This document shows positions 1 to 64,000 of a DNA stretch of 64,000 nt, in pieces. Origin of the DNA: Bacillota bacterium (lineage in GTDB: Bacteria; Bacillota; TC1); contig JAGXHY010000008.1 of the NCBI GenBank assembly GCA_024635925.1, positions 62,001 to 126,000 of the forward strand. Reading direction: 5' to 3'. Both the position numbers and the translations under genes were made by a program. Every line of letters begins with the position of its first letter. The stretch's first letter is position 1. The notes below the pieces were generated by a model. The model was not told the origin of the DNA, ran no database searches, and was given only the letters and a program-made list of their open reading frames with translations.

Positions 1-3000
1 CGTTGATGGATAATAATGGTGCTTTAATATGGTCATTTTATGGCAGTAATGAAGGTAAGCCATTGTCAAATATTGTCTTACAATTGTTGAATTTATATAA
101 ATCGATTCCTAAATTAAAAATAGCTAGAGCTGGAGTAACGGGATATGGAGAAGGATTGATTAAAGCTGCCTTACAAGTCGATGAAGGTGAAATAGAAACT
201 GTAGCTCATTTCAAAGCAGCAAATTTCTTTCAACCTGGAGTTGATTTTATACTTGATATAGGTGGTCAAGATATGAAATCCTTACAAGTTAGAGATGGAG
301 TTATTACTAGTATTATGTTAAATGAAGCCTGTTCTTCAGGATGTGGATCATTTATTGAAACTTATGCTAATTCATTATCATTATCTATTAAAGATTTTGC
401 ACAGAAAGCATTGTTATCTCCAAATCCTGTTGATCTTGGAACTAGGTGTACAGTATTTATGAACTCTAAGATCAAACAAGCACAAAAAGATGGTGCTAGT
501 GTAGGCGATATTTCTGCTGGTGTTTCTTATTCAGTTATTAAAAACGCACTATACAAAGTTATAAAAATGAAAAATACTGCAGAATTAGGAGAAAAAGTTG
601 TAGTCCAAGGGGGTACATTCTATAATGATGCTGTTTTAAGAGCTTTTGAATTAATTATTGAAAGAGAAGTTGTAAGACCTGATATTGCAGGTATTATGGG
701 CGCTTTTGGTATGGCATTAATCGCAAAAGAAAGATATTGTGAAGATGAAGAAAGTATACTCTTAGGTCAAGATGATCTTATTAATTTTAATTATGTAAAT
801 GATATGAAACGTTGTGGGTTATGCGGAAATAATTGTTTATTAACAATTAGTACATTTCCAACTGGTGACTTTTTTGTTTCAGGTAATAGATGTGAAAGAG
901 GAGCAGGTATTGCAGAAGATGCTAAAAACAAGTTGCCTAATGTTTATGAATATACCTATAATAGATTATTTAAATATTATCATCCTCTAGATAAAGTTCT
1001 TGCTAGACGTGGAACCATTGGTATCCCTAGAGCCCTCAATATGTATGCACATTATCCTTTATGGTTCACGTTTTTTACTGAATTAGGTTTTAGAGTAGAA
1101 TTATCAAATAGAAGTTCTAAAAAGGTCTATGAGTCAGGAATGGATTCAATACCATCAGAATCAATGTGTTATCCAGCGAAAATAACTAATGGACATATTA
1201 TGAACTTGCTAAAAAAAGGAGTTAAAACTATTTTTTATCCATCTATACCTTATGATATTAAGGAAGAGGAAACTGCAGAAAACCACTATAACTGTCCTAT
1301 CGTGACAAGTTATCCTGAAGTTATTGAAAATAATATTGATGATATTAGAAATGATGATATTACATTTATTCATCCATTTTTACCAATATATAATCAAAAG
1401 AAGATGACGGTTAGGTTATATGAAGCACTAAAGAAAGATTTTAATATAAGTAAAAAAGAAATTAATTTTGCGTTAGAAAAAGCTTATGATGAACTAGATA
1501 GATATAAAAGAGATATAGAAGAAAAAGGCAAAGATATAGTTAATAAAATGCATGATAAAGGAATGCGGGGGATTGTTTTAGCAGGCAGGCCATATCATGT
1601 CGACCCAGAAATTCATCACGGAATACCCGAGATGATGACACAACTTGGTTTAGTAGTATTATCTGAAGAATCAATTTCTAAATTAGCAGAAGATAAAGAT
1701 CATTTAAGAGTTGTAAATCAGTGGGTTTACCATTCAAGATTATATAATGCAGCAGAGTTTGTTAAGAATGAACCTAATATAGAACTTGTTCAATTAACAT
1801 CATTTGGTTGTGGCTTGGATGCAATAACTACCGATCAAGTTAAAGAAATACTTGATCGAAATGGTAAGCTTTATACCTTGATAAAAATTGATGAAATTAA
1901 TAATTTAGGAGCAGCACGTATTAGGGCAAGATCATTACTTGCAGCTATGAATGCTAGAACCCAAAATACTGAAGACTTTATTAAAAAGCCTGTATTGGAA
2001 ACACCTGTATTTAAAAAAGGTATGGAGGATTATACTTTACTTGCTCCTCAAATGTCTCCTATTCATTTTCAGTTCCTAAAAGAAGCGTTCAGATATCATG
2101 GATATAATTTAGAAGTTTTAGAGGACATTTCAAATAAAGGTATGGACTTAGGTTTACAGTATGTTAATAATGATGCTTGTTATCCGACTTTAGTTGTTAT
2201 AGGACAAGTAATTGAAGCGTTGAGAAGTGGGAAATATGATGTTAATAAGATAGCAATATTAATGACTCAAACAGGAGGTGGATGTAGGGCCACAAACTAT
2301 ATTGCATTAATGACAAAAGCATTACATGATGCTGGATTTCCGGATATTCCTATTATTCCTATTACTGCTTCTAAAAATTTAGAGAAATCTACAGGCTTTA
2401 AAATGACAATGAGTTTTTTGCATCGTGTTTTAATGGCTGTTATTTATGGAGATGTTTTACTTAGAGTATATAGAGCAACTAAACCTTATGAAGCCGAAGA
2501 AGGGATAACTGAAGCTTTATATAAAAAATGGGTAGAAAAATGTGATAAGTCTGTTTATAATGGAAAATTCAAACAGTTTTCAACAAATATGAAAAGAATT
2601 GTAGAAGAGTTTGATGAATTACCTAGATTAAATATAAAAAAACCAAAAGTTGGAATTGTTGGTGAGATACTTGTTAAATTTCATCCATTTGCAAACAATA
2701 GTGTTGTAGACTTTTTAGAAAAAGAAGGAGCTGAAGTTGTAGTACCTGATTTATTAGATTTTTTCCTTTATTCTTTATATAGCAATATTTTTAAATTTGA
2801 AAATTTAGCAGGTAAGAAAAAAGAGAAAACCTTAGCAACCTGGGCTATAAATGCATTAGAGGTATATAGACGTTCCGCTCGAAATGCACTACGTAAATCT
2901 AAACATTTTCATGAGCAAGCTACAATTGGCTCTTTAACTGAAGGTGCGAAACCAATTTTATCTTTAGGAAATAGTATGGGAGAAGGCTGGTTTCTAACGG

Positions 3001-3245
3001 GTGAAATGGTTGAATTAATTGATAGTGGTGTTGAAAATATTGTTTGTGTACAACCTTTTGGTTGTTTACCAAATCATATTACGGGAAAAGGAGTAATTAA
3101 AGAACTCCATAATCGATATAATGATGTAAATATCGTTGCTGTAGATTATGATCCTGGTGCGAGTGAAGTTAATCAAATAAATAGACTTAAACTAATGCTA
3201 TCAAAAGCATATAAGAATATGAATAAAAAAGATGTTATAGAATAA
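1..3245 (+). CDS. 2-hydroxyacyl-CoA dehydratase activase / DUF2229 giant protein (5' truncated)
   Basis: The reading frame is open to the left window edge, so at least the first ASKHA ATPase domain is missing; family members are usually about 1,400 residues and 1,080 are present. Visible in the fragment: a second BcrAD/BadFG-type ATPase domain with GGQD near residue 87 and an EACSSGCGSF motif (Cys110 and Cys114) resembling the bridging Fe-S motif of dehydratase activators. Next come RCGLCGNNC (Cys271, 274, 278) and a DUF2229-like region from about residue 330. The C-terminal half resembles a dehydratase subunit (YVNNDACYP, QTGGGCRATNY, PFGCLPNHI). Known activators deliver an ATP-driven low-potential electron to 2-hydroxyacyl-CoA dehydratases in strict anaerobes, but the substrate of these giant fusions is generally unproven. 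A weak terminator follows it. The family call is firm; the substrate is unknown. Confidence 0.88.
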   Translation, partial: LMDNNGALIWSFYGSNEGKPLSNIVLQLLNLYKSIPKLKIARAGVTGYGEGLIKAALQVDEGEIETVAHFKAANFFQPGVDFILDIGGQDMKSLQVRDGVITSIMLNEACSSGCGSFIETYANSLSLSIKDFAQKALLSPNPVDLGTRCTVFMNSKIKQAQKDGASVGDISAGVSYSVIKNALYKVIKMKNTAELGEKVVVQGGTFYNDAVLRAFELIIEREVVRPDIAGIMGAFGMALIAKERYCEDEESILLGQDDLINFNYVNDMKRCGLCGNNCLLTISTFPTGDFFVSGNRCERGAGIAEDAKNKLPNVYEYTYNRLFKYYHPLDKVLARRGTIGIPRALNMYAHYPLWFTFFTELGFRVELSNRSSKKVYESGMDSIPSESMCYPAKITNGHIMNLLKKGVKTIFYPSIPYDIKEEETAENHYNCPIVTSYPEVIENNIDDIRNDDITFIHPFLPIYNQKKMTVRLYEALKKDFNISKKEINFALEKAYDELDRYKRDIEEKGKDIVNKMHDKGMRGIVLAGRPYHVDPEIHHGIPEMMTQLGLVVLSEESISKLAEDKDHLRVVNQWVYHSRLYNAAEFVKNEPNIELVQLTSFGCGLDAITTDQVKEILDRNGKLYTLIKIDEINNLGAARIRARSLLAAMNARTQNTEDFIKKPVLETPVFKKGMEDYTLLAPQMSPIHFQFLKEAFRYHGYNLEVLEDISNKGMDLGLQYVNNDACYPTLVVIGQVIEALRSGKYDVNKIAILMTQTGGGCRATNYIALMTKALHDAGFPDIPIIPITASKNLEKSTGFKMTMSFLHRVLMAVIYGDVLLRVYRATKPYEAEEGITEALYKKWVEKCDKSVYNGKFKQFSTNMKRIVEEFDELPRLNIKKPKVGIVGEILVKFHPFANNSVVDFLEKEGAEVVVPDLLDFFLYSLYSNIFKFENLAGKKKEKTLATWAINALEVYRRSARNALRKSKHFHEQATIGSLTEGAKPILSLGNSMGEGWFLTGEMVELIDSGVENIVCVQPFGCLPNHITGKGVIKELHNRYNDVNIVAVDYDPGASEVNQINRLKLMLSKAYKNMNKKDVIE

Positions 3246-3264
3246 TATTATTATATATAAATAT

Positions 3265-3294
3265 GGATATATCACTTGTTGCTATGTCCTTTTT
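3265..3294 (+). terminator. weak intrinsic terminator after the activase gene
   Basis: A 7-bp stem GGATATA/TATGTCC, with one T-G wobble, spans an 11-base loop and is followed by TTTTT. It lies 19 bases past the activase stop. The stem is AT-rich, so strength is uncertain. Confidence 0.4.
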
Positions 3295-3371
3295 ATATAC
3301 TTTAGTTTCTGGTTATGATATTATGTATTAAAATTAATGCCTTAAATTTTCGTGAAAAAGGAGTAACAAAT

Positions 3372-4073
3372 ATGAAATTTCAATTAACTAGTGGTGGTCC
3401 TTTTGCTTTAGTAAAATTACAATTGGCTAAGAATGAGGAAGTTAAAATAGAGAGAAGTTCTATGGTATATCATAATGGTAATGTAACCTTGGAAGGTAGG
3501 ATGAATAGTACCAGTACAAATGTTTCAGTTCTTGGTAACATGTTGAAATCTGTTGCAAAATCAGTAGTTAGTGGAGAAAGCTTTTTTGTTACTATTGTTA
3601 AAAGTTTTTCTGATGATGGCGAAATAAATATTGCTCCACCTGCAATTGGTTCAATAAAAGAATTGAGTGTTGGTGAGAAACAATGGTTTTTAAATGATGG
3701 TGTCTTTTTAGCTTGTGATAAAACAGTTGAATATAATATGAAGAGACAATCACTTGGAAAAGCAGTTTTTGGTGGAAGTGGCGGTTTGTATGTTATGGAA
3801 ACTACTGGAGAAGGATCAATTATTATAAGTAGTTATGGCGAGATAGTGGAAATTGACCTAAAAGGTGCTGATAAATTTGTTGTTGATAATCGACATGTAT
3901 TGGCTTGGGAGAGTACTTTGAATTACGAAATTAAGGTAGCTTCTGGTATTTTTGGCTTTACAACTGGAGAAGGGTTTGTTAATGAATTTGTTGGAAAAGG
4001 AAAAATTTTGATACAAACTAGAAATATTGCTAATTTAGCTACATTATTATCATCTTGTGGAAATAATAATTAA
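3372..4073 (+). CDS. AIM24 / TIGR00266 family protein
   Basis: A 233-residue protein with no catalytic motif I can name. Its Gly-rich, beta-strand pattern (opening MKFQLTSGGPFALVKLQL, and repeated GxG turns through GKGKILIQTRN near the end) matches the AIM24/TIGR00266 family. This family is widespread in bacteria, is related to a mitochondrial biogenesis factor, and has no settled biochemical role. I chose ATG 3372 because AAGGAG lies 8 bases upstream; a longer frame from 3315 has no ribosome binding site. There is no signal peptide or membrane segment, so it is probably cytosolic. It stands alone and ends at a terminator shared with the convergent thrC. Confidence 0.75.
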   Translation: MKFQLTSGGPFALVKLQLAKNEEVKIERSSMVYHNGNVTLEGRMNSTSTNVSVLGNMLKSVAKSVVSGESFFVTIVKSFSDDGEINIAPPAIGSIKELSVGEKQWFLNDGVFLACDKTVEYNMKRQSLGKAVFGGSGGLYVMETTGEGSIIISSYGEIVEIDLKGADKFVVDNRHVLAWESTLNYEIKVASGIFGFTTGEGFVNEFVGKGKILIQTRNIANLATLLSSCGNNN

Positions 4074-4083
4074 TTTAATATAT

Positions 4084-4119
4084 AAAAAGTGAAGCATTTT
4101 TTGAAGTGCTTCACTTTTT
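4084..4119. terminator. bidirectional terminator between AIM24 gene and thrC
   Basis: A perfect 13-bp stem AAAAAGTGAAGCA/TGCTTCACTTTTT encloses a 10-base loop. The arms carry an A run and a T run, so the structure can end transcripts on both strands. It sits 10 bases after the + strand stop and 16 bases from the thrC stop on the - strand. Confidence 0.85.
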
Positions 4120-4135
4120 ATATTTGAAAACTAAA

Positions 4136-5635
4136 TTATATATTTAAATAATCTTTTAAAGTTTTTTCCATTTCATTTTTATTAATAACATCTTTAAAAT
4201 AAATAATCTTTTTATCAAGTCCCTTTAATCCCTCAGGTATAGGATTTTTTGTCTTATTGTTGATTGCATTTAATTGTTCAATATCATTAAGATCACTATA
4301 ATTTGGTAAGATAGCCTCAGCTACAGCTCCATTAAACTTATATGGACTCGCTGTGGAAATAATAATATTAAAAGTGTGATCCTTTGTAGCTTGTAAATAT
4401 TTTTCATAAACTGTATAAGCTACTGCAGTATGTGTATCCATTAAATAGTTTTTTATCTTATAAACTTCCTTAATAGTATTAATCGTATCAGAATCTGTTG
4501 CACTATCGGCATAAAATATATCTTTTAATTTTATTAAGATTTCGTCAGATATTTTGTAAGAACCTTTATTTTTAAGATCTAACATTAAATTAGTAATCAA
4601 TTCTTTATCTCCATTTGATAATAAAAATAATAATCTTTCTAAATTACTTGAAATTAATATATCCATTGAGGGTGAAATTGTTTTTAAGAAATCACGGTTA
4701 CGATTATATTCTCCTGTATTAATAAATTCCTTAAGCACATCATTAGAATTAGTAGCACAAATTAATTTATTGATTGGCAAACCCATTTCTTTAGCATAAT
4801 AACCTGCAAGAATATTTCCGAAATTCCCAGTTGGAACTGTAAAGTTAACTTTATCACCTAATTCTATTTTTTTAGAATTAACAACTTGAATATAACTATC
4901 AAAATAGTAAACTATCTGAGGAACTAATCTTCCCCAGTTAATAGAATTTGCAGATGAAAATGTATGATTAATATTTTCTAGTTTTAAATTTAAATCTTCA
5001 TTACTAAATAGTTTTTTTACACCATTTTGAGTATCATCAAAGTTACCTTCAACAGCAACAACTTTTACATTATCACCTAATTGAGTGACCATTTGTAGTT
5101 TTTGTATTAGACTTACTCCATCGATTGGATAAAAGACTAAAATTTTTGTGTTAGGCACATCTTTAAAGCCTTCTAAAGCAGCTTTACCTGTATCACCAGA
5201 GGTAGCTACCAATATAACATAAGTTCTTGTATCTTCATTTTTACTTGCACTATTAGTCAAAAGATATGGCAATATTTGTAATGCAATATCTTTAAAGGCA
5301 GAAGTAGGTCCGTGATAAAGTTCCAACACTCCACATTTATCATTTAAGATATGTAAAGGAGTAACTTTGTGTGAAGAAAACGTCTTACTATTATAAGCTT
5401 TATTCACACAAGACTTTAACTCATCTTGAGAAAAATCAGTCAAAAATTTACTTAAAATGATTATTGCTTTATTATTATAAGTCAATTTAGAAAAACTGCC
5501 AATTTCTTCAACACTAAGTTTTGGTATACTTACAGGGAGATAAAGACCACCATCTTTGCCTAAACCATTAAGTATAGCTTGACTACTTGTAACCTGATTA
5601 ATATCTGATCTTGTTGTTGTATATTTTAAATTCAT
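4136..5635 (-). CDS. thrC: threonine synthase
   Basis: Converts O-phosphohomoserine to threonine and phosphate with PLP. The 499-residue length and the N-terminal pattern (KDGGLYLP near residues 27-34) fit the long ThrC class. The PLP lysine is Lys115 in GPTSAFKD, a glycine-rich ATSGDTGKAA phosphate loop follows, and PTGNFGN is present. It starts 13 bases after the trpB stop, so the two form a - strand operon of two PLP lyases. No thrA or thrB is nearby. The ribosome binding site is weak (TAGGAA), so translation may rely on coupling to trpB. Confidence 0.95.
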   Translation of the reverse strand: MNLKYTTTRSDINQVTSSQAILNGLGKDGGLYLPVSIPKLSVEEIGSFSKLTYNNKAIIILSKFLTDFSQDELKSCVNKAYNSKTFSSHKVTPLHILNDKCGVLELYHGPTSAFKDIALQILPYLLTNSASKNEDTRTYVILVATSGDTGKAALEGFKDVPNTKILVFYPIDGVSLIQKLQMVTQLGDNVKVVAVEGNFDDTQNGVKKLFSNEDLNLKLENINHTFSSANSINWGRLVPQIVYYFDSYIQVVNSKKIELGDKVNFTVPTGNFGNILAGYYAKEMGLPINKLICATNSNDVLKEFINTGEYNRNRDFLKTISPSMDILISSNLERLLFLLSNGDKELITNLMLDLKNKGSYKISDEILIKLKDIFYADSATDSDTINTIKEVYKIKNYLMDTHTAVAYTVYEKYLQATKDHTFNIIISTASPYKFNGAVAEAILPNYSDLNDIEQLNAINNKTKNPIPEGLKGLDKKIIYFKDVINKNEMEKTLKDYLNI

Positions 5636-5648
5636 TATATATTCCTAA

Positions 5649-6857
5649 CTAATTATTTATTATTTCTTGCAATCTGACACTCTCTTTTTCTGAAGCAAGA
5701 ATAGTATCCGTATCTTTATCACCTCTACCTGAAAGATTTACTACAATCATAGTATCTTTAGACAAAGTAGGAGCTATCTTCATAGCATAAGCTAATGCAT
5801 GAGCACTTTCAATTGCTGGAATAATACCTTCATGTTTTGATAATTTTTTGAAAGCATGGAGAGCTTCAAAATCAGTGATTGAAACATATTCAGCTAGTTT
5901 AGCATCTTTTAAATAACTATGTTCTGGACCAACACCTGGATAATTAAGGCCAGAAGCTATTGAATGAGATATTTTTATTTCACCTGCATCGTCTAACATT
6001 ACATATGTTTTATAACCGTGTATTAAGGATATTTTTCCTTCAGTTAAAGGTGCAGCATGTAATCCAGTTTTAATGCCAATACCACCAGGCTCTACTCCGA
6101 TTAATTTAGCATCTGGGTTGCCAATGAAATCAGCAAATGCACCGATAGCATTACTTCCACCACCAACACAAGCAATAATATAGTCTGGTGTTTTACCTTC
6201 GATTTCCATTGCTTGCTCAACAATTTCCTTGCTAATTACTCGTTGGAAATGTTTGACCATGCTAGGATAAGGGTAAGGTCCTACTGCAGATCCTAATATA
6301 TAGAAAGTATTCTTATAATTTTGAACTAAGTCTCCTAAAGCAACGTCAACTGCTGCTTTAAGATCTTTTTCTCCACTTTCAACTAGAATTACCTTGGCTC
6401 CAAGTAGTTCCATCCTATAAACGTTTAATGGTTGTTTTTTAGCATCTTTAGATCCCATATAAATCACACAATCCATTCCGAAAAGTGCTGCAGCTGTTGC
6501 TGTGGCTACGCCATGTTGTCCAGCACCAGTTTCAGCTATAACTCTTTTTAAGCCCATTCTCTTTGCTAATAGAGCTTGACCTAATGTATTATTAATTTTA
6601 TGAGCACCAGTATGATTTAAATCTTCTCTTTTTAAATATATTTTTGCTCCACCTAGTTTTCTAGTAATATTTGAAGCTAAGTATAGAGGAGATGGTCTAC
6701 CCACATAATATTTCAGATAATAGTTTAATTCCTTATTAAATTCCTCATCATTTTTTGCTTTTTCAAACTCTTCGGCTATATTTTCAAGTACTTCTGCTAA
6801 TGCATCTGGTACAAAAGAACCTCCAAATTCACCGAATAGACCTTTTTGATTATCCAT
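5649..6857 (-). CDS. trpB: tryptophan synthase beta chain, without trpA
   Basis: Condenses indole with L-serine to give tryptophan using PLP. The 402 residues align in register with the classical TrpB1 type: HTGAHKINN puts the PLP lysine at Lys87, AETGAGQHG puts the catalytic acid at Glu109, and GGGSNAIG forms the phosphate loop. FGGSFVPD near the start is a small variation on the usual FGGRFVPE. No trpA or other trp gene is present; the partner downstream is thrC. TrpB1 normally works as an alpha2beta2 complex, so the alpha subunit is elsewhere, or the enzyme uses free indole, or it acts as a serine/threonine-type lyase. The ATG is preceded by GGGAGG at a good distance. Confidence 0.93.
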   Translation of the reverse strand: MDNQKGLFGEFGGSFVPDALAEVLENIAEEFEKAKNDEEFNKELNYYLKYYVGRPSPLYLASNITRKLGGAKIYLKREDLNHTGAHKINNTLGQALLAKRMGLKRVIAETGAGQHGVATATAAALFGMDCVIYMGSKDAKKQPLNVYRMELLGAKVILVESGEKDLKAAVDVALGDLVQNYKNTFYILGSAVGPYPYPSMVKHFQRVISKEIVEQAMEIEGKTPDYIIACVGGGSNAIGAFADFIGNPDAKLIGVEPGGIGIKTGLHAAPLTEGKISLIHGYKTYVMLDDAGEIKISHSIASGLNYPGVGPEHSYLKDAKLAEYVSITDFEALHAFKKLSKHEGIIPAIESAHALAYAMKIAPTLSKDTMIVVNLSGRGDKDTDTILASEKESVRLQEIINN

Positions 6858-6888
6858 GATTAAGCCTCCCTAATATAATATCTATACT

Positions 6889-6917
6889 ATTATAGCAAAA
6901 AAAGAAAATCATTGGAA
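6889..6917 (-). promoter_or_regulatory. promoter of trpB-thrC
   Basis: Read on the - strand: TATAAT at 6889-6894 with an extended TG-C just upstream, and a weak -35 TTCCAA at 6912-6917, spaced 17 bases. The expected start near 6882 leaves a leader of only about 25 bases. There is therefore no room for a T-box, TRAP-type attenuator or leader peptide. Confidence 0.65.
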
Positions 6918-6949
6918 TAAAATTAAGAATTATTTTGAATTAATTACTA

Positions 6950-6978
6950 TTGACTTATATTGGAAATACCGATATAAT
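6950..6978 (+). promoter_or_regulatory. promoter of the tRNA cluster
   Basis: TTGACT at 6950-6955 and TATAAT at 6973-6978 with a 17-base spacer form a near-consensus sigma-A promoter. It lies 19 bases before the first tRNA, as expected for a stable RNA operon. It is divergent from the trpB promoter. Confidence 0.85.
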
Positions 6979-6997
6979 AATTCTTGCGTTAAGATAT

Positions 6998-7072
6998 TCC
7001 TCGATAGCTCAACGGTAGAGCACTCGGCTGTTAACCGAGGGGTTGTAGGTTCGAATCCCACTCGAGGAGCCA
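6998..7072 (+). tRNA. tRNA-Asn (GUU)
   Basis: A cloverleaf is visible. The acceptor TCCTCGA pairs with TCGAGGA, the anticodon stem CTCGG/CCGAG holds loop CTGTTAA with anticodon GTT, and the T arm contains GGTTCGAATCC. The 3' CCA is encoded. Confidence 0.95.
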
Positions 7073-7079
7073 TTTTACC

Positions 7080-7154
7080 GGGCCCATAGCTCAGTGGTAG
7101 AGCTACCGGCTCATAACCGGTTGGTCCTTGGTTCAATCCCAAGTGGGCCCACCA
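7080..7154 (+). tRNA. tRNA with anticodon CAU (elongator Met, or Ile2)
   Basis: Acceptor GGGCCCA pairs with TGGGCCC, anticodon stem ACCGG/CCGGT holds loop CTCATAA with anticodon CAT, and CCA is encoded. The G1-C72 pair rules out initiator tRNA. C4-G69 and C5-G68 would also be compatible with the lysidine-modified Ile2 tRNA, so Met is preferred but not proven. Confidence 0.85.
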
Positions 7155-7155
7155 A

Positions 7156-7231
7156 GGGCGTTTAGCTCAGCTGGGAGAGCGCTTGCCTTACAAGCAAGAT
7201 GTCGGCGGTTCGATCCCGTCAACGCCCACCA
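7156..7231 (+). tRNA. tRNA-Val (UAC)
   Basis: Acceptor GGGCGTT pairs with AACGCCC, anticodon stem CTTGC/GCAAG holds loop CTTACAA with anticodon TAC, the T arm contains GGTTCGATCC, and CCA is encoded. Confidence 0.95.
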
Positions 7232-7257
7232 AGACCTCATAACGAGGTCTTTTTTTT
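7232..7257 (+). terminator. terminator of the tRNA cluster
   Basis: Stem AGACCTC/GAGGTCT with a 5-base loop, followed by seven further T. It starts at the first base after the tRNA-Val CCA. Confidence 0.9.
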
Positions 7258-7275
7258 ATATAAGGAGTATATTTA

Positions 7276-7956
7276 ATGAAAACAAATATAAGAGTCGATA
7301 AAGTGCTAGACTATATACCAATAGGCTCAAAAGTTGCTGATATTGGTTGTGATCATGGTTATGTTTTAATAAAAGGGGTTTTAGAAGATATAATAATAAA
7401 AGGTATTGGAATAGAAGTAGCAAAAGGTCCTTATTATCAAGCAAAAAAAAATGTAAAAGAATATAAGTTAGAAGATAAAATAGATATTAGATTTGGTAAT
7501 GGTTTGAACCCTTTATTAAATGATGAATGTGATATTTGTGTCATTGGTGGAATGGGTGGCAGGCTAATTACCAGTATAATAAATGAGGATTTAGATAAAT
7601 TAAGTTTATTTAAACGTCTAGTTTTACAGCCAATGAATAGTGAATCGATACTTAGACGTTTCCTTTTAAGTAATAATTGGAAAATAATTGATGAAGAAAT
7701 ATTAATTGAAGATAGATTATATCTTTACATAGTCGCAGAAAAGGGTAATATGAAAGTTAATGATGATTTCTTGTTTGAAATAGGACCAGTATTAGCGAAG
7801 AAAAACAATATTGGTAGAGATCAATATATAACAGAAAAATTAATGAAACTTGAAAAAATTAAAAAAAATCTAAAGAAAATAAAAATTGAAGACAAGAATA
7901 ACCTTAAGAAAATAGATTTTTATATAAAGAAATGGAGTAGTTATCTTGAAAATTAA
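7276..7956 (+). CDS. trmK: tRNA (adenine(22)-N1)-methyltransferase TrmK
   Basis: S-adenosylmethionine-dependent enzyme that methylates A22 of bacterial tRNAs. The 226 residues match the family length. The SAM site VADIGCDHGY sits near residues 20-29, a GxExxxGP segment follows, and CVIGGMGGRL provides the second nucleotide-side loop. The C-terminal third is Lys-rich and probably helical, as in the family, where it contacts tRNA. TAAGGAG lies just before the ATG. Its last 11 bases overlap the next gene, a trmK/Nif3-like pairing that is conserved in Firmicutes. Confidence 0.92.
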   Translation: MKTNIRVDKVLDYIPIGSKVADIGCDHGYVLIKGVLEDIIIKGIGIEVAKGPYYQAKKNVKEYKLEDKIDIRFGNGLNPLLNDECDICVIGGMGGRLITSIINEDLDKLSLFKRLVLQPMNSESILRRFLLSNNWKIIDEEILIEDRLYLYIVAEKGNMKVNDDFLFEIGPVLAKKNNIGRDQYITEKLMKLEKIKKNLKKIKIEDKNNLKKIDFYIKKWSSYLEN

Positions 7957-8716
7957 CGATGTTAAAGACCTATTAGAAAAATGGTATCCTTTAGATCTTG
8001 TCGAAGATTGGGATATCTCTGGTTTACAGATAAAACCAAAGAAAGATGATATATCAAATATAGTTGTTGGGTTAACATTAAATAATGATATAATAGATAT
8101 AGCTATTGAAAAAAAATCAAATTTAATCATTTGTCATCATCCTATTTTTTTTAACGAAGCAGATAAAAATGATTTATTAAATATTAAATCACAGAATTTA
8201 AGTAAATTATTAACAAACAAGGGAATAGGGTTTTATGCACTACATACTAATTTTGATAAGAAACAAATGTCTAATTCACTAGCTAAGATATTAGAATTAA
8301 GTAATCTTAGAGTACTAGATAATCAATCATCTCTAGGTTTAATTGGAGATTTACCAAAAAAGTATTCTTATAAAGATATATTATTGAAAATCTTTAATAT
8401 ACTTAAAATTAATTGTATGAAATATAGTGATGTAGATTTAGATAAAAATATAGAAAGAATTGCAATATGTTCAGGTTCAGGTAGAACATTTTTAGATATC
8501 GCAATTGAAAGTTCAGATTTATACATGACTGGAGATTTAAATTATCATTCCTTTGAAAAAGCTGTATATTTTAATTTTCCTTTGATTGATATTAATCACT
8601 ATAACAGTGAGATTATAGGTGTTGAAAGTTTATATGAACAAATGAAAAATAGTTTTGAAATTCCAATATTTTTTTATAAAGGAAGGGATTTTCATAAGAG
8701 TTTCCTGAAATTATAA
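7946..8716 (+). CDS. Nif3-like dinuclear metal centre protein (YqfO/DUF34)
   Basis: 256 residues of the Nif3/GTP cyclohydrolase I type 2 family. Metal ligands are recognisable: CHHPIFF for the first site, HTNFDK next, and a C-terminal INHYNSE motif. The start is TTG with GGAG upstream, overlapping trmK by 11 bases. Members form hexamers with two bound metals. The true reaction is unresolved (proposals include a role with NAD-type metabolites or metal insertion), so I give no symbol. The short form lacks the central PII-like insert found in B. subtilis YqfO. Confidence 0.88.
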   Translation: MKINDVKDLLEKWYPLDLVEDWDISGLQIKPKKDDISNIVVGLTLNNDIIDIAIEKKSNLIICHHPIFFNEADKNDLLNIKSQNLSKLLTNKGIGFYALHTNFDKKQMSNSLAKILELSNLRVLDNQSSLGLIGDLPKKYSYKDILLKIFNILKINCMKYSDVDLDKNIERIAICSGSGRTFLDIAIESSDLYMTGDLNYHSFEKAVYFNFPLIDINHYNSEIIGVESLYEQMKNSFEIPIFFYKGRDFHKSFLKL

Positions 8717-8759
8717 AGTAGTTGTACAATTGATAGATAATTATATGTGGAGGTGAATG

Positions 8760-9434
8760 ATGTTTAAAATTCTTGTAGTAGATGATGAACCTAAAATTAG
8801 AGAATTAATAGTAAAATATGGCAAGTTTGATGGACATGAGGTAATTGAAGCTGAAAATGGCTTGGACGCATTAAATAAAGTGAAGAACGAAAACTTTGAT
8901 GTAATTATAATGGATGTAATGATGCCAGAACTTGATGGTTTTACTGCTGTAAAAGAAATTAGAAAATTTAGCAATACACCAGTTTTGATGCTTTCTGCAC
9001 GTGGTGAAGAATATGATAAAATACATGGTTTTGAAGTGGGGATAGATGACTATGTTGTAAAGCCTTTTTCTCCAAAAGAGTTGATGATGCGAATAGAAGC
9101 AATATTGAGAAGAGGAAAATCTATAGAAAATGAAAGAGATATATTCACTTACTATGGTTTGAAAATAGATTTTACAGCTAGAAGCGTTTTTATCGATGAC
9201 CATGAGATTCAACTATTTCCTAGAGAATATGATTTGTTATTTTATATGGTTAAAAACAAGGGTATTGCTTTAACAAGAGAAAAATTATTAAACAAAGTAT
9301 GGGGATATGATTATTTTGGAAATGATAGAACTTTAGATACTCATGTTAAATTATTGAGAAAAAGTTTAGGTGATTATGCTGATTGCATAAAAACTTTAAG
9401 AGGAGTAGGTTATAGATTTGAAATCAACGAATAA
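8760..9434 (+). CDS. OmpR/PhoB-family response regulator
   Basis: A receiver domain (residues ~1-120) is joined to a C-terminal winged-helix DNA-binding domain. Acidic pocket VVDDEP is at the start, the phosphoacceptor Asp is residue 52 in IIMDVMMPE, and VVKPF carries the conserved Lys. RTLDTHVKLLRKSLG is the recognition helix region. Two in-frame ATGs are adjacent (8757 and 8760); GGAGG is 6 bases from the second and only 3 from the first, so I chose the second. The kinase gene overlaps its end, so the two form a cognate pair. The regulon cannot be deduced. Confidence 0.93.
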   Translation: MFKILVVDDEPKIRELIVKYGKFDGHEVIEAENGLDALNKVKNENFDVIIMDVMMPELDGFTAVKEIRKFSNTPVLMLSARGEEYDKIHGFEVGIDDYVVKPFSPKELMMRIEAILRRGKSIENERDIFTYYGLKIDFTARSVFIDDHEIQLFPREYDLLFYMVKNKGIALTREKLLNKVWGYDYFGNDRTLDTHVKLLRKSLGDYADCIKTLRGVGYRFEINE

Positions 9435-10935
9435 AAAGGGTTTATCTCTAAAATTATACTTGCTTTTTTATATGATTATTTTTGTATTCATAACATTAGT
9501 TTTGTTATGGTTATTTCAAGTTATATTTTTAGAAGACTTTTATAGTAGAATTAAAAGAAGTAGTTTAGAAGATGTTGTTAATTCAATTGAATCAACAGTA
9601 AGTGAAAATGATACAAAAGAATTAAATGCCTTAGAAACGAAAAATATGATTCTTAGAACTGCTACTGATAACAATGTAATTGCTGTTCTAGCTGATTATG
9701 AGAAAAGAGTATATTTTAATAATAGTGACTTAAGACAAAGGGATTTTATTGATGAATTCATGAAAACTGCAGAATTTGAATATTTATATCAATCTGCAAA
9801 AAACAGCATAGGTGTACCACAATATTTAAGCATGAAAAACTCCGAGCTTTTACAGATTACAACATCCAGAGGAAGTAATTTAATTGGTAATATTACTTCA
9901 TTTCCAATAGAAAACAATCTAAATAATGGGGAAAGCCTCATTTATCTTAATATGATTGAAAATAAAGACGCTGATATTATTACCTTGATGGTAATGATGG
10001 AACTTACACCTGTTAACACAACTGTAGAAACTTTAAGAGTACAATTATTTTATGTAACTGCATTAATGTTGGTTGTTGCAAGTATTTTAGCAATTGTTAT
10101 ATCACATAAAATAGCTAAACCTATAGAGAAAATATCTAAAGGTGCAAAAAAACTAGGTAAAGAAAGATACAAACCGAATTTAGACTCTCCGATAAAAGAA
10201 GTAGGAGAACTAAATAATACTTTATATTTTGTTGATAAAGAATTGGAGAAGATTGAAGGCATAAGAAGAGAGTTAATGGCAAATATTTCTCATGATTTAA
10301 GGACACCTTTGACAATGATACAAGGTTACAGTGAAGTAATGCGTGATATTCCAGGGGAAAATAATAAAGATAATATTCAAGTAGTTATTGATGAAGCACA
10401 AAGATTACAAAGTTTAGTGAATGATATTTTAGAGCTTTCTAGACTAGAAGAACAAAAATATAGATTGAGAATTGAAGAATATAGTTTAACTGAAAGTTTG
10501 AAAGTCATAATATCAAGGTATCAATCGATGTTATCATCAAAAGGTTATATTATAAATTTTGATTATGATCAAGATGTATATGTTAAAGCTGATGAGTTGA
10601 AAATATCTCAAGTTATATATAATTTACTTAACAATGCAGTTACATATACAGGCGATGACAAGAAAATTGAAATAAAACAAAAAGTCGTTGGTAAATATGT
10701 CAGGATTGAAATTATTGATACTGGAGAAGGTATTGATGAAAGTAAGATATTAGATATATGGGAAAGGTATTATAAGATTGATAGTAAACATAGACGTGCT
10801 CAAATCGGTTCAGGAATTGGGTTGTCTATTGTAAAATCGATTGTAGAACAACATAAAGGTTTTGTAGGTGTTAAATCTACAAATAAGGGCTCAACATTTT
10901 GGTTTGAAATTTTATATTTTGAAAAAAATTCTTAA
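9418..10935 (+). CDS. sensor histidine kinase
   Basis: A 505-residue membrane kinase paired with the preceding regulator by a 17-base overlap. First membrane helix is at about residues 12-34, an extracytoplasmic sensor of about 170 residues with no recognised domain follows, and a second helix is near 207-228. Then come HAMP (~229-283), a HisKA domain with phosphoacceptor His292 in ANISHDLRTPL, and an HATPase domain with NLLNNA, DTGEGID and GSGIGLSIVKS. The start is TTG. The signal is unknown; the sensor region does not resemble the PAS-containing WalK arrangement. Confidence 0.92.
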   Translation: MKSTNKKGLSLKLYLLFYMIIFVFITLVLLWLFQVIFLEDFYSRIKRSSLEDVVNSIESTVSENDTKELNALETKNMILRTATDNNVIAVLADYEKRVYFNNSDLRQRDFIDEFMKTAEFEYLYQSAKNSIGVPQYLSMKNSELLQITTSRGSNLIGNITSFPIENNLNNGESLIYLNMIENKDADIITLMVMMELTPVNTTVETLRVQLFYVTALMLVVASILAIVISHKIAKPIEKISKGAKKLGKERYKPNLDSPIKEVGELNNTLYFVDKELEKIEGIRRELMANISHDLRTPLTMIQGYSEVMRDIPGENNKDNIQVVIDEAQRLQSLVNDILELSRLEEQKYRLRIEEYSLTESLKVIISRYQSMLSSKGYIINFDYDQDVYVKADELKISQVIYNLLNNAVTYTGDDKKIEIKQKVVGKYVRIEIIDTGEGIDESKILDIWERYYKIDSKHRRAQIGSGIGLSIVKSIVEQHKGFVGVKSTNKGSTFWFEILYFEKNS

Positions 10936-10943
10936 AATTATAT

Positions 10944-10980
10944 AAATGATGATATAGGCATATTGCTTATATCATCATTT
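10944..10980 (+). terminator. hairpin after the kinase gene (probable terminator)
   Basis: A perfect 13-bp inverted repeat AAATGATGATATA/TATATCATCATTT can extend inward to about 17 bp with a 3-base loop. It has only a short T run, so termination may be partial. The 3' half overlaps the -35 region of the next promoter. Confidence 0.55.
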
Positions 10981-10991
10981 ATTGCTATACT
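10963..10991 (+). promoter_or_regulatory. promoter of rpsB-tsf
   Basis: TTGCTT at 10963-10968 and TATACT at 10986-10991 with a 17-base spacer and an extended -10 (TGC before TATACT). The predicted start is near 10998, leaving a leader of about 96 bases before rpsB. Confidence 0.7.
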
Positions 10992-11010
10992 TTATAAGTA
11001 CGAAAAAACA

Positions 11011-11066
11011 CCTTGATCGATTATTTGACTGGTGCCGAAAGGTTAGCAAATAAAATGAAGTCAAGG
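11011..11066 (+). promoter_or_regulatory. structured rpsB leader, possible ribosomal protein S2 autoregulatory RNA
   Basis: Between promoter and ribosome binding site, CCTTGA (11011-11016) can pair with TCAAGG (11061-11066). The interior folds as an irregular hairpin beginning TTTG/CAAA and capped by CC-GAAA-GG, a GNRA tetraloop. Ribosomal protein operons often carry such leaders, and S2 leaders are known in other bacteria. Pairing is by eye; regulation is inferred. Confidence 0.4.
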
Positions 11067-11093
11067 GATGAAAAAAACCGAGGAGGAAGAAAA

Positions 11094-11855
11094 ATGGCTG
11101 TTATATCAATGAAACAATTATTAGAGGCAGGTGTGCATTTTGGACACCAAACAAAAAGATGGAATCCTAAAATGGCTAGATACATCTTTACTGCAAGAAA
11201 TGGTATTTATATTATTGACTTGCAAAAAACTGTTCACAAAATCGATGAAGCTTATAACTTCTTAAGAGAAGTTGCAAGTAAAGGTGAAAAAGTTCTATTT
11301 GTAGGAACTAAAAAACAAGCTCAAGAATCTGTTAGAGATGAAGCGACAAGATCAGGAAGCTATTATGTTGACCAAAGATGGTTAGGTGGTATGTTAACTA
11401 ATTTCGCTACAATCAAAAAAAGAAGTAAATACTTAAAAGACCTAAAATTACAAGAAGAAGATGGTACTTTTGATAGTTTACCTAAAAAAGAAGTAATTGA
11501 GTTAAAAAAAGAAATGGAAAAATTAGAACGTTTTCTTGGTGGTATCAAGGATATGAATAGAGTTCCTGGAGCATTATTTATTGTTGACCCGAAAAAAGAA
11601 AGAATTGCTATAGCTGAGGCTATAAAACTAGGTATACCAATAGTTGCTATTGTTGATACTAACTGTGATCCTGATGAGATAGATTATGTTATACCTGGTA
11701 ATGATGATGCAATTAGAGCAGTAAAATTAATTTCAGGGAAAATGGCTGATGCAATAATTGAGGGACATCAATCACAAGTTGATAGTGAAGATTTCGCAGA
11801 TATTCCTCTTACAGAAGAAGAATTTGCAAAAGTTGAGGAAGAGGGGGCTAAATAA
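11094..11855 (+). CDS. rpsB: 30S ribosomal protein S2
   Basis: 253 residues starting [18 protein letters not shown], the standard bacterial S2 N-terminus. [21 protein letters not shown] and [20 protein letters not shown] are family hallmarks. The C-terminal tail is acidic. The ATG follows a strong GAGGAGG; an upstream in-frame TTG at 11013 falls inside the leader and is rejected. The stop overlaps the tsf ATG by one base, giving the usual rpsB-tsf operon. Confidence 0.98.
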
Positions 11856-12502
11856 TGATTAGCGCTAACTTAGTAAAAGAGTTGAGAGAGCGAACAGGCG
11901 CAGGAATGATGGACTGTAAAAAAGCTTTAACAGAAACAGATGGAAATACAGAAAAAGCGATAGAATATTTAAGGGAAAAAGGATTATCAGCCGCTGCTAA
12001 AAAAGCTGGTCGTATTGCAACAGAGGGTTTAATTGAAACCTATATTCATGGTGGAGGTCGTATTGGCGTTTTACTAGAATTAAATTGTGAGACTGATTTT
12101 GTTGCAAAAACTGATGATTTTAGAGATTTGGCTAAAGATATAGCAATGCATATTGCAGCTGCAAAGCCTGAATTTTTAAAACCTGATGAAGTGCCAAAAG
12201 ATGTTATTGAAAAAGAAAAAAATATTTTGAAAGCACAAGCGTTAAATGAAGGTAAACCAGAAAAAATAGTTGAAAAAATGGTTGAGGGAAGAATCTCAAA
12301 ATACTTTAAAGATGTTTGTTTATTAGAACAACCATTTGTTAAAGATCCAGATAAGACAATTAGTCAACTGATTACTGAAAAAATAGCTAAAATCGGAGAG
12401 AATATTTCTATTAGAAGATTTGTTAGGTATGAACTAGGTGAAGGAATGGCTAAAAAAGAAGACAACTTTGCTGATGAAGTTTCTTCAATGATGGGTCAAT
12501 AA
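11855..12502 (+). CDS. tsf: translation elongation factor Ts (short form)
   Basis: Nucleotide exchange factor for EF-Tu. The N-terminal UBA-like domain ([15 protein letters not shown], residues ~11-25) and the TDFVAK motif (residues 80-85) are intact. At 215 residues it is well below the 280-295 of E. coli or B. subtilis: it has a single core subdomain, like Thermus-type EF-Ts, which is thought to work as a dimer. Its start overlaps the rpsB stop (TAATG), so translation is probably coupled. Confidence 0.96.
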
Positions 12503-12512
12503 GTTTTCGATT

Positions 12513-12546
12513 AAAGCACATTGCTTGAAGTAATGTGCTTTTTCTT
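12513..12546 (+). terminator. terminator of rpsB-tsf
   Basis: 10-bp stem AAAGCACATT/AATGTGCTTT with a 9-base loop, followed by a T-rich tract. It begins 10 bases past the tsf stop. Confidence 0.85.
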
Positions 12547-12590
12547 TGTAATTGGAGATATTATTAAGAATACATTTATTTAGAAAATGA

Positions 12591-12619
12591 ATGAATTTTA
12601 ATTAAAAATAAGCTATAAT
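12591..12619 (+). promoter_or_regulatory. probable promoter of the pyrH-polC operon
   Basis: A perfect TATAAT is at 12614-12619. The best -35 at 17 bases is only ATGAAT (12591-12596). It lies between the tsf terminator and pyrH and heads a run of at least nine closely spaced genes. Confidence 0.5.
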
Positions 12620-12645
12620 ATAATAAAGAATTTAAGAGGTGAAAA

Positions 12646-13365
12646 ATGAATAAAGTCAAATATAAAAGGGTTATTCTAAAGATTAGTGGAGAGGCTTTAG
12701 CTGGCAATGAAAAGTTTGGTTTAGATGGAGAAACACTAAATACTATAGCTGAAGAAGTTAGAGAGATTTCTGATCTTGGTGTGGAGATTGCCATAGTAGT
12801 AGGTGGTGGTAATATATGGCGTGGTATCAAGGGCAGTGAAGAAAAAGGTATTGAGAGAGCTAATGCAGACTATATGGGTATGTTAGCAACATCAATTAAT
12901 GCACTTGCACTTCAAGGGGCATTTGAAAAGCAAGGTTTAGATACAAGAGTTATGTCAGCAATAGAAATGAGACAAATTGCTGAACCATATATAAGACGAA
13001 GAGCAATTAGACATCTTGAAAAAAAGAGAATCGTTATTTTTGCAGCTGGAACTGGTAATCCATATTTTTCTACTGATACAACAGCAGCTTTAAGAGCCGC
13101 AGAAATTGATGCTGAAGTAATATTGATGGCTAAAAAAGTAGATGGTGTTTATGATGATGATCCAAATAAAAATACTAATGCTATAAAATATGATAATATG
13201 AGTTTTATAGATGTTTTAAATAATGGTCTTAAAGTAATGGATTCAACTGCAGCATCATTATGTATGGATAATAATATAAAAATTATAGTATTTAATTTGA
13301 AACAAAAAGGAAATATTTATAAAGCTATTACCGGAGATCAAATAGGCACGATTATTGGAGGTTAA
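12646..13365 (+). CDS. pyrH: UMP kinase
   Basis: Phosphorylates UMP to UDP, a hexameric bacterial enzyme of the amino acid kinase fold. [11 protein letters not shown] at the start binds the phosphates of [11 protein letters not shown] (near residue 53) is the UMP loop, and [12 protein letters not shown] is the family's C-terminal nucleotide motif. 239 residues is the standard length. AGAGGTGA precedes the ATG. The gene order pyrH-frr-uppS-cdsA that follows is widely conserved. Confidence 0.97.
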
Positions 13366-13366
13366 A

Positions 13367-13927
13367 ATGGAAGAATTAAAATTGATTTTAAATCATGCAG
13401 AAGAAAAAATGGAAAAAACAATTGAAGCTTTAAAAGAACATTTAAAAAGTATAAGAACCGGAAGGGCAACTCCAGCTTTACTTGATGGTATTTTTGTCAA
13501 GTATTATGGTGTGGAAACACCTATTACTCAAGTGGGATCTATCTCTGCTCCTGAAGCTAATTTGTTAATAGTACAACCGTGGGACAAGACTGCTTTAAAA
13601 GACATCGAAAAAGCAATTTTAACATCAGACAGAGATTTAAACCCCAATAATGATGGTAATTTAATAAGAATTCCAATTCCTGTTTTAACAGCAGATAGAA
13701 GAAAAGATTTAGTAAAACAAGTTAAAAAAATTGCTGAAGAGTTTAAAGTGCAAATTAGAAATATAAGAAGAGATTGTAATGATGATTTAAAAAAACTTGA
13801 AAAAGGAAATGTTTCTGAGGATAATCTAAATAACGCTATTGATGAAATTCAAGAGATAACAGATAAAGCAATTAAACGTATTGACGATATAATTAAAATT
13901 AAAGAAGTATCAATACTGGAGATATAG
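13367..13927 (+). CDS. frr: ribosome recycling factor
   Basis: Splits post-termination ribosomes together with EF-G. 186 residues, the normal size, with the hallmark SIRTGRATPALLDGI near the start, RIPIPVLTADRRKDLVKQ in the middle and a Lys-rich helical end. I chose ATG 13367 because GGAGG lies 5 bases before it; a TTG four codons upstream overlaps the pyrH stop and would place the binding site inside the gene. It starts 1 base after pyrH. Confidence 0.97.
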   Translation: MEELKLILNHAEEKMEKTIEALKEHLKSIRTGRATPALLDGIFVKYYGVETPITQVGSISAPEANLLIVQPWDKTALKDIEKAILTSDRDLNPNNDGNLIRIPIPVLTADRRKDLVKQVKKIAEEFKVQIRNIRRDCNDDLKKLEKGNVSEDNLNNAIDEIQEITDKAIKRIDDIIKIKEVSILEI

Positions 13928-13928
13928 T

Positions 13929-14639
13929 ATGTCAAATGATTATGTTATTCCTAAACATATTGGAATAATTATGGATGGTAATGGTCGTTGGGCCAAAAAA
14001 AGAGGCTTGCCACGTATTAATGGTCACAAAGAAGGTATGCTTGTTTTAAAGAAAACCGTCGAAACTTGTAAAAATTTGGGCGTAGACTTCTTAACTGTCT
14101 ATGCTTTTTCTACAGAAAACTGGAAAAGACCCAAAATTGAAGTATCATTTCTTTTAAATCTATTAAAATATTATATAAGATCCGAACTAGATTATTTGAA
14201 AAAAAATAAAGTTGCTTTAAAATTTATTGGTTCTAGAATTGGATTAGATAAAAAAATAATTTCTATGATGTCAGTTATTGAAAAAGAAACTAGTGATGGA
14301 ACAGAAATGGTATTTTCTATAGCATTCAATTATGGTGGTAGAATGGAAATAACTGATGGTGTTAAAAAAATAGCCCAAATGGTCGAAGATAAGGAGTTAT
14401 TACCTGAAGATATTGATGAAGAGTTAATTTCAAATCAATTATATACTAAAAACATGCCTGATCCAGATTTAATCATCAGAACTTCTGGAGAATTTAGAAC
14501 TAGTAATTTTTTATTATGGCAAAGTGCTTATAGTGAATATTACATATCTGATGTATTATGGCCAGATTTTACGGAAGAAGTATTGATAGATGCTTTAAAA
14601 GTATTTAGTGCAAGAAATAGAAGGTTTGGAGGAGTTTAG
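13929..14639 (+). CDS. uppS: undecaprenyl diphosphate synthase
   Basis: Cis-prenyltransferase that makes the C55 lipid carrier for peptidoglycan. GIIMDGNGRWAKKRG places the essential Asp at residue 16, AFSTENWKRP is the second conserved block, and PDLIIRTSGEFRTSNFLLW is the C-terminal signature. 236 residues is close to the family average. One base separates it from frr. Together with dxr and ispG in the same operon it ties isoprenoid supply to cell-wall synthesis. Confidence 0.97.
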   Translation: MSNDYVIPKHIGIIMDGNGRWAKKRGLPRINGHKEGMLVLKKTVETCKNLGVDFLTVYAFSTENWKRPKIEVSFLLNLLKYYIRSELDYLKKNKVALKFIGSRIGLDKKIISMMSVIEKETSDGTEMVFSIAFNYGGRMEITDGVKKIAQMVEDKELLPEDIDEELISNQLYTKNMPDPDLIIRTSGEFRTSNFLLWQSAYSEYYISDVLWPDFTEEVLIDALKVFSARNRRFGGV

Positions 14640-14640
14640 T

Positions 14641-15435
14641 TTGACAAATGAATTTAAGACCAGGTCTATAACTGGATTATTATTAGTTTTGGTAATTGGT
14701 ACGGCCATTTTGTTAGGTGGTTTGTGGTTCTGGGTAACAAGTCTATTATTATCAACTCTCTTTTTCAAAGAATATATAAATATATATAAAGAAAAGAAAA
14801 GCCATGGCTTTTTCTTTAGTACTGGTAGTATTGGCATATTATATTATGTGGGACTATATTTTGATTATAGGTATACTCTACAAATTAGTTTATTACTACT
14901 GCTTATTTATGGTGCTTTTCATGTTATAACTAAATATCCTAAATATACATATAAGAATATAAAAACAACAATATTTGGATTCTTGTATTGTTATATGTTT
15001 TTAAGCTCTCTTTATTTGTTACGTAGAGAAGTAGATGGATTAAAATGGATATTTTTTATATTATTAGTTAGTATATTAGGCGATGTTGGTGCTTATTTGA
15101 TAGGTAAAAAAATTGGAAAGAATAAGATTGCTCCTATATTAAGTCCTGGTAAATCTTATGAAGGACTTGTTGGTGGATTAATTTTTGCTACTACTGGTGG
15201 AATGTTTTACGCAGTTTTAATATTAAATTTATCAATTCCAATTAGTGCTTTAATTTGTATAGCTATTGTCCTTATTGGTTTAATGGGTGATTTATTTGAA
15301 TCTCATTTAAAAAGAGAAGTTAATATAAAAGATGCTGGCACGTCCCTACCTGGTCATGGAGGTTTTCTAGATCGATTTGATGCAATAATATTTATATCTG
15401 GATTTGTCTATATGTTATTAGAGGTGACAAATTGA
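14641..15435 (+). CDS. cdsA: phosphatidate cytidylyltransferase
   Basis: Integral membrane enzyme making CDP-diacylglycerol from phosphatidate and CTP. 264 residues with about seven or eight hydrophobic segments. The family signature is complete near the C-terminus: SHLKREVNIKDAGTSLPGH followed by GGFLDRFD. The start is TTG 14641, with GGAGGAG six bases upstream; a longer frame from 14608 lies inside uppS and is less likely. Its stop overlaps the TTG start of dxr in a TTGA sequence. Confidence 0.95.
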   Translation: MTNEFKTRSITGLLLVLVIGTAILLGGLWFWVTSLLLSTLFFKEYINIYKEKKSHGFFFSTGSIGILYYVGLYFDYRYTLQISLLLLLIYGAFHVITKYPKYTYKNIKTTIFGFLYCYMFLSSLYLLRREVDGLKWIFFILLVSILGDVGAYLIGKKIGKNKIAPILSPGKSYEGLVGGLIFATTGGMFYAVLILNLSIPISALICIAIVLIGLMGDLFESHLKREVNIKDAGTSLPGHGGFLDRFDAIIFISGFVYMLLEVTN

Positions 15436-16568
15436 AAAAGATTGTAATATTAGGTTCTACTGGTTCAATTGGAACCCAAAGTCTTGAAGTGATAGAAGAA
15501 CAAAAAGAAAAATTTCAGGCATATGGTTTAGTCGGAGGCGAGAATGTTAAACTTCTTATAGAACAAGCTAAAAAATTCAAGCCTACTTGGGTTGGAATTC
15601 AAGATGAAAGTAAGTACATTGAATTAAAAGAAAGCTTACCAAAAGATATTAAAGTTGTCTCTGGGGACAAAGGTATAGACGAAATAATTGCTGATTCACA
15701 GTATGAAGTTCTTTTAGCAGCTATTAGTGGTATAGCAGGTTTAAAATCTACGGTTAAAGGAATTCAAGCTGGTAAAGATATCGCTTTAGCCAACAAAGAA
15801 ACACTTGTTGCTGGTGGTGAATTGATCATGAATCTAGTTAAAGAAAAAGACGTTAAACTTTTGCCAGTTGATAGTGAGCATAGTGCAATCTTTCAAAGTA
15901 TGAATAATTCAAAAAGAAAAATTAAAAAATTAATAATAACAGCTTCTGGTGGTCCTTTTAGGGATTACGATGAAGAAAGCCTAAAGCACATAAAAGTTGA
16001 GGAAGCATTAAATCATCCTAACTGGTCTATGGGGAAAAAAATTTCAATTGATTCTGCAACACTAGCCAATAAGGCCTTAGAAGTAATTGAAGCCCATTAT
16101 TTATTTAACTGTCCATATGAAAATATAGATGTGCTTATACATAAAGAAAGTATCATTCATTCAATGGTTGAATTTATTGACACCTCCATTATCGCCCAAT
16201 TAGGTTTTCCAAGTATGAAATTACCAATTCAATATGCTTTAACTCATCCAGAAAGTCTTAATACAAATTGGCCCTCATTAGATTTAGCATCAATTGGAAC
16301 CTTAAATTTCAGTAAGCCTAAAGATTTCTTTAGAGCTTTAAAATTAGGCATCGAAGCCGGCAAACAAGGTGGTAGTGCACCAATTATTTTTAATGGTGCA
16401 AATGAAATTGCCGTTGATTTTTTTATCAAAGGTAAAATCACTTTTTTACAAATAGCAGATATGATAGATAAAGCTTTAAATAATATTGAAAATATGAAAG
16501 TTGAAAGTTTTGAAGACATTGGATATATAGATGAATTTACTAGAGAATATTTAAAAAGGAGTTTTTAA
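15432..16568 (+). CDS. dxr: 1-deoxy-D-xylulose-5-phosphate reductoisomerase
   Basis: First committed step of the MEP isoprenoid pathway (DXP to MEP, using NADPH and a divalent metal). NADPH loop ILGSTGSIGTQSL is at the start, PVDSEHSAIFQ carries the metal ligands, ASGGPFRD and HPNWSMGKKISIDSA are substrate loops. 378 residues is standard. TTG start with GAGGTGA upstream and a 4-base overlap with cdsA. IspG, a later step of the same pathway, is two genes on. Confidence 0.97.
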   Translation: MKKIVILGSTGSIGTQSLEVIEEQKEKFQAYGLVGGENVKLLIEQAKKFKPTWVGIQDESKYIELKESLPKDIKVVSGDKGIDEIIADSQYEVLLAAISGIAGLKSTVKGIQAGKDIALANKETLVAGGELIMNLVKEKDVKLLPVDSEHSAIFQSMNNSKRKIKKLIITASGGPFRDYDEESLKHIKVEEALNHPNWSMGKKISIDSATLANKALEVIEAHYLFNCPYENIDVLIHKESIIHSMVEFIDTSIIAQLGFPSMKLPIQYALTHPESLNTNWPSLDLASIGTLNFSKPKDFFRALKLGIEAGKQGGSAPIIFNGANEIAVDFFIKGKITFLQIADMIDKALNNIENMKVESFEDIGYIDEFTREYLKRSF

Positions 16569-17572
16569 TGGGTATAATTTCAGTTTTATTAGGAATTTTA
16601 GCAATAGGTATAATAGCATTAATACATGAGGTTGGTCATTATTTTTTTGCTAGAAGAGCAGGCATTAAAGTGCTAGAATTATCAATTGGTGCAGGGCCTA
16701 AAATAGTTTCTTTTATAAAAAATGAAACCCAATATACTATTAGACCAATACCTTTTCTAGCTTATGTCCGTTTAGAAGAAGAAGGTGAAGGCGGTCTTTC
16801 GAACGCTACAAAAATACAAAGATTTTTTTTGTATATAGGTGGAGTTTTTTTTAATTTAATGACAGCATTACTAATTATGACTTTAATTGGTATTTTTTCT
16901 GGTGTTTATACTAATAAAATTATTATTGGTGAAGTGATTGAAGATAGGCCGGCTTATAGCATTTTGAAAAAAAATGATCAAATAATTGCAGTTAATGATG
17001 TTGAAGTAAATGGATATGCGGAATTTGAAAAGCAGCTATTAAAACATGAGGATTCAGAAATTGAATTGTTAGTAGAAAGAGATAATAAAATAGAAGAAAT
17101 TAATATTGTGCCAGAGTTAGATGAAGATAGTGATAGGTATGTACTTGGTTTTTATTTTGCTAAAGAAAAATTAAATTTATTTTCAAGTATTGCTTATTCG
17201 GGGAATATGATCTGGGATTACACATCTCAAACTTTTGTAATGTTAGGCAATCTTATTACAGGCCAATCAAATCCAAGTGAGAATTTAGTTGGAATTGTCG
17301 GAATAGTTGCAATTTCTAATGATTTTACTACAAAACTCTCTGATTATATGCTATTTATAGCTGTTATTAGTATCGGTATGGCTATAGTAAATATTTTGCC
17401 AATTCCAGCATTAGATGGTGGCAAAATTGTTTTACTTGGTGTAGAAAAAGTAATTGGACGGAAAATAAATAAAGAATTAGAAGCTCGACTTACAGTGGTT
17501 GGTTTTGCATTATTAATTATGCTAATGGTATTTACAACAGTAAATGATCTGCAAAACTTATTTGGAGGATAA
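16568..17572 (+). CDS. rseP: RseP/RasP site-2 membrane metalloprotease
   Basis: Intramembrane zinc protease. HEVGH at residues 20-24 in the first membrane helix supplies two zinc ligands and the catalytic Glu; NILPIPALDGG near the C-terminus supplies the third ligand. A single PDZ domain lies between (around residues 110-190). About four membrane segments. 334 residues is short relative to two-PDZ E. coli RseP and normal for Gram-positive forms. Its ATG overlaps the dxr stop by one base. Substrates in this organism are unknown (anti-sigma factors or remnant signal peptides in relatives). Confidence 0.93.
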   Translation: MGIISVLLGILAIGIIALIHEVGHYFFARRAGIKVLELSIGAGPKIVSFIKNETQYTIRPIPFLAYVRLEEEGEGGLSNATKIQRFFLYIGGVFFNLMTALLIMTLIGIFSGVYTNKIIIGEVIEDRPAYSILKKNDQIIAVNDVEVNGYAEFEKQLLKHEDSEIELLVERDNKIEEINIVPELDEDSDRYVLGFYFAKEKLNLFSSIAYSGNMIWDYTSQTFVMLGNLITGQSNPSENLVGIVGIVAISNDFTTKLSDYMLFIAVISIGMAIVNILPIPALDGGKIVLLGVEKVIGRKINKELEARLTVVGFALLIMLMVFTTVNDLQNLFGG

Positions 17573-17573
17573 T

Positions 17574-18665
17574 ATGAGAAGAAAAACAAGTACTATATAT
17601 TTAAGAGATGTTCCTATTGGTAGTGACCATCCTATAGTTGTACAATCTATGTGCAATACAGATACAAGAAATATCAAAAGTACTTTAAACCAAATAAATA
17701 AGTTAGCAAACGCAGGATGTCAAATAATTAGACTTGCAATTGTAGATGATGTTGCTATTAAATCATTAGAAGAAATAATGAAGCAGAGTACTATACCTGT
17801 TATTGCTGATATACATTTTGATTATAAATTGGCTATTGGTGCAATTAAAGCTGGTGTAGATGGATTAAGACTTAATCCAGGTAACATTGGTAGTGAAGAA
17901 AAAGTTATTAAAGTTATTGAAGCTGCAAGAGATAGAAAAATTCCTATAAGAATAGGAGTTAATGGAGGTTCACTTAATAAAAAAATATTAGAAAAATATG
18001 GTGGATTATGTCCGGAAGCAATGGTGGAAAGTGCTTTAGAAAATATTTATTTATTAGAAAAATTAAATTATCCTTGGATGAAAATATCTTTGAAATCATC
18101 AGATGTTCCTTTGATGCTAAGAGCATATGAACAGTTAGCTAAAAAAGTGAATTACCCTTTTCATATTGGTGTAACAGAAGCTGGTACTGAAAAATCTGGT
18201 TTGATAAAATCAGCAGTGGGCATAGGTGCTTTATTAGATAAAGGTATAGGGGATACTTTAAGAGTATCTTTAACAGCTGATCCAATTAAGGAAGTATATG
18301 CTGGTTATGAAATATTAAAAGTTTTAGGTTTGTCATCGAAAGGAGCTACTTTGATTTCTTGTCCTACATGTGGTAGAACTGAAATTAACTTAATTCTTTT
18401 AGCGCAAAAAGTGGAAAAATTAATTGAAAGATTAGATGTGCCAATAAAAGTGGCCGTAATGGGTTGTCCTGTAAACGGACCAGGTGAAGCAAAAGAAGCT
18501 GATATAGGTATTGCTGGAGGCTTAAAACAAGGACTGATATTTAAAAAAGGTAAAATAATTGCTAAAGTAAAGGAAGAAGATTTATTTGATGAGTTTGTTA
18601 AAGAATTAGAAAATACAGTTCAAGAATATAAGGAGGAAAACAATGAGAGTATCACAACTTTTTAA
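17574..18665 (+). CDS. ispG: 4-hydroxy-3-methylbut-2-enyl diphosphate synthase
   Basis: Fe-S enzyme converting MEcPP to HMBPP in the MEP pathway. QSMCNTDTRN near the start, SCPTCGRTE and VMGCPVNGPGEAKEADIG supply the cluster cysteines and the conserved Glu. 363 residues fits the short bacterial type without the middle domain. I chose ATG 17574 because GGAGG sits 6 bases before it; the frame extends upstream into rseP. The 3' end overlaps proS by 23 bases. Confidence 0.96.
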   Translation: MRRKTSTIYLRDVPIGSDHPIVVQSMCNTDTRNIKSTLNQINKLANAGCQIIRLAIVDDVAIKSLEEIMKQSTIPVIADIHFDYKLAIGAIKAGVDGLRLNPGNIGSEEKVIKVIEAARDRKIPIRIGVNGGSLNKKILEKYGGLCPEAMVESALENIYLLEKLNYPWMKISLKSSDVPLMLRAYEQLAKKVNYPFHIGVTEAGTEKSGLIKSAVGIGALLDKGIGDTLRVSLTADPIKEVYAGYEILKVLGLSSKGATLISCPTCGRTEINLILLAQKVEKLIERLDVPIKVAVMGCPVNGPGEAKEADIGIAGGLKQGLIFKKGKIIAKVKEEDLFDEFVKELENTVQEYKEENNESITTF

Positions 18666-20355
18666 TAAAACACTTAAAGAAGATCCAGCAGAAGCTGAAA
18701 TTATTAGTCATTCTCTTTTAATAAGAAGTGGTATGATAAGAAAGTTAGCTCCAGGAGTTTTTTCGTATTTGCCATTAGGTTGGAAAGTTTTAAATAAAAT
18801 AAGCAATATTATTAGAGAAGAAATGAATAGATCAAGCTGTCAAGAACTAATGATGCCAATTATACAACCAAAAGAATTATGGGAACAAAGTGGTAGATGG
18901 TTTGTTTATGGTAAAGAACTAATTAGACTAAAAGATAGACATGGAAAAGAATATTGTTTAAGCCCTACTCATGAAGAAGTGATTACAACTTTAGTTAAAA
19001 ATGAAATTAAATCATATAAGGATTTGCCACTCAACCTATATCAAATTCAAAATAAGTATAGAGATGAGGTTAGACCTAGATTTGGTTTAATTAGAAGTAG
19101 AGAATTTTTAATGAAAGATGGTTATTCTTTTAATCAAAATGAAGAATCTTTAAATCAAACATATGAAGAAATGTATAATGCCTATAGCCGTATATTTACA
19201 AGATGTGGCTTGGATTTTAGAACTGTTGACGCAGATTCAGGTGCTATAGGAGGCTCTTCTAGTCATGAGTTTATGGTCTTAGCTGAAACAGGAGAGGCTG
19301 CATTAACAATTTGTAAAAGTTGTGATTATGCGGCAAATATGGAAATGGCAGTGCATAAAAAAAGAAAATATGAAAATGGAATAGAAGCTAAACTTGAAAA
19401 AGTAATAACTCCAGATAAGAAATCTATCGAAGAGGTTTCACAGTTCTTGAATATTAATCCTGATTTAATGCTAAAAACATTAATATATAAAGCTGTTTTT
19501 CCAGAAAATGAAAAATTAGTTTGTGTTGTAGTCAGAGGTAATAGAGCAGTTAATGAAATAAAATTGAAAAATGCTGTCAATTCTATTGACCTAATTTTGG
19601 CTGATAATGAAGAAGTAATAAAGGCTACTAATATACCTATTGGTTTTATTGGTCCTATAGGTTTAAGTAATATTGATATTTATGTAGATGAAGAAGTTAT
19701 GGATGTGAAAAATGGATCTACAGGTGCGCTGAAAAAAGATTACCATTATATTGGCGTAAATGCTGAAAGAGATTTCCCGAAAAATAGTATTATTGGTGAT
19801 TTTCATAATGTTGATGAATTTGATGTATGTAATAAATGTGGTGAACAACTGTATTTCAAAAGAGGTACTGAAGTAGGACAGGTATTTAAGTTAGGGAAAA
19901 AGTACTCAGAAAAATTAGATTGTAAATTCCTTGATGATAAAGGAGTAAGCCAAAATGTAACTATGGGTTGTTATGGAATAGGTGTAGGTCGCACTATGGC
20001 GGCAAGTGTAGAACAAAACCATGATGGTAATGGTATTATTTGGCCAAAGTCTATTGCTCCATACCATGTAATTATCATACCTGTAAATATGAAAAATATA
20101 GAAATTATTGAAATCGCTGAAGATTTATATGAAAATCTTTTAAAAGAAAATATTGAAGTGCTTTTAGATGATACTGATGAAAGAGCAGGTGTTAAGTTTG
20201 CGAATGCTGATTTAATAGGTTATCCAATAAAAATTGTAATTGGATCTAAAACACTTAAATCTAAAACTGTAGATTTTAAAATAAGATCAACTAATGAAGA
20301 ATTTAATGTGCCATTGGAAGAAGCAATAGAAATGACAAAAAGAATATTACAATAG
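18643..20355 (+). CDS. proS: prolyl-tRNA synthetase
   Basis: Class II synthetase of the bacterial type, 570 residues. Motif 2 is around YRDEVRPRFGLIRSREF, motif 3 near GCYGIGVGRTMAA. The YbaK-like editing insertion that removes mischarged alanine occupies roughly residues 225-385. The C-terminal anticodon-binding domain holds ERAGVKFANADLIGYP. The ATG is preceded by AAGGAGG inside the ispG 3' end. Confidence 0.97.
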   Translation: MRVSQLFNKTLKEDPAEAEIISHSLLIRSGMIRKLAPGVFSYLPLGWKVLNKISNIIREEMNRSSCQELMMPIIQPKELWEQSGRWFVYGKELIRLKDRHGKEYCLSPTHEEVITTLVKNEIKSYKDLPLNLYQIQNKYRDEVRPRFGLIRSREFLMKDGYSFNQNEESLNQTYEEMYNAYSRIFTRCGLDFRTVDADSGAIGGSSSHEFMVLAETGEAALTICKSCDYAANMEMAVHKKRKYENGIEAKLEKVITPDKKSIEEVSQFLNINPDLMLKTLIYKAVFPENEKLVCVVVRGNRAVNEIKLKNAVNSIDLILADNEEVIKATNIPIGFIGPIGLSNIDIYVDEEVMDVKNGSTGALKKDYHYIGVNAERDFPKNSIIGDFHNVDEFDVCNKCGEQLYFKRGTEVGQVFKLGKKYSEKLDCKFLDDKGVSQNVTMGCYGIGVGRTMAASVEQNHDGNGIIWPKSIAPYHVIIIPVNMKNIEIIEIAEDLYENLLKENIEVLLDDTDERAGVKFANADLIGYPIKIVIGSKTLKSKTVDFKIRSTNEEFNVPLEEAIEMTKRILQ

Positions 20356-20362
20356 GTGTTAA

Positions 20363-23300
20363 ATGAAAGCTAAATGGTTCGATTTTATTAATCGATTAAA
20401 TATTGAAGAAAAATTAAAAAATATACTAATATCTAGCGAGAATATTGAGTCCCTAGTCAATCAAGATAAGAAAAAACTAGATATATTTTTAGAATCAAAA
20501 GAATTTATTGATTTAGAAGATATAATAATTGCTGAAAAAGCTATCAGTTCTTTTTTTAATCCATATGATGTAAGGCTCTTGCCTTGCTATGTTAATTTTA
20601 GCAATATAGATTTTCCAGGTTTAGTAAAATATTTAAATTTCAGACTTACTAATGAACTACCACTTTTTCCAATAGACTCTTTAAGATACTGTTTTGAAAG
20701 TTGTGCTATAGAAATTAAATTACCTTCAGATTTTCATTCAGAAGTATATAGTAAAAAAGGTATTGATAATATTATTAAAATATTGCTTGCAAAAACGATT
20801 CAGAATAAAGACCTTGTTAAATTAAATGTTATAATAAATGATTCTTACTCAACAAGATTAAAAGATATTAAAAATAGGACACAAGAAGTTGTAGACAAAA
20901 ACAAAATTGATATCTTGAATAAATCAATTAAAGTTTGTAATGAAAAAGTTAAAGTTAAAGTTAAAGTTAAAAGGGTAACCAAAGAAAAAGACAGCAACAT
21001 TATTTTAGGTTCTTTGATTACAGAAACAATAATACCTGCAGAAGCAAAAACGGAAACTATTAAAAGTATTTCGATGTATGGGAAAATTAAGAATCTCGAG
21101 ATTAGAAATATAAATAAAGGTAAGTTACTTATTTCTTTTAATCTTATATGGAAAAAATCTGGTATACCATGTAAAATATTTATGAAAAAAAATAGCGATC
21201 AACCTTTATTAGAAAATGGAATAATAGTTTCAGTTAGAGGTAAGCTAGAACATGATTCATATAAACATGATTTTGTTTTAGGAATACGAGATATAAATAA
21301 ATATGTAATATCAAGGCCTGAAGATTGTTCTGATATCAAACGTGTTGAATTACATCTTCACACAAAAATGAGTTCATTAGATGCTAATATAGATTTAAAG
21401 GATTTAATAAAAAGTATGGAAGCTATGGGACATGATGCAGTAGCTATAACTGATCATGGTGGAGTTCAAACATTCCCTGAAGCTTATGAACTAACAAAAG
21501 ATAAAGATATTAAAGTTATCTTTGGTGTTGAAGGTTATTTATTTGATGACAAAATAAATAAAGATTTTAAAGGGAAAACCAATCACGTAATAATTTTAGT
21601 TGAAAATCAAATAGGGCTCAAAAATTTATATAAATTAATTAGTGAATCACATTTAAATTATTTTTATAGGAAACCAAGAATACCCAAAAGTTTATTATCA
21701 AAACTCAGAGAAGGCTTAATAATCGGAAGTGCATGCGAAGCGGGAGAAGTATTTAGAGGAATTGTAAATAAACTTGATTATGATAATATGAAAGAAATAG
21801 TATCATTTTATGATTATTTAGAAATACAACCAATTTCAAATAATGAATATATGATAAGAAATGGTATAGTCCAAACAAAAAATGATTTAATTGCTTTTAA
21901 TAATGAAATAATAAAATGGGGAGAAGTTTCCAACAAACCAGTAATTGCAACCGGAGATGTTCATTTTCTTAATAAAGAGGATAGTATTTATCGTGCGATC
22001 CTTATGAAAAGTAAAGGTTTTACTGATGTTATTCAACCAGAATTATATTATAGAACTACAGAAGAAATGTTGTCTGAATTTAGTTATTTAAGTAAAGAAA
22101 AAGCATATGAGATAGTAGTAGTAAATCCAAGAATTATTACAGATAAAGTTGATAAATTAAGACCGGTTCCAGTTGGCTTATTTACACCTAAAATTGATGG
22201 GGCTGAAGAACAGGTAAAAAGTATAACTTATGAAACCGCACATAACATTTATGGTAAACTACTACCAGAAATAGTAGAGAAAAGAATTAAGAAAGAATTA
22301 AATTCAATAATTAATCATGGATTTGCTGTATTATATTTAATTGCACATAAATTGGTGAAAAAGTCTAATGAAGATGGTTATGTAGTTGGTTCAAGGGGTT
22401 CTGTTGGATCCTCATTTGTAGCAACATTAATGGAAATAACAGAAGTTAATCCTTTGACACCACATTATATTTGTCCTTCATGTTGTCATAGCGAATTTAT
22501 TTTTGAACATTATGATTGTGGTATAGAATTACCCGAAAAAAACTGTCCAATCTGTAAAACTGATATGAGAAAAGATGGATTCAATATACCTTTTGAAACA
22601 TTTTTAGGTATAGATGGTGATAAAATTCCAGATATTGATTTAAATTTCTCTGGTGAATATCAAGGAAAAATACATAAATATACAGAAGAACTTTTTGGAA
22701 AAGGTAATGTTTTTAAAGCTGGTACTATTAGTACAGTAGCAGAAAAAACAGCAGTCGGTTATGTTAGAAAATATTTTGAAGAAGAAAATATAGGTAATCC
22801 AAGAGAAATTGAATTAATTTCATTAGCTTCAGGATGTGTAGGAGTAAAAAGAACATCAGGTCAACATCCTGGTGGTCTTGTAATAGTGCCTGAGAATGTT
22901 GATATACATGATTTTACACCAGTACAACGTCCAGCTGATGATGTTAATTCTGAAATAACAACAACACATTTTGATTATCACTCCATAGATAGTTGTCTTG
23001 TTAAGTTAGACTTATTAGGACATGATGATCCTACTATGATAAAATACTTAGAAGAACTAACAGGAGTTAAAGCAGAAGAGATACCACTAGATGATAAAGA
23101 TACAATATCTCTTTTTAGATCTAACAAAAAGTTAAACTTAAATGAAGATTTTGTAGAAACTGGTAGTTTGGGATTACCAGAATTTGGAACAAGTTTTGTT
23201 AGAAAAATGTTAGTAGATACAAAACCGAAAGTTTTTTCCGATTTAATTAGAATTAGTGGGTTTTCCCATGGTACAGATGTCTGGCTCAATAATGCAAAAG

Positions 23301-24043
23301 ATTTAATATTGAGTGGAAAGGTTAAGTTAAAAGAAGCTATTTCTACAAGAGATGATATTATGATATATTTATTAAGTATGGGTTTAGAAGATAAGATAGC
23401 ATTTAGAATAATGGAGGATGTAAGAAAAGGAAAAAAACTAAAACCAGAATATGAGAATCAAATGAGAGAAAATAAGGTTCCTCAATGGTATATAGATTCT
23501 TGTAATACAATTTCTTATATGTTTCCTAAAGCTCATGCTACTGCATATGTGATTATGGCTTTTCGACTTGGTTATTTTAAAATCAATTATAAAAAGGCAT
23601 TTTATGCTAGCTACTTTAGCGTTAGAGGGAATTCCTTTGACTATAATATTTTTAAAGACCAAAAAACTGTAAAAATTAATTTAGATAGACTGAAGACAAC
23701 AAATATATTAAATGCTAGAGAAAAAGAATTAAAAAATATACTAGAAATTGGTTATGAAATGTATTTGAGAAACATAAAATTCACACCTATTAACCTCTAT
23801 GAATCAAGGGCTAAAAGATTTATACTTGATTCTGAAGGTATTGTACCACCTTTTTCTTCTATACCTGGTTTAGGAGAAAAGGTAGCAGATAATATAATAA
23901 GAGAAAGATTAATAGGAGCTTTCTTATCAATAGAAGATTTACAAAGAAGATGTAAAATAAACAACACATTAGTGGAAGAAATGAAGAAGTTGGGAATACT
24001 AAGTGGGTTAGTACAAAGTGCTCAACTATCTTTATTTGATTAA
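20363..24043 (+). CDS. polC: DNA polymerase III alpha subunit PolC, lacking the 3'-5' exonuclease domain
   Basis: Replicative polymerase of low-GC Gram-positives. In order: N-terminal domain, a Lys/Val-rich linker (residues ~195-204), an OB domain (to ~325), the PHP domain (HLHTKMSS, ITDHGG), then the polymerase. Polymerase motifs GSRGSVGSSFVA, the zinc cysteines CPSCCHSEF/CPICKTD, PDIDLNFSGEYQ with two catalytic Asp, SGQHPGGLVIVP and MFPKAHATAYV are intact. Usual PolC is about 1,430 residues; this one has 1,226. The difference maps to one place: GVEGYLFDD (~387) is followed after some 15 residues by HVIILVENQ, where the exonuclease with its DVETTG motif is normally inserted. The deletion is in frame and flanks are well conserved. 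Confidence 0.95.
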   Translation: MKAKWFDFINRLNIEEKLKNILISSENIESLVNQDKKKLDIFLESKEFIDLEDIIIAEKAISSFFNPYDVRLLPCYVNFSNIDFPGLVKYLNFRLTNELPLFPIDSLRYCFESCAIEIKLPSDFHSEVYSKKGIDNIIKILLAKTIQNKDLVKLNVIINDSYSTRLKDIKNRTQEVVDKNKIDILNKSIKVCNEKVKVKVKVKRVTKEKDSNIILGSLITETIIPAEAKTETIKSISMYGKIKNLEIRNINKGKLLISFNLIWKKSGIPCKIFMKKNSDQPLLENGIIVSVRGKLEHDSYKHDFVLGIRDINKYVISRPEDCSDIKRVELHLHTKMSSLDANIDLKDLIKSMEAMGHDAVAITDHGGVQTFPEAYELTKDKDIKVIFGVEGYLFDDKINKDFKGKTNHVIILVENQIGLKNLYKLISESHLNYFYRKPRIPKSLLSKLREGLIIGSACEAGEVFRGIVNKLDYDNMKEIVSFYDYLEIQPISNNEYMIRNGIVQTKNDLIAFNNEIIKWGEVSNKPVIATGDVHFLNKEDSIYRAILMKSKGFTDVIQPELYYRTTEEMLSEFSYLSKEKAYEIVVVNPRIITDKVDKLRPVPVGLFTPKIDGAEEQVKSITYETAHNIYGKLLPEIVEKRIKKELNSIINHGFAVLYLIAHKLVKKSNEDGYVVGSRGSVGSSFVATLMEITEVNPLTPHYICPSCCHSEFIFEHYDCGIELPEKNCPICKTDMRKDGFNIPFETFLGIDGDKIPDIDLNFSGEYQGKIHKYTEELFGKGNVFKAGTISTVAEKTAVGYVRKYFEEENIGNPREIELISLASGCVGVKRTSGQHPGGLVIVPENVDIHDFTPVQRPADDVNSEITTTHFDYHSIDSCLVKLDLLGHDDPTMIKYLEELTGVKAEEIPLDDKDTISLFRSNKKLNLNEDFVETGSLGLPEFGTSFVRKMLVDTKPKVFSDLIRISGFSHGTDVWLNNAKDLILSGKVKLKEAISTRDDIMIYLLSMGLEDKIAFRIMEDVRKGKKLKPEYENQMRENKVPQWYIDSCNTISYMFPKAHATAYVIMAFRLGYFKINYKKAFYASYFSVRGNSFDYNIFKDQKTVKINLDRLKTTNILNAREKELKNILEIGYEMYLRNIKFTPINLYESRAKRFILDSEGIVPPFSSIPGLGEKVADNIIRERLIGAFLSIEDLQRRCKINNTLVEEMKKLGILSGLVQSAQLSLFD
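20945..20968 (+). repeat. (AAAGTT)4 hexamer repeat in polC
   Basis: Four perfect copies of AAAGTT followed by AAA encode alternating Lys-Val in the linker between the N-terminal and OB domains of PolC. A change in copy number would alter linker length without shifting the frame. Confidence 0.9.
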
Positions 24044-24057
24044 AAGGAGGTTATAAT

Positions 24058-24480
24058 TTGAGAAACGTGGCTTTTTTCTTAACACCAAAACACGAGTTAG
24101 CTTATTTAAATAAGGATTCAACTATACGTCAAGCTATAGAAAAATTTGAAAATCATGGTACTTTTTTAGAAATAATTGTTTTAGATAATGAAGGGAGATT
24201 TGTAGGTATAATAAGTTCTAAGGATGTTCTTTTATCATTTAAAAAAATACCAAGTTTAAACTTTGAAAATTCTCATGTTCATAAGATTAAAGATTTACAA
24301 TATGATAAAAACGTTATAACAGTAAATATTGATACTAGTTCAGATGTATTAGTTGAAATAAGTAAGGTGCAAAACATCATTCCTGTTATAGATGGAGAGA
24401 ATAGATTTATAGGAATTGTAAGAAGAGCAAATTTACTATTTTACTATTATCAGAGAGCAGGAGAAAATGAAGATGAGTAG
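24058..24480 (+). CDS. stand-alone CBS-domain-pair protein
   Basis: 140 residues made of two CBS motifs (roughly residues 12-62 and 75-135), with GRFVGIISSKDVLL and NRFIGIVRRANLLF as their C-terminal strands. There is no fused effector domain or membrane segment. CBS pairs bind adenine nucleotides or SAM and usually act as sensors. The gene has a TTG start behind a strong AAAGGAGG, 14 bases after polC, and overlaps the malic enzyme gene. Co-translation suggests, but does not prove, a link to central metabolism. Confidence 0.85.
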   Translation: MRNVAFFLTPKHELAYLNKDSTIRQAIEKFENHGTFLEIIVLDNEGRFVGIISSKDVLLSFKKIPSLNFENSHVHKIKDLQYDKNVITVNIDTSSDVLVEISKVQNIIPVIDGENRFIGIVRRANLLFYYYQRAGENEDE

Positions 24481-25660
24481 TAAAAAAAATTATGATCAAT
24501 TATCTTTAGATTTGCATAAAAAGTATAGAGGTAAGTTAGAAATGAGATCAAAAGTACCTTTGTCTACAAAGGATGATTTAAGTATTGCCTATACTCCTGG
24601 TGTGGCCAAACCATGTCTTGAAATTGAAAGAGATGAAAAACTTAGTATGGTTTATACAAATAGAGGAAATTCGATAGCAGTAGTAACTGATGGAACTGCT
24701 GTATTAGGGTTAGGGAATATAGGTGCAGCTGCAGCATTACCCGTGATGGAAGGAAAAGCAATTTTATTTAAAGAATTTGCTGATATTGATGCATTCCCAA
24801 TATGTTTGAATACAAATGATAAGGATGAAATTGTTAAGATAATAAAAGCAATGGAACCAACGTTTGGAGCAATAAATCTTGAAGATATAAAGGCGCCAAA
24901 TTGCTTTTATATAGAAAAAGAATTAAAAAAAATATCTAATATACCAATTTTTCATGATGACCAACATGGTACAGCAGTAGTTACTCTAGCAGCATTAATT
25001 AATAGTTTGAAAATCGTAAATAAAAATATTGAAGATATTACAGTGGTTATAAATGGAGCCGGCGCAGCAGGTATGGCAATTGCTAAGATATTAATTGACC
25101 TTAAAGTTAAAGATATTATAATGTGTGATCGTTCGGGTATTATATATAAAGATAGATATGAAGGAATGAATCCATATAAAGACGAGATAGCTGAAAAAAC
25201 AAATATAAGTTTAAAGCATGGTTTTTTAAAAGATGCAATTGTTTCGTCTGATGTATTTATTGGTGTTTCCCAAGCTGGTGCATTAACTCAGGAAATGGTT
25301 AAAACGATGAACTCAGACAGTATTATTTTTGCGATGGCTAATCCTATACCAGAAATAATGCCAGACCTAGCAAAAGCGAGTGGAGCAAGGATAATATCAA
25401 CTGGAAGATCTGATTTTCCAAATCAAGTTAATAATGTGCTAGCATTCCCAGGCATTTTAAGAGGAGCATTAGATGTACAAGCAAGCGATATTAACGAAGC
25501 TATGAAAATTGCTGCTGCAAAAGCTATAGCATCTTTAGTAAGTAATGAAGAATTAAATGAAGATTATGTAATACCTAGTCCATTAAATAAACATGTAGCT
25601 AAAAAGGTAGCAGAAAAAGTATCCCAAGCTGCAATAGATTCTGGAGTTTCAAGGATTTAG
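24473..25660 (+). CDS. malic enzyme (NAD(P)-dependent malate dehydrogenase, decarboxylating)
   Basis: Converts malate to pyruvate and CO2 with reduction of NAD(P). AYTPGVAKPC near the start contains the conserved Tyr region, LEDIKAPNCF and FHDDQHGTAVV carry metal-binding acids, and NGAGAAGMAIAK is the Rossmann loop. At 395 residues it is the short prokaryotic form without a phosphotransacetylase fusion. Two in-frame ATGs occur at 24467 and 24473; AGGAG is 3 bases from the first and 9 from the second, so the start is uncertain by two codons. Cofactor preference cannot be read from sequence. Confidence 0.94.
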   Translation: MSSKKNYDQLSLDLHKKYRGKLEMRSKVPLSTKDDLSIAYTPGVAKPCLEIERDEKLSMVYTNRGNSIAVVTDGTAVLGLGNIGAAAALPVMEGKAILFKEFADIDAFPICLNTNDKDEIVKIIKAMEPTFGAINLEDIKAPNCFYIEKELKKISNIPIFHDDQHGTAVVTLAALINSLKIVNKNIEDITVVINGAGAAGMAIAKILIDLKVKDIIMCDRSGIIYKDRYEGMNPYKDEIAEKTNISLKHGFLKDAIVSSDVFIGVSQAGALTQEMVKTMNSDSIIFAMANPIPEIMPDLAKASGARIISTGRSDFPNQVNNVLAFPGILRGALDVQASDINEAMKIAAAKAIASLVSNEELNEDYVIPSPLNKHVAKKVAEKVSQAAIDSGVSRI

Positions 25661-26259
25661 TGAGAACATCATATATAACTTTGGGTATTATAAGAGAAAA
25701 TAAAATTAATATTAATAAATCAGTTTTTATTACTGAAGGACTAGAAGTTCATAATCACCAACAAGCTATAAACTTTATAGCGAAGATTAAGGCTAAATTT
25801 CCAGATGCCACTCATCACTGTTGGGCTTATATAATCGGTGATAATATTATGAATGATGATGATGGTGAACCCGGTGGTACTGCAGGTTTACCAATTTTAA
25901 ATGTAATTAAAAGGAATAACTTAAATAATATAATTGTTGTAGTTATCCGATATTTTGGAGGTAAAAAATTAGGTGTAAAAGGTTTGATTGATGCTTATCG
26001 CTTATCAGCAGAGAAGTTAATTGGAAAATCTATTAAAGTTAAAAGAAATATTGGTGTAGTTTATAAGATTTGTTGTGACTATAATTATGCCAATAAAATA
26101 GCCACCTCAAATGATAAAAGAATAAAAGTACTTAATCAAGAATTTTCAGATACAGTAGTAATGATAATTTTTGTTGAAATTAAAGCAGTTAAGGAATATG
26201 ATTATATATTTAAGAATAGTAATATTCAATTGATTAGTAAAATTGAAAGCATAAATTAG
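25660..26259 (+). CDS. YigZ/IMPACT family protein
   Basis: 199 residues. The N-terminal UPF0029 (IMPACT) domain shows DATHHCWAYIIG, DDGEPGGTAG and IVVVIRYFGGKKLG, the recognised family blocks; a C-terminal DUF1949-like domain of about 65 residues follows. The eukaryotic relative IMPACT modulates Gcn2; the bacterial role is undefined, with suspected ribosome or nucleic acid contact. Start is GTG, overlapping the malic enzyme stop by one base (TAGTG). This appears to be the last gene of the long pyrH operon, since a promoter follows. Confidence 0.88.
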   Translation: MRTSYITLGIIRENKININKSVFITEGLEVHNHQQAINFIAKIKAKFPDATHHCWAYIIGDNIMNDDDGEPGGTAGLPILNVIKRNNLNNIIVVVIRYFGGKKLGVKGLIDAYRLSAEKLIGKSIKVKRNIGVVYKICCDYNYANKIATSNDKRIKVLNQEFSDTVVMIIFVEIKAVKEYDYIFKNSNIQLISKIESIN

Positions 26260-26280
26260 TAGTTTAAACTAAAGGTTTTA

Positions 26281-26289
26281 TGCTATAAT
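26281..26289 (+). promoter_or_regulatory. extended -10 promoter before the ylbF-like gene
   Basis: TGCTATAAT, a perfect -10 with an extended TG. No good -35 is seen (AGTTTA at 17 bases). It sits 22 bases after the YigZ-family stop and precedes a gene with a GAGGGGGG ribosome binding site. Confidence 0.6.
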
Positions 26290-26311
26290 TAATTATTGAG
26301 GGGGGAATAAG

Positions 26312-26665
26312 GTGTCTATAATTGAAAAAAAAGAAGAGTTAATACAAGCTATAAAAAAATCAGTTGAATATGTAGATTTCGTAAAGGCTAAAGAAGATTT
26401 AAATAATTTTCCTGAACAATATGAATATCTGGATGAATATAAAAAATTGTTATTAGAAAATCAATTAGGACAATTTCTAGGAGATTTAGTAAATACAAAG
26501 TCTTCAGAACAAATTGAAAATATTTACGAAGAAATTTCGAAATATGAGGTTATTAATAATTATTTAAATGCGGAATATAGATTGAAAAATGTCCTTCATT
26601 CTATTTATCAGGATCTTGGACATATCGTAGATTCTAGAGATGATAAAAAAAGTTATTTTGTATAG
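26312..26665 (+). CDS. YlbF/YmcA family protein
   Basis: 117 residues, all helical in character, with no signal peptide. The pattern (a YLDEYKKLLLENQLG helix, then INNYLNAEYRLKNVLHSIYQDLG near the C-terminus) fits the Com_YlbF (DUF964) family. In B. subtilis, YlbF, YmcA and YaaT form an Fe-S complex that redirects RNase Y and affects competence, sporulation and biofilm. GTG start, GAGGGGGG upstream. It is 9 bases ahead of the TPR gene. Confidence 0.75.
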   Translation: MSIIEKKEELIQAIKKSVEYVDFVKAKEDLNNFPEQYEYLDEYKKLLLENQLGQFLGDLVNTKSSEQIENIYEEISKYEVINNYLNAEYRLKNVLHSIYQDLGHIVDSRDDKKSYFV

Positions 26666-26674
26666 GAGTAAAAT

Positions 26675-27352
26675 ATGGGAAAAAAAATAAATAAAAATAC
26701 TAGTTCTAAAAATGAAAAAGTAATTAAGAAAAAAAGGAAAAAGTTAACACAAGATAAGAAAATTAAAATTATTGCTATAAGTTTTGTTATTATATTTTTA
26801 GGAAGTATTGTTGTGACAGGATTAGCATCAATAGTATTTAATAATAATAATAAACAAACACCATCAAATTATTCGGAAATAAATTCTAAAGAACAACTCG
26901 AAGAGGTAGCTAATGAATATGAATTAAAATTAAAAGAAAATCCTGAAGATGTTGAAATAATATATAATTTAATAGAAAGTTATTCTCAATTAGGTTATTA
27001 TGAAAGAAGCTACACGAATGAAGAGGCAGCAATAAGTAATTTTATGAAAGCTGTAGAATATGCTGCTTTATTAAAGGAAGTAAATCCTCAAATGGCAACC
27101 TCAGCAGATTATTTAAGAGCAGGTTACTTAGCAGAAGCTGGTAAACTTGAAGAAGCGCGGGGTATATATGAAGCTGTAATAGCAAGTAATGTTGATCCTA
27201 TTATCTCTAGAATAATATTTGCAGATTTTTTAAAGAATAAAGTTAAAGATGACGCTGCTTCTAGGGTACAAGTACAAGCCGCAAAGGATGCTGCAAATAG
27301 TGATGAAGAAAAAAAATATGTTGAAAGTTTAATAAAACAATATAATCTGTAA
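26675..27352 (+). CDS. membrane-anchored TPR protein
   Basis: 225 residues: a very basic cytosolic N-terminus (about 28 residues), one membrane helix (IIAISFVIIFLGSIVVTGLA, ~30-50), then an outside-facing domain with at least two TPR-like repeats (NPEDVEIIYNLIESYSQLG and ADYLRAGYLAEAGKLEEA). No enzyme motif. It probably acts as a protein-binding scaffold at the membrane just upstream of the division cluster; that link is by position only. A strong terminator follows. Confidence 0.8.
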   Translation: MGKKINKNTSSKNEKVIKKKRKKLTQDKKIKIIAISFVIIFLGSIVVTGLASIVFNNNNKQTPSNYSEINSKEQLEEVANEYELKLKENPEDVEIIYNLIESYSQLGYYERSYTNEEAAISNFMKAVEYAALLKEVNPQMATSADYLRAGYLAEAGKLEEARGIYEAVIASNVDPIISRIIFADFLKNKVKDDAASRVQVQAAKDAANSDEEKKYVESLIKQYNL

Positions 27353-27358
27353 TGATGT

Positions 27359-27396
27359 AGGAAAATAGCAAATTTTGCTATTTTCCTAATTTTTTT
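27359..27396 (+). terminator. terminator before the dcw cluster
   Basis: A perfect 12-bp stem AGGAAAATAGCA/TGCTATTTTCCT with a 5-base loop is followed by AA and seven T. It isolates the mraZ promoter from upstream transcription. Confidence 0.92.
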
Positions 27397-27414
27397 AGAC
27401 ATTTACAGCATATG

Positions 27415-27439
27415 TGGTGATTTATGGTGGAAAGTGGTG
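27415..27439 (+). promoter_or_regulatory. candidate MraZ operator (three TGGTG boxes, 10-base period)
   Basis: TGGTG occurs at 27415, 27425 and 27435, exactly one helical turn apart, just upstream of and touching the mraZ promoter. A fourth TGGTG at 27475 is in the same 10-base register and overlaps the mraZ ribosome binding site. MraZ regulators are known to bind three or four short G-rich repeats (TGGGN with 5-base spacers in E. coli) in front of their own gene, so this is very probably the autoregulatory site. Confidence 0.75.
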
Positions 27440-27459
27440 AAAAATTCATAAAATTATGT

Positions 27460-27465
27460 TATAAT
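27460..27465 (+). promoter_or_regulatory. -10 element of the dcw promoter
   Basis: TATAAT with an extended TG (TGTTATAAT). The -35 position (27437-27442, GTGAAA) is poor and overlaps the third TGGTG box, so a bound MraZ would hinder polymerase. Confidence 0.65.
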
Positions 27466-27485
27466 TCACTTAGGTGGTGATTAAT

Positions 27486-27929
27486 TTGGTACCGTTTGTT
27501 GGTGAGTATAAACATTCTGTCGATCATAAAGGGAGAGTAATTATTCCTGCTAAACTTAGGAATAATATTCAAGAAGGAATATATTTGTGCAAGGGTTTTG
27601 AAACTTGTTTATTAATTTTGACAACTAATGAAATTCAAAAGATAGAAAAAAAGATTGAAGTTGACTCATTAACAAATGAAGGAAAAAGAAAATTTTCTAG
27701 AGCTTTTTTTTCATCAATGAGTGAAATTTCTTTTGATAGTCAAGGCAGAATATTAATTCCTAATAACTTAAAAGAATATGGGTTAATTACTAATGATGTC
27801 GTTATAGTTGGTAATGGATTTTATATTGAAATATGGGATAAGGATATATGGGAGAATAATATTGCTGAACTTGATAAAGATAGAAATAAATTAGTATTAT
27901 TTTTAGAAGGAAGTATGGATGAAACATAA
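27486..27929 (+). CDS. mraZ: transcriptional regulator MraZ
   Basis: 147 residues with the two SpoVT/AbrB-like swapped-hairpin repeats of MraZ: FVGEYKHSVDHKGRVIIPAKLR at the start (first DxKGR) and SFDSQGRILIPNNLKEY in the second half. MraZ is a ring-forming DNA-binding repressor of the dcw cluster. I chose TTG 27486, 8 bases after AGGTGG, because translation then starts just before FVGEY as in homologues; a GTG at 27474 lies within the binding site. The end overlaps rsmH by 11 bases. Confidence 0.94.
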   Translation: MVPFVGEYKHSVDHKGRVIIPAKLRNNIQEGIYLCKGFETCLLILTTNEIQKIEKKIEVDSLTNEGKRKFSRAFFSSMSEISFDSQGRILIPNNLKEYGLITNDVVIVGNGFYIEIWDKDIWENNIAELDKDRNKLVLFLEGSMDET

Positions 27930-28845
27930 AACTGTTTTATTAGAAGAAACAATAAAGGCATTAAAAATAAAAAAAAATGGCATATATGTTGATTGCACCC
28001 TTGGTGGAGGCGGACATAGTGAAAGCATATTAGACGAACTTGGTGAAAGTGGTAAGCTGATAGCAATTGATCAAGATTCTTTTGCGATAAAAAAAAGTAA
28101 AGAAAGATTAAAAGCTTACAAAAATATTATATATATAAAGGACAATTTTTCTAATTTAAAAAACATTCTTGACAATTTAGAAATAAAAAAAATTGATGGT
28201 ATATTGCTAGATCTTGGAGTGTCATCTTTTCAATTAGATAATAGAGAACGAGGATTTAGTTATTGGGACGAATCAATTCTTGATATGAGAATGGATCAAG
28301 ATTCAGGAATTGATGCAAAATTTATAATCAATAACTACACTTTGAAAGAAATAACTAGAGTCTTTGGAGATTATGGTGAAGAAAAAAATGCTTTTAAATT
28401 TGCTAAGGCTATAGTCAAAGCTAGAGAAAATATAGAGATAAAAACTAATAAAGAACTTATAGATATAATAAAATTAACATTAAGTGAAAAGGAAAAAAGG
28501 AAACAAGGTCATCCAGCTAGAAAAATATTTCAAGCTTTAAGAATTGAAGTTAATCAAGAATTAAAAGTATTAGAAGAAGTACTGCCTCTTATTGTTGAAA
28601 AACTAAATACAGGTGGACGCCTTGTAATAATTACTTTTCATTCTATTGAAGATAGAATTGTAAAGAAATTTATGAAAAAAAATGAAAATCCTTGTGAATG
28701 TCCTGCAGATTTTCCTATTTGTATTTGTAACAAAGTTCCATTACTAAAAATCATAGGAAATAAACCTATTTTACCTAATGATGAAGAAATAGATGTCAAT
28801 TCACGATCAAGGAGTAGCAAATTAAGAATTGCTGAAAAGATTTGA
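27919..28845 (+). CDS. rsmH: 16S rRNA (cytosine(1402)-N4)-methyltransferase
   Basis: SAM-dependent methylation of C1402 in the decoding centre; formerly mraW. CTLGGGGHSESIL is the SAM loop, LLDLGVSSFQLD and ERGFSYW are the family blocks, and FHSIEDRIVKKF is near the C-terminus. 308 residues is the family size. The cysteine-rich CECPADFPICICN insert before the end resembles that of Gram-positive homologues. Second gene of the dcw cluster, the normal place. Confidence 0.97.
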   Translation: MKHKTVLLEETIKALKIKKNGIYVDCTLGGGGHSESILDELGESGKLIAIDQDSFAIKKSKERLKAYKNIIYIKDNFSNLKNILDNLEIKKIDGILLDLGVSSFQLDNRERGFSYWDESILDMRMDQDSGIDAKFIINNYTLKEITRVFGDYGEEKNAFKFAKAIVKARENIEIKTNKELIDIIKLTLSEKEKRKQGHPARKIFQALRIEVNQELKVLEEVLPLIVEKLNTGGRLVIITFHSIEDRIVKKFMKKNENPCECPADFPICICNKVPLLKIIGNKPILPNDEEIDVNSRSRSSKLRIAEKI

Positions 28846-28852
28846 GGTTATC

Positions 28853-29221
28853 ATGTCAAAAAATAAAGGTAATAACAATTTAAATTTAGTTTTTATTTTA
28901 CTAATGGTTACTGTTTTAACTTTAATAACCACTAGAGGTTTGGCTGCAAATTTAAATCAAAAGAATATAGGTCTAAATAAAGAAGTAAGTGAATTAGTAA
29001 GTACTAATCAATGGATTAAGTATCAAATAAGTGATAAGATCTCACTTGATAAGATAGTAGTTTATGCAAAAACTAAATTAAATATGGTAGATATCACTAA
29101 TAAGGATATTCGTTATATCTCAGTAGATTTAAATTATGTTAATGAGATAAAACAAATAGAAGTTAAAAAAAACTGGTTAGAAAAACTTCAAGTAAATGTA
29201 AGGAATATTTTCGATGAATAA
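28853..29221 (+). CDS. ftsL: cell division protein FtsL (by position and topology)
   Basis: 122 residues: a short cytosolic tail, one membrane helix (NLVFILLMVTVLTLITT, ~10-27) and an outside helical domain likely to form a coiled coil. FtsL sequences diverge strongly, so the call rests on this topology and on its place between rsmH and the division penicillin-binding protein. ATG 28853 follows GAGG at 5 bases; a TTG at 28829 inside rsmH is less likely. The 3' end overlaps the next gene by 8 bases. Confidence 0.82.
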   Translation: MSKNKGNNNLNLVFILLMVTVLTLITTRGLAANLNQKNIGLNKEVSELVSTNQWIKYQISDKISLDKIVVYAKTKLNMVDITNKDIRYISVDLNYVNEIKQIEVKKNWLEKLQVNVRNIFDE

Positions 29222-31370
29222 CAAAAATTTGAAAAATAAAAATATTAGGAATAAAATTAAAAAAAAACCTAGAGGTAAAACTGAAAACCGAAGAATTAAA
29301 TTTTTTCTTGGGATTTCAGGTTTAATTTTTTTCATTATAATATTGCGTTTATTTCAAATACAAGTAGTATTAGGAAATGCTCTTAGAGAAGAAAGTTTTT
29401 CTATGAGAAGAGATGAATCAGAAATAACTGCAGAACGTGGAAGTGTTTTGGACACTAATGGCATAGAGTTAGCGGTTGATGCATCAGTTTATTCACTCTG
29501 GATTGATCCTAGTTATTTGCGTCAAAACCTACCTTATAAGAATATAGAAAAAGAAGAAGCAGCAATATTAATAGGTAAGGCAATAGATTTACAAACAGAT
29601 TTTGTTTTAAGAAAAGTTGAATTAAATAGTGGATTTGTTTGGTTAAAAAAAGAAGTATCATTTGAAGAGGTTGAAAGAATAAAAAAATTAGAAATCACAG
29701 GTCTATATTTCCAAGAGGAAGGTTCAAGATATTATCCTGATCATGCCGTTGGTGGAAACTTAATTGGTTTTGTTAATAAAACGGGAGTTGGAGTTGCTGG
29801 TCTAGAAGCAACTTACAATGAAATTCTACAAGGACAAAATGGACTTATAAAAGGAGAAAAAGATGGTCAAAATAATTATATTCCTGATACACTTAAAACT
29901 ATCAAAGCTTCAATTCCAGGTAATACCATTGTTTTAACTATTGATCAAAAAGCACAATATATTGCTGAAAGAGAAATCGCAAGAATTAAAAAAGATCTTA
30001 ATCCAATTTCTACTTCAATTATAGTAATGGAAACTAAAACTGGCGCAATTGTTGCTTCTGCTAATTCTAATAATTATGATTCTAATGAATATAGAAATTT
30101 AGATATAAATCTCTATAGAACATTAGAATATCAAGATATTTATGAGCCAGGATCTACCATGAAAGTTATTACAACGGCGGCTGCCATTAACGAAGGAATA
30201 GTAAATGAGAATTCAGTTTTCTATGATAATACAGGAACAAGAAAAGTTGGGGGTCACACAATTAAATGTTGGCTTTATCCAAGTTATCATGGGAAACAAA
30301 CATTAACTGAAGGATTGGCAAACTCATGTAATCCAGTTTTAGTAGATGTTGCAATGTTATTGAAAAAGAAAAATCCTGATCTTTGGTATGATTATTTAAA
30401 GAAATTTGGATTTGGAAGTAAAACTGAAATTGACTTTAGTGGAGAAGCTAAAGGTATTCTGCCAGCTGGTAATGGTGATATCTATCAAGCGACGTCTGCT
30501 ATTGGTCAAGGAATAGCTGTCACTCCGATTCAAATGATTTCTGCTATTTCTGCTGTAGCAAATGATGGTCAAAAGATGAAACCCTTTCTTGTAAAAGAAA
30601 TTAGAGATATAAATGGAAAAACATTAAAATCTTTTGTACCAACTATAGAAAGTCAAGTAGTCTCAAGAGATTCAGCTGAAGCTGTACAAAGAATGATGAA
30701 AGCAGTTGTTGATTCTGGGACCGGAAAAAAATTCAAACTTGATAATAATATTCTTTCGATGGGTAAAACCGGAACTGCACAAAAAGTAAATGATAAGGGT
30801 GTATATGATACTAGTAAGTATGTTTTATCTTATGTAGGCATAGCACCTTATGAAAATCCAAAGTATTCAGTCTTTGTCATTATTGATGAACCAATCAAAG
30901 GGGGACAGTCTAGTACTACTGTTGCACCTTATTACAAGGCTGTAATGGAGGATATATTAGCATTATATAGTGTTAGTGATAGTGTTGGAACGAATGCTAC
31001 TTATAATAAAATTATTGTACCTGATTTTACAGGTTTATCAATTAATGAAGCTAAGCAAATTAGTCAGAATTTGGGATTAATTATTGAAATAGAAGGTAAT
31101 GGGTATGTAGTGAAACAATCAATATTAAAAAACAAACTTATCAATAAAGGTGATGAAATAATAATTACAGCAAAAGATATTAAATTAGATGATGATCAAA
31201 CTATTATACCAGCATTAACTGGCTTAAGATTGTCAGATGCTTTAAAAATAGCAGAAAATGCAAATGTAAAACTAAAGTTTTCAGGTAATGGTTTAATAAT
31301 AGAACAAAATATCAATCCAGGAACTATTGTGTTAAAGGAATCTACTTTAGAAATAAAATTAGGAGGTTAA
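29214..31370 (+). CDS. class B penicillin-binding protein with two PASTA domains (FtsI/SpoVD type)
   Basis: Septal peptidoglycan transpeptidase. A basic tail, one membrane helix (~33-50), the dimerisation domain (ERGSVLDTNG, ~78), the transpeptidase, then two C-terminal PASTA repeats starting VPDFTGLS and IPALTGLR. Catalytic motifs are intact: STMK with Ser314, SCN near residue 371, KTGT with Lys518. 718 residues. In Clostridia this slot holds either the vegetative Pbp2B/FtsI homologue or the sporulation SpoVD; only one gene is present here, so I leave the symbol open. Works with FtsW as a glycan polymerase/cross-linker pair. Confidence 0.93.
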   Translation: MNNKNLKNKNIRNKIKKKPRGKTENRRIKFFLGISGLIFFIIILRLFQIQVVLGNALREESFSMRRDESEITAERGSVLDTNGIELAVDASVYSLWIDPSYLRQNLPYKNIEKEEAAILIGKAIDLQTDFVLRKVELNSGFVWLKKEVSFEEVERIKKLEITGLYFQEEGSRYYPDHAVGGNLIGFVNKTGVGVAGLEATYNEILQGQNGLIKGEKDGQNNYIPDTLKTIKASIPGNTIVLTIDQKAQYIAEREIARIKKDLNPISTSIIVMETKTGAIVASANSNNYDSNEYRNLDINLYRTLEYQDIYEPGSTMKVITTAAAINEGIVNENSVFYDNTGTRKVGGHTIKCWLYPSYHGKQTLTEGLANSCNPVLVDVAMLLKKKNPDLWYDYLKKFGFGSKTEIDFSGEAKGILPAGNGDIYQATSAIGQGIAVTPIQMISAISAVANDGQKMKPFLVKEIRDINGKTLKSFVPTIESQVVSRDSAEAVQRMMKAVVDSGTGKKFKLDNNILSMGKTGTAQKVNDKGVYDTSKYVLSYVGIAPYENPKYSVFVIIDEPIKGGQSSTTVAPYYKAVMEDILALYSVSDSVGTNATYNKIIVPDFTGLSINEAKQISQNLGLIIEIEGNGYVVKQSILKNKLINKGDEIIITAKDIKLDDDQTIIPALTGLRLSDALKIAENANVKLKFSGNGLIIEQNINPGTIVLKESTLEIKLGG

Positions 31371-31371
31371 T

Positions 31372-32835
31372 ATGCAATTAGATAAATTACTTAAAAATAT
31401 TGATTATGTTATTCTAAAAGGTAACAGTAACCTTGATATTACTTCCGTTGAATATGATTCTCGGAAAATTGTAGAAAAAAGTCTTTTTGTAGCAATTAAA
31501 GGCTATGAAACTGACGGACATTTATACATTAGAGATGCAATAGAAAAAGGTGCAGTAGCAATAGTGGTTACAGATGAATCAGACATATTAGAAATTGAAA
31601 ATATTACTATTATTAAAGTGAAAAACACTAGAAAAGCTCTCGGTAAAATTAGTTCGAACTACTTTGGAAATCCTGGGAAAAAAATTAAAGTTATAGGAAT
31701 CACTGGTACTAACGGAAAAACATCAATAACCTATTTCTTAAAAAGTATTTTTAACGAGGCAGGATATAAAGTTGGTATAATTGGAACTATTGAAAACCAA
31801 ATAGATAATGTTGTTTATCCATCTTCTGTAACAACTCCAGAATCAAGAGATATACAAGAATTATTATTTAATATGGTTGAAAAAGGTTGTGAATATTGCT
31901 TAATGGAAACATCGAGTCATGCTCTATATCTTGATCGTGTAGATTCTGTTCCTTTTAAAACTGCAATCTTTACAAATCTAACTCAAGATCATTTAGATTT
32001 TCATAAGGATTTAACAGACTATTTAAATGCAAAAAAGATATTATTTACATATATTCAACCAGACGGATATACTATACTTAATGCGGATGATATTTCTTCA
32101 GATGAAATTTCTAAAATTGCAGGAGGCAAAATTTTAACATATTCATTAAATAATATTAGTAATTATAGAGCTAATAATATTAAAATGGATATTCATGGAA
32201 CAAATTATAATTTAATTTATGACAATTTAAATATAAACATACAATTGAAGATGATTGGTGAATTTAGCATATATAATTCTTTAGCAGCTATTGCAGCAGC
32301 ACATGAATTGAATATAAGTTTTAAAAATATTAAAGATGGTATAAAAAAGGTAAGTGTTAATGGACGTTTCCAACTAATTGATAGTAAAAAGAATTTTGCT
32401 GTTGTAGTGGATTATGCACATACTCCTGATGGATTGTATAATGTTATCTCTACAGCAAAAAAAATAACTAAAGGTAAAGTGATTTGTGTATTTGGTTGTG
32501 GTGGCGATAGAGATAATAAAAAAAGAGCAATTATGGGTAAAGTTGCCGGTGAATTAAGTGATTATTGTATAATTACATCTGATAATCCTCGAACGGAAGA
32601 TCCAGAAAAAATTATTGATATGGTAGAAATTGGTGTTAAAAAAATAAATGCTAGTTACATAAAAATTACAAACAGAAAAGAAGCGATAGAATATTCAATT
32701 AATATCGCTAAAAAAGATGATATAATTATTATTGCTGGCAAAGGACATGAAGATTATCAAATAATAGGTAAAACTAAATATCCTTTTAGTGATTATAAAA
32801 TAGCAAAAAAATTATTAGATGACAAGGAAGCATAG
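31372..32835 (+). CDS. murE: UDP-MurNAc-tripeptide synthetase, meso-diaminopimelate type
   Basis: ATP-dependent ligase adding the third stem-peptide residue. GITGTNGKTS is the P-loop (near residue 110), YAHTPDGL and GCGGDRD follow. The specificity motif reads DNPR (Asp404 onwards, in SDNPRTEDPE), which marks meso-diaminopimelate rather than lysine enzymes. 487 residues is standard. GGAGG precedes the ATG; 1 base separates it from the PBP and murF follows at once. Confidence 0.97.
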   Translation: MQLDKLLKNIDYVILKGNSNLDITSVEYDSRKIVEKSLFVAIKGYETDGHLYIRDAIEKGAVAIVVTDESDILEIENITIIKVKNTRKALGKISSNYFGNPGKKIKVIGITGTNGKTSITYFLKSIFNEAGYKVGIIGTIENQIDNVVYPSSVTTPESRDIQELLFNMVEKGCEYCLMETSSHALYLDRVDSVPFKTAIFTNLTQDHLDFHKDLTDYLNAKKILFTYIQPDGYTILNADDISSDEISKIAGGKILTYSLNNISNYRANNIKMDIHGTNYNLIYDNLNINIQLKMIGEFSIYNSLAAIAAAHELNISFKNIKDGIKKVSVNGRFQLIDSKKNFAVVVDYAHTPDGLYNVISTAKKITKGKVICVFGCGGDRDNKKRAIMGKVAGELSDYCIITSDNPRTEDPEKIIDMVEIGVKKINASYIKITNRKEAIEYSINIAKKDDIIIIAGKGHEDYQIIGKTKYPFSDYKIAKKLLDDKEA

Positions 32836-32836
32836 T

Positions 32837-34219
32837 ATGATATGTACTTTATATGAGTTAAAAAATCTTTTTAACATTGAATTTAACGAAAATGATAAAA
32901 ATGTAAATATAGAAGGGATCTCAACTGATACTAGAACTTTAAAAAGCAAAAATGTTTTTTTAGCAATTGAGGGAGATAATTTCAATGGACATGACTTTAT
33001 TACTAGAGCAATTGAAATAGGAGCGATAGCAATAATTACATCTAAAGATTTTGATGAAAAGAAATATTTATATACTAATTTTATTAAGGTGGATAACACA
33101 ATAAAAGCTTATGGTGATATCGCTAGATTTTATAGAATGAAGAATAATTTCAAAGTTATCGCTATCACAGGTTCAAGTGGTAAAACGACAACCAAAGATA
33201 TGGTTGCTAGTGTACTAAGTAAAAAATATAAAATAGAAAAAACATTTGAAAATAATAATAATGAAATAGGCTTACCTTATACAATATTGAATGCTCCTAG
33301 TGATTCTGAGATATTAGTTTTAGAATTAGGCATGAGAGCATTAACTGATATTGCTTATCTTACTAAAATTGCTTTACCAGATATTGGGATTATTACTAAT
33401 ATTGGAATAGCACATATTGGAGAATTAGGTTCTCAGGAGAATATCTTGAGAGCAAAAGGTGAATTATTAGAAAATTTACCAAAAGACTCTATTGCAATAG
33501 TTAATGGCGAAGATGGATTTACAAATACTTTGAAAAATAAATTTTCTGGTGAAATTAAAGTGTTTGGTTTTAACAATAATTCTACTATTAAAGCGATTAA
33601 CATAAATGAAGAGAAATATAAAACAAAATTAGATATACTAAGAGATGGATTTGTTTATAATATTGATTTAAAATTTAAAGGAAAACATTTATTATTAGAT
33701 GCTTTGATAGCTTTAGAGGTTGGCTGTTTATTTAACATAGACATTACAGATTCGGTAAAAGAACTAAATAGGTTATCAGTATCTCCAGGAAGATTAGAGT
33801 TAATAAAAAAATCTAATTATTTAGTTATTAATGACACCTATAATGCCAATCCTGATTCAATGAAAAAGTCAATTGATGTACTTTTATCATATGAAGGCAA
33901 TAGGATTGCAGTTTTAGGTGATATGAAAGAATTAGGCAAAAATGAAATAGAATATCATAAAGAAATTGGTAGATATTTAGTAGGGAAAGACCTAAAGACA
34001 TTGATAACAGTTGGTGAATTAGGGAAACATATTGGTTTGGAATTAAAGGAAAAAGAAAGTGAAAATAACAATATATTTACTTTTAATGATAATCTTAATG
34101 CAGGAATAAAATTAAAAGAAATATTAAGTAAAAATGATGTTATTCTAGTAAAAGGTTCTCGTGCTATGAGCATGGAAACAATTATTAAAGTTTTAGAGGA
34201 AGAAGATGTGATAAGATGA
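32837..34219 (+). CDS. murF: UDP-MurNAc-tripeptide-D-Ala-D-Ala ligase
   Basis: Adds the D-Ala-D-Ala dipeptide to complete the nucleotide pentapeptide. AITGSSGKTTTKDM is the ATP loop, NDTYNANPDSM and VLGDMKELG are MurF signatures. 460 residues from ATG 32837, which has AAGGAAG upstream and starts 1 base after the murE stop. Its stop overlaps mraY in ATGA. No ddl gene is in the window. Confidence 0.96.
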   Translation: MICTLYELKNLFNIEFNENDKNVNIEGISTDTRTLKSKNVFLAIEGDNFNGHDFITRAIEIGAIAIITSKDFDEKKYLYTNFIKVDNTIKAYGDIARFYRMKNNFKVIAITGSSGKTTTKDMVASVLSKKYKIEKTFENNNNEIGLPYTILNAPSDSEILVLELGMRALTDIAYLTKIALPDIGIITNIGIAHIGELGSQENILRAKGELLENLPKDSIAIVNGEDGFTNTLKNKFSGEIKVFGFNNNSTIKAININEEKYKTKLDILRDGFVYNIDLKFKGKHLLLDALIALEVGCLFNIDITDSVKELNRLSVSPGRLELIKKSNYLVINDTYNANPDSMKKSIDVLLSYEGNRIAVLGDMKELGKNEIEYHKEIGRYLVGKDLKTLITVGELGKHIGLELKEKESENNNIFTFNDNLNAGIKLKEILSKNDVILVKGSRAMSMETIIKVLEEEDVIR

Positions 34220-35160
34220 TTTTTTTTCAATTAATTATAGTTTTTATATTGACTATATTTACCGGCCAATATATTACTGAAAAATTAAAAAAATTAAAAC
34301 TTGAACAAACAATTAGAGATGATGGTCCAAAAACTCATCTTAAAAAACAAGGTACACCTAGTATGGGTGGGCTTATATTTTTAATTCCAATTGTAATTGC
34401 AAGTATTTATTATCTTCCTGCTTCATTTATACCATTAGTTGCAATTTTAGGTTATGGAGCTATTGGATTTTATGATGATTTAGATAAAAGAGTAATTAAA
34501 AAAAGTGGGGGTATATCAATCAAGAAAAAGTTGGTTTTAGAAATACTTATAGGTTTATTTGTTGGAATAATAGCTATTGTATTTCTTAAAGACAGTAATA
34601 TTGGTTTTACTGCACATATATTCTTTAAGGTACCTTGGTTTTTTTATATTTTATTTACAACATTTTTTATAATAGCAGTTACTAATGGAACAAATCTTAC
34701 TGATGGTTTAGATGGTTTGGCAACACTGACTACAATTCCAATATTTATTATATTTATTGGAATTAGTCTGCTACAAAATAATATTCTATTAGCACAATTT
34801 AACGCACTAATTATTATTTCTTTATTAGGTTTTTTAATTTTTAATAAATATCCAGCTAGAATTTTTATGGGTGATACAGGATCACTAGCATTAGGAGCTC
34901 TTGTAGCTAGCATGTCTATTTTATTAAACATAGAATTGCTATTATTAATTTTTGGATTTATTTATTTGATTGAAAGTATATCAGTTTTATTACAAATTGC
35001 ATATTTTAAAAATACAGGTGGTAAAAGGCTTTTTAAGATGGCACCTATTCATCATCACTTTGAGTTGTCTGGCTGGAGTGAGAGAAAAGTTGTGCTTATA
35101 TTTACAATAATAGCTTTAATAACATCAAGTTTTGCATTTGTATTATATGCTTTGTTGTAG
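34216..35160 (+). CDS. mraY: phospho-MurNAc-pentapeptide translocase
   Basis: Membrane enzyme that joins the MurNAc-pentapeptide to undecaprenyl phosphate, making lipid I. About ten membrane helices in 314 residues. TPSMGGLIFL, the FYDDLDKR acidic pair, NGTNLTDGLDGLA, FMGDTGSLALG and HHHFELSGW are all present. It overlaps murF by 4 bases. The C55 carrier it needs comes from uppS upstream. Confidence 0.97.
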   Translation: MIFFQLIIVFILTIFTGQYITEKLKKLKLEQTIRDDGPKTHLKKQGTPSMGGLIFLIPIVIASIYYLPASFIPLVAILGYGAIGFYDDLDKRVIKKSGGISIKKKLVLEILIGLFVGIIAIVFLKDSNIGFTAHIFFKVPWFFYILFTTFFIIAVTNGTNLTDGLDGLATLTTIPIFIIFIGISLLQNNILLAQFNALIIISLLGFLIFNKYPARIFMGDTGSLALGALVASMSILLNIELLLLIFGFIYLIESISVLLQIAYFKNTGGKRLFKMAPIHHHFELSGWSERKVVLIFTIIALITSSFAFVLYALL

Positions 35161-35167
35161 GTGAATG

Positions 35168-36451
35168 ATGGATTATAGAGGAAAAAGAATTTTAGTATTG
35201 GGTAAAGGAAAAACAGGTAAAAGCATATTCGATTTTTTAGTAAAACAGTTCGCAAAGGTAGAGTTAGTTGATGAAGCTGATGATGGACCTTTCATAAATA
35301 TTAATCCTACTGATTATAATTTAATTGTTCAATCACCAGGTGTTTCTAGACAGCATCCATTTTTATTGAAATGTGATCAATTAGGTGTTATTGTTACTAA
35401 TGAAATAGAAATAGCATTTGGATTTGTTGAAAAACCAATTATTGGTGTTACAGGAACAAACGGAAAAACAACTATAGTAAATCTTATTGACTATATATTA
35501 TTAAAATGTGGGGTTATAAGCTCGTTAGTAGGTAACGTAGGTAATCCATTTATTGAATCAGTATTAGCTAAGCAAGATGTATTTGTTGTTGAATTATCTA
35601 GCTATCAATTAGAAAATATAAATAAATTTAAACCTAAAATTGCTATTATTTCTAATATTAGTCCAGATCATCTTGAAAGACATAAGACAATGGAAAATTA
35701 CTTGAAGATAAAATCTAATATTTTTAAAAATATGAATAAGAATGATTATTTAATATTAAATTATGATGATGAAAAAGTAAGAAAGCTAGTTAGTAAGGAT
35801 ATTCCAACTTTTTTTTATAGTTTACAAAATAAAGTTAGAGGAATTTATTTGAAAAATAATAAATTGATATTAAATATAGATAAAGAACAAGAATTATTAT
35901 CAATAGATGAATTGAAAGTAATAGGCAAACATAATATCGAAAATACTATGGCAGGAATTTTAGCAACAGTTTTATTTGATTGTAACTTAGAATGTGTTTT
36001 ACTTGGTGTTAAAGATTTTACCGGTGTGGAGCATAGACTCGAATTTATTAGAGAAGTTGATGGAGTTAAATACTATAATGACTCTAAAGCAACTAATCCT
36101 GAAGCAGCTATAATTGGAATTAAATCATTTATAGGAAAGAATCTATTTGCAATACTAGGTGGCAGCAAAAAAGAAGTAAGTTATTATGAATTAGGGAAAA
36201 CCATAGTTGATAATAATGTTTTTGCCATTTTACAAGGGGACACTAAAGATGAAATTGGAAATGTATTAGAAGAATTTAAATATACAAGATTTATTAAATT
36301 ATCAAGTTTAAAAGAAGCTCTTGATTATGCAATTACATTAGCAAAAAAGGGTGATATAGTTTTATTATCTCCAGCTTGTGCTAGTTTTGATCAATTTTTA
36401 AATTTTGAAAAAAGAGGAGAAGCTTTTAAAAAATATGTTAATCAAATTTAA
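35168..36451 (+). CDS. murD: UDP-MurNAc-L-alanine:D-glutamate ligase
   Basis: Adds D-glutamate to UDP-MurNAc-L-Ala. GVTGTNGKTTIVNL is the ATP loop, ELSSYQLE, NISPDHLERH and NDSKATNPEAA are MurD motifs. 427 residues. Adjacent ATGs at 35165 and 35168 give a one-codon ambiguity; AGGTGA directly abuts the first, so the second is better spaced. The 3' end overlaps ftsW. Confidence 0.96.
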   Translation: MDYRGKRILVLGKGKTGKSIFDFLVKQFAKVELVDEADDGPFININPTDYNLIVQSPGVSRQHPFLLKCDQLGVIVTNEIEIAFGFVEKPIIGVTGTNGKTTIVNLIDYILLKCGVISSLVGNVGNPFIESVLAKQDVFVVELSSYQLENINKFKPKIAIISNISPDHLERHKTMENYLKIKSNIFKNMNKNDYLILNYDDEKVRKLVSKDIPTFFYSLQNKVRGIYLKNNKLILNIDKEQELLSIDELKVIGKHNIENTMAGILATVLFDCNLECVLLGVKDFTGVEHRLEFIREVDGVKYYNDSKATNPEAAIIGIKSFIGKNLFAILGGSKKEVSYYELGKTIVDNNVFAILQGDTKDEIGNVLEEFKYTRFIKLSSLKEALDYAITLAKKGDIVLLSPACASFDQFLNFEKRGEAFKKYVNQI

Positions 36452-37592
36452 AAAGAAAAAAGAAAAAAATAACAGTGGTAAAGAGAATGTGAAAAATAAA
36501 ATTGGGGTTACAATGCCCAATAATATACTATTATTAATTGTAGTTGGTATATTATTAGTAATTGGTTCATATATGGTGTTTAGTGCATCCTATGTTGGAG
36601 TAGATAATAGTCCACCTTGGTATTATTTAGTTAGACATATATCTTTTATGTTAGCAGGTATATTAACTGGCATATTTTTTTATAATTTTGCTAGATTAAA
36701 GAATAAAGGATTATTAATTTATTTATTCTTTCTATTATCATTTGTAACACTTTTCATAGCATATTTATTCGGGAACACTGGTGGAGGTTCTAGAAGATGG
36801 ATAAGCTTAGGATTTATAAATATACAACCCTCAGAATTACTAAAGCCTGCTTTGATATTATTAATTGCATATTTATTAAATAGAAGTAAGAAACCTCATA
36901 TTTGGGTTTCATTACTTATAACAGGAATTGTATTTGGAGCAGTTGCTATAGAAAATTTCAGTTCAGCTTTAATTATAATTTTACCGGTATTGGTTATGTT
37001 AATAGTAAAAGGCATGAAAAAGAAGCATTACTTAGCAATTTTGAGTATGGCTATTATTGGTTTACCATATTTTATTATAACTAAAACTTATCGTTTTTTA
37101 AGAATGTTGGATTTTATTCCAGTATTACTAAATCCTCTATCAGCTGATTATCAAGCTAAACAAAGTCTATATGCATTAGCTGATGGAAGCATATTTGGAG
37201 TAGGAATTACAAACAGTAAACAAAAATTTTTCCATTTACCTGAGCATCATACAGATTTTATATTTGCAATAGTTGGTGAAGAACTAGGATTTTTAGGTGC
37301 TGTTGCTTTAATATTGTTATTATTTGTATTAAGTTTTATAATAATACAGATAGCATTAGAAACAGAAAACAAATTTAACAAACTAGCTATTCTTGGTTTT
37401 GGTTCTTTATTTATATTTCAAACCTTATTGAATCTAGCTGTGGTAGTAGCAATGGTACCAGTTACAGGAGTGACATTACCATTTATAAGTTATGGTGGCT
37501 CATCTCTAGTTTCCTTTTTACTAATTATCGGCTTCATTCTTGGGGCTTCAAGGCCTAGAAAGAGGAAAATTAATGAATTCAAAAAAAACTAA
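36435..37592 (+). CDS. ftsW: FtsW/RodA/SpoVE-family lipid II polymerase
   Basis: SEDS-family glycan polymerase with about ten membrane helices. GSRRWISLG, QPSELLKPALI, FAIVGEELGF and PFISYGGSSL are hallmark segments. The assignment to septal FtsW follows from its place between murD and murG and the single class B PBP in the cluster; SpoVE is the alternative in spore formers. A basic tail of about 25 residues precedes the first helix. The start is uncertain: ATG 36435 (inside murD), GTG 36489 and ATG 36513 are all in frame, none with a strong ribosome binding site. Confidence 0.92.
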   Translation: MLIKFKKKKEKNNSGKENVKNKIGVTMPNNILLLIVVGILLVIGSYMVFSASYVGVDNSPPWYYLVRHISFMLAGILTGIFFYNFARLKNKGLLIYLFFLLSFVTLFIAYLFGNTGGGSRRWISLGFINIQPSELLKPALILLIAYLLNRSKKPHIWVSLLITGIVFGAVAIENFSSALIIILPVLVMLIVKGMKKKHYLAILSMAIIGLPYFIITKTYRFLRMLDFIPVLLNPLSADYQAKQSLYALADGSIFGVGITNSKQKFFHLPEHHTDFIFAIVGEELGFLGAVALILLLFVLSFIIIQIALETENKFNKLAILGFGSLFIFQTLLNLAVVVAMVPVTGVTLPFISYGGSSLVSFLLIIGFILGASRPRKRKINEFKKN

Positions 37593-38694
37593 TATTGTTG
37601 TAACGGGAGGTAAAACTGGTGGACATATTTATCCTGCTTTAGCAATATCTGAAATTTTAGAAAATGAATATAACATTAATCCATATTATATAGGATCGAA
37701 GAACGGTATGGAATCTAAAATTTTGATGAATGAAAAAATACCCTTTTATGGATTAAACTTTGCTCCTTTTGTAGGAATATCATATGAAAGAAAGGTTAAA
37801 TCTGTTTTTATTAATATAGCTGGATTTTTTTTAAGTTTAATTTTACTTTTTAAAATAAAACCTAAATTAATAATAGGTACAGGTGGTTTTGTTTCTGGTC
37901 CAGTATTAATGGCGGCATTTGTATTAAGAGTACCTATAATTATTCACGAACAAAATGTTGCACCAGGTTTTACTAACAAATTATTAGCAAAAATTAGCAA
38001 AGAAATTTGGGTAACTTTTAATGAAAGTTCTAAATATTTTCCAAATAATAAAAGAAAAGTATTAACAGGTATGCCTTTAAGAAAGAGTTTTCAAAAATTA
38101 ATAAAAAAAGATGCTAAAAAATATTTCGGTATAGAAGAAGGACAGAAAGTCTTATTAATTACTGGTGGAAGTCAAGGTTCTAAATTAATAAACACCTCTG
38201 TTAGAGAGTTATATGTTAAAATTATTAAAGAATTAAATTTGGATATTATTCATATTACTGGTACTAAATTTTATAACGAAATTATTAGTAGTTTAAATAA
38301 AGAAGAACAAGAATTAGTGAAGGATGGTAAATTAATAATTAAAGATTATATAAGTGAGATGGAACAAGCATTAAATGCTGCAGAGATTACCATTTCAAGA
38401 GCTGGAGCTAGTTTTATATGTGAATTAATCGTAACAAAGAGTTATAGTATTTTAATTCCTATAAAAAAATCAGCAAGTAATCATCAATTAATGAATGCAA
38501 AAGCTATCGAAAAATCTGGAATGGGAAAAATAATTGAAGAAGATAATTTAACTTCAAAAATTTTATTTTCTACTTTAGAGTCCTTAAAGCCTTATGGATT
38601 TGAAAATATTATTAGTAATAATGCAGGAATACTATATGGTGAAAATACAAAAGAGATTATTAGAAAGGAAGCAGGTAAATATTTGAATGAATAA
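37573..38694 (+). CDS. murG: UDP-GlcNAc:MurNAc-pentapeptide transferase
   Basis: Adds GlcNAc to lipid I to make lipid II at the inner membrane face. The first glycine loop reads TGGKTGGHIYPALA (a Lys where the family often has Gly), IGTGGFVSGP and HEQNVAPG follow, and GGSQGSKLIN and SRAGASFICEL belong to the donor domain. 373 residues. ATG 37573 has AGAGGA 7 bases upstream and overlaps ftsW by 20 bases. Confidence 0.96.
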   Translation: MNSKKTNIVVTGGKTGGHIYPALAISEILENEYNINPYYIGSKNGMESKILMNEKIPFYGLNFAPFVGISYERKVKSVFINIAGFFLSLILLFKIKPKLIIGTGGFVSGPVLMAAFVLRVPIIIHEQNVAPGFTNKLLAKISKEIWVTFNESSKYFPNNKRKVLTGMPLRKSFQKLIKKDAKKYFGIEEGQKVLLITGGSQGSKLINTSVRELYVKIIKELNLDIIHITGTKFYNEIISSLNKEEQELVKDGKLIIKDYISEMEQALNAAEITISRAGASFICELIVTKSYSILIPIKKSASNHQLMNAKAIEKSGMGKIIEEDNLTSKILFSTLESLKPYGFENIISNNAGILYGENTKEIIRKEAGKYLNE

Positions 38695-40009
38695 TATACA
38701 TTTTATAGGTATTGGTGGAACTGGTATGAGTGGGCTTGCAAAAATTTGTGTTGAAAAAGGTATTAATGTAACAGGATCAGATTTAAAAAATTCTGAAACT
38801 ATACAAAAATTAAAAAATATCGGAGCCACTATTAAAATTGGACATGGTAAATTACCAAAAGATACTACTTTAGTTGTATATTCAACAGCTGTATCTCAAA
38901 ATAATTCAGAAGTTGTTGATGCTAAAAATAAAAATATTCCTTTATGGCATAGAAGTGATATTCTAAGATATGTTTCTGAAGATAAAATTGTTTATGGAGT
39001 TGCTGGAGCACATGGTAAAACAACTACAACAACTTTTTTAGCAGAAATTTTTGTCAGAGGGGAAAGAAATCCTAGTTTTGCTTCTGGTGGCAAGCTTGTT
39101 TTTGAAGGAGCAAATGGTAAATTTGATTTAAAAGGTGATGTTTTTATTGCAGAACTTGATGAAAGTGATGGATCATTTTTGAAAATTAAAGTAGATACAG
39201 CAATAATTACAAATATTGATGATGATCATCTTGATTATTATACAACAAAAGAAAATATCGATAATGCTTTTGCAGAATTTTTAGAGAATGTTGAAGGCAA
39301 ACTGATTGTGAATGGTCATGATAAAATGATAATGAAATTATTAACTGGGAAAACTAATTTTATAACATTTGGATTTAATGATTGTGACTATACAATGGAT
39401 GATATTTTGGTACAAAATTATAGAAATACAGCAAAAGCTTATTATCAAGGCCAATATATTGGCACAATAAATATCTCATTACCAGGCAGACACAACTTGG
39501 AAAACGCTCTTGGAGCTGTAGCCTTAGCTCGAGAGAAAAAAATACCAGATGATGTGATTTTCAAAGCATTATCAACTTTCCAGGGTGTAGGCAGAAGATT
39601 TGAAATTATAGGTCAGAAACAAGGTAGAACTATAGTAGATGATTATGCACACCATCCTAAAGAAATAGAAGCTTTATTAAATGGTGCAAAGTCATTTGGG
39701 TATAAAAGAGTAATAAGCATTTTTCAACCTCATAGGTATTCGAGAACTAAACAACTGTATGATGATTTTGTTAGAGTCCTTAAAAAATCTGATATTTGTA
39801 TTGTTAATAATATCTATAGTGCCGGAGAAAAAGCAATTCCTGGTATAAATAGTCAAAATCTCGCAAAAGATATTGGTGGAGTTTTTATCGAAAGTTTCAA
39901 TGATATTGTTGATTATATTTTAGAAAATAGTAATGAAGAAGATTTGATATTGACAATTGGAGCAGGAGATATTTGTGAAGTAGGAGAAATGATATTAAAA
40001 TCATTATAG
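38687..40009 (+). CDS. murC: UDP-MurNAc:L-alanine ligase
   Basis: Adds the first stem residue. N-terminal HFIGIGGTGMSGLA is the UDP loop, GVAGAHGKTTTTTF the ATP loop, and DDYAHHPKEI, FQPHRYSRTK and TIGAGD are MurC motifs. 440 residues, normal. ATG overlaps murG by 8 bases. In B. subtilis murC lies outside the dcw cluster; here it is within, directly before murB. Confidence 0.97.
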   Translation: MNNIHFIGIGGTGMSGLAKICVEKGINVTGSDLKNSETIQKLKNIGATIKIGHGKLPKDTTLVVYSTAVSQNNSEVVDAKNKNIPLWHRSDILRYVSEDKIVYGVAGAHGKTTTTTFLAEIFVRGERNPSFASGGKLVFEGANGKFDLKGDVFIAELDESDGSFLKIKVDTAIITNIDDDHLDYYTTKENIDNAFAEFLENVEGKLIVNGHDKMIMKLLTGKTNFITFGFNDCDYTMDDILVQNYRNTAKAYYQGQYIGTINISLPGRHNLENALGAVALAREKKIPDDVIFKALSTFQGVGRRFEIIGQKQGRTIVDDYAHHPKEIEALLNGAKSFGYKRVISIFQPHRYSRTKQLYDDFVRVLKKSDICIVNNIYSAGEKAIPGINSQNLAKDIGGVFIESFNDIVDYILENSNEEDLILTIGAGDICEVGEMILKSL

Positions 40010-40021
40010 GAGTAAAGTCAA

Positions 40022-40933
40022 TTGGCTACTAATTTCTTAAATATAGAAAAAATTTATAATGGATTAATTGAATATGATTATGACATAAGTGAACTGACTA
40101 CTTGGAAAATTGGAGGAAAAGTTAAATGTATTGTTTTTCCACAATATGAAAGTCAAATAGTTGTACTTATAGATTATTTAAAAAGAATGAACATTCCATA
40201 TTATATTATTGGTAAAGGTTCTAATATTTTATTTGGGAACAATGATTACAATGGTCTTATAATATATTTAGGGAAAAAATTTGATACCTATGAAATAACA
40301 AAAGATATAGATGGTAGCATTATTAATTGTTTAAGTGGTATGTCACTAATGAAAATTGGAAAAATTGCTAAAGAAAAATCTTTAACAGGATTTGAGTATT
40401 TGAGTCTTATCCCAGGTTCTTTAGGTGGCGCTATTATAACTAACGCCGAAGCACATAAAAAAGCTATCAGTGACTTAATTATTAGTGTTAAGGTACTCGA
40501 AAATGGCATGATAAAAGATTATACAAATGAAATGTGCATGTTTAAATATAGAACTTCCATTTTTGAAGGCAATAAGGATTTAGTTGTTCTATCTGCAATA
40601 TTAGCACTTGAAAATGGGAATAAGGAAGAAATAATAAATAAAATGTTGATAGCAAAGGATTATAGAATTAAAAAGCAACCAAAAAAACCTAGTGCTGGTA
40701 GTGTTTTCAAAAATCCTAATCTAGCTCCAGCTGGAAAACTTATTGATGACTTAGGTTTAAAAGGGGTATATAAAGGTGATGCTAAAATTTCTAATATACA
40801 TGGAAACTTTATTATTAATGAAGATAATGCTAAAAGCGAAGATGTCTTATATTTAATTAAGATAATTAGAGATAAAGTAGAAGAAAAATACAAAATTTCT
40901 CTTGATTTAGAAATTAAAATGTTTAATATATAG
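40022..40933 (+). CDS. murB: UDP-N-acetylenolpyruvoylglucosamine reductase
   Basis: FAD enzyme that reduces enolpyruvyl-UDP-GlcNAc to UDP-MurNAc with NADPH. TTWKIGGK, GKGSNILFG and LSLIPGSLGGAIITNAEAH are FAD-binding blocks; KKPSAGSVFKNP carries the active-site Ser of type II MurB, and a Glu-containing C-terminal segment follows. 303 residues, the short type IIb size. TTG start with AGGAG 9 bases upstream. It closes the mur part of the cluster; a promoter follows. Confidence 0.95.
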   Translation: MATNFLNIEKIYNGLIEYDYDISELTTWKIGGKVKCIVFPQYESQIVVLIDYLKRMNIPYYIIGKGSNILFGNNDYNGLIIYLGKKFDTYEITKDIDGSIINCLSGMSLMKIGKIAKEKSLTGFEYLSLIPGSLGGAIITNAEAHKKAISDLIISVKVLENGMIKDYTNEMCMFKYRTSIFEGNKDLVVLSAILALENGNKEEIINKMLIAKDYRIKKQPKKPSAGSVFKNPNLAPAGKLIDDLGLKGVYKGDAKISNIHGNFIINEDNAKSEDVLYLIKIIRDKVEEKYKISLDLEIKMFNI

Positions 40934-40935
40934 GT

Positions 40936-40964
40936 TTGCTTATTTAATTTATAATTGCTATAAT
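40936..40964 (+). promoter_or_regulatory. internal promoter for ftsQ-ftsZ
   Basis: TTGCTT at 40936-40941, 17-base spacer, TATAAT at 40959-40964 with extended TGC. It lies in the gap after murB and lets ftsQ-ftsZ be transcribed independently of the mur genes. It uses the same -35 (TTGCTT) and spacing as the rpsB promoter. Confidence 0.75.
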
Positions 40965-40996
40965 TACACTATATATAGTAATATGGGGGGATAGTA

Positions 40997-41776
40997 ATTA
41001 AAAGAAATAGACAAAATGAAGAAAATATAGAAAAAAAATCCAAAATAAAAGTTAAATTCAAAAAAATATTTCTTATGTTGATATTAATATCAACTTTAGG
41101 TGTTACATTTTATTTAGCTTTTTTTTCAAGTTTTTTTAACATTCAAATTGTAGAAATAAAAGGTGTTTACTCTTTAGAACCAAATGAAATTGAAGAAATT
41201 GCAAATATTAAATTAGGTTCAAATATATTTCTGCAAAATAACTTAGCTAAAGAAAAAAAGATGAAAGCTAAATTTTCAATTATTAATAATGTTAAAATTA
41301 AACAAGATCTACCTAATAAGTTAATTATTCAAATAACTGAAAAAAAACCTGAACTAGTTCTTTTATATCAACAAAAGTATGTATATATCGACTACAAAGG
41401 AGAAATTTTAAATATTAATAATAAACTTAATCAAAGTACTGCTCCTATTCTTACTGAACTTGACTTGCAAGACAATCTTGTACTTGGACAAGTTTTAGTA
41501 AAAAAGGATATACGATTAGCTTTAGATTTTGTTAATCAAATACCAGAGGACAAAAAATATCTTATCAATGAAATAACAATAGATGACTATGGTATATCGA
41601 TTTATCCAACTGGCAGTTATAAAGTTATGATGGGAGATAATATTAAAGTTCTCAAAAAAATACGAACTTTAGAGACATTGTTGAGAGACAGTGGACTCTT
41701 AGGAAATACAATAAACTATATAGACATTTCAAATCCTGATAAAATTATTTTAAAAACCAAGGAGGTTGTCTCGTGA
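40997..41776 (+). CDS. ftsQ: cell division protein FtsQ/DivIB, apparent ATT start
   Basis: Bitopic division protein: basic cytosolic tail, one membrane helix ([19 protein letters not shown]), then a POTRA-like domain ([17 protein letters not shown] and [13 protein letters not shown]) and the beta domain. The frame is open from a stop at 40979 with no ATG, GTG or TTG before an internal ATG at 41075, which would begin inside the membrane helix and has no ribosome binding site. GGGGGG at 40985-40990 is 6 bases from ATT 40997; starting there gives 259 residues with a normal basic tail ([19 protein letters not shown]). The last 4 bases overlap ftsZ. Confidence 0.85.
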
Positions 41777-42864
41777 TTGAATTTGAAGATGCAAATTTTA
41801 ACAAATCAGCAAGTATTAAGGTAATAGGCATTGGTGGAGGTGGAAACAATGCAGTCAATAGAATGATTGAAGCTGGTCTGCAAGGTGTAGACTTCATATC
41901 TATCAATACAGATGCTCAATCATTACAAAGCTCATTGGCAAACAAAAAAATACAAATTGGTAGTAAACTGACTAAAGGTCTTGGCGCAGGCGCTAATCCA
42001 GAAATAGGGAAAGCAGCTGCCGATGAAAGTAAAGAGGAATTATATAAATTATTACAAGGTACAGATATGATTTTTATTACTGCTGGTATGGGTGGTGGCA
42101 CAGGTACAGGCGCAGCTCCAGTTATTGCACAAATAGCTAGAGAAGTTGGAGCATTAACTATAGGAGTCGTTACTAAACCATTTTCTTTTGAAGGTAAAAA
42201 AAGAGAAGCATCTGCAAGAGATGGTATAGAAAAATTATCCCAATATGTTGACAGTTTGATTATTGTTCAAAATGATAAATTATTGGAATTGGCTGATAAA
42301 AGAACACCAATGTTACAAGCTTTTAAGATGGCTGATGATATTTTAAGACAAGGTGTACAAAGCATATCTGACTTAATTGTTATGCCAGCTCTTATAAATT
42401 TAGACTTTGCTGATGTTAGAGCTATAATGTCGGAAAATGGAGCAGCTCTAATGGGAATTGGTAGATCAACTGGTGAAAACAGAGCTCAAGAAGCGGCAAT
42501 AGCATCCATTTCAAGCGCATTACTAGATACTAGCATTGATGGAGCTAAAGGTGTACTGTTAAACATTACAGGTGGTAATGATTTAACACTATATGAAGTA
42601 AATGAAATTGCTACTATAGTTACTGAGGCCTGTGATGCTGAAGTAAATGTTATATTTGGAGCATCAATTGATCCATCAATAGAAGATGAAGTCTCTGTAA
42701 CAGTAATTGCAACTGGTTTTGAAGGTGAATTTTCAAGTATTAGAAGCAGACAGAAAAAAACTAAAAAAGAAGCAGAAGATACAAAGAATGCACAAGAATC
42801 AAGCAAAGAAGATGAAAAAGAAAACTTGGATATAGTTTTTACTATTCCTAAGTTTCTTGAATAA
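41773..42864 (+). CDS. ftsZ: cell division GTPase FtsZ
   Basis: Tubulin-like GTPase forming the Z ring. [13 protein letters not shown], the [13 protein letters not shown] tubulin signature and [11 protein letters not shown] are present. A charged linker (about residues 315-350) leads to a C-terminal peptide [11 protein letters not shown], the docking site for SepF, FtsA and other partners. 363 residues. GTG start with GGAGG upstream, overlapping ftsQ by 4 bases. The usual ftsA between ftsQ and ftsZ is absent; sepF lies about 2 kb downstream. Confidence 0.98.
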
Positions 42865-42875
42865 GAGTAAAAATT

Positions 42876-43352
42876 ATGCGTTGTATATATTGTAACAGTC
42901 CAGATTCAAAAGTTCTCGACTCTAGACCAGTTGAAGATGGAAATGGAATTAGAAGACGAAGAGAATGTATAGTATGCAAAAAAAGATTCACTACTTATGA
43001 AAAAGCCGAACAAGCACCTATAATAGTTATGAAAAAAGATGGAAAAAGGGACTTGTTTGATAAAGACAAGCTGTTAAGAGGTATACTGAAGTCTTGTCAA
43101 AAAACTAACGTTGAATTTGAATCAATAGAAAAAATGGTTGATGAAATTGAAAGAGATTTACATGCTGTTGGAGAAAAAGAAATAAAAAGTGAATTAATTG
43201 GGCAAATGGTTATGAATCATCTTCAAAATCTTGATCCTGTTGCTTACGTTAGATTTGCATCAGTTTATAGAGAATTCAAAGATGTTGAAACTTTTAGAGA
43301 AGAAATAGAAAGTTTGTTAAATACAAACAACAAGAAGAATAGCCGCTCTTAG
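42876..43352 (+). CDS. nrdR: ribonucleotide reductase repressor NrdR
   Basis: Zinc-ribbon plus ATP-cone regulator of ribonucleotide reductase genes. Zinc cysteines are C3, C6, C31 and C34, flanking the conserved RRRREC block; the ATP-cone (KKDGKRDLFDKDKLLRGI) follows. 158 residues, standard. It sits 11 bases after ftsZ, so DNA precursor control is co-transcribed with division here. Its stop codon lies in the centre of a strong hairpin. Confidence 0.96.
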   Translation: MRCIYCNSPDSKVLDSRPVEDGNGIRRRRECIVCKKRFTTYEKAEQAPIIVMKKDGKRDLFDKDKLLRGILKSCQKTNVEFESIEKMVDEIERDLHAVGEKEIKSELIGQMVMNHLQNLDPVAYVRFASVYREFKDVETFREEIESLLNTNNKKNSRS

Positions 43353-43365
43353 AGCGGCTATTTTA
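43338..43365 (+). terminator. hairpin overlapping the nrdR stop codon
   Basis: 12-bp arms AATAGCCGCTCT/AGAGCGGCTATT with a single central base, so in practice about a 10-bp stem with a 5-base loop, followed by TT and AT. The TAG stop of nrdR lies at its apex. The T tract is short and the next gene begins 11 bases later, so it may attenuate rather than fully stop transcription. Confidence 0.6.
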
Positions 43366-43375
43366 TGGAGAAATC

Positions 43376-44143
43376 ATGAAACTTTATTTATTTGAAGATA
43401 AAAGAATACTTAAAAGTAGCAAACTTAATGAGTTTGATTTTATAGATCATGTTTTTTCAACTAGAGATTTTGGAAATCAAGGTCTTCATATAAATGATGA
43501 TAGAAATCATGTTTTAAATAATAGAAAAAATCTGGCAAAAACTATTAAAGTTGATTATCATAATGTAATTGCTGCAAAGCAAGTACATGGTAGTAATAGT
43601 AGATGTGTATATATTGATGATATTGGTAAAGGTGCTCTTTATTATAATGAAAGTTTGGATAACTGTGATGCACTAATAACAAATATACCTAATTTACCTC
43701 TTTTTGCTTTTTATGCCGACTGTGTACCTATATTTTTAGTTGATCCAATTAAAAAATGCATAGGAATTGTTCATTCCGGATGGAAAGGAACCTTAAATAA
43801 CATAATTGGTAATACTATAGATAATATTATTCTAAAATTTGATTCTTCTCCAGCTGATATAATTGCTATAATAGGCCCATATATAAAAGGTTCATGCTAT
43901 GAAGTTAGTAATGAAATTATTGAGCAGTTTACTAAATTAGGCTATAATAAAGAAAATCAGATTATTGGTAATAATATTGATTTAGGATTAATAATACAAC
44001 ATCAATTATACAATAAGGGTATATATAAAATAGAAATTGATGATTATTGTACAAGTTGTAATTTGGATTTGTTTTTTTCACATCGAAAAGAACATGGACA
44101 TTCGGGAAGAATGGCCGGAATTATAATGTTAAAAGGAGAATAA
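43376..44143 (+). CDS. pgeF: purine nucleoside phosphorylase/adenosine deaminase of the YfiH/LACC1 family
   Basis: 255 residues of the multi-copper-oxidase-like-fold family once called polyphenol oxidase. FYADCVPIFLVDP, GIVHSGWKGT and GPYIKGSCYEVS carry the conserved Cys and His residues, and CTSCNLDLFFSHRKEHGHSG is the C-terminal block. Family members act on purine nucleosides; E. coli YfiH is also linked to removal of mis-incorporated wall precursors. The start has TGGAG upstream. One base separates it from yggS, as in other Gram-positives. Confidence 0.9.
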   Translation: MKLYLFEDKRILKSSKLNEFDFIDHVFSTRDFGNQGLHINDDRNHVLNNRKNLAKTIKVDYHNVIAAKQVHGSNSRCVYIDDIGKGALYYNESLDNCDALITNIPNLPLFAFYADCVPIFLVDPIKKCIGIVHSGWKGTLNNIIGNTIDNIILKFDSSPADIIAIIGPYIKGSCYEVSNEIIEQFTKLGYNKENQIIGNNIDLGLIIQHQLYNKGIYKIEIDDYCTSCNLDLFFSHRKEHGHSGRMAGIIMLKGE

Positions 44144-44827
44144 ATGGAAGATTTAAAGAGAAATTTACAGATTATAAAGAAAGATATAAAGGAAGCAATG
44201 ATTCTATCAGGTAGGAGTGACGATGTCTTGTTAGTTGGAGTAACAAAAACCTTCCCGGTTGATAAGATTTATGATGGAATGGAACTTGGAATATTTGATG
44301 TAGGAGAAAATAAAGCACAAGAATTTACTGAGAAATATGCTATAATAAAAGATAGAGTAAATTGGCACTTCATTGGACACCTACAAAAAAATAAAGTTAA
44401 ATATATTGTAGGGAAAGTTAAATTAATTCATTCGGTTGATAGTTTAGGTTTAGCCGAAGAAATTTCAAAAAGAGCTGAAAAGGCAAATATTATTCAAGAT
44501 GTTTTGATAGAGGTAAATGTTTCTGGTGAAGAAAGTAAATTTGGAGTTAGGTCAAATAATATTGAAGATTTATTAACTAGTATTTCCCAGTTAAAAGGTA
44601 TTAAAGTTAAGGGTTTGATGACAATGGCTCCAAATGTTGATGATGATTTGCTAGTGAGAAGTGTTTTTAAAGAACTAAGACTATTAAAAGAAAATATTAT
44701 TGATTTGCATATCAATAATATAAACATGGATTATCTATCAATGGGTATGAGTCAAGATTTTAAATTAGCTATCTTAGAAGGAGCTAATATTATTAGAGTA
44801 GGTTCTTTAATATATGGAAAAAGATAA
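44144..44827 (+). CDS. PLP homeostasis protein YggS/YlmE
   Basis: 227-residue alanine-racemase-fold protein without a second catalytic domain. The PLP lysine is Lys35 in LVGVTKTFP; HFIGHLQKNK, IEVNVSGEESKFG, MTMAP and LSMGMSQDF are the family blocks. It buffers free pyridoxal phosphate and affects amino acid pools. It directly precedes sepF, the conserved ylmE-ylmF (sepF) order of Firmicutes. Confidence 0.94.
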   Translation: MEDLKRNLQIIKKDIKEAMILSGRSDDVLLVGVTKTFPVDKIYDGMELGIFDVGENKAQEFTEKYAIIKDRVNWHFIGHLQKNKVKYIVGKVKLIHSVDSLGLAEEISKRAEKANIIQDVLIEVNVSGEESKFGVRSNNIEDLLTSISQLKGIKVKGLMTMAPNVDDDLLVRSVFKELRLLKENIIDLHINNINMDYLSMGMSQDFKLAILEGANIIRVGSLIYGKR

Positions 44828-44841
44828 TAGGAGGTATTATT

Positions 44842-45309
44842 ATGATTGAAAGAATTAAAGGATATTTTTCAAAAGACGAAGAGTATGACGAAGAGTATGA
44901 TGAGTATGAAGAAGATGAATATAATGATGAGGATGATTATGACTTCGATGATAAAAAAGATAAAGACACTGATTTAGGTGGTTTTGGCGATGATCTTTTT
45001 GCGAAAGATAATAAGAAGAAACTATCAGTGGTTTTGATGAGCCCGGATACTTTTAATGACTCTATAAGAATATCAGATGAATTAAAAAAGAATAAAATGG
45101 TTATTGTTAATCTAGAAGATATTGATTTTGAAGAAGCTAGAAAAATTGTTGATTTTGTAAGTGGTACAGTTTATGCCTTAGGTGGATCAATTAATAAAAT
45201 AAGCAGTAAAATTGTAGCATTTTCACCAATATTTGTTGAGGTGCAAAATACTATTACAGTTAGAAGAAAAGATAAAGGTATGGATATACCAAATTTTAGA
45301 AAAATATAG
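44842..45309 (+). CDS. sepF: cell division protein SepF
   Basis: 155 residues. The N-terminal amphipathic MIERIKGYF segment is the probable membrane anchor; next is an extremely acidic linker (about residues 13-45, mostly Asp, Glu and Tyr); the C-terminal DUF552 domain (VVLMSPDTFNDSIRI, MVIVNLEDIDFEEARKIVDF) binds the FtsZ tail. In many Gram-positives SepF can substitute for FtsA as membrane tether, which matters here because ftsA is missing from the cluster. Confidence 0.95.
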   Translation: MIERIKGYFSKDEEYDEEYDEYEEDEYNDEDDYDFDDKKDKDTDLGGFGDDLFAKDNKKKLSVVLMSPDTFNDSIRISDELKKNKMVIVNLEDIDFEEARKIVDFVSGTVYALGGSINKISSKIVAFSPIFVEVQNTITVRRKDKGMDIPNFRKI

Positions 45310-45321
45310 TGAGGTGAAGTC

Positions 45322-46125
45322 TTGAAAATTGGTTTTATTGGTTCTGGTAATATGTCAGAAGCTATAATTTCAGGTATGATTGTCAATGAATTTTCACCTG
45401 AAAATATTAGTATTTTGGATGTTAGTAAAGAAAGAATTGAATTTATGATTAACCATTACAAAGTGGGTTCTCCAAATGTAAAAGATTTTTTTGAAAATTC
45501 AGATGTTTTGATTATAGCTGTCAAACCTCAGATTATTCCAAAGGTTTTATCAGATTATAAGAATTATATTAAAAAAGAGCATTTATTAATATCTATTGCA
45601 GCAGGCGTTTCAATAGAAAAAATTTCAAAATTAACTAACTTAGAAAAAATAATAAGAGTTATGCCAAATACACCAGCTTTAATTTCTAAAAGCATTTCTG
45701 CTATAACATATAAAAGTCAAGAAGTTACCGATAAAGACAAAAAACTTGTTGAAAAAATTATTGAATCAATTGGAGAATTTGTTTGGATAGAGGAAAGTCA
45801 AATGGATGCAGTAACTGCTTTGAGTGGTAGTGGACCTGCATATGTTTTTAGATTTATTGAAGCCATGATTGATAGTGCTGTTTTAGTTGGTTTATCAAGA
45901 GACTTGTCTAGAAAATTAGTGGTAGAAACAGTTTTAGGAAGTACATTGATGTTGAAAGAAACTGGGAAAAGTCCTAAGGAACTAGAAAACCAAGTAACAT
46001 CACCAGGTGGAACAACTATTCATGGTTTAGTATCTATGGAAAAAAATAATTTTTCTAGTTCGATTAGAGAAGGCATAAAAGCAGCTTATTTGAGAGCAGT
46101 AGAATTAGGTTTGGAAAGTAAATAA
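45322..46125 (+). CDS. proC: pyrroline-5-carboxylate reductase
   Basis: Last step of proline synthesis, reducing P5C with NAD(P)H. IGFIGSGNMSEAI is the Rossmann loop, VMPNTPALI and ALSGSGPAYVF are family hallmarks, and TSPGGTTIHGL closes the signature. 267 residues, standard. TTG start with GAGGTGA upstream. It takes the place that ylmG and ylmH occupy between sepF and divIVA in B. subtilis. Confidence 0.96.
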   Translation: MKIGFIGSGNMSEAIISGMIVNEFSPENISILDVSKERIEFMINHYKVGSPNVKDFFENSDVLIIAVKPQIIPKVLSDYKNYIKKEHLLISIAAGVSIEKISKLTNLEKIIRVMPNTPALISKSISAITYKSQEVTDKDKKLVEKIIESIGEFVWIEESQMDAVTALSGSGPAYVFRFIEAMIDSAVLVGLSRDLSRKLVVETVLGSTLMLKETGKSPKELENQVTSPGGTTIHGLVSMEKNNFSSSIREGIKAAYLRAVELGLESK

Positions 46126-46142
46126 TTGTTAGGAGGATTGTC

Positions 46143-46592
46143 ATGCAAATAACACCAGAAGTAATTGAAAATAAAGAATTTAAAACAGGTTTAAGAGGTT
46201 ATGATAAGAAAGATGTTGATGTTTTTCTTGATGAAATAATTGAAGAACTTGAAGATATTTTGAATAAAAATCAAAAACTAAAGGAAGAAAAGGATATTCT
46301 TTTAAATCAATTGGCACATTATAAGAAAAAAGAAAATGAATTAAATGAAACATTGTTAAAAGCACAAGAATCTGCTGATAAACTTATTGCAAGAGCAAAA
46401 ATAGATTATGAAGCTAAAATGGAAAAAGCTAATAGCATGTTGCAGAATGCTAATGTTGATAAATATGAACAAGGTAAAAAATTAGAAGAAAAGTATAATA
46501 CTTTAAAAATGAAATATTTAAAATATAGAAATTCTATTAAAAATGATTTAAGAAAACAATTAGAACTATTAGATAAAGACAGTGTCGAATAA
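46143..46592 (+). CDS. divIVA: DivIVA-family polar/septal protein
   Basis: 149 residues. The N-terminal membrane-curvature-binding domain has the expected TPEVIENKEF and GLRGYDKKDVDVFLDEI; two coiled-coil stretches follow (about 35-100 and 105-145). It is shorter than many family members. AGGAGG lies 7 bases before the ATG. Position between sepF/proC and ileS is the standard Gram-positive one. Confidence 0.93.
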   Translation: MQITPEVIENKEFKTGLRGYDKKDVDVFLDEIIEELEDILNKNQKLKEEKDILLNQLAHYKKKENELNETLLKAQESADKLIARAKIDYEAKMEKANSMLQNANVDKYEQGKKLEEKYNTLKMKYLKYRNSIKNDLRKQLELLDKDSVE

Positions 46593-46612
46593 AATTAATA
46601 TAGGAGGCAAAA

Positions 46613-49396
46613 ATGGAGTACGATAAGACCCTTAATCTCCCAAAAACAGATTTTCCAATGCGTGGAGGTCTACCTAAAAAAGAACCAGAGATTTTAGCTA
46701 GATGGCAAGAAATGGATATATATAAAAAAGTTCAAGATAAAAATAAAGGTAAAGTTAAGTATATTCTTCATGATGGACCTCCATATGCTAATGGAGATAT
46801 TCACTTAGGAACATCATTAAATAAGATATTAAAAGATATAGTAGTTAAGTATAGATCAATGAGTGGTTTTGATGCCCCATATATACCAGGTTGGGATACA
46901 CATGGTTTACCAATTGCTCAAAAAGTTTCTAGTGAATGGAAAATCAATAGACATGAAGTAGGAATACCAGCATTTAGAGAAAAATGTAAAGAATATGCAT
47001 TGAAATATGTGGATATTCAACGAGAATCTTTCAAAAGATTGGGTGTTCGTGGTGATTTTGATCATCCTTATTTAACGTTAGATTCAAAATATGAAGGAAC
47101 GCAAATCAAAGTTTTTGGGGATATGGTAGAAAAAGGCTATATCTATAAAGGTCATAAACCCGTATATTGGTGTGCTAGTTGTGAAACTGCATTAGCTGAA
47201 GCAGAAGTTGAATATCATGAAAAAAAATCCCCATCTATCTATGTTAAATTTAAAATTGAAGATGGAAAAGGATTACTAGCTGAAGATGATGCATATGTAA
47301 TTATTTGGACAACAACACCTTGGACATTACCAGCTAATGTAGCTATATCGGTAAATCCAGCTTTTGATTATGTATTAATCGAAGCAGAACATAAAAATAA
47401 TAAAGAAAAATATATTATAGCTGAAGAACTTGTAGAAGAATGTTTTAATAATTGGGGTATTGAAAAAGGCCAAATCCTAAAAAGATTTAAAGGTGAGGAA
47501 CTAGAATATGTGATTTGTAAAAATCCTTTAATTGACCGAAAATCTGTTGTTATTCTTGGCGACCATGTTACTTTAGAAACAGGGACAGGTTGTGTGCACA
47601 CAGCTCCTGGACATGGACTTGAAGACTTCGAGGTTGGTCAAAAATATAATCTTGAGGTCATTTCACCAGTTGACCATCAAGGAATTTTTACTAATGAGGT
47701 TGGTAAATATGCAGGTAAGAAAGCTGTTGATACTAATAAAGATATTACAATAGATTTAGAAGAAAGCAATTCTTTATTGAGTTTAGTTTTTATAAAACAT
47801 CAATATCCTCATTGTTGGAGATGTAAAGATCCTTTAATGTTTAGAGCAACTGAACAATGGTTTGCTAGTATAAAAGGATTTAGAAAAAATGCTTTGTCTG
47901 CTGTTATGAATGATGTTCAATGGATTCCTACTTGGGGTCGTGAACGTATTTACAATATGATAGCAGAAAGAAGTGATTGGTGTATTTCAAGACAAAGGGA
48001 ATGGGGTGTTCCTATTCCGATATTTTACTGTGGTGATTGCGAAGAAGCTGTATTAGATAAAAAACTAATTTACCACATAGGTGATTTGGTCGCTGAATTT
48101 GGGTCGAATATTTGGTTCAGTAAAGACGCAAAAGAACTATTGCCAAAAGGTTATGCTTGTTCAAAATGTGGAGGAACACATTTCAGAAAAGAAACAGATA
48201 TTATGGATGTTTGGTTTGATTCTGGAGTAAGTAATATTGCAGTTTTAAAACAAAGAGAAGAATTAGCTTATCCTGCGGATCTTTATTTAGAAGGTAGTGA
48301 TCAATATAGGGGCTGGTTTAATTCCTCTTTATCGATTGCTGTTGCAATTACTGATAAAGCACCTTATAAAGCTGTTTTGACTCATGGTTATGTCGTTGAT
48401 GGTAAAGGTAGAAAAATGAGTAAGTCTATAGGTAATGGTATAGACCCTAAAAATGTAGTTAAACAACTAGGAGCTGATATTCTGCGTTTATGGGCAGCTT
48501 CAGCTGATTACAAAAAAGATATCTCTGTATCTGATGAAATATTTAAACAAGTTACAGAATCCTATAGAAAAATAAGAAATACTTTAAGATTTCTACATGG
48601 TAATCTTTATGATTATAGTGTTTCAACTAATAAAGTTAAATATGAAGATTTATTTGAAATAGATAAATATATACTTTATAGATTGAATAAAACTATCAAT
48701 AAAGCTAAAACAGCTTTTGATAACTATGAGTTTTATATGGCATTCAATTCTATACATCAATTTTGTATATTAGATTTAAGTGCTCTTTATCTAGATGTTA
48801 TAAAAGATAGATTATATGGATCAGTACCAAATAGTATTGAAAGAAAATCTGCTCAAACAGTAATATTTGAAATTTTAAAAAGTCTGATGATTATGCTTAC
48901 TCCAATATTATCCTTTACTATGGAGGAAATATATGGTTATCTGGATGATGAAAATAAAGAAGAAAGTATTCAATTATTAGATTTTCCTATCGTAAATGAA
49001 CTTTATAATGATGAAGCATTAGCAAACAAATGGGGAAAATTACTTGTAATAAGAGAACATATTTTAAAAGTTCTTGAAAAAGGTCGTCAAGAAGACTTAT
49101 TTGGTAATTCTTTAGGAGCAAAATTATTTATCAATACTAATAATGATGATTTATATAAATTCTTAAAAGATAATGAAAAAGATATATTAGATATATCAAT
49201 AGTATCTAGATTAGAAATAAGTTTTAATAATAGTATTGAAGGATATGAAATATTTGATGAGCTTTATATTAAAGCCGAAAATATTACAGATGACAAATGT
49301 GAACGCTGTTGGATGCATGTAGAGGGAATTGGTAATGAAATAAAACACCCAACATTATGTCCAAGATGCGCAGAAGTAATTAAAGAAATGGAGTAA
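46613..49396 (+). CDS. ileS: isoleucyl-tRNA synthetase
   Basis: Class I synthetase, 927 residues, bacterial type with a C-terminal zinc finger (CERCW and CPRC). The HIGH-region reads GDIHLGTSLNK (near residue 61), with Thr at the fourth position; KMSKSIGN is intact near residue 600. The CP1 editing domain shows WTTTPWTLPANVA and TGCVHTAPGHG. AGGAGG precedes the ATG. Only 20 bases separate it from divIVA, so no T-box riboswitch fits in front of it, unlike many Firmicute ileS genes. Confidence 0.97.
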   Translation: MEYDKTLNLPKTDFPMRGGLPKKEPEILARWQEMDIYKKVQDKNKGKVKYILHDGPPYANGDIHLGTSLNKILKDIVVKYRSMSGFDAPYIPGWDTHGLPIAQKVSSEWKINRHEVGIPAFREKCKEYALKYVDIQRESFKRLGVRGDFDHPYLTLDSKYEGTQIKVFGDMVEKGYIYKGHKPVYWCASCETALAEAEVEYHEKKSPSIYVKFKIEDGKGLLAEDDAYVIIWTTTPWTLPANVAISVNPAFDYVLIEAEHKNNKEKYIIAEELVEECFNNWGIEKGQILKRFKGEELEYVICKNPLIDRKSVVILGDHVTLETGTGCVHTAPGHGLEDFEVGQKYNLEVISPVDHQGIFTNEVGKYAGKKAVDTNKDITIDLEESNSLLSLVFIKHQYPHCWRCKDPLMFRATEQWFASIKGFRKNALSAVMNDVQWIPTWGRERIYNMIAERSDWCISRQREWGVPIPIFYCGDCEEAVLDKKLIYHIGDLVAEFGSNIWFSKDAKELLPKGYACSKCGGTHFRKETDIMDVWFDSGVSNIAVLKQREELAYPADLYLEGSDQYRGWFNSSLSIAVAITDKAPYKAVLTHGYVVDGKGRKMSKSIGNGIDPKNVVKQLGADILRLWAASADYKKDISVSDEIFKQVTESYRKIRNTLRFLHGNLYDYSVSTNKVKYEDLFEIDKYILYRLNKTINKAKTAFDNYEFYMAFNSIHQFCILDLSALYLDVIKDRLYGSVPNSIERKSAQTVIFEILKSLMIMLTPILSFTMEEIYGYLDDENKEESIQLLDFPIVNELYNDEALANKWGKLLVIREHILKVLEKGRQEDLFGNSLGAKLFINTNNDDLYKFLKDNEKDILDISIVSRLEISFNNSIEGYEIFDELYIKAENITDDKCERCWMHVEGIGNEIKHPTLCPRCAEVIKEME

Positions 49397-49404
49397 AAGT
49401 AAAA

Positions 49405-49980
49405 ATGTTAATAGAAGTAGGGATTTCAGCAAGACACGTTCATTTATCTAGAAAAGATATCGATATTTTATTTGGACCTAATTATCAATTGTCAGTATTT
49501 AAAGATTTAAAACAATTAGGACAATATGCAGCGAATGAAAAAGTTGAACTTATAGGACCAAAATGCGGATTAAACTCAGTTAGAATACTTGGTCCTGAAA
49601 GAAAAAAAACCCAGGTAGAATTATCAGCAACTGATTGTATAAAAATAGGCATTCCAGTTGTTTTAAGAGATTCTGGAGACCATAAAGATACACCAAGTGT
49701 TAAATTAATAGGGCCTGTGGGCTCAATTGAACTAGAAGGCGGCGTTATAGTTGCCTCTAGGCATATTCATGTAAGTACTGAAACTTCGATAAAAGAGGGC
49801 ATTAATAACGGTGATATGTTATGTGCAAAAATTACTGGAGAGAGAGAGGTTATTTTTGGTAAAGTATTAGCAAGAGTTGATGAAACATTCGTTGATGAAT
49901 TACATTTGGATACTGATGAAGCTAATGCTTCCTTTGTGAAAAATAATCAAAAGGTTGAAGTTTATAGATGCCAAAAATAA
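49405..49980 (+). CDS. pduL: phosphate propanoyltransferase (PduL-type phosphotransacylase)
   Basis: 191 residues with two PduL half-barrels: VGISARHVHLS at the start and VASRHIHVS in the second half provide the zinc-binding histidines, and VVLRDSGDHKDTPSVK lies between. PduL interconverts acyl-CoA and acyl-phosphate. No shell protein, aldehyde dehydrogenase or acetate kinase is nearby, so this is likely a cytosolic housekeeping phosphotransacetylase substituting for Pta rather than a microcompartment enzyme. No N-terminal encapsulation peptide is seen. It overlaps lspA by 13 bases. Confidence 0.93.
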   Translation: MLIEVGISARHVHLSRKDIDILFGPNYQLSVFKDLKQLGQYAANEKVELIGPKCGLNSVRILGPERKKTQVELSATDCIKIGIPVVLRDSGDHKDTPSVKLIGPVGSIELEGGVIVASRHIHVSTETSIKEGINNGDMLCAKITGEREVIFGKVLARVDETFVDELHLDTDEANASFVKNNQKVEVYRCQK

Positions 49981-50522
49981 AATATAAATTAAAAAAGGAT
50001 AAAAACATTAAAGATATGTTAGATAAACCATTAGATAAAAAGAAAGTCAAATTTACTTTTTTATTTATTCTTTTACCTTTTTTACTAGTTCTAATCGATC
50101 AAATTACAAAAATATTAGTTGATAAACATATGATTATAGGTAACGAAATTCAAGTTATTCCAGGAGTATTTAATATTAATTATGTGATTAATAAAGGTGC
50201 TGCATTAGGAATATTTGAAAATATGACATATTTTTTAGTTGTTGTATCCTTTTTAATGATTTGCTTTTTATATTTTTTAGCATTTAATGACTTTAAAAGT
50301 AATCATACAGTTGTACCAGAAATGCTTATTATTGGAGGTGCAATTGGTAACCTTATTGATAGAGTATTCTTAGCTGGAGCTGTTAGAGACTTTTTAGAAG
50401 TTCCTTTCTTTGCAGTAATGAATTTTGCAGATTGGTTTGTCAGTATTGGCATAATACTTTTGTTAATTAAGTATATCTATTATTATAATAAAACTGAGAA
50501 GAGTGTTAGTAAAGATGGATAA
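49968..50522 (+). CDS. lspA: lipoprotein signal peptidase II
   Basis: Aspartyl protease that cleaves prolipoprotein signal peptides in the membrane. Four membrane helices; NKGAALGIFE, GNLIDRV (first catalytic Asp) and NFADWFVSIG (second catalytic Asp) are present. 184 residues, long because of a basic N-terminal extension of about 27 residues if ATG 49968 is right; an in-frame ATG at 50016 would remove half of it but has no ribosome binding site. Followed immediately by the pseudouridine synthase, as in most bacteria. Confidence 0.94.
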   Translation: MPKIKYKLKKDKNIKDMLDKPLDKKKVKFTFLFILLPFLLVLIDQITKILVDKHMIIGNEIQVIPGVFNINYVINKGAALGIFENMTYFLVVVSFLMICFLYFLAFNDFKSNHTVVPEMLIIGGAIGNLIDRVFLAGAVRDFLEVPFFAVMNFADWFVSIGIILLLIKYIYYYNKTEKSVSKDG

Positions 50523-51411
50523 ACAAACTATTCGAGCCGAAGCTCGTGAGAGAGTAGATAAATATATAAGTAATAATTTAGGTTATTCGAGAACTTTTAC
50601 GGAACAACTTTTTTCAGATGAGAAAATAACGGTCAATAATCAGATGGTTAAAAAAAATCACAAGTTGAATATTGGAGATAAGATTTCAATTGATTCTTTT
50701 GAACCTGTAGAAGTTAATATTAAAGGGACCTCGATTGAGCTTGATATTATATTCGAAGATAATGACATTTTAATTGTAAATAAACAAAGAGGCTTGGTAG
50801 TTCATCCAGCACCTGGCAATTATGAAAACACTTTAGTAAATGGGTTGATGTTCTATAACAAAAAATTATCAACTATAAATGGTGAGATGAGACCAGGAAT
50901 TGTACATAGAATTGATAAAGATACAACTGGTGTAATAGTTATAGCTAAAAATGATATTTCGCATAATTGTTTAGCTAAGCAATTCAAGGATCATTCTATA
51001 ACTAGAAAGTACATTGCTTTAGTAACAGGTAATATTTCAGAATCAACTGGGGAAATTGATTTGCCAATTGGTAGAGATCCTAAAAGCCGGACTAAAATGG
51101 CTGTAGTTAAAAATGGAAAACAAGCAAAAACGTATTATAAAGTTTTAGAACACTTTGAAGGATACACTTTAGTTGAATGTAAATTAGAAACAGGTAGAAC
51201 TCATCAGATAAGGGTTCATATGCAGTATATTAAACATCATTTAGTAGGAGATCCTTTATATGGTGCCAAAAGTAAGAGGTTTCCTCTAGATGGTCAATAT
51301 TTACATGCTGGTGTTTTAGGATTTAAACATCCTAGCACTGGTGAATATATGGAGTTCCAATCTGATTTACCTATATATTTTATAGAAGCAATAAAGGAAC
51401 TAAGAGGTTAG
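50515..51411 (+). CDS. RluA/RluD-family pseudouridine synthase
   Basis: 298 residues: S4 RNA-binding domain (about residues 10-75), then the RluA catalytic domain with HRIDKDTTG (catalytic Asp), ARKNY-equivalent RKYIALVTG and GRTHQIRVHM. The target (23S U1911/1915/1917 for RluD) is not deducible. ATG 50515 is preferred; a GTG four codons upstream is possible. It overlaps the lspA end by 8 bases. Confidence 0.93.
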   Translation: MDKQTIRAEARERVDKYISNNLGYSRTFTEQLFSDEKITVNNQMVKKNHKLNIGDKISIDSFEPVEVNIKGTSIELDIIFEDNDILIVNKQRGLVVHPAPGNYENTLVNGLMFYNKKLSTINGEMRPGIVHRIDKDTTGVIVIAKNDISHNCLAKQFKDHSITRKYIALVTGNISESTGEIDLPIGRDPKSRTKMAVVKNGKQAKTYYKVLEHFEGYTLVECKLETGRTHQIRVHMQYIKHHLVGDPLYGAKSKRFPLDGQYLHAGVLGFKHPSTGEYMEFQSDLPIYFIEAIKELRG

Positions 51412-51413
51412 AT

Positions 51414-52280
51414 ATGAATATTGATTACTGTTTAAGAGGTACCGCCAAAGGCAATAAAGTAAGGTTTTTCATCTCTTCAACTAAAAATTTAGTAGAAGAA
51501 GCAAGATTAAACCATAATTTGTCTACATTAGCTACAGCAGCACTTGGTAGAACACTTACAGCAACAGCCATGATGGGAATTGATTTAAAAGGAAAAGACA
51601 CCATATCAATCGCATTTAAAGGTGATGGGGTTCTTGGAAGTGTTATTGCTAAAAGTAATAGCAGTGGTGAGGTTAAAGGGTATGTTGATAATCCTGAGGT
51701 CGATCTTCCATTAAAAAATAACGGAAAAATTGATGTGAGTTCGGGAATAGGTTTTGGGACTTTATATATAACAAAAGATATGGGACTAAAACAACCATAT
51801 GTTGGAAGTGTTCCGATAGTTAGTGGTGAAATTGGTGAAGACATTACGGAATATTATTACAGTTCAGAACAAACTTTATCAGCTGTAGGTCTTGGAGTAT
51901 TAATAGATATAGATTATACGGTTAAATCATCTGGTGGTTTTATATTACAAATAATGCCAGGAGCTGAGTCAGAAATTGGTTTTGAACTTGATGATAAAGT
52001 TCAAAAATTACCACCTTTAAGCACATATCTAATTGATAATAAACCAGAAGATTTATTGGAATATTTCTTTGAAGATGATTTTAAATTATTAGAAAAAAAA
52101 GTTATAAAATTCAAATGTCAATGTAGCAAGTCTAATTTTGAAAAAGCTCTCATTACTTTAGGTAAGAGTGAATTAGAAATGTTAGCCCATGATGAAGAAA
52201 TTGAAGTAGTTTGTCAATTCTGTAATAAAAAATATATTTTTAAAAATGATGAGTTAATTGAATTAGTAAAATTAATCTAG
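51414..52280 (+). CDS. hslO: Hsp33 redox-regulated chaperone
   Basis: 288 residues. The C-terminal zinc-redox switch is intact: CQC and CQFC (CxC...CxxC) around residues 239-275. N-terminal domain has SSTKNLVEEAR, ALGRTLTA and GSVPIVSGEIGED. Oxidation releases zinc and activates holdase activity, protecting proteins in oxidative unfolding stress, relevant to an anaerobe meeting oxygen. It begins 2 bases after the pseudouridine synthase and ends at a hairpin. Confidence 0.96.
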   Translation: MNIDYCLRGTAKGNKVRFFISSTKNLVEEARLNHNLSTLATAALGRTLTATAMMGIDLKGKDTISIAFKGDGVLGSVIAKSNSSGEVKGYVDNPEVDLPLKNNGKIDVSSGIGFGTLYITKDMGLKQPYVGSVPIVSGEIGEDITEYYYSSEQTLSAVGLGVLIDIDYTVKSSGGFILQIMPGAESEIGFELDDKVQKLPPLSTYLIDNKPEDLLEYFFEDDFKLLEKKVIKFKCQCSKSNFEKALITLGKSELEMLAHDEEIEVVCQFCNKKYIFKNDELIELVKLI

Positions 52281-52283
52281 TTA

Positions 52284-52311
52284 AAAGCGCTTTTCTTTTG
52301 AAAAGCGCTTT
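52284..52311 (+). terminator. hairpin after hslO (possible terminator)
   Basis: A perfect 11-bp stem AAAGCGCTTTT/AAAAGCGCTTT with a 6-base loop. The T run is only three bases and sits in the stem, so it may be partial. It overlaps the region just before the U32 ribosome binding site. Confidence 0.55.
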
Positions 52312-52330
52312 ATTAAATGGAGGTAAAGTT

Positions 52331-54757
52331 TTGAAAAAAAAAGTTGAGTTGTTAGCACCAGCCGGTGGATTAGAACAACTAAAAGTAGCTATATATAATG
52401 GTGCAGATGCTGTATATTTTGGAGGAGAAAAATTTTCTGCTAGGGCAAATGCTACAAATTTTAATAAAGATGAAATAATCATTGCAAGAAGACTAACAAA
52501 AAAGCATAATGTCAAACTATATTGTGCTATAAATACTGTTATTTTTAATAATGAGTTAGAAGAAGTTATTAACTATATAGCATTTTTACATAAAGTTGGA
52601 ATTGATGCTCTAATTATACAAGATGTAGGTTTAATAAAGTTAACAAAAGAACATTTTCCAGAGATGGAAATTCATAGTAGTACACAATTATCAATTCAAA
52701 ATAGTTTCGGTTTAGAATTCTTAAAGAATCTCAATGTGAAAAGAGCTGTAATTCCAAGAGAGTCATCATTAAAAGATATTTTAAAACTTAAAAATTCTGG
52801 AATTGAACTTGAAGCCTTTGTTCATGGCGCTATTTGCATCTGCTTTTCAGGGCAATGTCTAATGAGTAGTATGATAGGTGGAAGAAGTGGTAATAGAGGT
52901 GCTTGTGCTCAACCATGTAGATTAAAATATAGCCTAATAGACTATAAGTCTAAAAAAATTATTTGCGAAAATGCTTCTTATTTAAGTCCCAAAGACATGA
53001 TGCTTATAAATTCAATTGATAAACTAATAGAAGCTGGAGTAAAATCTTTTAAAATTGAAGGAAGAATGAAGACCCCAGAATATGTTGCTACTATTGTAAA
53101 ATATTATAGAAAAGCAATTGATAAAGCCCTTGCTAATGAATCATATAATTTATCTCAAGAAGAAAATAATGAAATTGCCCAGGTTTTTAGCAGAGATTTT
53201 ACAGATTTATATTTATATGGTAAAAGTGGTAAAGAAATGATGAATGTTAATAAACCTAACAATAGAGGAGTTTTAGTTGGTAGAGTACAAAATTTTAAGG
53301 ATGGAAAAGTATCTGTCCTATTAAAAAATACACTGCAAATTGGTGATAAAGTTTCATTTTGGACTACTGTTGAAGGAAGAGTGAATATTAGTATTGACAG
53401 AATAAACAAAGATGGTTTTCATGTTGAATCAGCAGAAGCTAAGGATATTGTTATTTTAGATATTCCTAAAAGAGTAAATAAAGATGACCGTGTTTTTAAA
53501 ACAGAATCAGCTTTAAATAAAAGTATCATTAAAAATCAACTTAATAGCTTAAATCAGGATGAAAAAATTATGTTAAAAATTAAAATAGAAGGACAAGTTG
53601 GAGATCATCTTACCATAGAATTTATTGATGAGGATGGATATAAAAGTACAGTTGTTTCTGATATTATTTTGGAGAAAGCTTTGAAACATTCCTTGAATGA
53701 GAATACTTTACGTTCACAAATTCGTTTAGGTGATACACAGTATCGTTTGGAGAAAATTGATATGAATGTGGGTAATATTATGGTTCCCAAAAGCATCTTG
53801 AATAATATGAGAAGAGAAGGAATAGAAAGCTTAATAGAACAAAGAGTTAAAAATAATAAATTAGATTATATAAAAATTAATATTAATGATGATAATAAAT
53901 TAAATAATAATAATGAAAATAAAATTGGAGTAATTGTAGAAAACATTGATAAAATCAAGGCTCTTTTAATTAAAGATATAAATTATATATACTATCCTTT
54001 AATAAATTTCAAACATATTGGTAGTGAAGCAATAGATTTTCTAAACTTTATTAAAACATTAAATGAAGAGCAATTGAACAAATTAGTATTAGATTTACCG
54101 CGCTTTATCAGAGAAGATGACTTACCATTTATACTAAGCCAAATTGAAATGATGAAACCATATATAAAAAAGTTTAGAGCAAATACAGCTGACCAGATTA
54201 TCATGTTAAAAAGACTTGGTATAATAAGTGTTCATGGAACTTCAGGATTAAATGTTGTCAATAGTGTTGCTTTTGATTATTATAAAAATAACATAGGATT
54301 ATGTGAATTAGAATTATCAAAGGAATTAAATATATCACAATTATATGATTTAAATAAAGAAGCTCAATTAACAATCTATGGTATTACTGAATTAATGGTG
54401 ATGGAGCATTGCATAATTGGTTCAAACATTGAGCCTAAAAAATGTAATGACGCAATTTATGCTTTAAAGGATCGAATAAATATCGAATTTCCAATACTAG
54501 TAGATTCACTGGGTAAAAACCATATAATTAACAGTAGAATTCTATTGATAATAGATGAATTAAGGATAATAAAAGAGATGGGATATAATAACTTTTTATT
54601 AAACGCTATTATGACAGATGAAGATATTATGAAGGATATTATTGATATCTATATTTCTGTTATAAAATATAATGAAAATATTGCAAATGTTAAAAATGAA
54701 ATTTTTAGTCTAGTATCGAATTTCACTAAAGGTCATTATAATAGGGGTATAATTTAA
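52331..54757 (+). CDS. peptidase U32 family protein (large form)
   Basis: 808 residues. The N-terminal half is the U32 TIM-barrel domain: LLAPAGGLEQL at the start, a beta strand ending EAFVHGAIC, and the CFSGQCLMSS, GGRSGNRGACAQPC cysteine block around residues 175-198. The C-terminal half fits the DUF3656-containing long subclass. Relatives include RlhA (23S rRNA C2501 hydroxylation) and collagenase-like proteins; the cysteines suggest Fe-S binding and RNA modification rather than proteolysis. TTG start, GGAGG 7 bases upstream. It overlaps mutS2 by one base, a conserved U32-mutS2 neighbourhood. Confidence 0.9.
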   Translation: MKKKVELLAPAGGLEQLKVAIYNGADAVYFGGEKFSARANATNFNKDEIIIARRLTKKHNVKLYCAINTVIFNNELEEVINYIAFLHKVGIDALIIQDVGLIKLTKEHFPEMEIHSSTQLSIQNSFGLEFLKNLNVKRAVIPRESSLKDILKLKNSGIELEAFVHGAICICFSGQCLMSSMIGGRSGNRGACAQPCRLKYSLIDYKSKKIICENASYLSPKDMMLINSIDKLIEAGVKSFKIEGRMKTPEYVATIVKYYRKAIDKALANESYNLSQEENNEIAQVFSRDFTDLYLYGKSGKEMMNVNKPNNRGVLVGRVQNFKDGKVSVLLKNTLQIGDKVSFWTTVEGRVNISIDRINKDGFHVESAEAKDIVILDIPKRVNKDDRVFKTESALNKSIIKNQLNSLNQDEKIMLKIKIEGQVGDHLTIEFIDEDGYKSTVVSDIILEKALKHSLNENTLRSQIRLGDTQYRLEKIDMNVGNIMVPKSILNNMRREGIESLIEQRVKNNKLDYIKININDDNKLNNNNENKIGVIVENIDKIKALLIKDINYIYYPLINFKHIGSEAIDFLNFIKTLNEEQLNKLVLDLPRFIREDDLPFILSQIEMMKPYIKKFRANTADQIIMLKRLGIISVHGTSGLNVVNSVAFDYYKNNIGLCELELSKELNISQLYDLNKEAQLTIYGITELMVMEHCIIGSNIEPKKCNDAIYALKDRINIEFPILVDSLGKNHIINSRILLIIDELRIIKEMGYNNFLLNAIMTDEDIMKDIIDIYISVIKYNENIANVKNEIFSLVSNFTKGHYNRGII

Positions 54758-57084
54758 TGGTTAAAGAGAAAACAATTAAGAAGTTAGAATTAAATGGGAT
54801 AAGGGAACTTTGTTTAAAATTTGCTACTCATCCATTAAGTAAAAAAATGGTAATGAAACAAGAGTTAGCTGAAAGTTTTAACAAAGCTGAAGATCGTTTA
54901 TATGAAACGAATTCTGCCTTACAATTACTTAGGACAAAACCAGATATTCCTAGTGGAACACTACCTGATATGGAAGGTTCAATTGAAAAAATAGTGAATG
55001 AAATTCAACTTAATCCTAAAGACTTAGTAGATATATTATTTATGTTAAATACTTCAAGAGATATTTTAAATTATTTCAAAGGGGCTATAGAAAATCCTTT
55101 ATTTAATAGATTGTTAAATAATTTAAGTGATTTAAAATATTTAAGAGAATATATAAATACCATTATTGATGAGAATGGTGTTATTAAAGATGATGCTAGT
55201 GAAGATTTATTTAGTATTAGAAGAAAAATTAAAAGTAAAATGAAAGAAATAAAAAAACAACTTGATCATATACTAAAACGTGTTTCTTCAGAAAAATATT
55301 TACAAGAAAAAGTTGTAGTTAAAAGAGGTGATAGGTATTGTTTAAGTGTAAAAAAAGAATTTGCATATAAAATACCTGGAGTTATTGAAGATACTTCTGC
55401 AAGTGGTAGTACAGTATTTATTGAACCTTTAGAAATTGGTAATATAAGAGGTGAATTAAATATCTTAAAAAAAACGGAATATGAAGAATTAGATAAAATA
55501 ATGAGGAATATATCAGCAACTTTACATGTAGAAAAGATTAATATTTTACTAATATATGAAACATTAGGCTATTATAACTTTTATATTGCAAAAGCATTAT
55601 TTACAAAAAGCATTAAGGGTTTTGTACCTGAAATTAATGAAGGAGGAATTATTAAATTACGTAGTGCTAGACATCCTTTATTATTCGGGGAGGTTATTGC
55701 TAACGATTTATTTTTAGGAGAGGGTTATAATAATTTAATAATAAGTGGTCCTAATACAGGTGGAAAAACTGTAATATTAAAGATGGTAGGTCTTTTTGCT
55801 CTAATGATTTCATTAGGTTATGGTATACCTGCTAATGAAGGTTCAAAAATGTCATATTTTAACAAAGTATTAGCAGATATAGGTGATGAGCAAAGTATTG
55901 AAAACTCACTATCAACATTTTCTGGACACTTATATAATATTAAAGAAATGTTAGATTTAGCAGATGCTAAAACATTGCTGTTATTTGATGAATTAGGTAA
56001 TGGCACAGATCCTAAAGAAGGTAGTAGTTTAGCTATGGCAATTTTAACTGATTTAAATAGAAAAGGTTGTCATAGTATTACCACTACTCATTATGGAGAA
56101 TTAAAGGTTTTTGCTTATAATACACCTGGATTTTCTAATGCATCAATGGCTTTTGATGTTAGAACTCTAGAACCAACCTATAAACTCATTATAGGAACTC
56201 CTGGTTCAAGTTTAGGGTTAGAAGTTGCAAAAAGATGTGGACTTAAAGAGGAAATAATTATTAAATCAAAATCTTTAATTGATAGTAGTGAATTAGAAAC
56301 TAGTCAATTAATTCAATCATTAGAAGAAGAAAGAAGTTTAATGAATGAAAAAATTATAAGTTTAGAAAAGGAAAAAAATGATTTAATAAAATTAAGGTTA
56401 GAACTAGAAATGGAAGAAAAAGAATTAAAGGATAAAAACCGAAAATCTATAAATAAAGATTTAGAAAGATCTCGTGATGTATTAACAAATCTAAAAAGAG
56501 AAAGTGAAGCTATAATCAAAGAACTTAAAAAATTAAAGTTAAATAATCCAGAAATAGCTAATAAAGCTAGAAAGAATATTAAAGTCTTAGAAGAAGGTCT
56601 TACCGAAATAAAAGTTGATAATAAAAAAAGCGGTACAAAGTCATTACAGATAGGTCAATCAGTCAAGGTAATTTCTCTAGATAAGGCTGGAGAAGTCTTT
56701 GAGGCAAACGACTCTAAAGGCCTTGCATTAATAAAAATTGGTATAATGAAAATAAGCTTACCATATAGTGACTTAATAGTTACAGAAACGAATACAAATG
56801 AAGAAACATATACAATTATGAAAGACGTTAGCAAGGCAAATGTCCCAATGGAAATAGATTTGAGAGGGCTAACAGTTGATGAATGTCTTTATAAATTAGA
56901 TAAATATCTAGATCAAGCGGTTTTAAGCAAATATCCGTATATTAGAATTATTCATGGTATGGGAACAGGCGCTCTTAAAAAAGCTATCTGGGAATATTTA
57001 CAAAACTTAAGATTTATTAAAAGTTTTCGTTATGGTGATGCCAGTGAAGGCAGCATTGGAGCTACAGTAGTTTATTTAAAATAA
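54757..57084 (+). CDS. mutS2: MutS2 endonuclease/ribosome rescue ATPase
   Basis: 775 residues, family-normal. MutS core with Walker A GPNTGGKT, Walker B LLFDELGNGTDP and TTTHYGELK; a coiled-coil clamp of about 110 residues; a C-terminal Smr domain starting IDLRGLTVDE with IIHGMGTGALKKAI. MutS2 lacks the mismatch-recognition domain and is linked to recombination control and, in B. subtilis, to splitting collided ribosomes. One-base overlap with the U32 gene. Confidence 0.96.
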   Translation: MVKEKTIKKLELNGIRELCLKFATHPLSKKMVMKQELAESFNKAEDRLYETNSALQLLRTKPDIPSGTLPDMEGSIEKIVNEIQLNPKDLVDILFMLNTSRDILNYFKGAIENPLFNRLLNNLSDLKYLREYINTIIDENGVIKDDASEDLFSIRRKIKSKMKEIKKQLDHILKRVSSEKYLQEKVVVKRGDRYCLSVKKEFAYKIPGVIEDTSASGSTVFIEPLEIGNIRGELNILKKTEYEELDKIMRNISATLHVEKINILLIYETLGYYNFYIAKALFTKSIKGFVPEINEGGIIKLRSARHPLLFGEVIANDLFLGEGYNNLIISGPNTGGKTVILKMVGLFALMISLGYGIPANEGSKMSYFNKVLADIGDEQSIENSLSTFSGHLYNIKEMLDLADAKTLLLFDELGNGTDPKEGSSLAMAILTDLNRKGCHSITTTHYGELKVFAYNTPGFSNASMAFDVRTLEPTYKLIIGTPGSSLGLEVAKRCGLKEEIIIKSKSLIDSSELETSQLIQSLEEERSLMNEKIISLEKEKNDLIKLRLELEMEEKELKDKNRKSINKDLERSRDVLTNLKRESEAIIKELKKLKLNNPEIANKARKNIKVLEEGLTEIKVDNKKSGTKSLQIGQSVKVISLDKAGEVFEANDSKGLALIKIGIMKISLPYSDLIVTETNTNEETYTIMKDVSKANVPMEIDLRGLTVDECLYKLDKYLDQAVLSKYPYIRIIHGMGTGALKKAIWEYLQNLRFIKSFRYGDASEGSIGATVVYLK

Positions 57085-57093
57085 GGAGAAAAA

Positions 57094-58107
57094 ATGGACA
57101 TTAGGAATAAATGGGAAGATTTTGAAGAAGAATATTTAGCTAAAGGAGCATCCTTAAGCAAAAATAGTAAAGGCAGAAAAATTAATGAACCTTTATGCAG
57201 CGTACGAACAGAATACCAAAGAGATAGAGACCGAATAATACATAGTAAATCATTTAGGAGACTTATGCATAAAACACAAGTTTTCATTTCACCTGGAGAC
57301 CATTATAGAACTAGGTTAACTCATACTTTAGAAGTTTCAGCTATAGCTAGAACTATAGCAAGAGGTTTAAAATTAAATGAAGATTTGACTGAAGCAATAG
57401 CATTAGGGCATGATTTAGGCCATACACCATTTGGACATAGTGGGGAGAAAGTAATAGATAATATTTTAAATAAACAAAAAAGACATTTTTCTCACAATGA
57501 ACAAAGTTTGAGAGTTGTAGAAACATTAGAACGAAATGGCAAAGGATTAAATTTAACTTTCGAAGTAAAAGATGGAATATTAAATCACAGTGGTAAAACT
57601 CGAATGCCTTTAACTTTAGAAGGACAGATTGTTAGAATAAGTGATAGAGTAGCATATTTAAATCATGATATCGATGATGCAGTCAGAGGTGGTATAATTC
57701 AAGAAAAAGATTTACCAAAAGATGAATTATATATTTTAGGGGACTCACATAGTGAAAGAATAAATAAAATGGTAGAATCAATTATCTATGCTAGCGAAGG
57801 ACAAAATAAAATATTGATGAGTAAAGATATCGCAGAGGCTATGGATAGTTTGCGTAACTATATGTTTGATCATGTATATATAAATTCAAAAGCGAAAGTA
57901 GAAGAAAGTAAAGTTGAAAGATTATTAACAGAACTTTTTGACTATTATTTAGAACATAAAAATGACTTGCCCGCTGAATATCATGATAATGGTACTGAAC
58001 AAATAGTAAATGTAGTTGATTATATTTCAGGAATGACAGATAGTTATGCAGTAAAAATATTTAAAGAGTTTTTTTTACCAAAAGGGTATAAGGATAAAGT
58101 AGAATGA
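57094..58107 (+). CDS. HD-domain dGTP triphosphohydrolase-like protein
   Basis: 337 residues of the short Dgt type. YQRDRDRIIHSKSFRRL at the start, HTLEVSAIARTIARGL (first metal His), GHDLGHTPFGHSGE (His-Asp pair) and SDRVAYLNHDIDDA (last Asp) give a complete HD metal site. It hydrolyses dNTPs to deoxynucleosides and triphosphate. In Firmicutes a dgt gene usually lies near dnaG-rpoD, as here, though with radical SAM and isc genes in between. Confidence 0.92.
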   Translation: MDIRNKWEDFEEEYLAKGASLSKNSKGRKINEPLCSVRTEYQRDRDRIIHSKSFRRLMHKTQVFISPGDHYRTRLTHTLEVSAIARTIARGLKLNEDLTEAIALGHDLGHTPFGHSGEKVIDNILNKQKRHFSHNEQSLRVVETLERNGKGLNLTFEVKDGILNHSGKTRMPLTLEGQIVRISDRVAYLNHDIDDAVRGGIIQEKDLPKDELYILGDSHSERINKMVESIIYASEGQNKILMSKDIAEAMDSLRNYMFDHVYINSKAKVEESKVERLLTELFDYYLEHKNDLPAEYHDNGTEQIVNVVDYISGMTDSYAVKIFKEFFLPKGYKDKVE

Positions 58108-59681
58108 AAATAGCAATTGTAGGGATAAATTCAAAATATATTCATAAAAACTTAGCAATATATTCATTATATAGTTATGTAAAAAACTTAGATTATGATT
58201 TTGACCTATTAGAATTTTCAATTAATGAATCTATAGATATAATTTTTCATAAACTGCATCGTGGAAATTATGATGCAGTTTGTTTTGCTACTTATGTCTG
58301 GAATAAAGAAATTATTCTTAGATTATCAGAAAACTTAAAAACTGTTACAGAAAAAATAAAAATAGTACTTGGTGGCCCTGAAATTAATTCAAAATACCTA
58401 GATTATGATTTCATTGATCATTTGATTATTGGAGAAGGTGAAATAGCATTTAAAAAACTTTTAGAAATGAATTTTTTATGTAAAAAATTAATACCTCGTG
58501 GAAAAGAGTACTTTAATCTTGATGAACAAACATTTGTTTATGAAGAAATATTAGATGAGTTAAAAAATAAAATTATATATTATGAAGGGAGTAGAGGTTG
58601 TCCATTTCATTGTTCTTATTGTCTATCAGGATCAGATAATAATTTAAGATTAAAGTCAGTAAAAAAAATATTAGATGAAATATCGATTTTAGTTGCTGCC
58701 GGAGTAAAGCAAATAAAATTTGTTGATAGAACATTTAATTCCAGTGTAGAATGGTCAAAGTCAATTGTAACAGGATTATTAAAGTACGGGAAACAGGGTT
58801 GCAATTTTCATTTTGAAGTCAGTATAGATAAAATGAATGATAGCTTAGTTGAAATCATTCATAATAGCCCCAATAATTTATTTCAATTAGAAATTGGTAT
58901 TCAAACAACAAATAGTGAAACCTTAAAAGCTATTAATAGAAATAATGATTTTACTAAGATTAAAGAACGTGTAAACTATTTACTATCAAAAGGCAATTTA
59001 CATATTCATACTGATTTAATTGCAGGTCTTCCTTATGAAAATTTAAAATCTTTTAAAAAATCTTTTAATGATATATATTTACTTAAAGCTCAAATGTTAC
59101 AAGTTGGGTTTTTAAAAGTTATACCAAATACTAAAATGTTAGATGATGCAGAAAAATATGGTATAAAATTTAGAAATTATCCACCTTATGAAATTTTAGA
59201 AAATGAATGGTTAAAATGCAAAGATTTACTTGAAATTAAATATGTTGAAGAAGGAATTGATAAGTTTTATAATAAAAAGCATTTTCGACAAACATTCATG
59301 TATTTAATAAATATTATTAATGATAATTTTAAATTTTATCGTAATTTGGGGGAGCTACTTTTTAATATGGAAAATTTAATGTCATTAAATGATAAATTTG
59401 AATTTTTATATAATTACATATTAAGTTATGATCCTAAGATTGAGGAAAGTATAGTTAGAGCATTATTACAATTAGATTGGTTGCTAACTAATAGAAATAA
59501 AAGATTGCCATATTTTTTGAGATTTAAAAAAGGACATAAAGAATATATAAGTTTGCCAATAGAAATAAAATTTTCAGGTCATGATATTTCTGAATTAAAA
59601 GTAAAGACAACAAAATATAAAGTTGATTATGAAAACGTTTGGGGTTTATATGATTATCCAACAATTAGTATTATCAAATAA
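58104..59681 (+). CDS. B12-binding-domain radical SAM protein (DUF4080 type)
   Basis: 525 residues. N-terminal cobalamin-binding-like domain (about 1-135, MKIAIVGINSKYIHKNLA; GGPEINS; IIGEGE), then the radical SAM barrel with CPFHCSYC (CxxxCxxC) near residue 167, IKFVDRTFN, LEIGIQTTNSETLKAINR. The C-terminal ~150 residues fit the DUF4080 region. The substrate is unknown; relatives include methyltransferases and ring-modifying enzymes. The ATGA overlap ties it translationally to the dgt-like gene. Confidence 0.88.
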   Translation: MKIAIVGINSKYIHKNLAIYSLYSYVKNLDYDFDLLEFSINESIDIIFHKLHRGNYDAVCFATYVWNKEIILRLSENLKTVTEKIKIVLGGPEINSKYLDYDFIDHLIIGEGEIAFKKLLEMNFLCKKLIPRGKEYFNLDEQTFVYEEILDELKNKIIYYEGSRGCPFHCSYCLSGSDNNLRLKSVKKILDEISILVAAGVKQIKFVDRTFNSSVEWSKSIVTGLLKYGKQGCNFHFEVSIDKMNDSLVEIIHNSPNNLFQLEIGIQTTNSETLKAINRNNDFTKIKERVNYLLSKGNLHIHTDLIAGLPYENLKSFKKSFNDIYLLKAQMLQVGFLKVIPNTKMLDDAEKYGIKFRNYPPYEILENEWLKCKDLLEIKYVEEGIDKFYNKKHFRQTFMYLINIINDNFKFYRNLGELLFNMENLMSLNDKFEFLYNYILSYDPKIEESIVRALLQLDWLLTNRNKRLPYFLRFKKGHKEYISLPIEIKFSGHDISELKVKTTKYKVDYENVWGLYDYPTISIIK

Positions 59682-59693
59682 AATTCAAACTTA

Positions 59694-59722
59694 TTGACTT
59701 TAATATATCAAAATGATAATAT
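59694..59722 (+). promoter_or_regulatory. promoter of the isc operon
   Basis: TTGACT at 59694-59699, 17-base spacer, TAATAT at 59717-59722 with an extended TG-A. It lies in the gap after the radical SAM gene and directly upstream of the dyad that precedes iscR. Confidence 0.7.
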
Positions 59723-59726
59723 TATT

Positions 59727-59751
59727 TTGGAATACCAACTAGTTTAGTTGG
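59727..59751 (+). promoter_or_regulatory. candidate IscR operator (overlapping dyads)
   Basis: Two overlapping inverted repeats share the centre CCAA: TTGG-AATA-CCAA (59727-59738) and CCAACT-AGTTT-AGTTGG (59735-59751). They lie between the -10 element and the ribosome binding site of iscR, where an autorepressor would act. Rrf2-family proteins bind such dyads; the assignment to IscR is inferred from position. Confidence 0.55.
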
Positions 59752-59763
59752 AAAGGAGTTGTC

Positions 59764-60201
59764 ATGAAGCTTTCTACAAAAGGTAAATATGGTTTGATAG
59801 CAATGGCCGATCTTGCGATAGCCTATATAAAGAACCCTAATAATAGTTATTTAGTATTAAAAACTATTGCAATTAAGAGAGATATTTCTGAGGCTTATCT
59901 TGAAAGAATTATTTCAAAGTTAAAAAAAGCAAACTTAATAATTACTCAAAGAGGATCATTAGGTGGTTATAGTTTAGCTAAACATCCTAAAGAGATTAAG
60001 GTGTCTGAAGTTTTATACGAACTAGAAGGAAAGCTTGATGTAGGTGGATGTGGTGATTCAAATGATAAGTCTTGTTTAATAAAATCAAATTGCTTTTCAC
60101 AGATTGTCTGTGAAGAAATAAATATAAAAATAAGAGAGTCTATTGAAAATATGACTATCGAGGATGTACTCAAATCTTATTTAAAGAAGTCAAAGGAGTA
60201 A
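59764..60201 (+). CDS. iscR: Rrf2-family transcriptional regulator IscR
   Basis: 145 residues. Winged helix-turn-helix domain (about 1-85, MKLSTKGKYGLIAMADLA; ISEAYLERIISKLKKANLI; GSLGGYSLA), then cysteines C96, C104, C110 and C116, which can hold an Fe-S cluster as in IscR. It heads iscR-iscS-iscU and probably represses them when clusters are plentiful. CymR is the alternative Rrf2 member in Firmicutes but lacks such a cysteine set. AAAGGAG precedes the ATG. Confidence 0.88.
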   Translation: MKLSTKGKYGLIAMADLAIAYIKNPNNSYLVLKTIAIKRDISEAYLERIISKLKKANLIITQRGSLGGYSLAKHPKEIKVSEVLYELEGKLDVGGCGDSNDKSCLIKSNCFSQIVCEEINIKIRESIENMTIEDVLKSYLKKSKE

Positions 60202-60207
60202 TAATAA

Positions 60208-61401
60208 ATGGAAGAAAAAATTATATATTTTGATAATGCAGCAACAACTAAAATACATGATGCAGTTATTGAAGAAATGATAGATATTTATAAAAATGAA
60301 TATGGTAATCCTTCAAGTGTTTATGATTTTGGGAATAGAGTGAAAACTATAATCGAAGAATCTAGAAAAAGTTTAGCTACTAATTTGGGTGTAGATCCTA
60401 AAGAAATTTTTTTCACAAGTGGAGCTACAGAAGCAAATAATTGGGCTATTTTAGGAACTGCTAGAAAATATAAGAATAAAGGGAAACATATTATTACATC
60501 AACTATAGAACACCATGCAGTCCTTCATTCGGCAAAACAATTAGAGAAGGAAGGATTTGATGTTACTTACGTACCCGTTACTGAAGATGGAATACTTGAT
60601 TTCGAAGAATTTAAAAAAGCGATAAGAGATGACACGATACTTATAAGTATTATGGCAGTAAATAATGAAATAGGAACAATTCAGCCAATAAAGAAAATAG
60701 TTGAGTATGTAAAAGATAAGGATATTCTTGTGCATACTGATGCTGTACAACTTATAGGGAAAAAGAATGTGAATATAATAAAAGACTTAGGTGTTGATAT
60801 GTTATCCCTTTCTGGACATAAAATACATGGGCCTAAAGGTATAGGTGCCTTATATATTAAAAAAGGAGTTATTATACAAAACTTATTTTTTGGTGGTGGA
60901 CAAGAAAAAAAGAAAAGGCCAGGAACTGAAAATGTAGCTGGAATAGTAGCTTTGTCCAAGGCTTTAGAATTAACCTTAGAGAATATAGAAGAAAAAGAAA
61001 ATAAAATATTAGAACTAAGAGATTATTATATAGAAAAAGTTATTGATAAAATACCTTTTGTAAGATTAAATGGTTCTAAACAGAAACGAATACCTGGAAA
61101 TGCAAATTTTAGTTTTAGTTTTATTGAAGGAGAATCCATGCTCTTGGCATTAGATATGTATGGTATCTGTGCTTCTAGCGGGTCTGCATGTACCTCAGGA
61201 TCTCTAGATCCATCACATGTATTACTTGGAATTGGACTACCACATGCAATTGCTCATGGTTCTTTAAGAGTATCTATAAGTGAGTATAATACTAAAGATG
61301 AAATAGACTATTTATTAGAGGTACTACCAGGAATTATTGATAAATTGAGAAAGATGTCTCCATTATATGAAGACTTTATAAAGAATAAAGGAGTGAATTA
61401 A
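60208..61401 (+). CDS. iscS: cysteine desulfurase (NifS/IscS class I)
   Basis: PLP enzyme that transfers sulfur from cysteine to the IscU scaffold. Start FDNAATT, EHHAVLH, PLP lysine Lys205 in SGHKIHGPKG, RPGTENV, and the catalytic Cys328 in SSGSACTSGSL on the long flexible loop of class I enzymes. 397 residues. Six bases after iscR and 1 base before iscU, so supply and scaffold are co-produced. Confidence 0.96.
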   Translation: MEEKIIYFDNAATTKIHDAVIEEMIDIYKNEYGNPSSVYDFGNRVKTIIEESRKSLATNLGVDPKEIFFTSGATEANNWAILGTARKYKNKGKHIITSTIEHHAVLHSAKQLEKEGFDVTYVPVTEDGILDFEEFKKAIRDDTILISIMAVNNEIGTIQPIKKIVEYVKDKDILVHTDAVQLIGKKNVNIIKDLGVDMLSLSGHKIHGPKGIGALYIKKGVIIQNLFFGGGQEKKKRPGTENVAGIVALSKALELTLENIEEKENKILELRDYYIEKVIDKIPFVRLNGSKQKRIPGNANFSFSFIEGESMLLALDMYGICASSGSACTSGSLDPSHVLLGIGLPHAIAHGSLRVSISEYNTKDEIDYLLEVLPGIIDKLRKMSPLYEDFIKNKGVN

Positions 61402-61402
61402 T

Positions 61403-61837
61403 ATGTATTCTAAAAAAGTTATGGATTATTTTATGAATCCAAGAAATATGGGCGAAATTGAAGATGCATCAGGTGTTGGAACAGTTGGTAATGCAAAATG
61501 TGGAGATATCATGCGTATGTATCTAAATGTAAGTGAAAAAGGTATAATAGAAGATGTTAAGTTTAAAACCTTTGGTTGTGGGGCAGCAATTGCTACAAGT
61601 AGTATGGCTACTGAGTTGGTTGTAGGCAAGACAGTTCAAGAAGCGCTCAAAGTAACTAATAAAGCCGTTGCAGAAGCATTGGATGGACTACCAGCTAATA
61701 AAGTGCATTGTTCTTTATTGGCGGAAGAAGCAATTAACGCAGCTTTATGGGATTATGCTGAGAAAAACAATATGAATATTGAGGGGCTTAAACCTCCTAA
61801 AGAAGATGTTCATGAAGAATATTTAGAAGAGGAATAG
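61403..61837 (+). CDS. iscU: iron-sulfur cluster scaffold IscU/NifU-N type
   Basis: 144 residues. The three cluster ligands are Cys33 (NAKCGD), Cys59 (FGCGAA) and Cys103 (VHCSLLA), with Asp35 after the first. MDYFMNPRNMGEI at the start is typical. A C-terminal acidic tail of about 20 residues extends beyond E. coli IscU, as in NifU-like Firmicute proteins. No hscA, hscB or fdx follows: the next gene is dnaG. Confidence 0.95.
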   Translation: MYSKKVMDYFMNPRNMGEIEDASGVGTVGNAKCGDIMRMYLNVSEKGIIEDVKFKTFGCGAAIATSSMATELVVGKTVQEALKVTNKAVAEALDGLPANKVHCSLLAEEAINAALWDYAEKNNMNIEGLKPPKEDVHEEYLEEE

Positions 61838-61848
61838 AGGAATTTAGA

Positions 61849-63636
61849 ATGGGTTTTTACAATGATAATATCATTGAAGAAATTAAATTGAAATCAGATA
61901 TTATTTCAGTTATTAGTGAGTTTCTACCCCTAAAAAAAAGGGGTAGAAACTTTATTGCTAACTGTCCATTTCATAATGAAAAGTCACCTTCATTTACAGT
62001 TAGTCCAGAAAAACAAATATATCATTGTTTTGGTTGTAATGCATCAGGGAATGTATTCACTTTTTTAATTGAACATGAACATATGACCTTTGGAGAAGCA
62101 TTAAAATATTTAGGGGATAAGCTTGGTGTTATTATTAATGATGATAACTATAGTAATTATGGAAAACAAAAAAATACTAAAGAAAATTACAAAAAAGAAA
62201 GACAAATCAACATACATCAATTTGTAGCTAGATATTTTTATAAAAAATTATACGATGAATACGGAAAAGAAGCTCATGCTTATGCTAAAAATAGAGGGTT
62301 ATCTAAAGAAACATTAATTAAATTTAAAATAGGATATGCTCCATATAAAAGTGATGATTTAATTTCTCAATTAGCTAAACTCGGATATACTTCAGACGAG
62401 TTATTAGAAAGTGGTATATTTTCAAAAAGTATAGAAGGTAGACTTTATAGCAAATTTTTTAATAGATTGATATTTCCAATAGAAAATATACAAAGTAAGA
62501 TTATAGGTTTTGGGGGAAGAGTCATAACTAATAGTGAACCTAAATATCTTAACAGCCCCGAAACAGAAATATTCAAAAAAAAATATAATCTTTATGGATT
62601 AAATATTGCTAAAGATGAAATAAAGAAAAATAATCAAGTACTAGTGATGGAAGGGTATATGGATGTTGTTTCAGTTTGGCAAAAGGGTGTATTTAATGCA
62701 GTTGCTTCACTCGGAACTTCCTTTACAGAAGAACAAGGCAGGCTATTATTAAGATTTACAAATGAAATAGTTATGGTTTATGATAATGATAATGCAGGTA
62801 AAAAGGCTGCAGTAAGAGCAGCAAGTTTGTTGAGGCCATTAAATGTAACCGTAAAAATTGCTGATTTGGAGGGAGCAAAAGATCCAGACGAATTTATTAA
62901 TAAATATGGGTTGAATTCATTTCTCGAAAAAATAAGAAAAGCAAAAAGCTCTTTTAGATATCTTTTAGATTTGAATAAAGGAACATTTAACTATAAAGCA
63001 CCAGAAGATAAGGTTAAATGTGCAAGAAATGTACTTCCAGAAATTATGAGTCAGCAAGATCCATTATTAAGAAATGAATATATAAAAATTCTTTGTGAAG
63101 AGTTAGATATTAGCAAAGAGGCTATAGAAGAAATTATCTTCAAAGGGAATAATAATATTGTTGTTGAAGATAAAAAGGTTGAAAATAAAAAAGACAAAGA
63201 AATAAATATAAGTGATCCTAATGATAAAGCACAATTGAATTTACTAAAAATAGTAGTTAACCAACTAGAGTTTTTGGAGTTTTTGAAAGAAGAAAATTTT
63301 GATGAGTATTTTACTAATAGTTTAATAAAAAAAGCAATATTAAAAATGTTAGAGATACCAATTGAATTTAGAACAGTGAAATATATGGTTGATAAGATTA
63401 ATGAAGAAAAAGTTAAGAATCTAATCATTTATTTAGCAATGAAAGAAGGCTTTCCTAATGTAGATTACTCTGATTTTATCAGTTACTTAAATAATGTAAA
63501 AAGAATTTTTTATAAAAAGGAAATTGATATAGTGATTAAATCAATAAAAACAGCTGAAAAAGAAGGAAATAGGGAGTCTAGTGTAGAATTACAAAATGAG
63601 TGGAATTGTTTAAGACGTAAATTAGAAAGCGTTTAG
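61849..63636 (+). CDS. dnaG: DNA primase
   Basis: Makes RNA primers at the replication fork. N-terminal zinc domain (CPFHNEKSPSF and HCFGCNASGN), catalytic core with the TOPRIM block VMEGYMDVVSVWQKG and MVYDNDNAGKKAAVRAA, and a C-terminal helicase-binding domain from about residue 440. 595 residues, standard. GAGGAA precedes the ATG. The usual dnaG-rpoD order follows. A 12-bp inverted repeat lies near its 5' end. Confidence 0.97.
   Translation: MGFYNDNIIEEIKLKSDIISVISEFLPLKKRGRNFIANCPFHNEKSPSFTVSPEKQIYHCFGCNASGNVFTFLIEHEHMTFGEALKYLGDKLGVIINDDNYSNYGKQKNTKENYKKERQINIHQFVARYFYKKLYDEYGKEAHAYAKNRGLSKETLIKFKIGYAPYKSDDLISQLAKLGYTSDELLESGIFSKSIEGRLYSKFFNRLIFPIENIQSKIIGFGGRVITNSEPKYLNSPETEIFKKKYNLYGLNIAKDEIKKNNQVLVMEGYMDVVSVWQKGVFNAVASLGTSFTEEQGRLLLRFTNEIVMVYDNDNAGKKAAVRAASLLRPLNVTVKIADLEGAKDPDEFINKYGLNSFLEKIRKAKSSFRYLLDLNKGTFNYKAPEDKVKCARNVLPEIMSQQDPLLRNEYIKILCEELDISKEAIEEIIFKGNNNIVVEDKKVENKKDKEINISDPNDKAQLNLLKIVVNQLEFLEFLKEENFDEYFTNSLIKKAILKMLEIPIEFRTVKYMVDKINEEKVKNLIIYLAMKEGFPNVDYSDFISYLNNVKRIFYKKEIDIVIKSIKTAEKEGNRESSVELQNEWNCLRRKLESV
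61920..61950 (+). repeat. 12-bp perfect inverted repeat inside dnaG
   Basis: GTTTCTACCCCT and AGGGGTAGAAAC flank a run of seven A. It lies 71 bases into the dnaG coding region, over codons for the conserved FLPLKKRGRNF block. In mRNA it would form a strong hairpin near the start of the gene. Confidence 0.85.
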
Positions 63637-63649
63637 AGAGGGGTAAAAG

Positions 63650-64000
63650 ATGAAAGCTAAGAAAAAAAATGCAGTATCGTCAGAATTAGAAAACAAGCAA
63701 GTAACTAAAGTCAAAAAGGAAGCATTAAGAGGAATAGTTTCCGATATTGTTGACGAAAAAAATGATATAAATTTAACTACAAAGGAAGAAATTAAAGATA
63801 CATACCAAGATTTAGAATTTACATTAGAAGATTTTTCTTTCATTTACGAGGAATTAGAAAAACAAGGAGTTGAACTTGTTGATCTTCTTGAAGATGAAGT
63901 AGAAGAGGCAACACTTGTAAAAGCCTTAGATTTGACTGTGGCCGATGGGGTTGCCATAGATGATCCTGTAAGAATGTATCTTAAAGAAATAGGTAGAGTT
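63650..64000 (+). CDS. rpoD: RNA polymerase sigma factor RpoD (3' truncated by window)
   Basis: The first 117 codons are present and the frame is open to the window edge. The N-terminal part is acidic and Lys-rich (region 1.1-like), with FTLEDFSFIYEELEKQGVEL, and ends in DDPVRMYLKEIGRV, the invariant region 1.2 of primary sigma factors. GAGGGG precedes ATG 63650, 13 bases after dnaG. The dnaG-rpoD pair is the conserved macromolecular-synthesis arrangement. Confidence 0.95.
   Translation, partial: MKAKKKNAVSSELENKQVTKVKKEALRGIVSDIVDEKNDINLTTKEEIKDTYQDLEFTLEDFSFIYEELEKQGVELVDLLEDEVEEATLVKALDLTVADGVAIDDPVRMYLKEIGRV

Follow-up and report, generated by a model that had tools for sequence, protein, structure and literature searches.

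A PolC-type replicative polymerase without its DEDDh exonuclease and the candidate role of its PHP domain in proofreading

In canonical PolC (that of B. subtilis, S. aureus [PDB 9qpc], or G. kaustophilus [PDB 3f2b]), a DEDDh exonuclease sits in the loop of the PHP domain. The window analyzed here, a stretch of 64,000 nucleotides from a Bacillota bacterium, encodes a PolC that shares the domain order of these enzymes, from the N-terminal domain (NTD) to the clamp motif, but has no exonuclease in this loop, which raises the question of how its errors are removed. A sequence-only reading of this DNA had rightly listed a DnaQ-like subunit acting in trans, the PHP domain, and tolerance of errors as options, without choosing among them; the evidence described below favors proofreading by the PHP domain.

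The 1,226-residue product of the ORF is a PolC-type DNA polymerase III alpha, scoring above the cut-offs of both NCBIfam NF001688 (PolC-type Pol III; 1432.6 bits, cut-off 873) and TIGR01405 (1305 bits, cut-off 1043). Pfam recognizes the PHP, DNA_pol3_alpha, finger, and HHH domains, and the hallmarks of the PolC type are all present, namely an OB domain N-terminal to PHP, the zinc cysteines, the catalytic aspartates, and a C-terminal clamp motif (Table 1). The overall order is NTD, OB, PHP, polymerase core, HhH, and clamp motif. The polymerase, PHP, OB, and zinc motifs had been described as intact, and the PDIDLN motif, the four cysteines, the nine PHP ligands, and the OB domain were indeed all found. 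The protein had also been called the main replicase; its identity as PolC stands, whereas a main role is not established, because a DnaE1 with an intact PHP domain is encoded as well. The AlphaFold model of residues 1–240 has a mean pLDDT of 81, and the best, weak Foldseek matches of the N-terminal model, none of them at E ≤ 0.001, are NusA-type KH domains, in agreement with the description of the PolC NTD as KH-like (PMC3919608). The OB–PHP model has a pLDDT of 91.6, and its best PDB match is PolC 3f2b (E = 4.3e-41). The gene is preceded by genes for a pyrH-like kinase, frr, uppS, cdsA, dxr, an M50 protease, ispG, and proS, and followed by genes for a CBS protein and malic enzyme. A promoter scan at the polC locus did no better than shuffles, and no second PolC was found in the window's genome.

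Table 1. Features of the polC locus and of the solo DEDDh gene. Positions are those of the window except in the last row.
Feature	Position	Strand	Basis
polC, without DEDDh exonuclease insert	20363..24043	+	ORF; NF001688 and TIGR01405; RNase_T absent
PolC N-terminal domain, residues 1–235, poorly conserved, without exonuclease fold	20363..21067	+	AlphaFold, Foldseek
OB domain, residues 236–320 (approximate)	21068..21322	+	collinear with 3f2b; strand pattern in model
PHP part 1: ligands H331, H333, D340, H365, E390	21338..21556	+	alignment, ligand read-out
Junction linker, residues 399–407, at canonical exonuclease site (~200 residues)	21557..21583	+	alignments
PHP part 2: ligands H408, C458, D532, H534	21584..22057	+	alignment; model vs 3f2b
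D532 codon	21956..21958	+	alignments to 3f2b and 7pu7 (DnaE1); Bacilli survey
Zinc-type cysteines C704, C707, C728, C731	22472..22555	+	sequence
Polymerase catalytic motif PDIDLN, residues 756–761	22628..22645	+	sequence; Pfam DNA_pol3_alpha
Beta-clamp binding motif QLSLF, residues 1221–1225	24023..24037	+	sequence; consensus in PMC3919608
Solo DEDDh protein, 178 aa	G000:C1, L001 1435-1971	-	PF00929, 76 bits

Pfam detects no RNase_T domain in the PolC ORF, even at E ≤ 1, and neither D[ILVF]ET nor HNxx[FY]D occurs anywhere in the protein. PHP ligands 5 (Glu390) and 6 (His408) are separated by 17 residues, where canonical PolC has approximately 200 more. The alignment with S. aureus PolC is split, query residues 199–399 matching residues 227–434 and query residue 404 onward matching residue 637 onward; chain residues 435–636 of 9qpc are skipped, meaning that about 200 residues are absent from the query. 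With the G. kaustophilus construct 3f2b, the alignment is collinear and unbroken. An exonuclease hidden in the NTD was ruled out by the AlphaFold model and Foldseek. The protein thus lacks the PHP-inserted DEDDh exonuclease of a canonical PolC and corresponds to the “exo-less” PolC of PMC3919608, in which the Exo insertion is absent and DnaE1 is the partner. We conclude, as the sequence-only reading had claimed, that the DEDDh exonuclease is truly absent from this PolC, being found neither at its usual site nor elsewhere in the protein, and that a short linker closes the PHP loop.

All nine PHP ligands (HHDHEHCDH) are intact in the window's PolC, which fits the motif HHDHEH[C/H]DH described for the PHP exonuclease of C-family polymerases (PMC12926913). 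The same nine trinuclear-zinc ligands occur in M. tuberculosis DnaE1, which differs in being a DnaE1 and not a PolC, in the long loop (29 residues) next to its site, and in that PHP exonuclease activity has been proven for it (PMC5636811). In the DnaE1 of the window's genome, the residue matching D532 lines up with Asp226 of M. tuberculosis DnaE1 (7pu7), and the D226N mutation abolishes PHP exonuclease activity in the M. tuberculosis enzyme (PMC5636811). G. kaustophilus PolC has Asn at the position of D532; this enzyme, with one PHP ligand changed, has no PHP exonuclease (PMC5636811). The matching Asp-to-Asn change arises naturally in Bacilli PolCs (“Bacilli” being the class of G030, so identified as one member is near-identical to Geobacillus PolC), where the PHP site is degraded in 44 of 70 cases, 43 of them by D-to-N at the D532 position and one by loss of three ligands. 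The latter is the exo-bearing polC of G101 (L258), whose PHP site reads HHDHTEADH.

In the protein-based sample, the nine-ligand site is intact in 40 of 40 exo-less PolCs. Degraded sites amount to 0/40 among exo-less and 46/88 among exo-bearing PolCs (Fisher p = 2e-10), a test that is confounded with phylogeny. All decay lies in Bacilli; since exo-bearing PolCs outside Bacilli are intact as well (16/16, protein-based sample), an intact PHP site does not separate the two forms there. A further 46 named exo-less loci, all with intact PHP, were left out of the statistic, the scan patterns having required the C458 and D532 motifs. Stronger constraint on PHP in exo-less PolCs was not found, the PHP/polymerase divergence ratio being alike in both classes. 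Judged by its ligands, the PHP site appears to decay only where a DEDDh domain is present in the PolCs sampled.

Based on these data, the PHP domain most likely removes the replication errors of PolC in cis, with mismatch repair behind it, a reading to which we assign a probability of about 0.65. PHP would be a zinc-type 3′–5′ exonuclease working like that of M. tuberculosis DnaE1, and MutS/MutL would correct errors behind it; metal binding by PHP, catalysis in PolC, and proofreading in vivo are what we infer from sequence. In favor of this reading, the site is intact in every exo-less PolC of the sample while decay is confined to exo-bearing ones, and RNase_T is absent from 13 exo-less genomes that are at least 90% complete. 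Counting against it, a solo DEDDh protein is encoded once in the window's genome, and structural demands may be what preserves the intact PHP site.

The alternative that survives best, although we consider it unlikely, is that PolC does not proofread and that DnaE1 carries out bulk or error-correcting synthesis, with mismatch repair doing the rest. The genome encodes a DnaE1 with intact PHP ligands as well as intact MutS and MutL, and the division of labor in bacteria with both PolC and DnaE1 has been stated to be unknown (PMC3919608). Yet a PolC without proofreading should be free to lose its PHP site, so the constant integrity of this site in exo-less PolCs, set against its frequent degradation in Bacilli that have another proofreader, argues against such a division. 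Separately, a 775-residue ORF at positions 54757–57084 of the window, which overlaps a weak MutS-type match (G000:C20:117594-118391), probably encodes MutS2.

Improbable to a greater degree is proofreading of PolC in trans by a separate DnaQ-like DEDDh subunit, here the solo protein of Table 1. This protein consists of a full DEDDh domain and is the only RNase_T match in the genome, a similar protein of 179–181 residues occurs in two congeners, and its best NCBIfam match, PRK06195, is named epsilon-like, although the score is 147 bits against a cut-off of 373. The scores are also below the epsilon cut-offs of TIGR00573 (60/71.5 bits) and TIGR01406 (57/222.7 bits), and the gene lies far from polC. 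E. coli epsilon binds alpha through a tail beyond the exonuclease domain, whereas the solo protein stops right after this domain. Hence, the search for DnaQ-type exonucleases proposed earlier did yield one candidate, but one with neither an epsilon-family score nor an epsilon-like tail. The idea that the solo gene is an excised PolC exonuclease is disfavored, the PRK06195 score exceeding that against the PolC model (91 bits).

Across the sample, solo exonucleases are not enriched in exo-less genomes (21/40, compared with 11/18 exo-bearing genomes; p = 0.58), and independent pairs, of which there are only 3, reveal no trend. No RNase_T match was found in 15 of the 40 exo-less genomes; the 13 of these that are at least 90% complete include G005 (same family as the window's genome and its nearest finished member) and the single-contig G006, G023, and G029. 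Repeating the search permissively at E ≤ 10 added only weak, sub-cut-off matches. Within the order of the window's genome, G006, G007, and G008 have no RNase_T domain, and neither does G005 of its family. A trans subunit may operate in some species, but, given the RNase_T-free exo-less genomes and the lack of enrichment, a dedicated trans DnaQ is unlikely to be the general answer.

That the exonuclease-coding region was merely collapsed by an assembly or sequencing artifact is scarcely credible, because the same 10-residue linker and an open PolC frame occur in all 10 genomes of the order, and because the architecture is common to many named isolates; the nine relatives sharing the junction exclude the collapse that the sequence-only reading had wished to see checked, even without reads.

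In the phylum, 58 PolCs could be scored, 40 of them exo-less and 18 exo-bearing; counted by family, the numbers are 26/41 and 15/41. The insert between the anchors is 5–18 residues long in 39 of the 40 exo-less PolCs and 203–210 residues in exo-bearing ones. The exception is the polC of G075 (L076), where 77 residues occupy the exonuclease site; this insert is not recognized as an exonuclease and is either a remnant or a new linker. Named taxa with an exo-less PolC include Moorella thermoacetica, Selenomonas, Anaerovibrio, Anaerospora, Desulfosporosinus fructosivorans, Syntrophomonadaceae, and some Lachnospiraceae. None of the named loci found comes from the family of the window's genome, the best named match having approximately 52% identity.

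The exo-less form is neither rare nor new, and most of the families sampled outside Bacilli have it. In 2013, Timinskas et al. described it for 6% of PolCs, almost all from Clostridia and Negativicutes (PMC3919608), and the window's PolC shares with these proteins the PHP-containing PolC core, the absence of the Exo insertion, and a DnaE1 alongside, differing in nothing essential. It has also been described that Clostridia usually have an active PHP in both PolC and DnaE1, while the PHP of Bacilli is often inactive (PMC12926913). New here are a broader sample, the finding that many exo-less genomes have no RNase_T domain at all, and the one-sided decay of PHP. The sampling suggests that the exo-less form is much commoner outside Bacilli (26/41 families) than the 2013 figure. 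Exo-less PolCs provide a natural test of PHP proofreading, the rival DEDDh domain being already gone. PolC is a drug target, and inhibitor and fidelity results obtained with exo-bearing Bacilli enzymes may not transfer to exo-less bacteria.

In a tree of the PolC core from which the insert had been removed (58 rows), the trait needs at least seven changes, three of them forced by well-supported branches; a larger tree of 134 rows gave 11 changes (FastTree, less reliable). A single clade of all exo-bearing rows was rejected (AU p = 0.0008). Among exo-bearing PolCs, distances in the exonuclease and in the core correlate (Mantel r = 0.76), which is what a single acquisition of an insert that then travelled with the gene would predict. 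Since all full-length Bacilli PolCs sampled (100/100) keep the exonuclease length, repeated loss of the exonuclease would be the simplest reading of a tree that is unrooted and in which whole-gene transfer is possible. The residues that separate exo-less from exo-bearing PolCs are mostly junction or variable sites, with none among the nine ligands. A broader proposal, for which we see the odds as even, is that, across entire lineages of Clostridia and Negativicutes, PolC shed its DEDDh domain repeatedly, that in some genomes without any DEDDh protein the PHP of PolC (together with that of DnaE1) would be the sole replicative proofreader, and that loss would be tolerated only with an intact PHP.

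Of the 81 genomes sampled from the phylum, 20, most of them near-complete, gave no PolC match at E ≤ 1e-50 (G010, G017, G018, G019, and 16 others); these may replicate by DnaE alone. The assembly of Desulfosporosinus metallidurans (G082; L174/L183 and L176) has two PolC genes, one for an exo-less PolC of 1,254 residues and one for an exo-bearing PolC of 1,454 residues that is close to the PolC of G012, a state due to either transfer or contamination. Anaerovibrio lipolyticus (G086; L177, L182) has two exo-less PolC genes, encoding 1,322 and 1,277 residues and lying approximately 33 kb apart on one contig, together with a 729-residue PolC-like fragment.

Follow-up and report, generated by a model that had tools for sequence, protein, structure and literature searches.

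The ftsQ (divIB) gene in the window, a 64,000-nucleotide stretch of a draft genome (G000:C20:62001-126000; 1.43 Mb in 34 contigs), very probably starts at an AUU codon at position 40997 that is served by a strong Shine-Dalgarno (SD) sequence, and this poor start would keep FtsQ low relative to the FtsZ made from the same message. ATT initiation itself is well supported, because the arrangement was found in six related genomes, because ftsQ loci outside this family had canonical starts, and because a gene survey singled out ftsQ and infC. The features of the locus are listed in Table 1.

Table 1. Positions of features in and around ftsQ, numbered from the first base of the window
Feature	Position	Strand	Remarks
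murB, upstream neighbor of ftsQ	40022..40933	+	TTG start
Block TTTGCTTATTTAAYTTATAATTGCTATAAT	40935..40964	+	Putative promoter
In-frame TAA closing the ftsQ frame upstream	40979..40981	+	
Out-of-frame mini-ORF ATG GGG GGA TAG	40983..40994	+	Overlaps the SD; ends 2 bases before ATT
SD GGGGGG	40985..40990	+	Matched by a G-rich SD in the other family genomes (6/6)
Putative ATT start codon, ftsQ/divIB	40997..40999	+	Spacing 6 from the G6 run
ftsQ/divIB, 259 codons plus TGA	40997..41776	+	Basic cytosolic tail, one membrane helix, POTRA, FtsQ_DivIB_C
Internal ATG	41075..41077	+	Edge of membrane helix; rejected as start
ftsZ SD AGGAGG	41760..41765	+	Within the 3' end of ftsQ; duplex -12.4 kcal/mol
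ftsZ	41773..42864	+	GTG start, sharing bases with the ftsQ TGA (GTGA); Tubulin and FtsZ_C domains

The gene order at this site was murC-like, murB, ftsQ, ftsZ, and nrdR-like. The ftsQ frame contained POTRA_1 (E value of 1e-9) and FtsQ_DivIB_C (E value of 1e-4) domains, both over the curated Pfam cut-offs. An earlier note on this DNA had claimed that the frame lacked ATG, GTG, and TTG between the upstream stop and the ATG at 41075, that a GGGGGG ribosome binding site was located 6 bases before ATT 40997, and that a start at this ATT would produce a basic cytosolic tail. The first claim was borne out when we read the frame: the codons after the TAA were TAT GGG GGG ATA GTA ATT AAA AGA AAT, and the first in-frame canonical start was ATG 41075, the 31st codon after the stop. 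The binding site was also as described, and its duplex with the anti-SD sequence had a value of -9.3 kcal/mol at ATT 40997, compared to +1.6 at ATG 41075 and +1.7 at the out-of-frame ATG 40983. As for the tail, hydropathy and lysine/arginine counts placed 10 K/R residues before a single N-terminal helix, and this short basic tail and single helix were obtained only when the protein was read from the ATT. No RNA structure was predicted at the ftsQ start (0 kcal/mol).

Stretches of 31 codons without ATG, GTG, or TTG made up 33% of those inside 159 genes of the window's genome. Because such a stretch has a chance probability of 0.33 in gene interiors, the bare lack of canonical triplets was weak evidence, and the case depends on the presence and spacing of the SD and on the related genomes.

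The relatives formed a family of uncultured bacteria represented by six genomes (G000 to G005, with G000 being the genome of the window) in a class of ten genomes. The codon aligned with ATT 40997 was ATT in G000, G001, and G004, ATC in G002 and G005, and ATA in G003. Thus, the question of whether relatives keep ATT or have ATG at this codon, which the earlier note had raised, was answered by ATT, ATC, or ATA in every genome and ATG in none of the six. A G-rich SD (GGGAGG instead of GGGGGG in G004) was found 6 nucleotides before this codon in all six genomes, with duplex values of -9.3 to -10.2 kcal/mol. The third base of the putative start codon was T, C, or A and in no case G, and the preceding codon varied freely (GTA, GGA, TTG, CCC). 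Since the FtsQ proteins of the five relatives were 38 to 71% identical to that of the window, third positions had time to change. Comparison across the family thus showed that the reading frame was kept, as were the SD, its distance to the putative start codon, and the membership of that codon in the AUU/AUC/AUA class, and this conservation did not amount to six independent events because the six genomes are related.

A start at the ATT, ATC, or ATA would provide each of the six proteins with a basic tail of 7 to 14 K/R residues before the helix. Changes at codon positions 1, 2, and 3 in the 26 codons from the ATT numbered 40, 31, and 67, respectively, when summed over the six pairwise comparisons of G000, G001, G004, and G002. 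Because the changes were mostly at third positions, this stretch looks translated. The same four of the six family genomes had no in-frame canonical start upstream of the membrane helix and contained no other plausible ftsQ start. In the case of G003, a TTG located 3 nucleotides after the G-run is a possible alternative start; among 53 genes with an SD core in G000, a spacing of 3 was found in 3 and a spacing of 6 in 8. In the case of G005, a TTG at codon 29, in the membrane helix, had an SD value of -6.2 and is also a possible alternative, and a start there would remove the tail. Taken as a whole, these comparisons supported the ATT start as it was read in the earlier note.

We also read 31 ftsQ loci outside the family, namely, 24 from 49 genomes with a match (all those in which a locus was available) and 7 of 13 from a contig search with alignment (which produced 17 ftsQ loci, 4 of them family genomes under public MAG names); two of the 31 loci, L017 and L018, had identical values and may count as one. 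These genes encode the same protein family, and 30 of the 31 had an ATG, GTG, or TTG start behind an SD of -5.8 or better. The sole exception was L091, with a best value of -3.6. In the other family of the class, which comprised four genomes, ATG was the best canonical start. In G042, a genome outside the class, the promoter type and SD layout were the same and a TTG was located in the place of the ATT (GGAGGG ATAAAG TTG), which suggests that a canonical ftsQ start was lost in the six-genome family. The best ftsQ start was a codon other than ATG in 12 of the 31 loci, and TTG or GTG starts often had very strong SDs of -13 to -15 kcal/mol (L012, L017, L021, L023, and L032).

The infC gene, the textbook example of a gene with an AUU or AUA start, served as a positive control. 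Its start was ATT in G000, ATA in G001, G002, G003, G004, and G006, ATC ATA in G005, and ATT ATT in G042. Two surveys sought conserved ATH codons that were backed by a strong SD and had no canonical codon to match them. In the first, which covered 158 genes of the window and contig C4 with their relatives, the best score went to an ATH codon in 31 genes and to a mixed column in 3; nearly all of these genes had an SD-backed canonical start close by. After inspection of the odd cases, only infC and ftsQ were left with an ATH codon whose SD scored about -9 or better in each of the genomes and that had no canonical competitor. The second survey compared 472 genes on G001 contigs C15 and C5 with stretches of G002 and G000, and its N-terminal mapping reached 89 codons above the local alignment. 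Here, 414 genes had a conserved canonical start with an SD of -4 or better, 55 had neither, and 3 were flagged at an SD of -8 (ftsQ and infC plus a false lead); relaxing the threshold to -7 also flagged an rsmD-like gene (16S methylase, PF03602). A clear ATH pattern was found only in ftsQ and infC among the 472 genes. Because the surveys covered about a third of a genome, other genes with ATH starts may exist. Two candidates, a glyQ-like gene (on C4) and a RimM-like gene, were rejected, as ATG codons were found two codons on and 18 codons upstream, respectively. No poor start was found in the gene for the divisome partner DivIC, which had a canonical TTG or ATG in five genomes (the truncated G004 locus was excluded).

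Several other accounts of the ftsQ start were weighed. Initiation might occur at the out-of-frame ATG 40983, with a -1 shift on G_GGG_GGA or polymerase slippage on the six Gs yielding a protein that begins MGGIVIKRN. The ATG GGG GGA TAG sequence does match the slippery pattern X XXY YYZ, and the G-run is preceded by ATG or TTG in five of the six family genomes, but the codon is TTG in G002, and these upstream codons lacked an SD (+0.8 to +3.6). In addition, the run in G004 (GGGAGG) is non-slippery and the frame is still kept, and G005 has no start at all at this place. We rejected programmed frameshifting or slippage because of the broken run in G004 and the missing start in G005, and we consider it improbable. 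The same triplets form a mini-ORF (M-G-G-stop) that could be translated, with ribosomes reinitiating at the AUU, or that could act as a decoy that lowers FtsQ; either version is compatible with an AUU start. Its stop codon is located 2 bases before the start codon, or touches it, in five of the six family genomes and in G042 (where the mini-ORF begins with TTG). On the other hand, the mini-ORF is absent in G005 and is not preceded by an SD. Because G-runs that follow a T are frequent in AT-rich DNA and the genomes share ancestry, its recurrence may be due to chance. A role for the mini-ORF seems unlikely, if somewhat less so than frameshifting.

Initiation at the internal Met 41075, with the upstream codons untranslated, would make use of the canonical codon that comes first in the frame in G000, G001, and G004. 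However, this ATG had no SD in any of the three genomes (+1.6, +0.7, and +1.6, respectively), its use would remove the whole cytosolic tail, and the codons upstream show third-position change. G002 lacks this Met altogether: ACT is in its place and no canonical triplet occurs until codon 53 after the ATC, so neither this Met nor another canonical start near the front is usable there. The internal Met was rejected owing to its missing SD and its absence in G002, and it is a highly improbable start. The window comes from a draft genome in 34 contigs, and an assembly error could have altered a true ATG or shortened the G-run by a base. This was refuted by the five other separately assembled genomes (38 to 71% protein identity), which share the layout, and the chance of such an error is negligible. 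GTA 40994 and ATA 40991 were also rejected as starts; their spacings were 3 and 0, and the GTA becomes GGA, TTG, and CCC in G002, G003, and G005.

The AUU start at 40997 would lie just downstream of a promoter of its own. The earlier note had called this putative promoter good; it consists of an extended -10 element (TGCTATAAT, 40956 to 40964) and, separated by a 17-nucleotide spacer, a poor -35-like TTGCTT (40936 to 40941), and a consensus promoter scanner did not include it in its list. The 30-base block was exact and occurred once per genome in G000, G001, G002, and G004, and it was absent from G003 and G005 at up to 3 mismatches. Every family genome, as well as G042, contained TGYTATAAT; the distance from its end to the G-run was 19 to 21 nucleotides within the family and 33 nucleotides in G042. 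A short leader is likely because of the exact block in four genomes and the position of TGYTATAAT 19 to 21 nucleotides before the SD. In the genomes with the exact block, FtsQ was 64 to 71% identical to that of the window. This exactness exceeds the needs of a plain promoter, and the block may hold an operator.

Downstream, the GTGA overlap between the ftsQ stop and the ftsZ start was found in five congeners (G000 to G004), which had AAGGAGG before the ftsZ GTG, and G005 had a short gap. We propose that the conserved, dedicated promoter gives rise to a short message carrying ftsQ and ftsZ, its leader being about 26 nucleotides long, and that ribosomes initiate FtsQ/DivIB synthesis at AUU 40997 because the strong, well-spaced, G-rich SD holds them there. 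The protein would begin with Met because the ordinary initiator tRNA reads the AUU. IF3 discriminates against AUU, AUC, and AUA starts, and we infer that this discrimination would lower the output from ftsQ. The suggestion of low or regulated FtsQ output in the earlier note is thus in keeping with what is known of such starts and with examples in the literature. The overlapping ftsZ, with its stronger SD and GTG start, would be made in excess, and the purpose of the poor start is probably to provide little FtsQ and plenty of FtsZ from the same message. FtsZ is far more abundant than FtsQ in Escherichia coli. There, FtsQ is described as a scarce protein, with about 50 to 250 copies per cell (PMC6134095). 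A broader idea is that IF3 directly tunes division in this family: FtsQ synthesis would be set, via the AUU/AUC/AUA start, by the balance of free IF3 and 30S subunits, as would expression of infC and possibly of the rsmD-like gene, and translation capacity would be coupled to divisome assembly with a growth-dependent FtsQ:FtsZ ratio. We regard this extension as tentative and rather doubtful.

Proven or conserved starts of the AUU class are few, to our knowledge. The infC gene has the same codon class (AUU/AUA/AUC), a strong SD, and IF3 discrimination, and the pattern was present in these genomes too; unlike ftsQ, for which we know of no feedback, infC is autoregulated and its product is IF3. 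The pcnB gene of E. coli is said to have an AUU start, as described by Binns and Masters in 2002; this start limits the amount of protein, as is proposed here for ftsQ, but the gene and lineage are different. In Streptomyces, a GTC start that is repressed by IF3 keeps SigR below RsrA (PMC5472188). The sigR-rsrA pair is similar to the arrangement proposed for ftsQ-ftsZ in having a poor start on the first gene, a second product that exceeds the first, a strong SD, and conservation in the genus. It differs in its codon, in being a sigma/anti-sigma pair in which rsrA also has its own promoter, and in that its IF3 effect was demonstrated by experiment, whereas that on ftsQ is predicted (PMC5472188). 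Closer in lineage, the Bacillota species Staphylococcus aureus has conserved noncanonical starts with extended SDs in cvfC1 (AUU) and ccpN (AUA), whose output in poor medium was about 10% of that from AUG; these are not division genes, and they were measured by Ribo-Ret and reporters (PMC13009471). Other papers report that IF3 excludes weak third-base pairs in vitro (PMC10158994), that an AUU start of lepA was inferred in two species (PMC1780047), and that ATT had at one time been listed as the start of four E. coli genes, infC being the only one with a strong SD (PMC1805508).

A literature search, whose scope did not extend to subscription papers and preprints, produced no report joining ftsQ, AUU, and start codon. 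Titles and abstract openings retrieved with divIB, start codon, and translation had nothing on a poor divIB start, and a search for IF3, noncanonical start codon, and cell division returned only the sigR paper. In a further search, ftsQ did not appear among the 20 matches listed of 347. Such starts are known in themselves, and ftsQ is new among the genes that have them (the infC, pcnB, and ccpN kind). All six genomes lacked ATG, GTG, and TTG at the start position and had a strong SD at the proper spacing. If IF3 controls the ftsQ start, an essential divisome gene with a conserved AUU-class start would be added to the kinds of genes that IF3 discriminates against. A poor start on the first gene would be a simple means of setting the FtsQ:FtsZ ratio within a single message, and one-base changes make it possible to test whether division is linked to translation initiation. 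Gene callers restricted to ATG, GTG, and TTG would cut off the FtsQ tail or miss the ftsQ start here.

Two further observations concern DNA within ftsQ and a gene outside the window. Positions 41077 to 41094 formed a perfect 18-base palindrome, GTTGATATTAATATCAAC, in the codons of the membrane helix; it was not kept in G001. A longer palindromic self-match (41031 to 41137) was dismissed as AT-rich coding sequence, and its center was not kept in G001. The rsmD-like gene (L161 on G000:C20, to the right of the window; also L158, L159, L160, L162, and L163) had no SD-backed canonical start in the six family genomes, which contained AGGAGTG TTT AWA ATW ATT AAA; the start was ATG in G006 and GTG in G042. 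In the family, its start would be either an AUH codon (two are consecutive, with ATH in 6/6) or the GTG that forms part of the SD. Just upstream was an extended -10 element, TGTTAAAAT (TGTTATAAT in G003), which is conserved and would put the transcript start near this GTG, making a leaderless GTG start possible.
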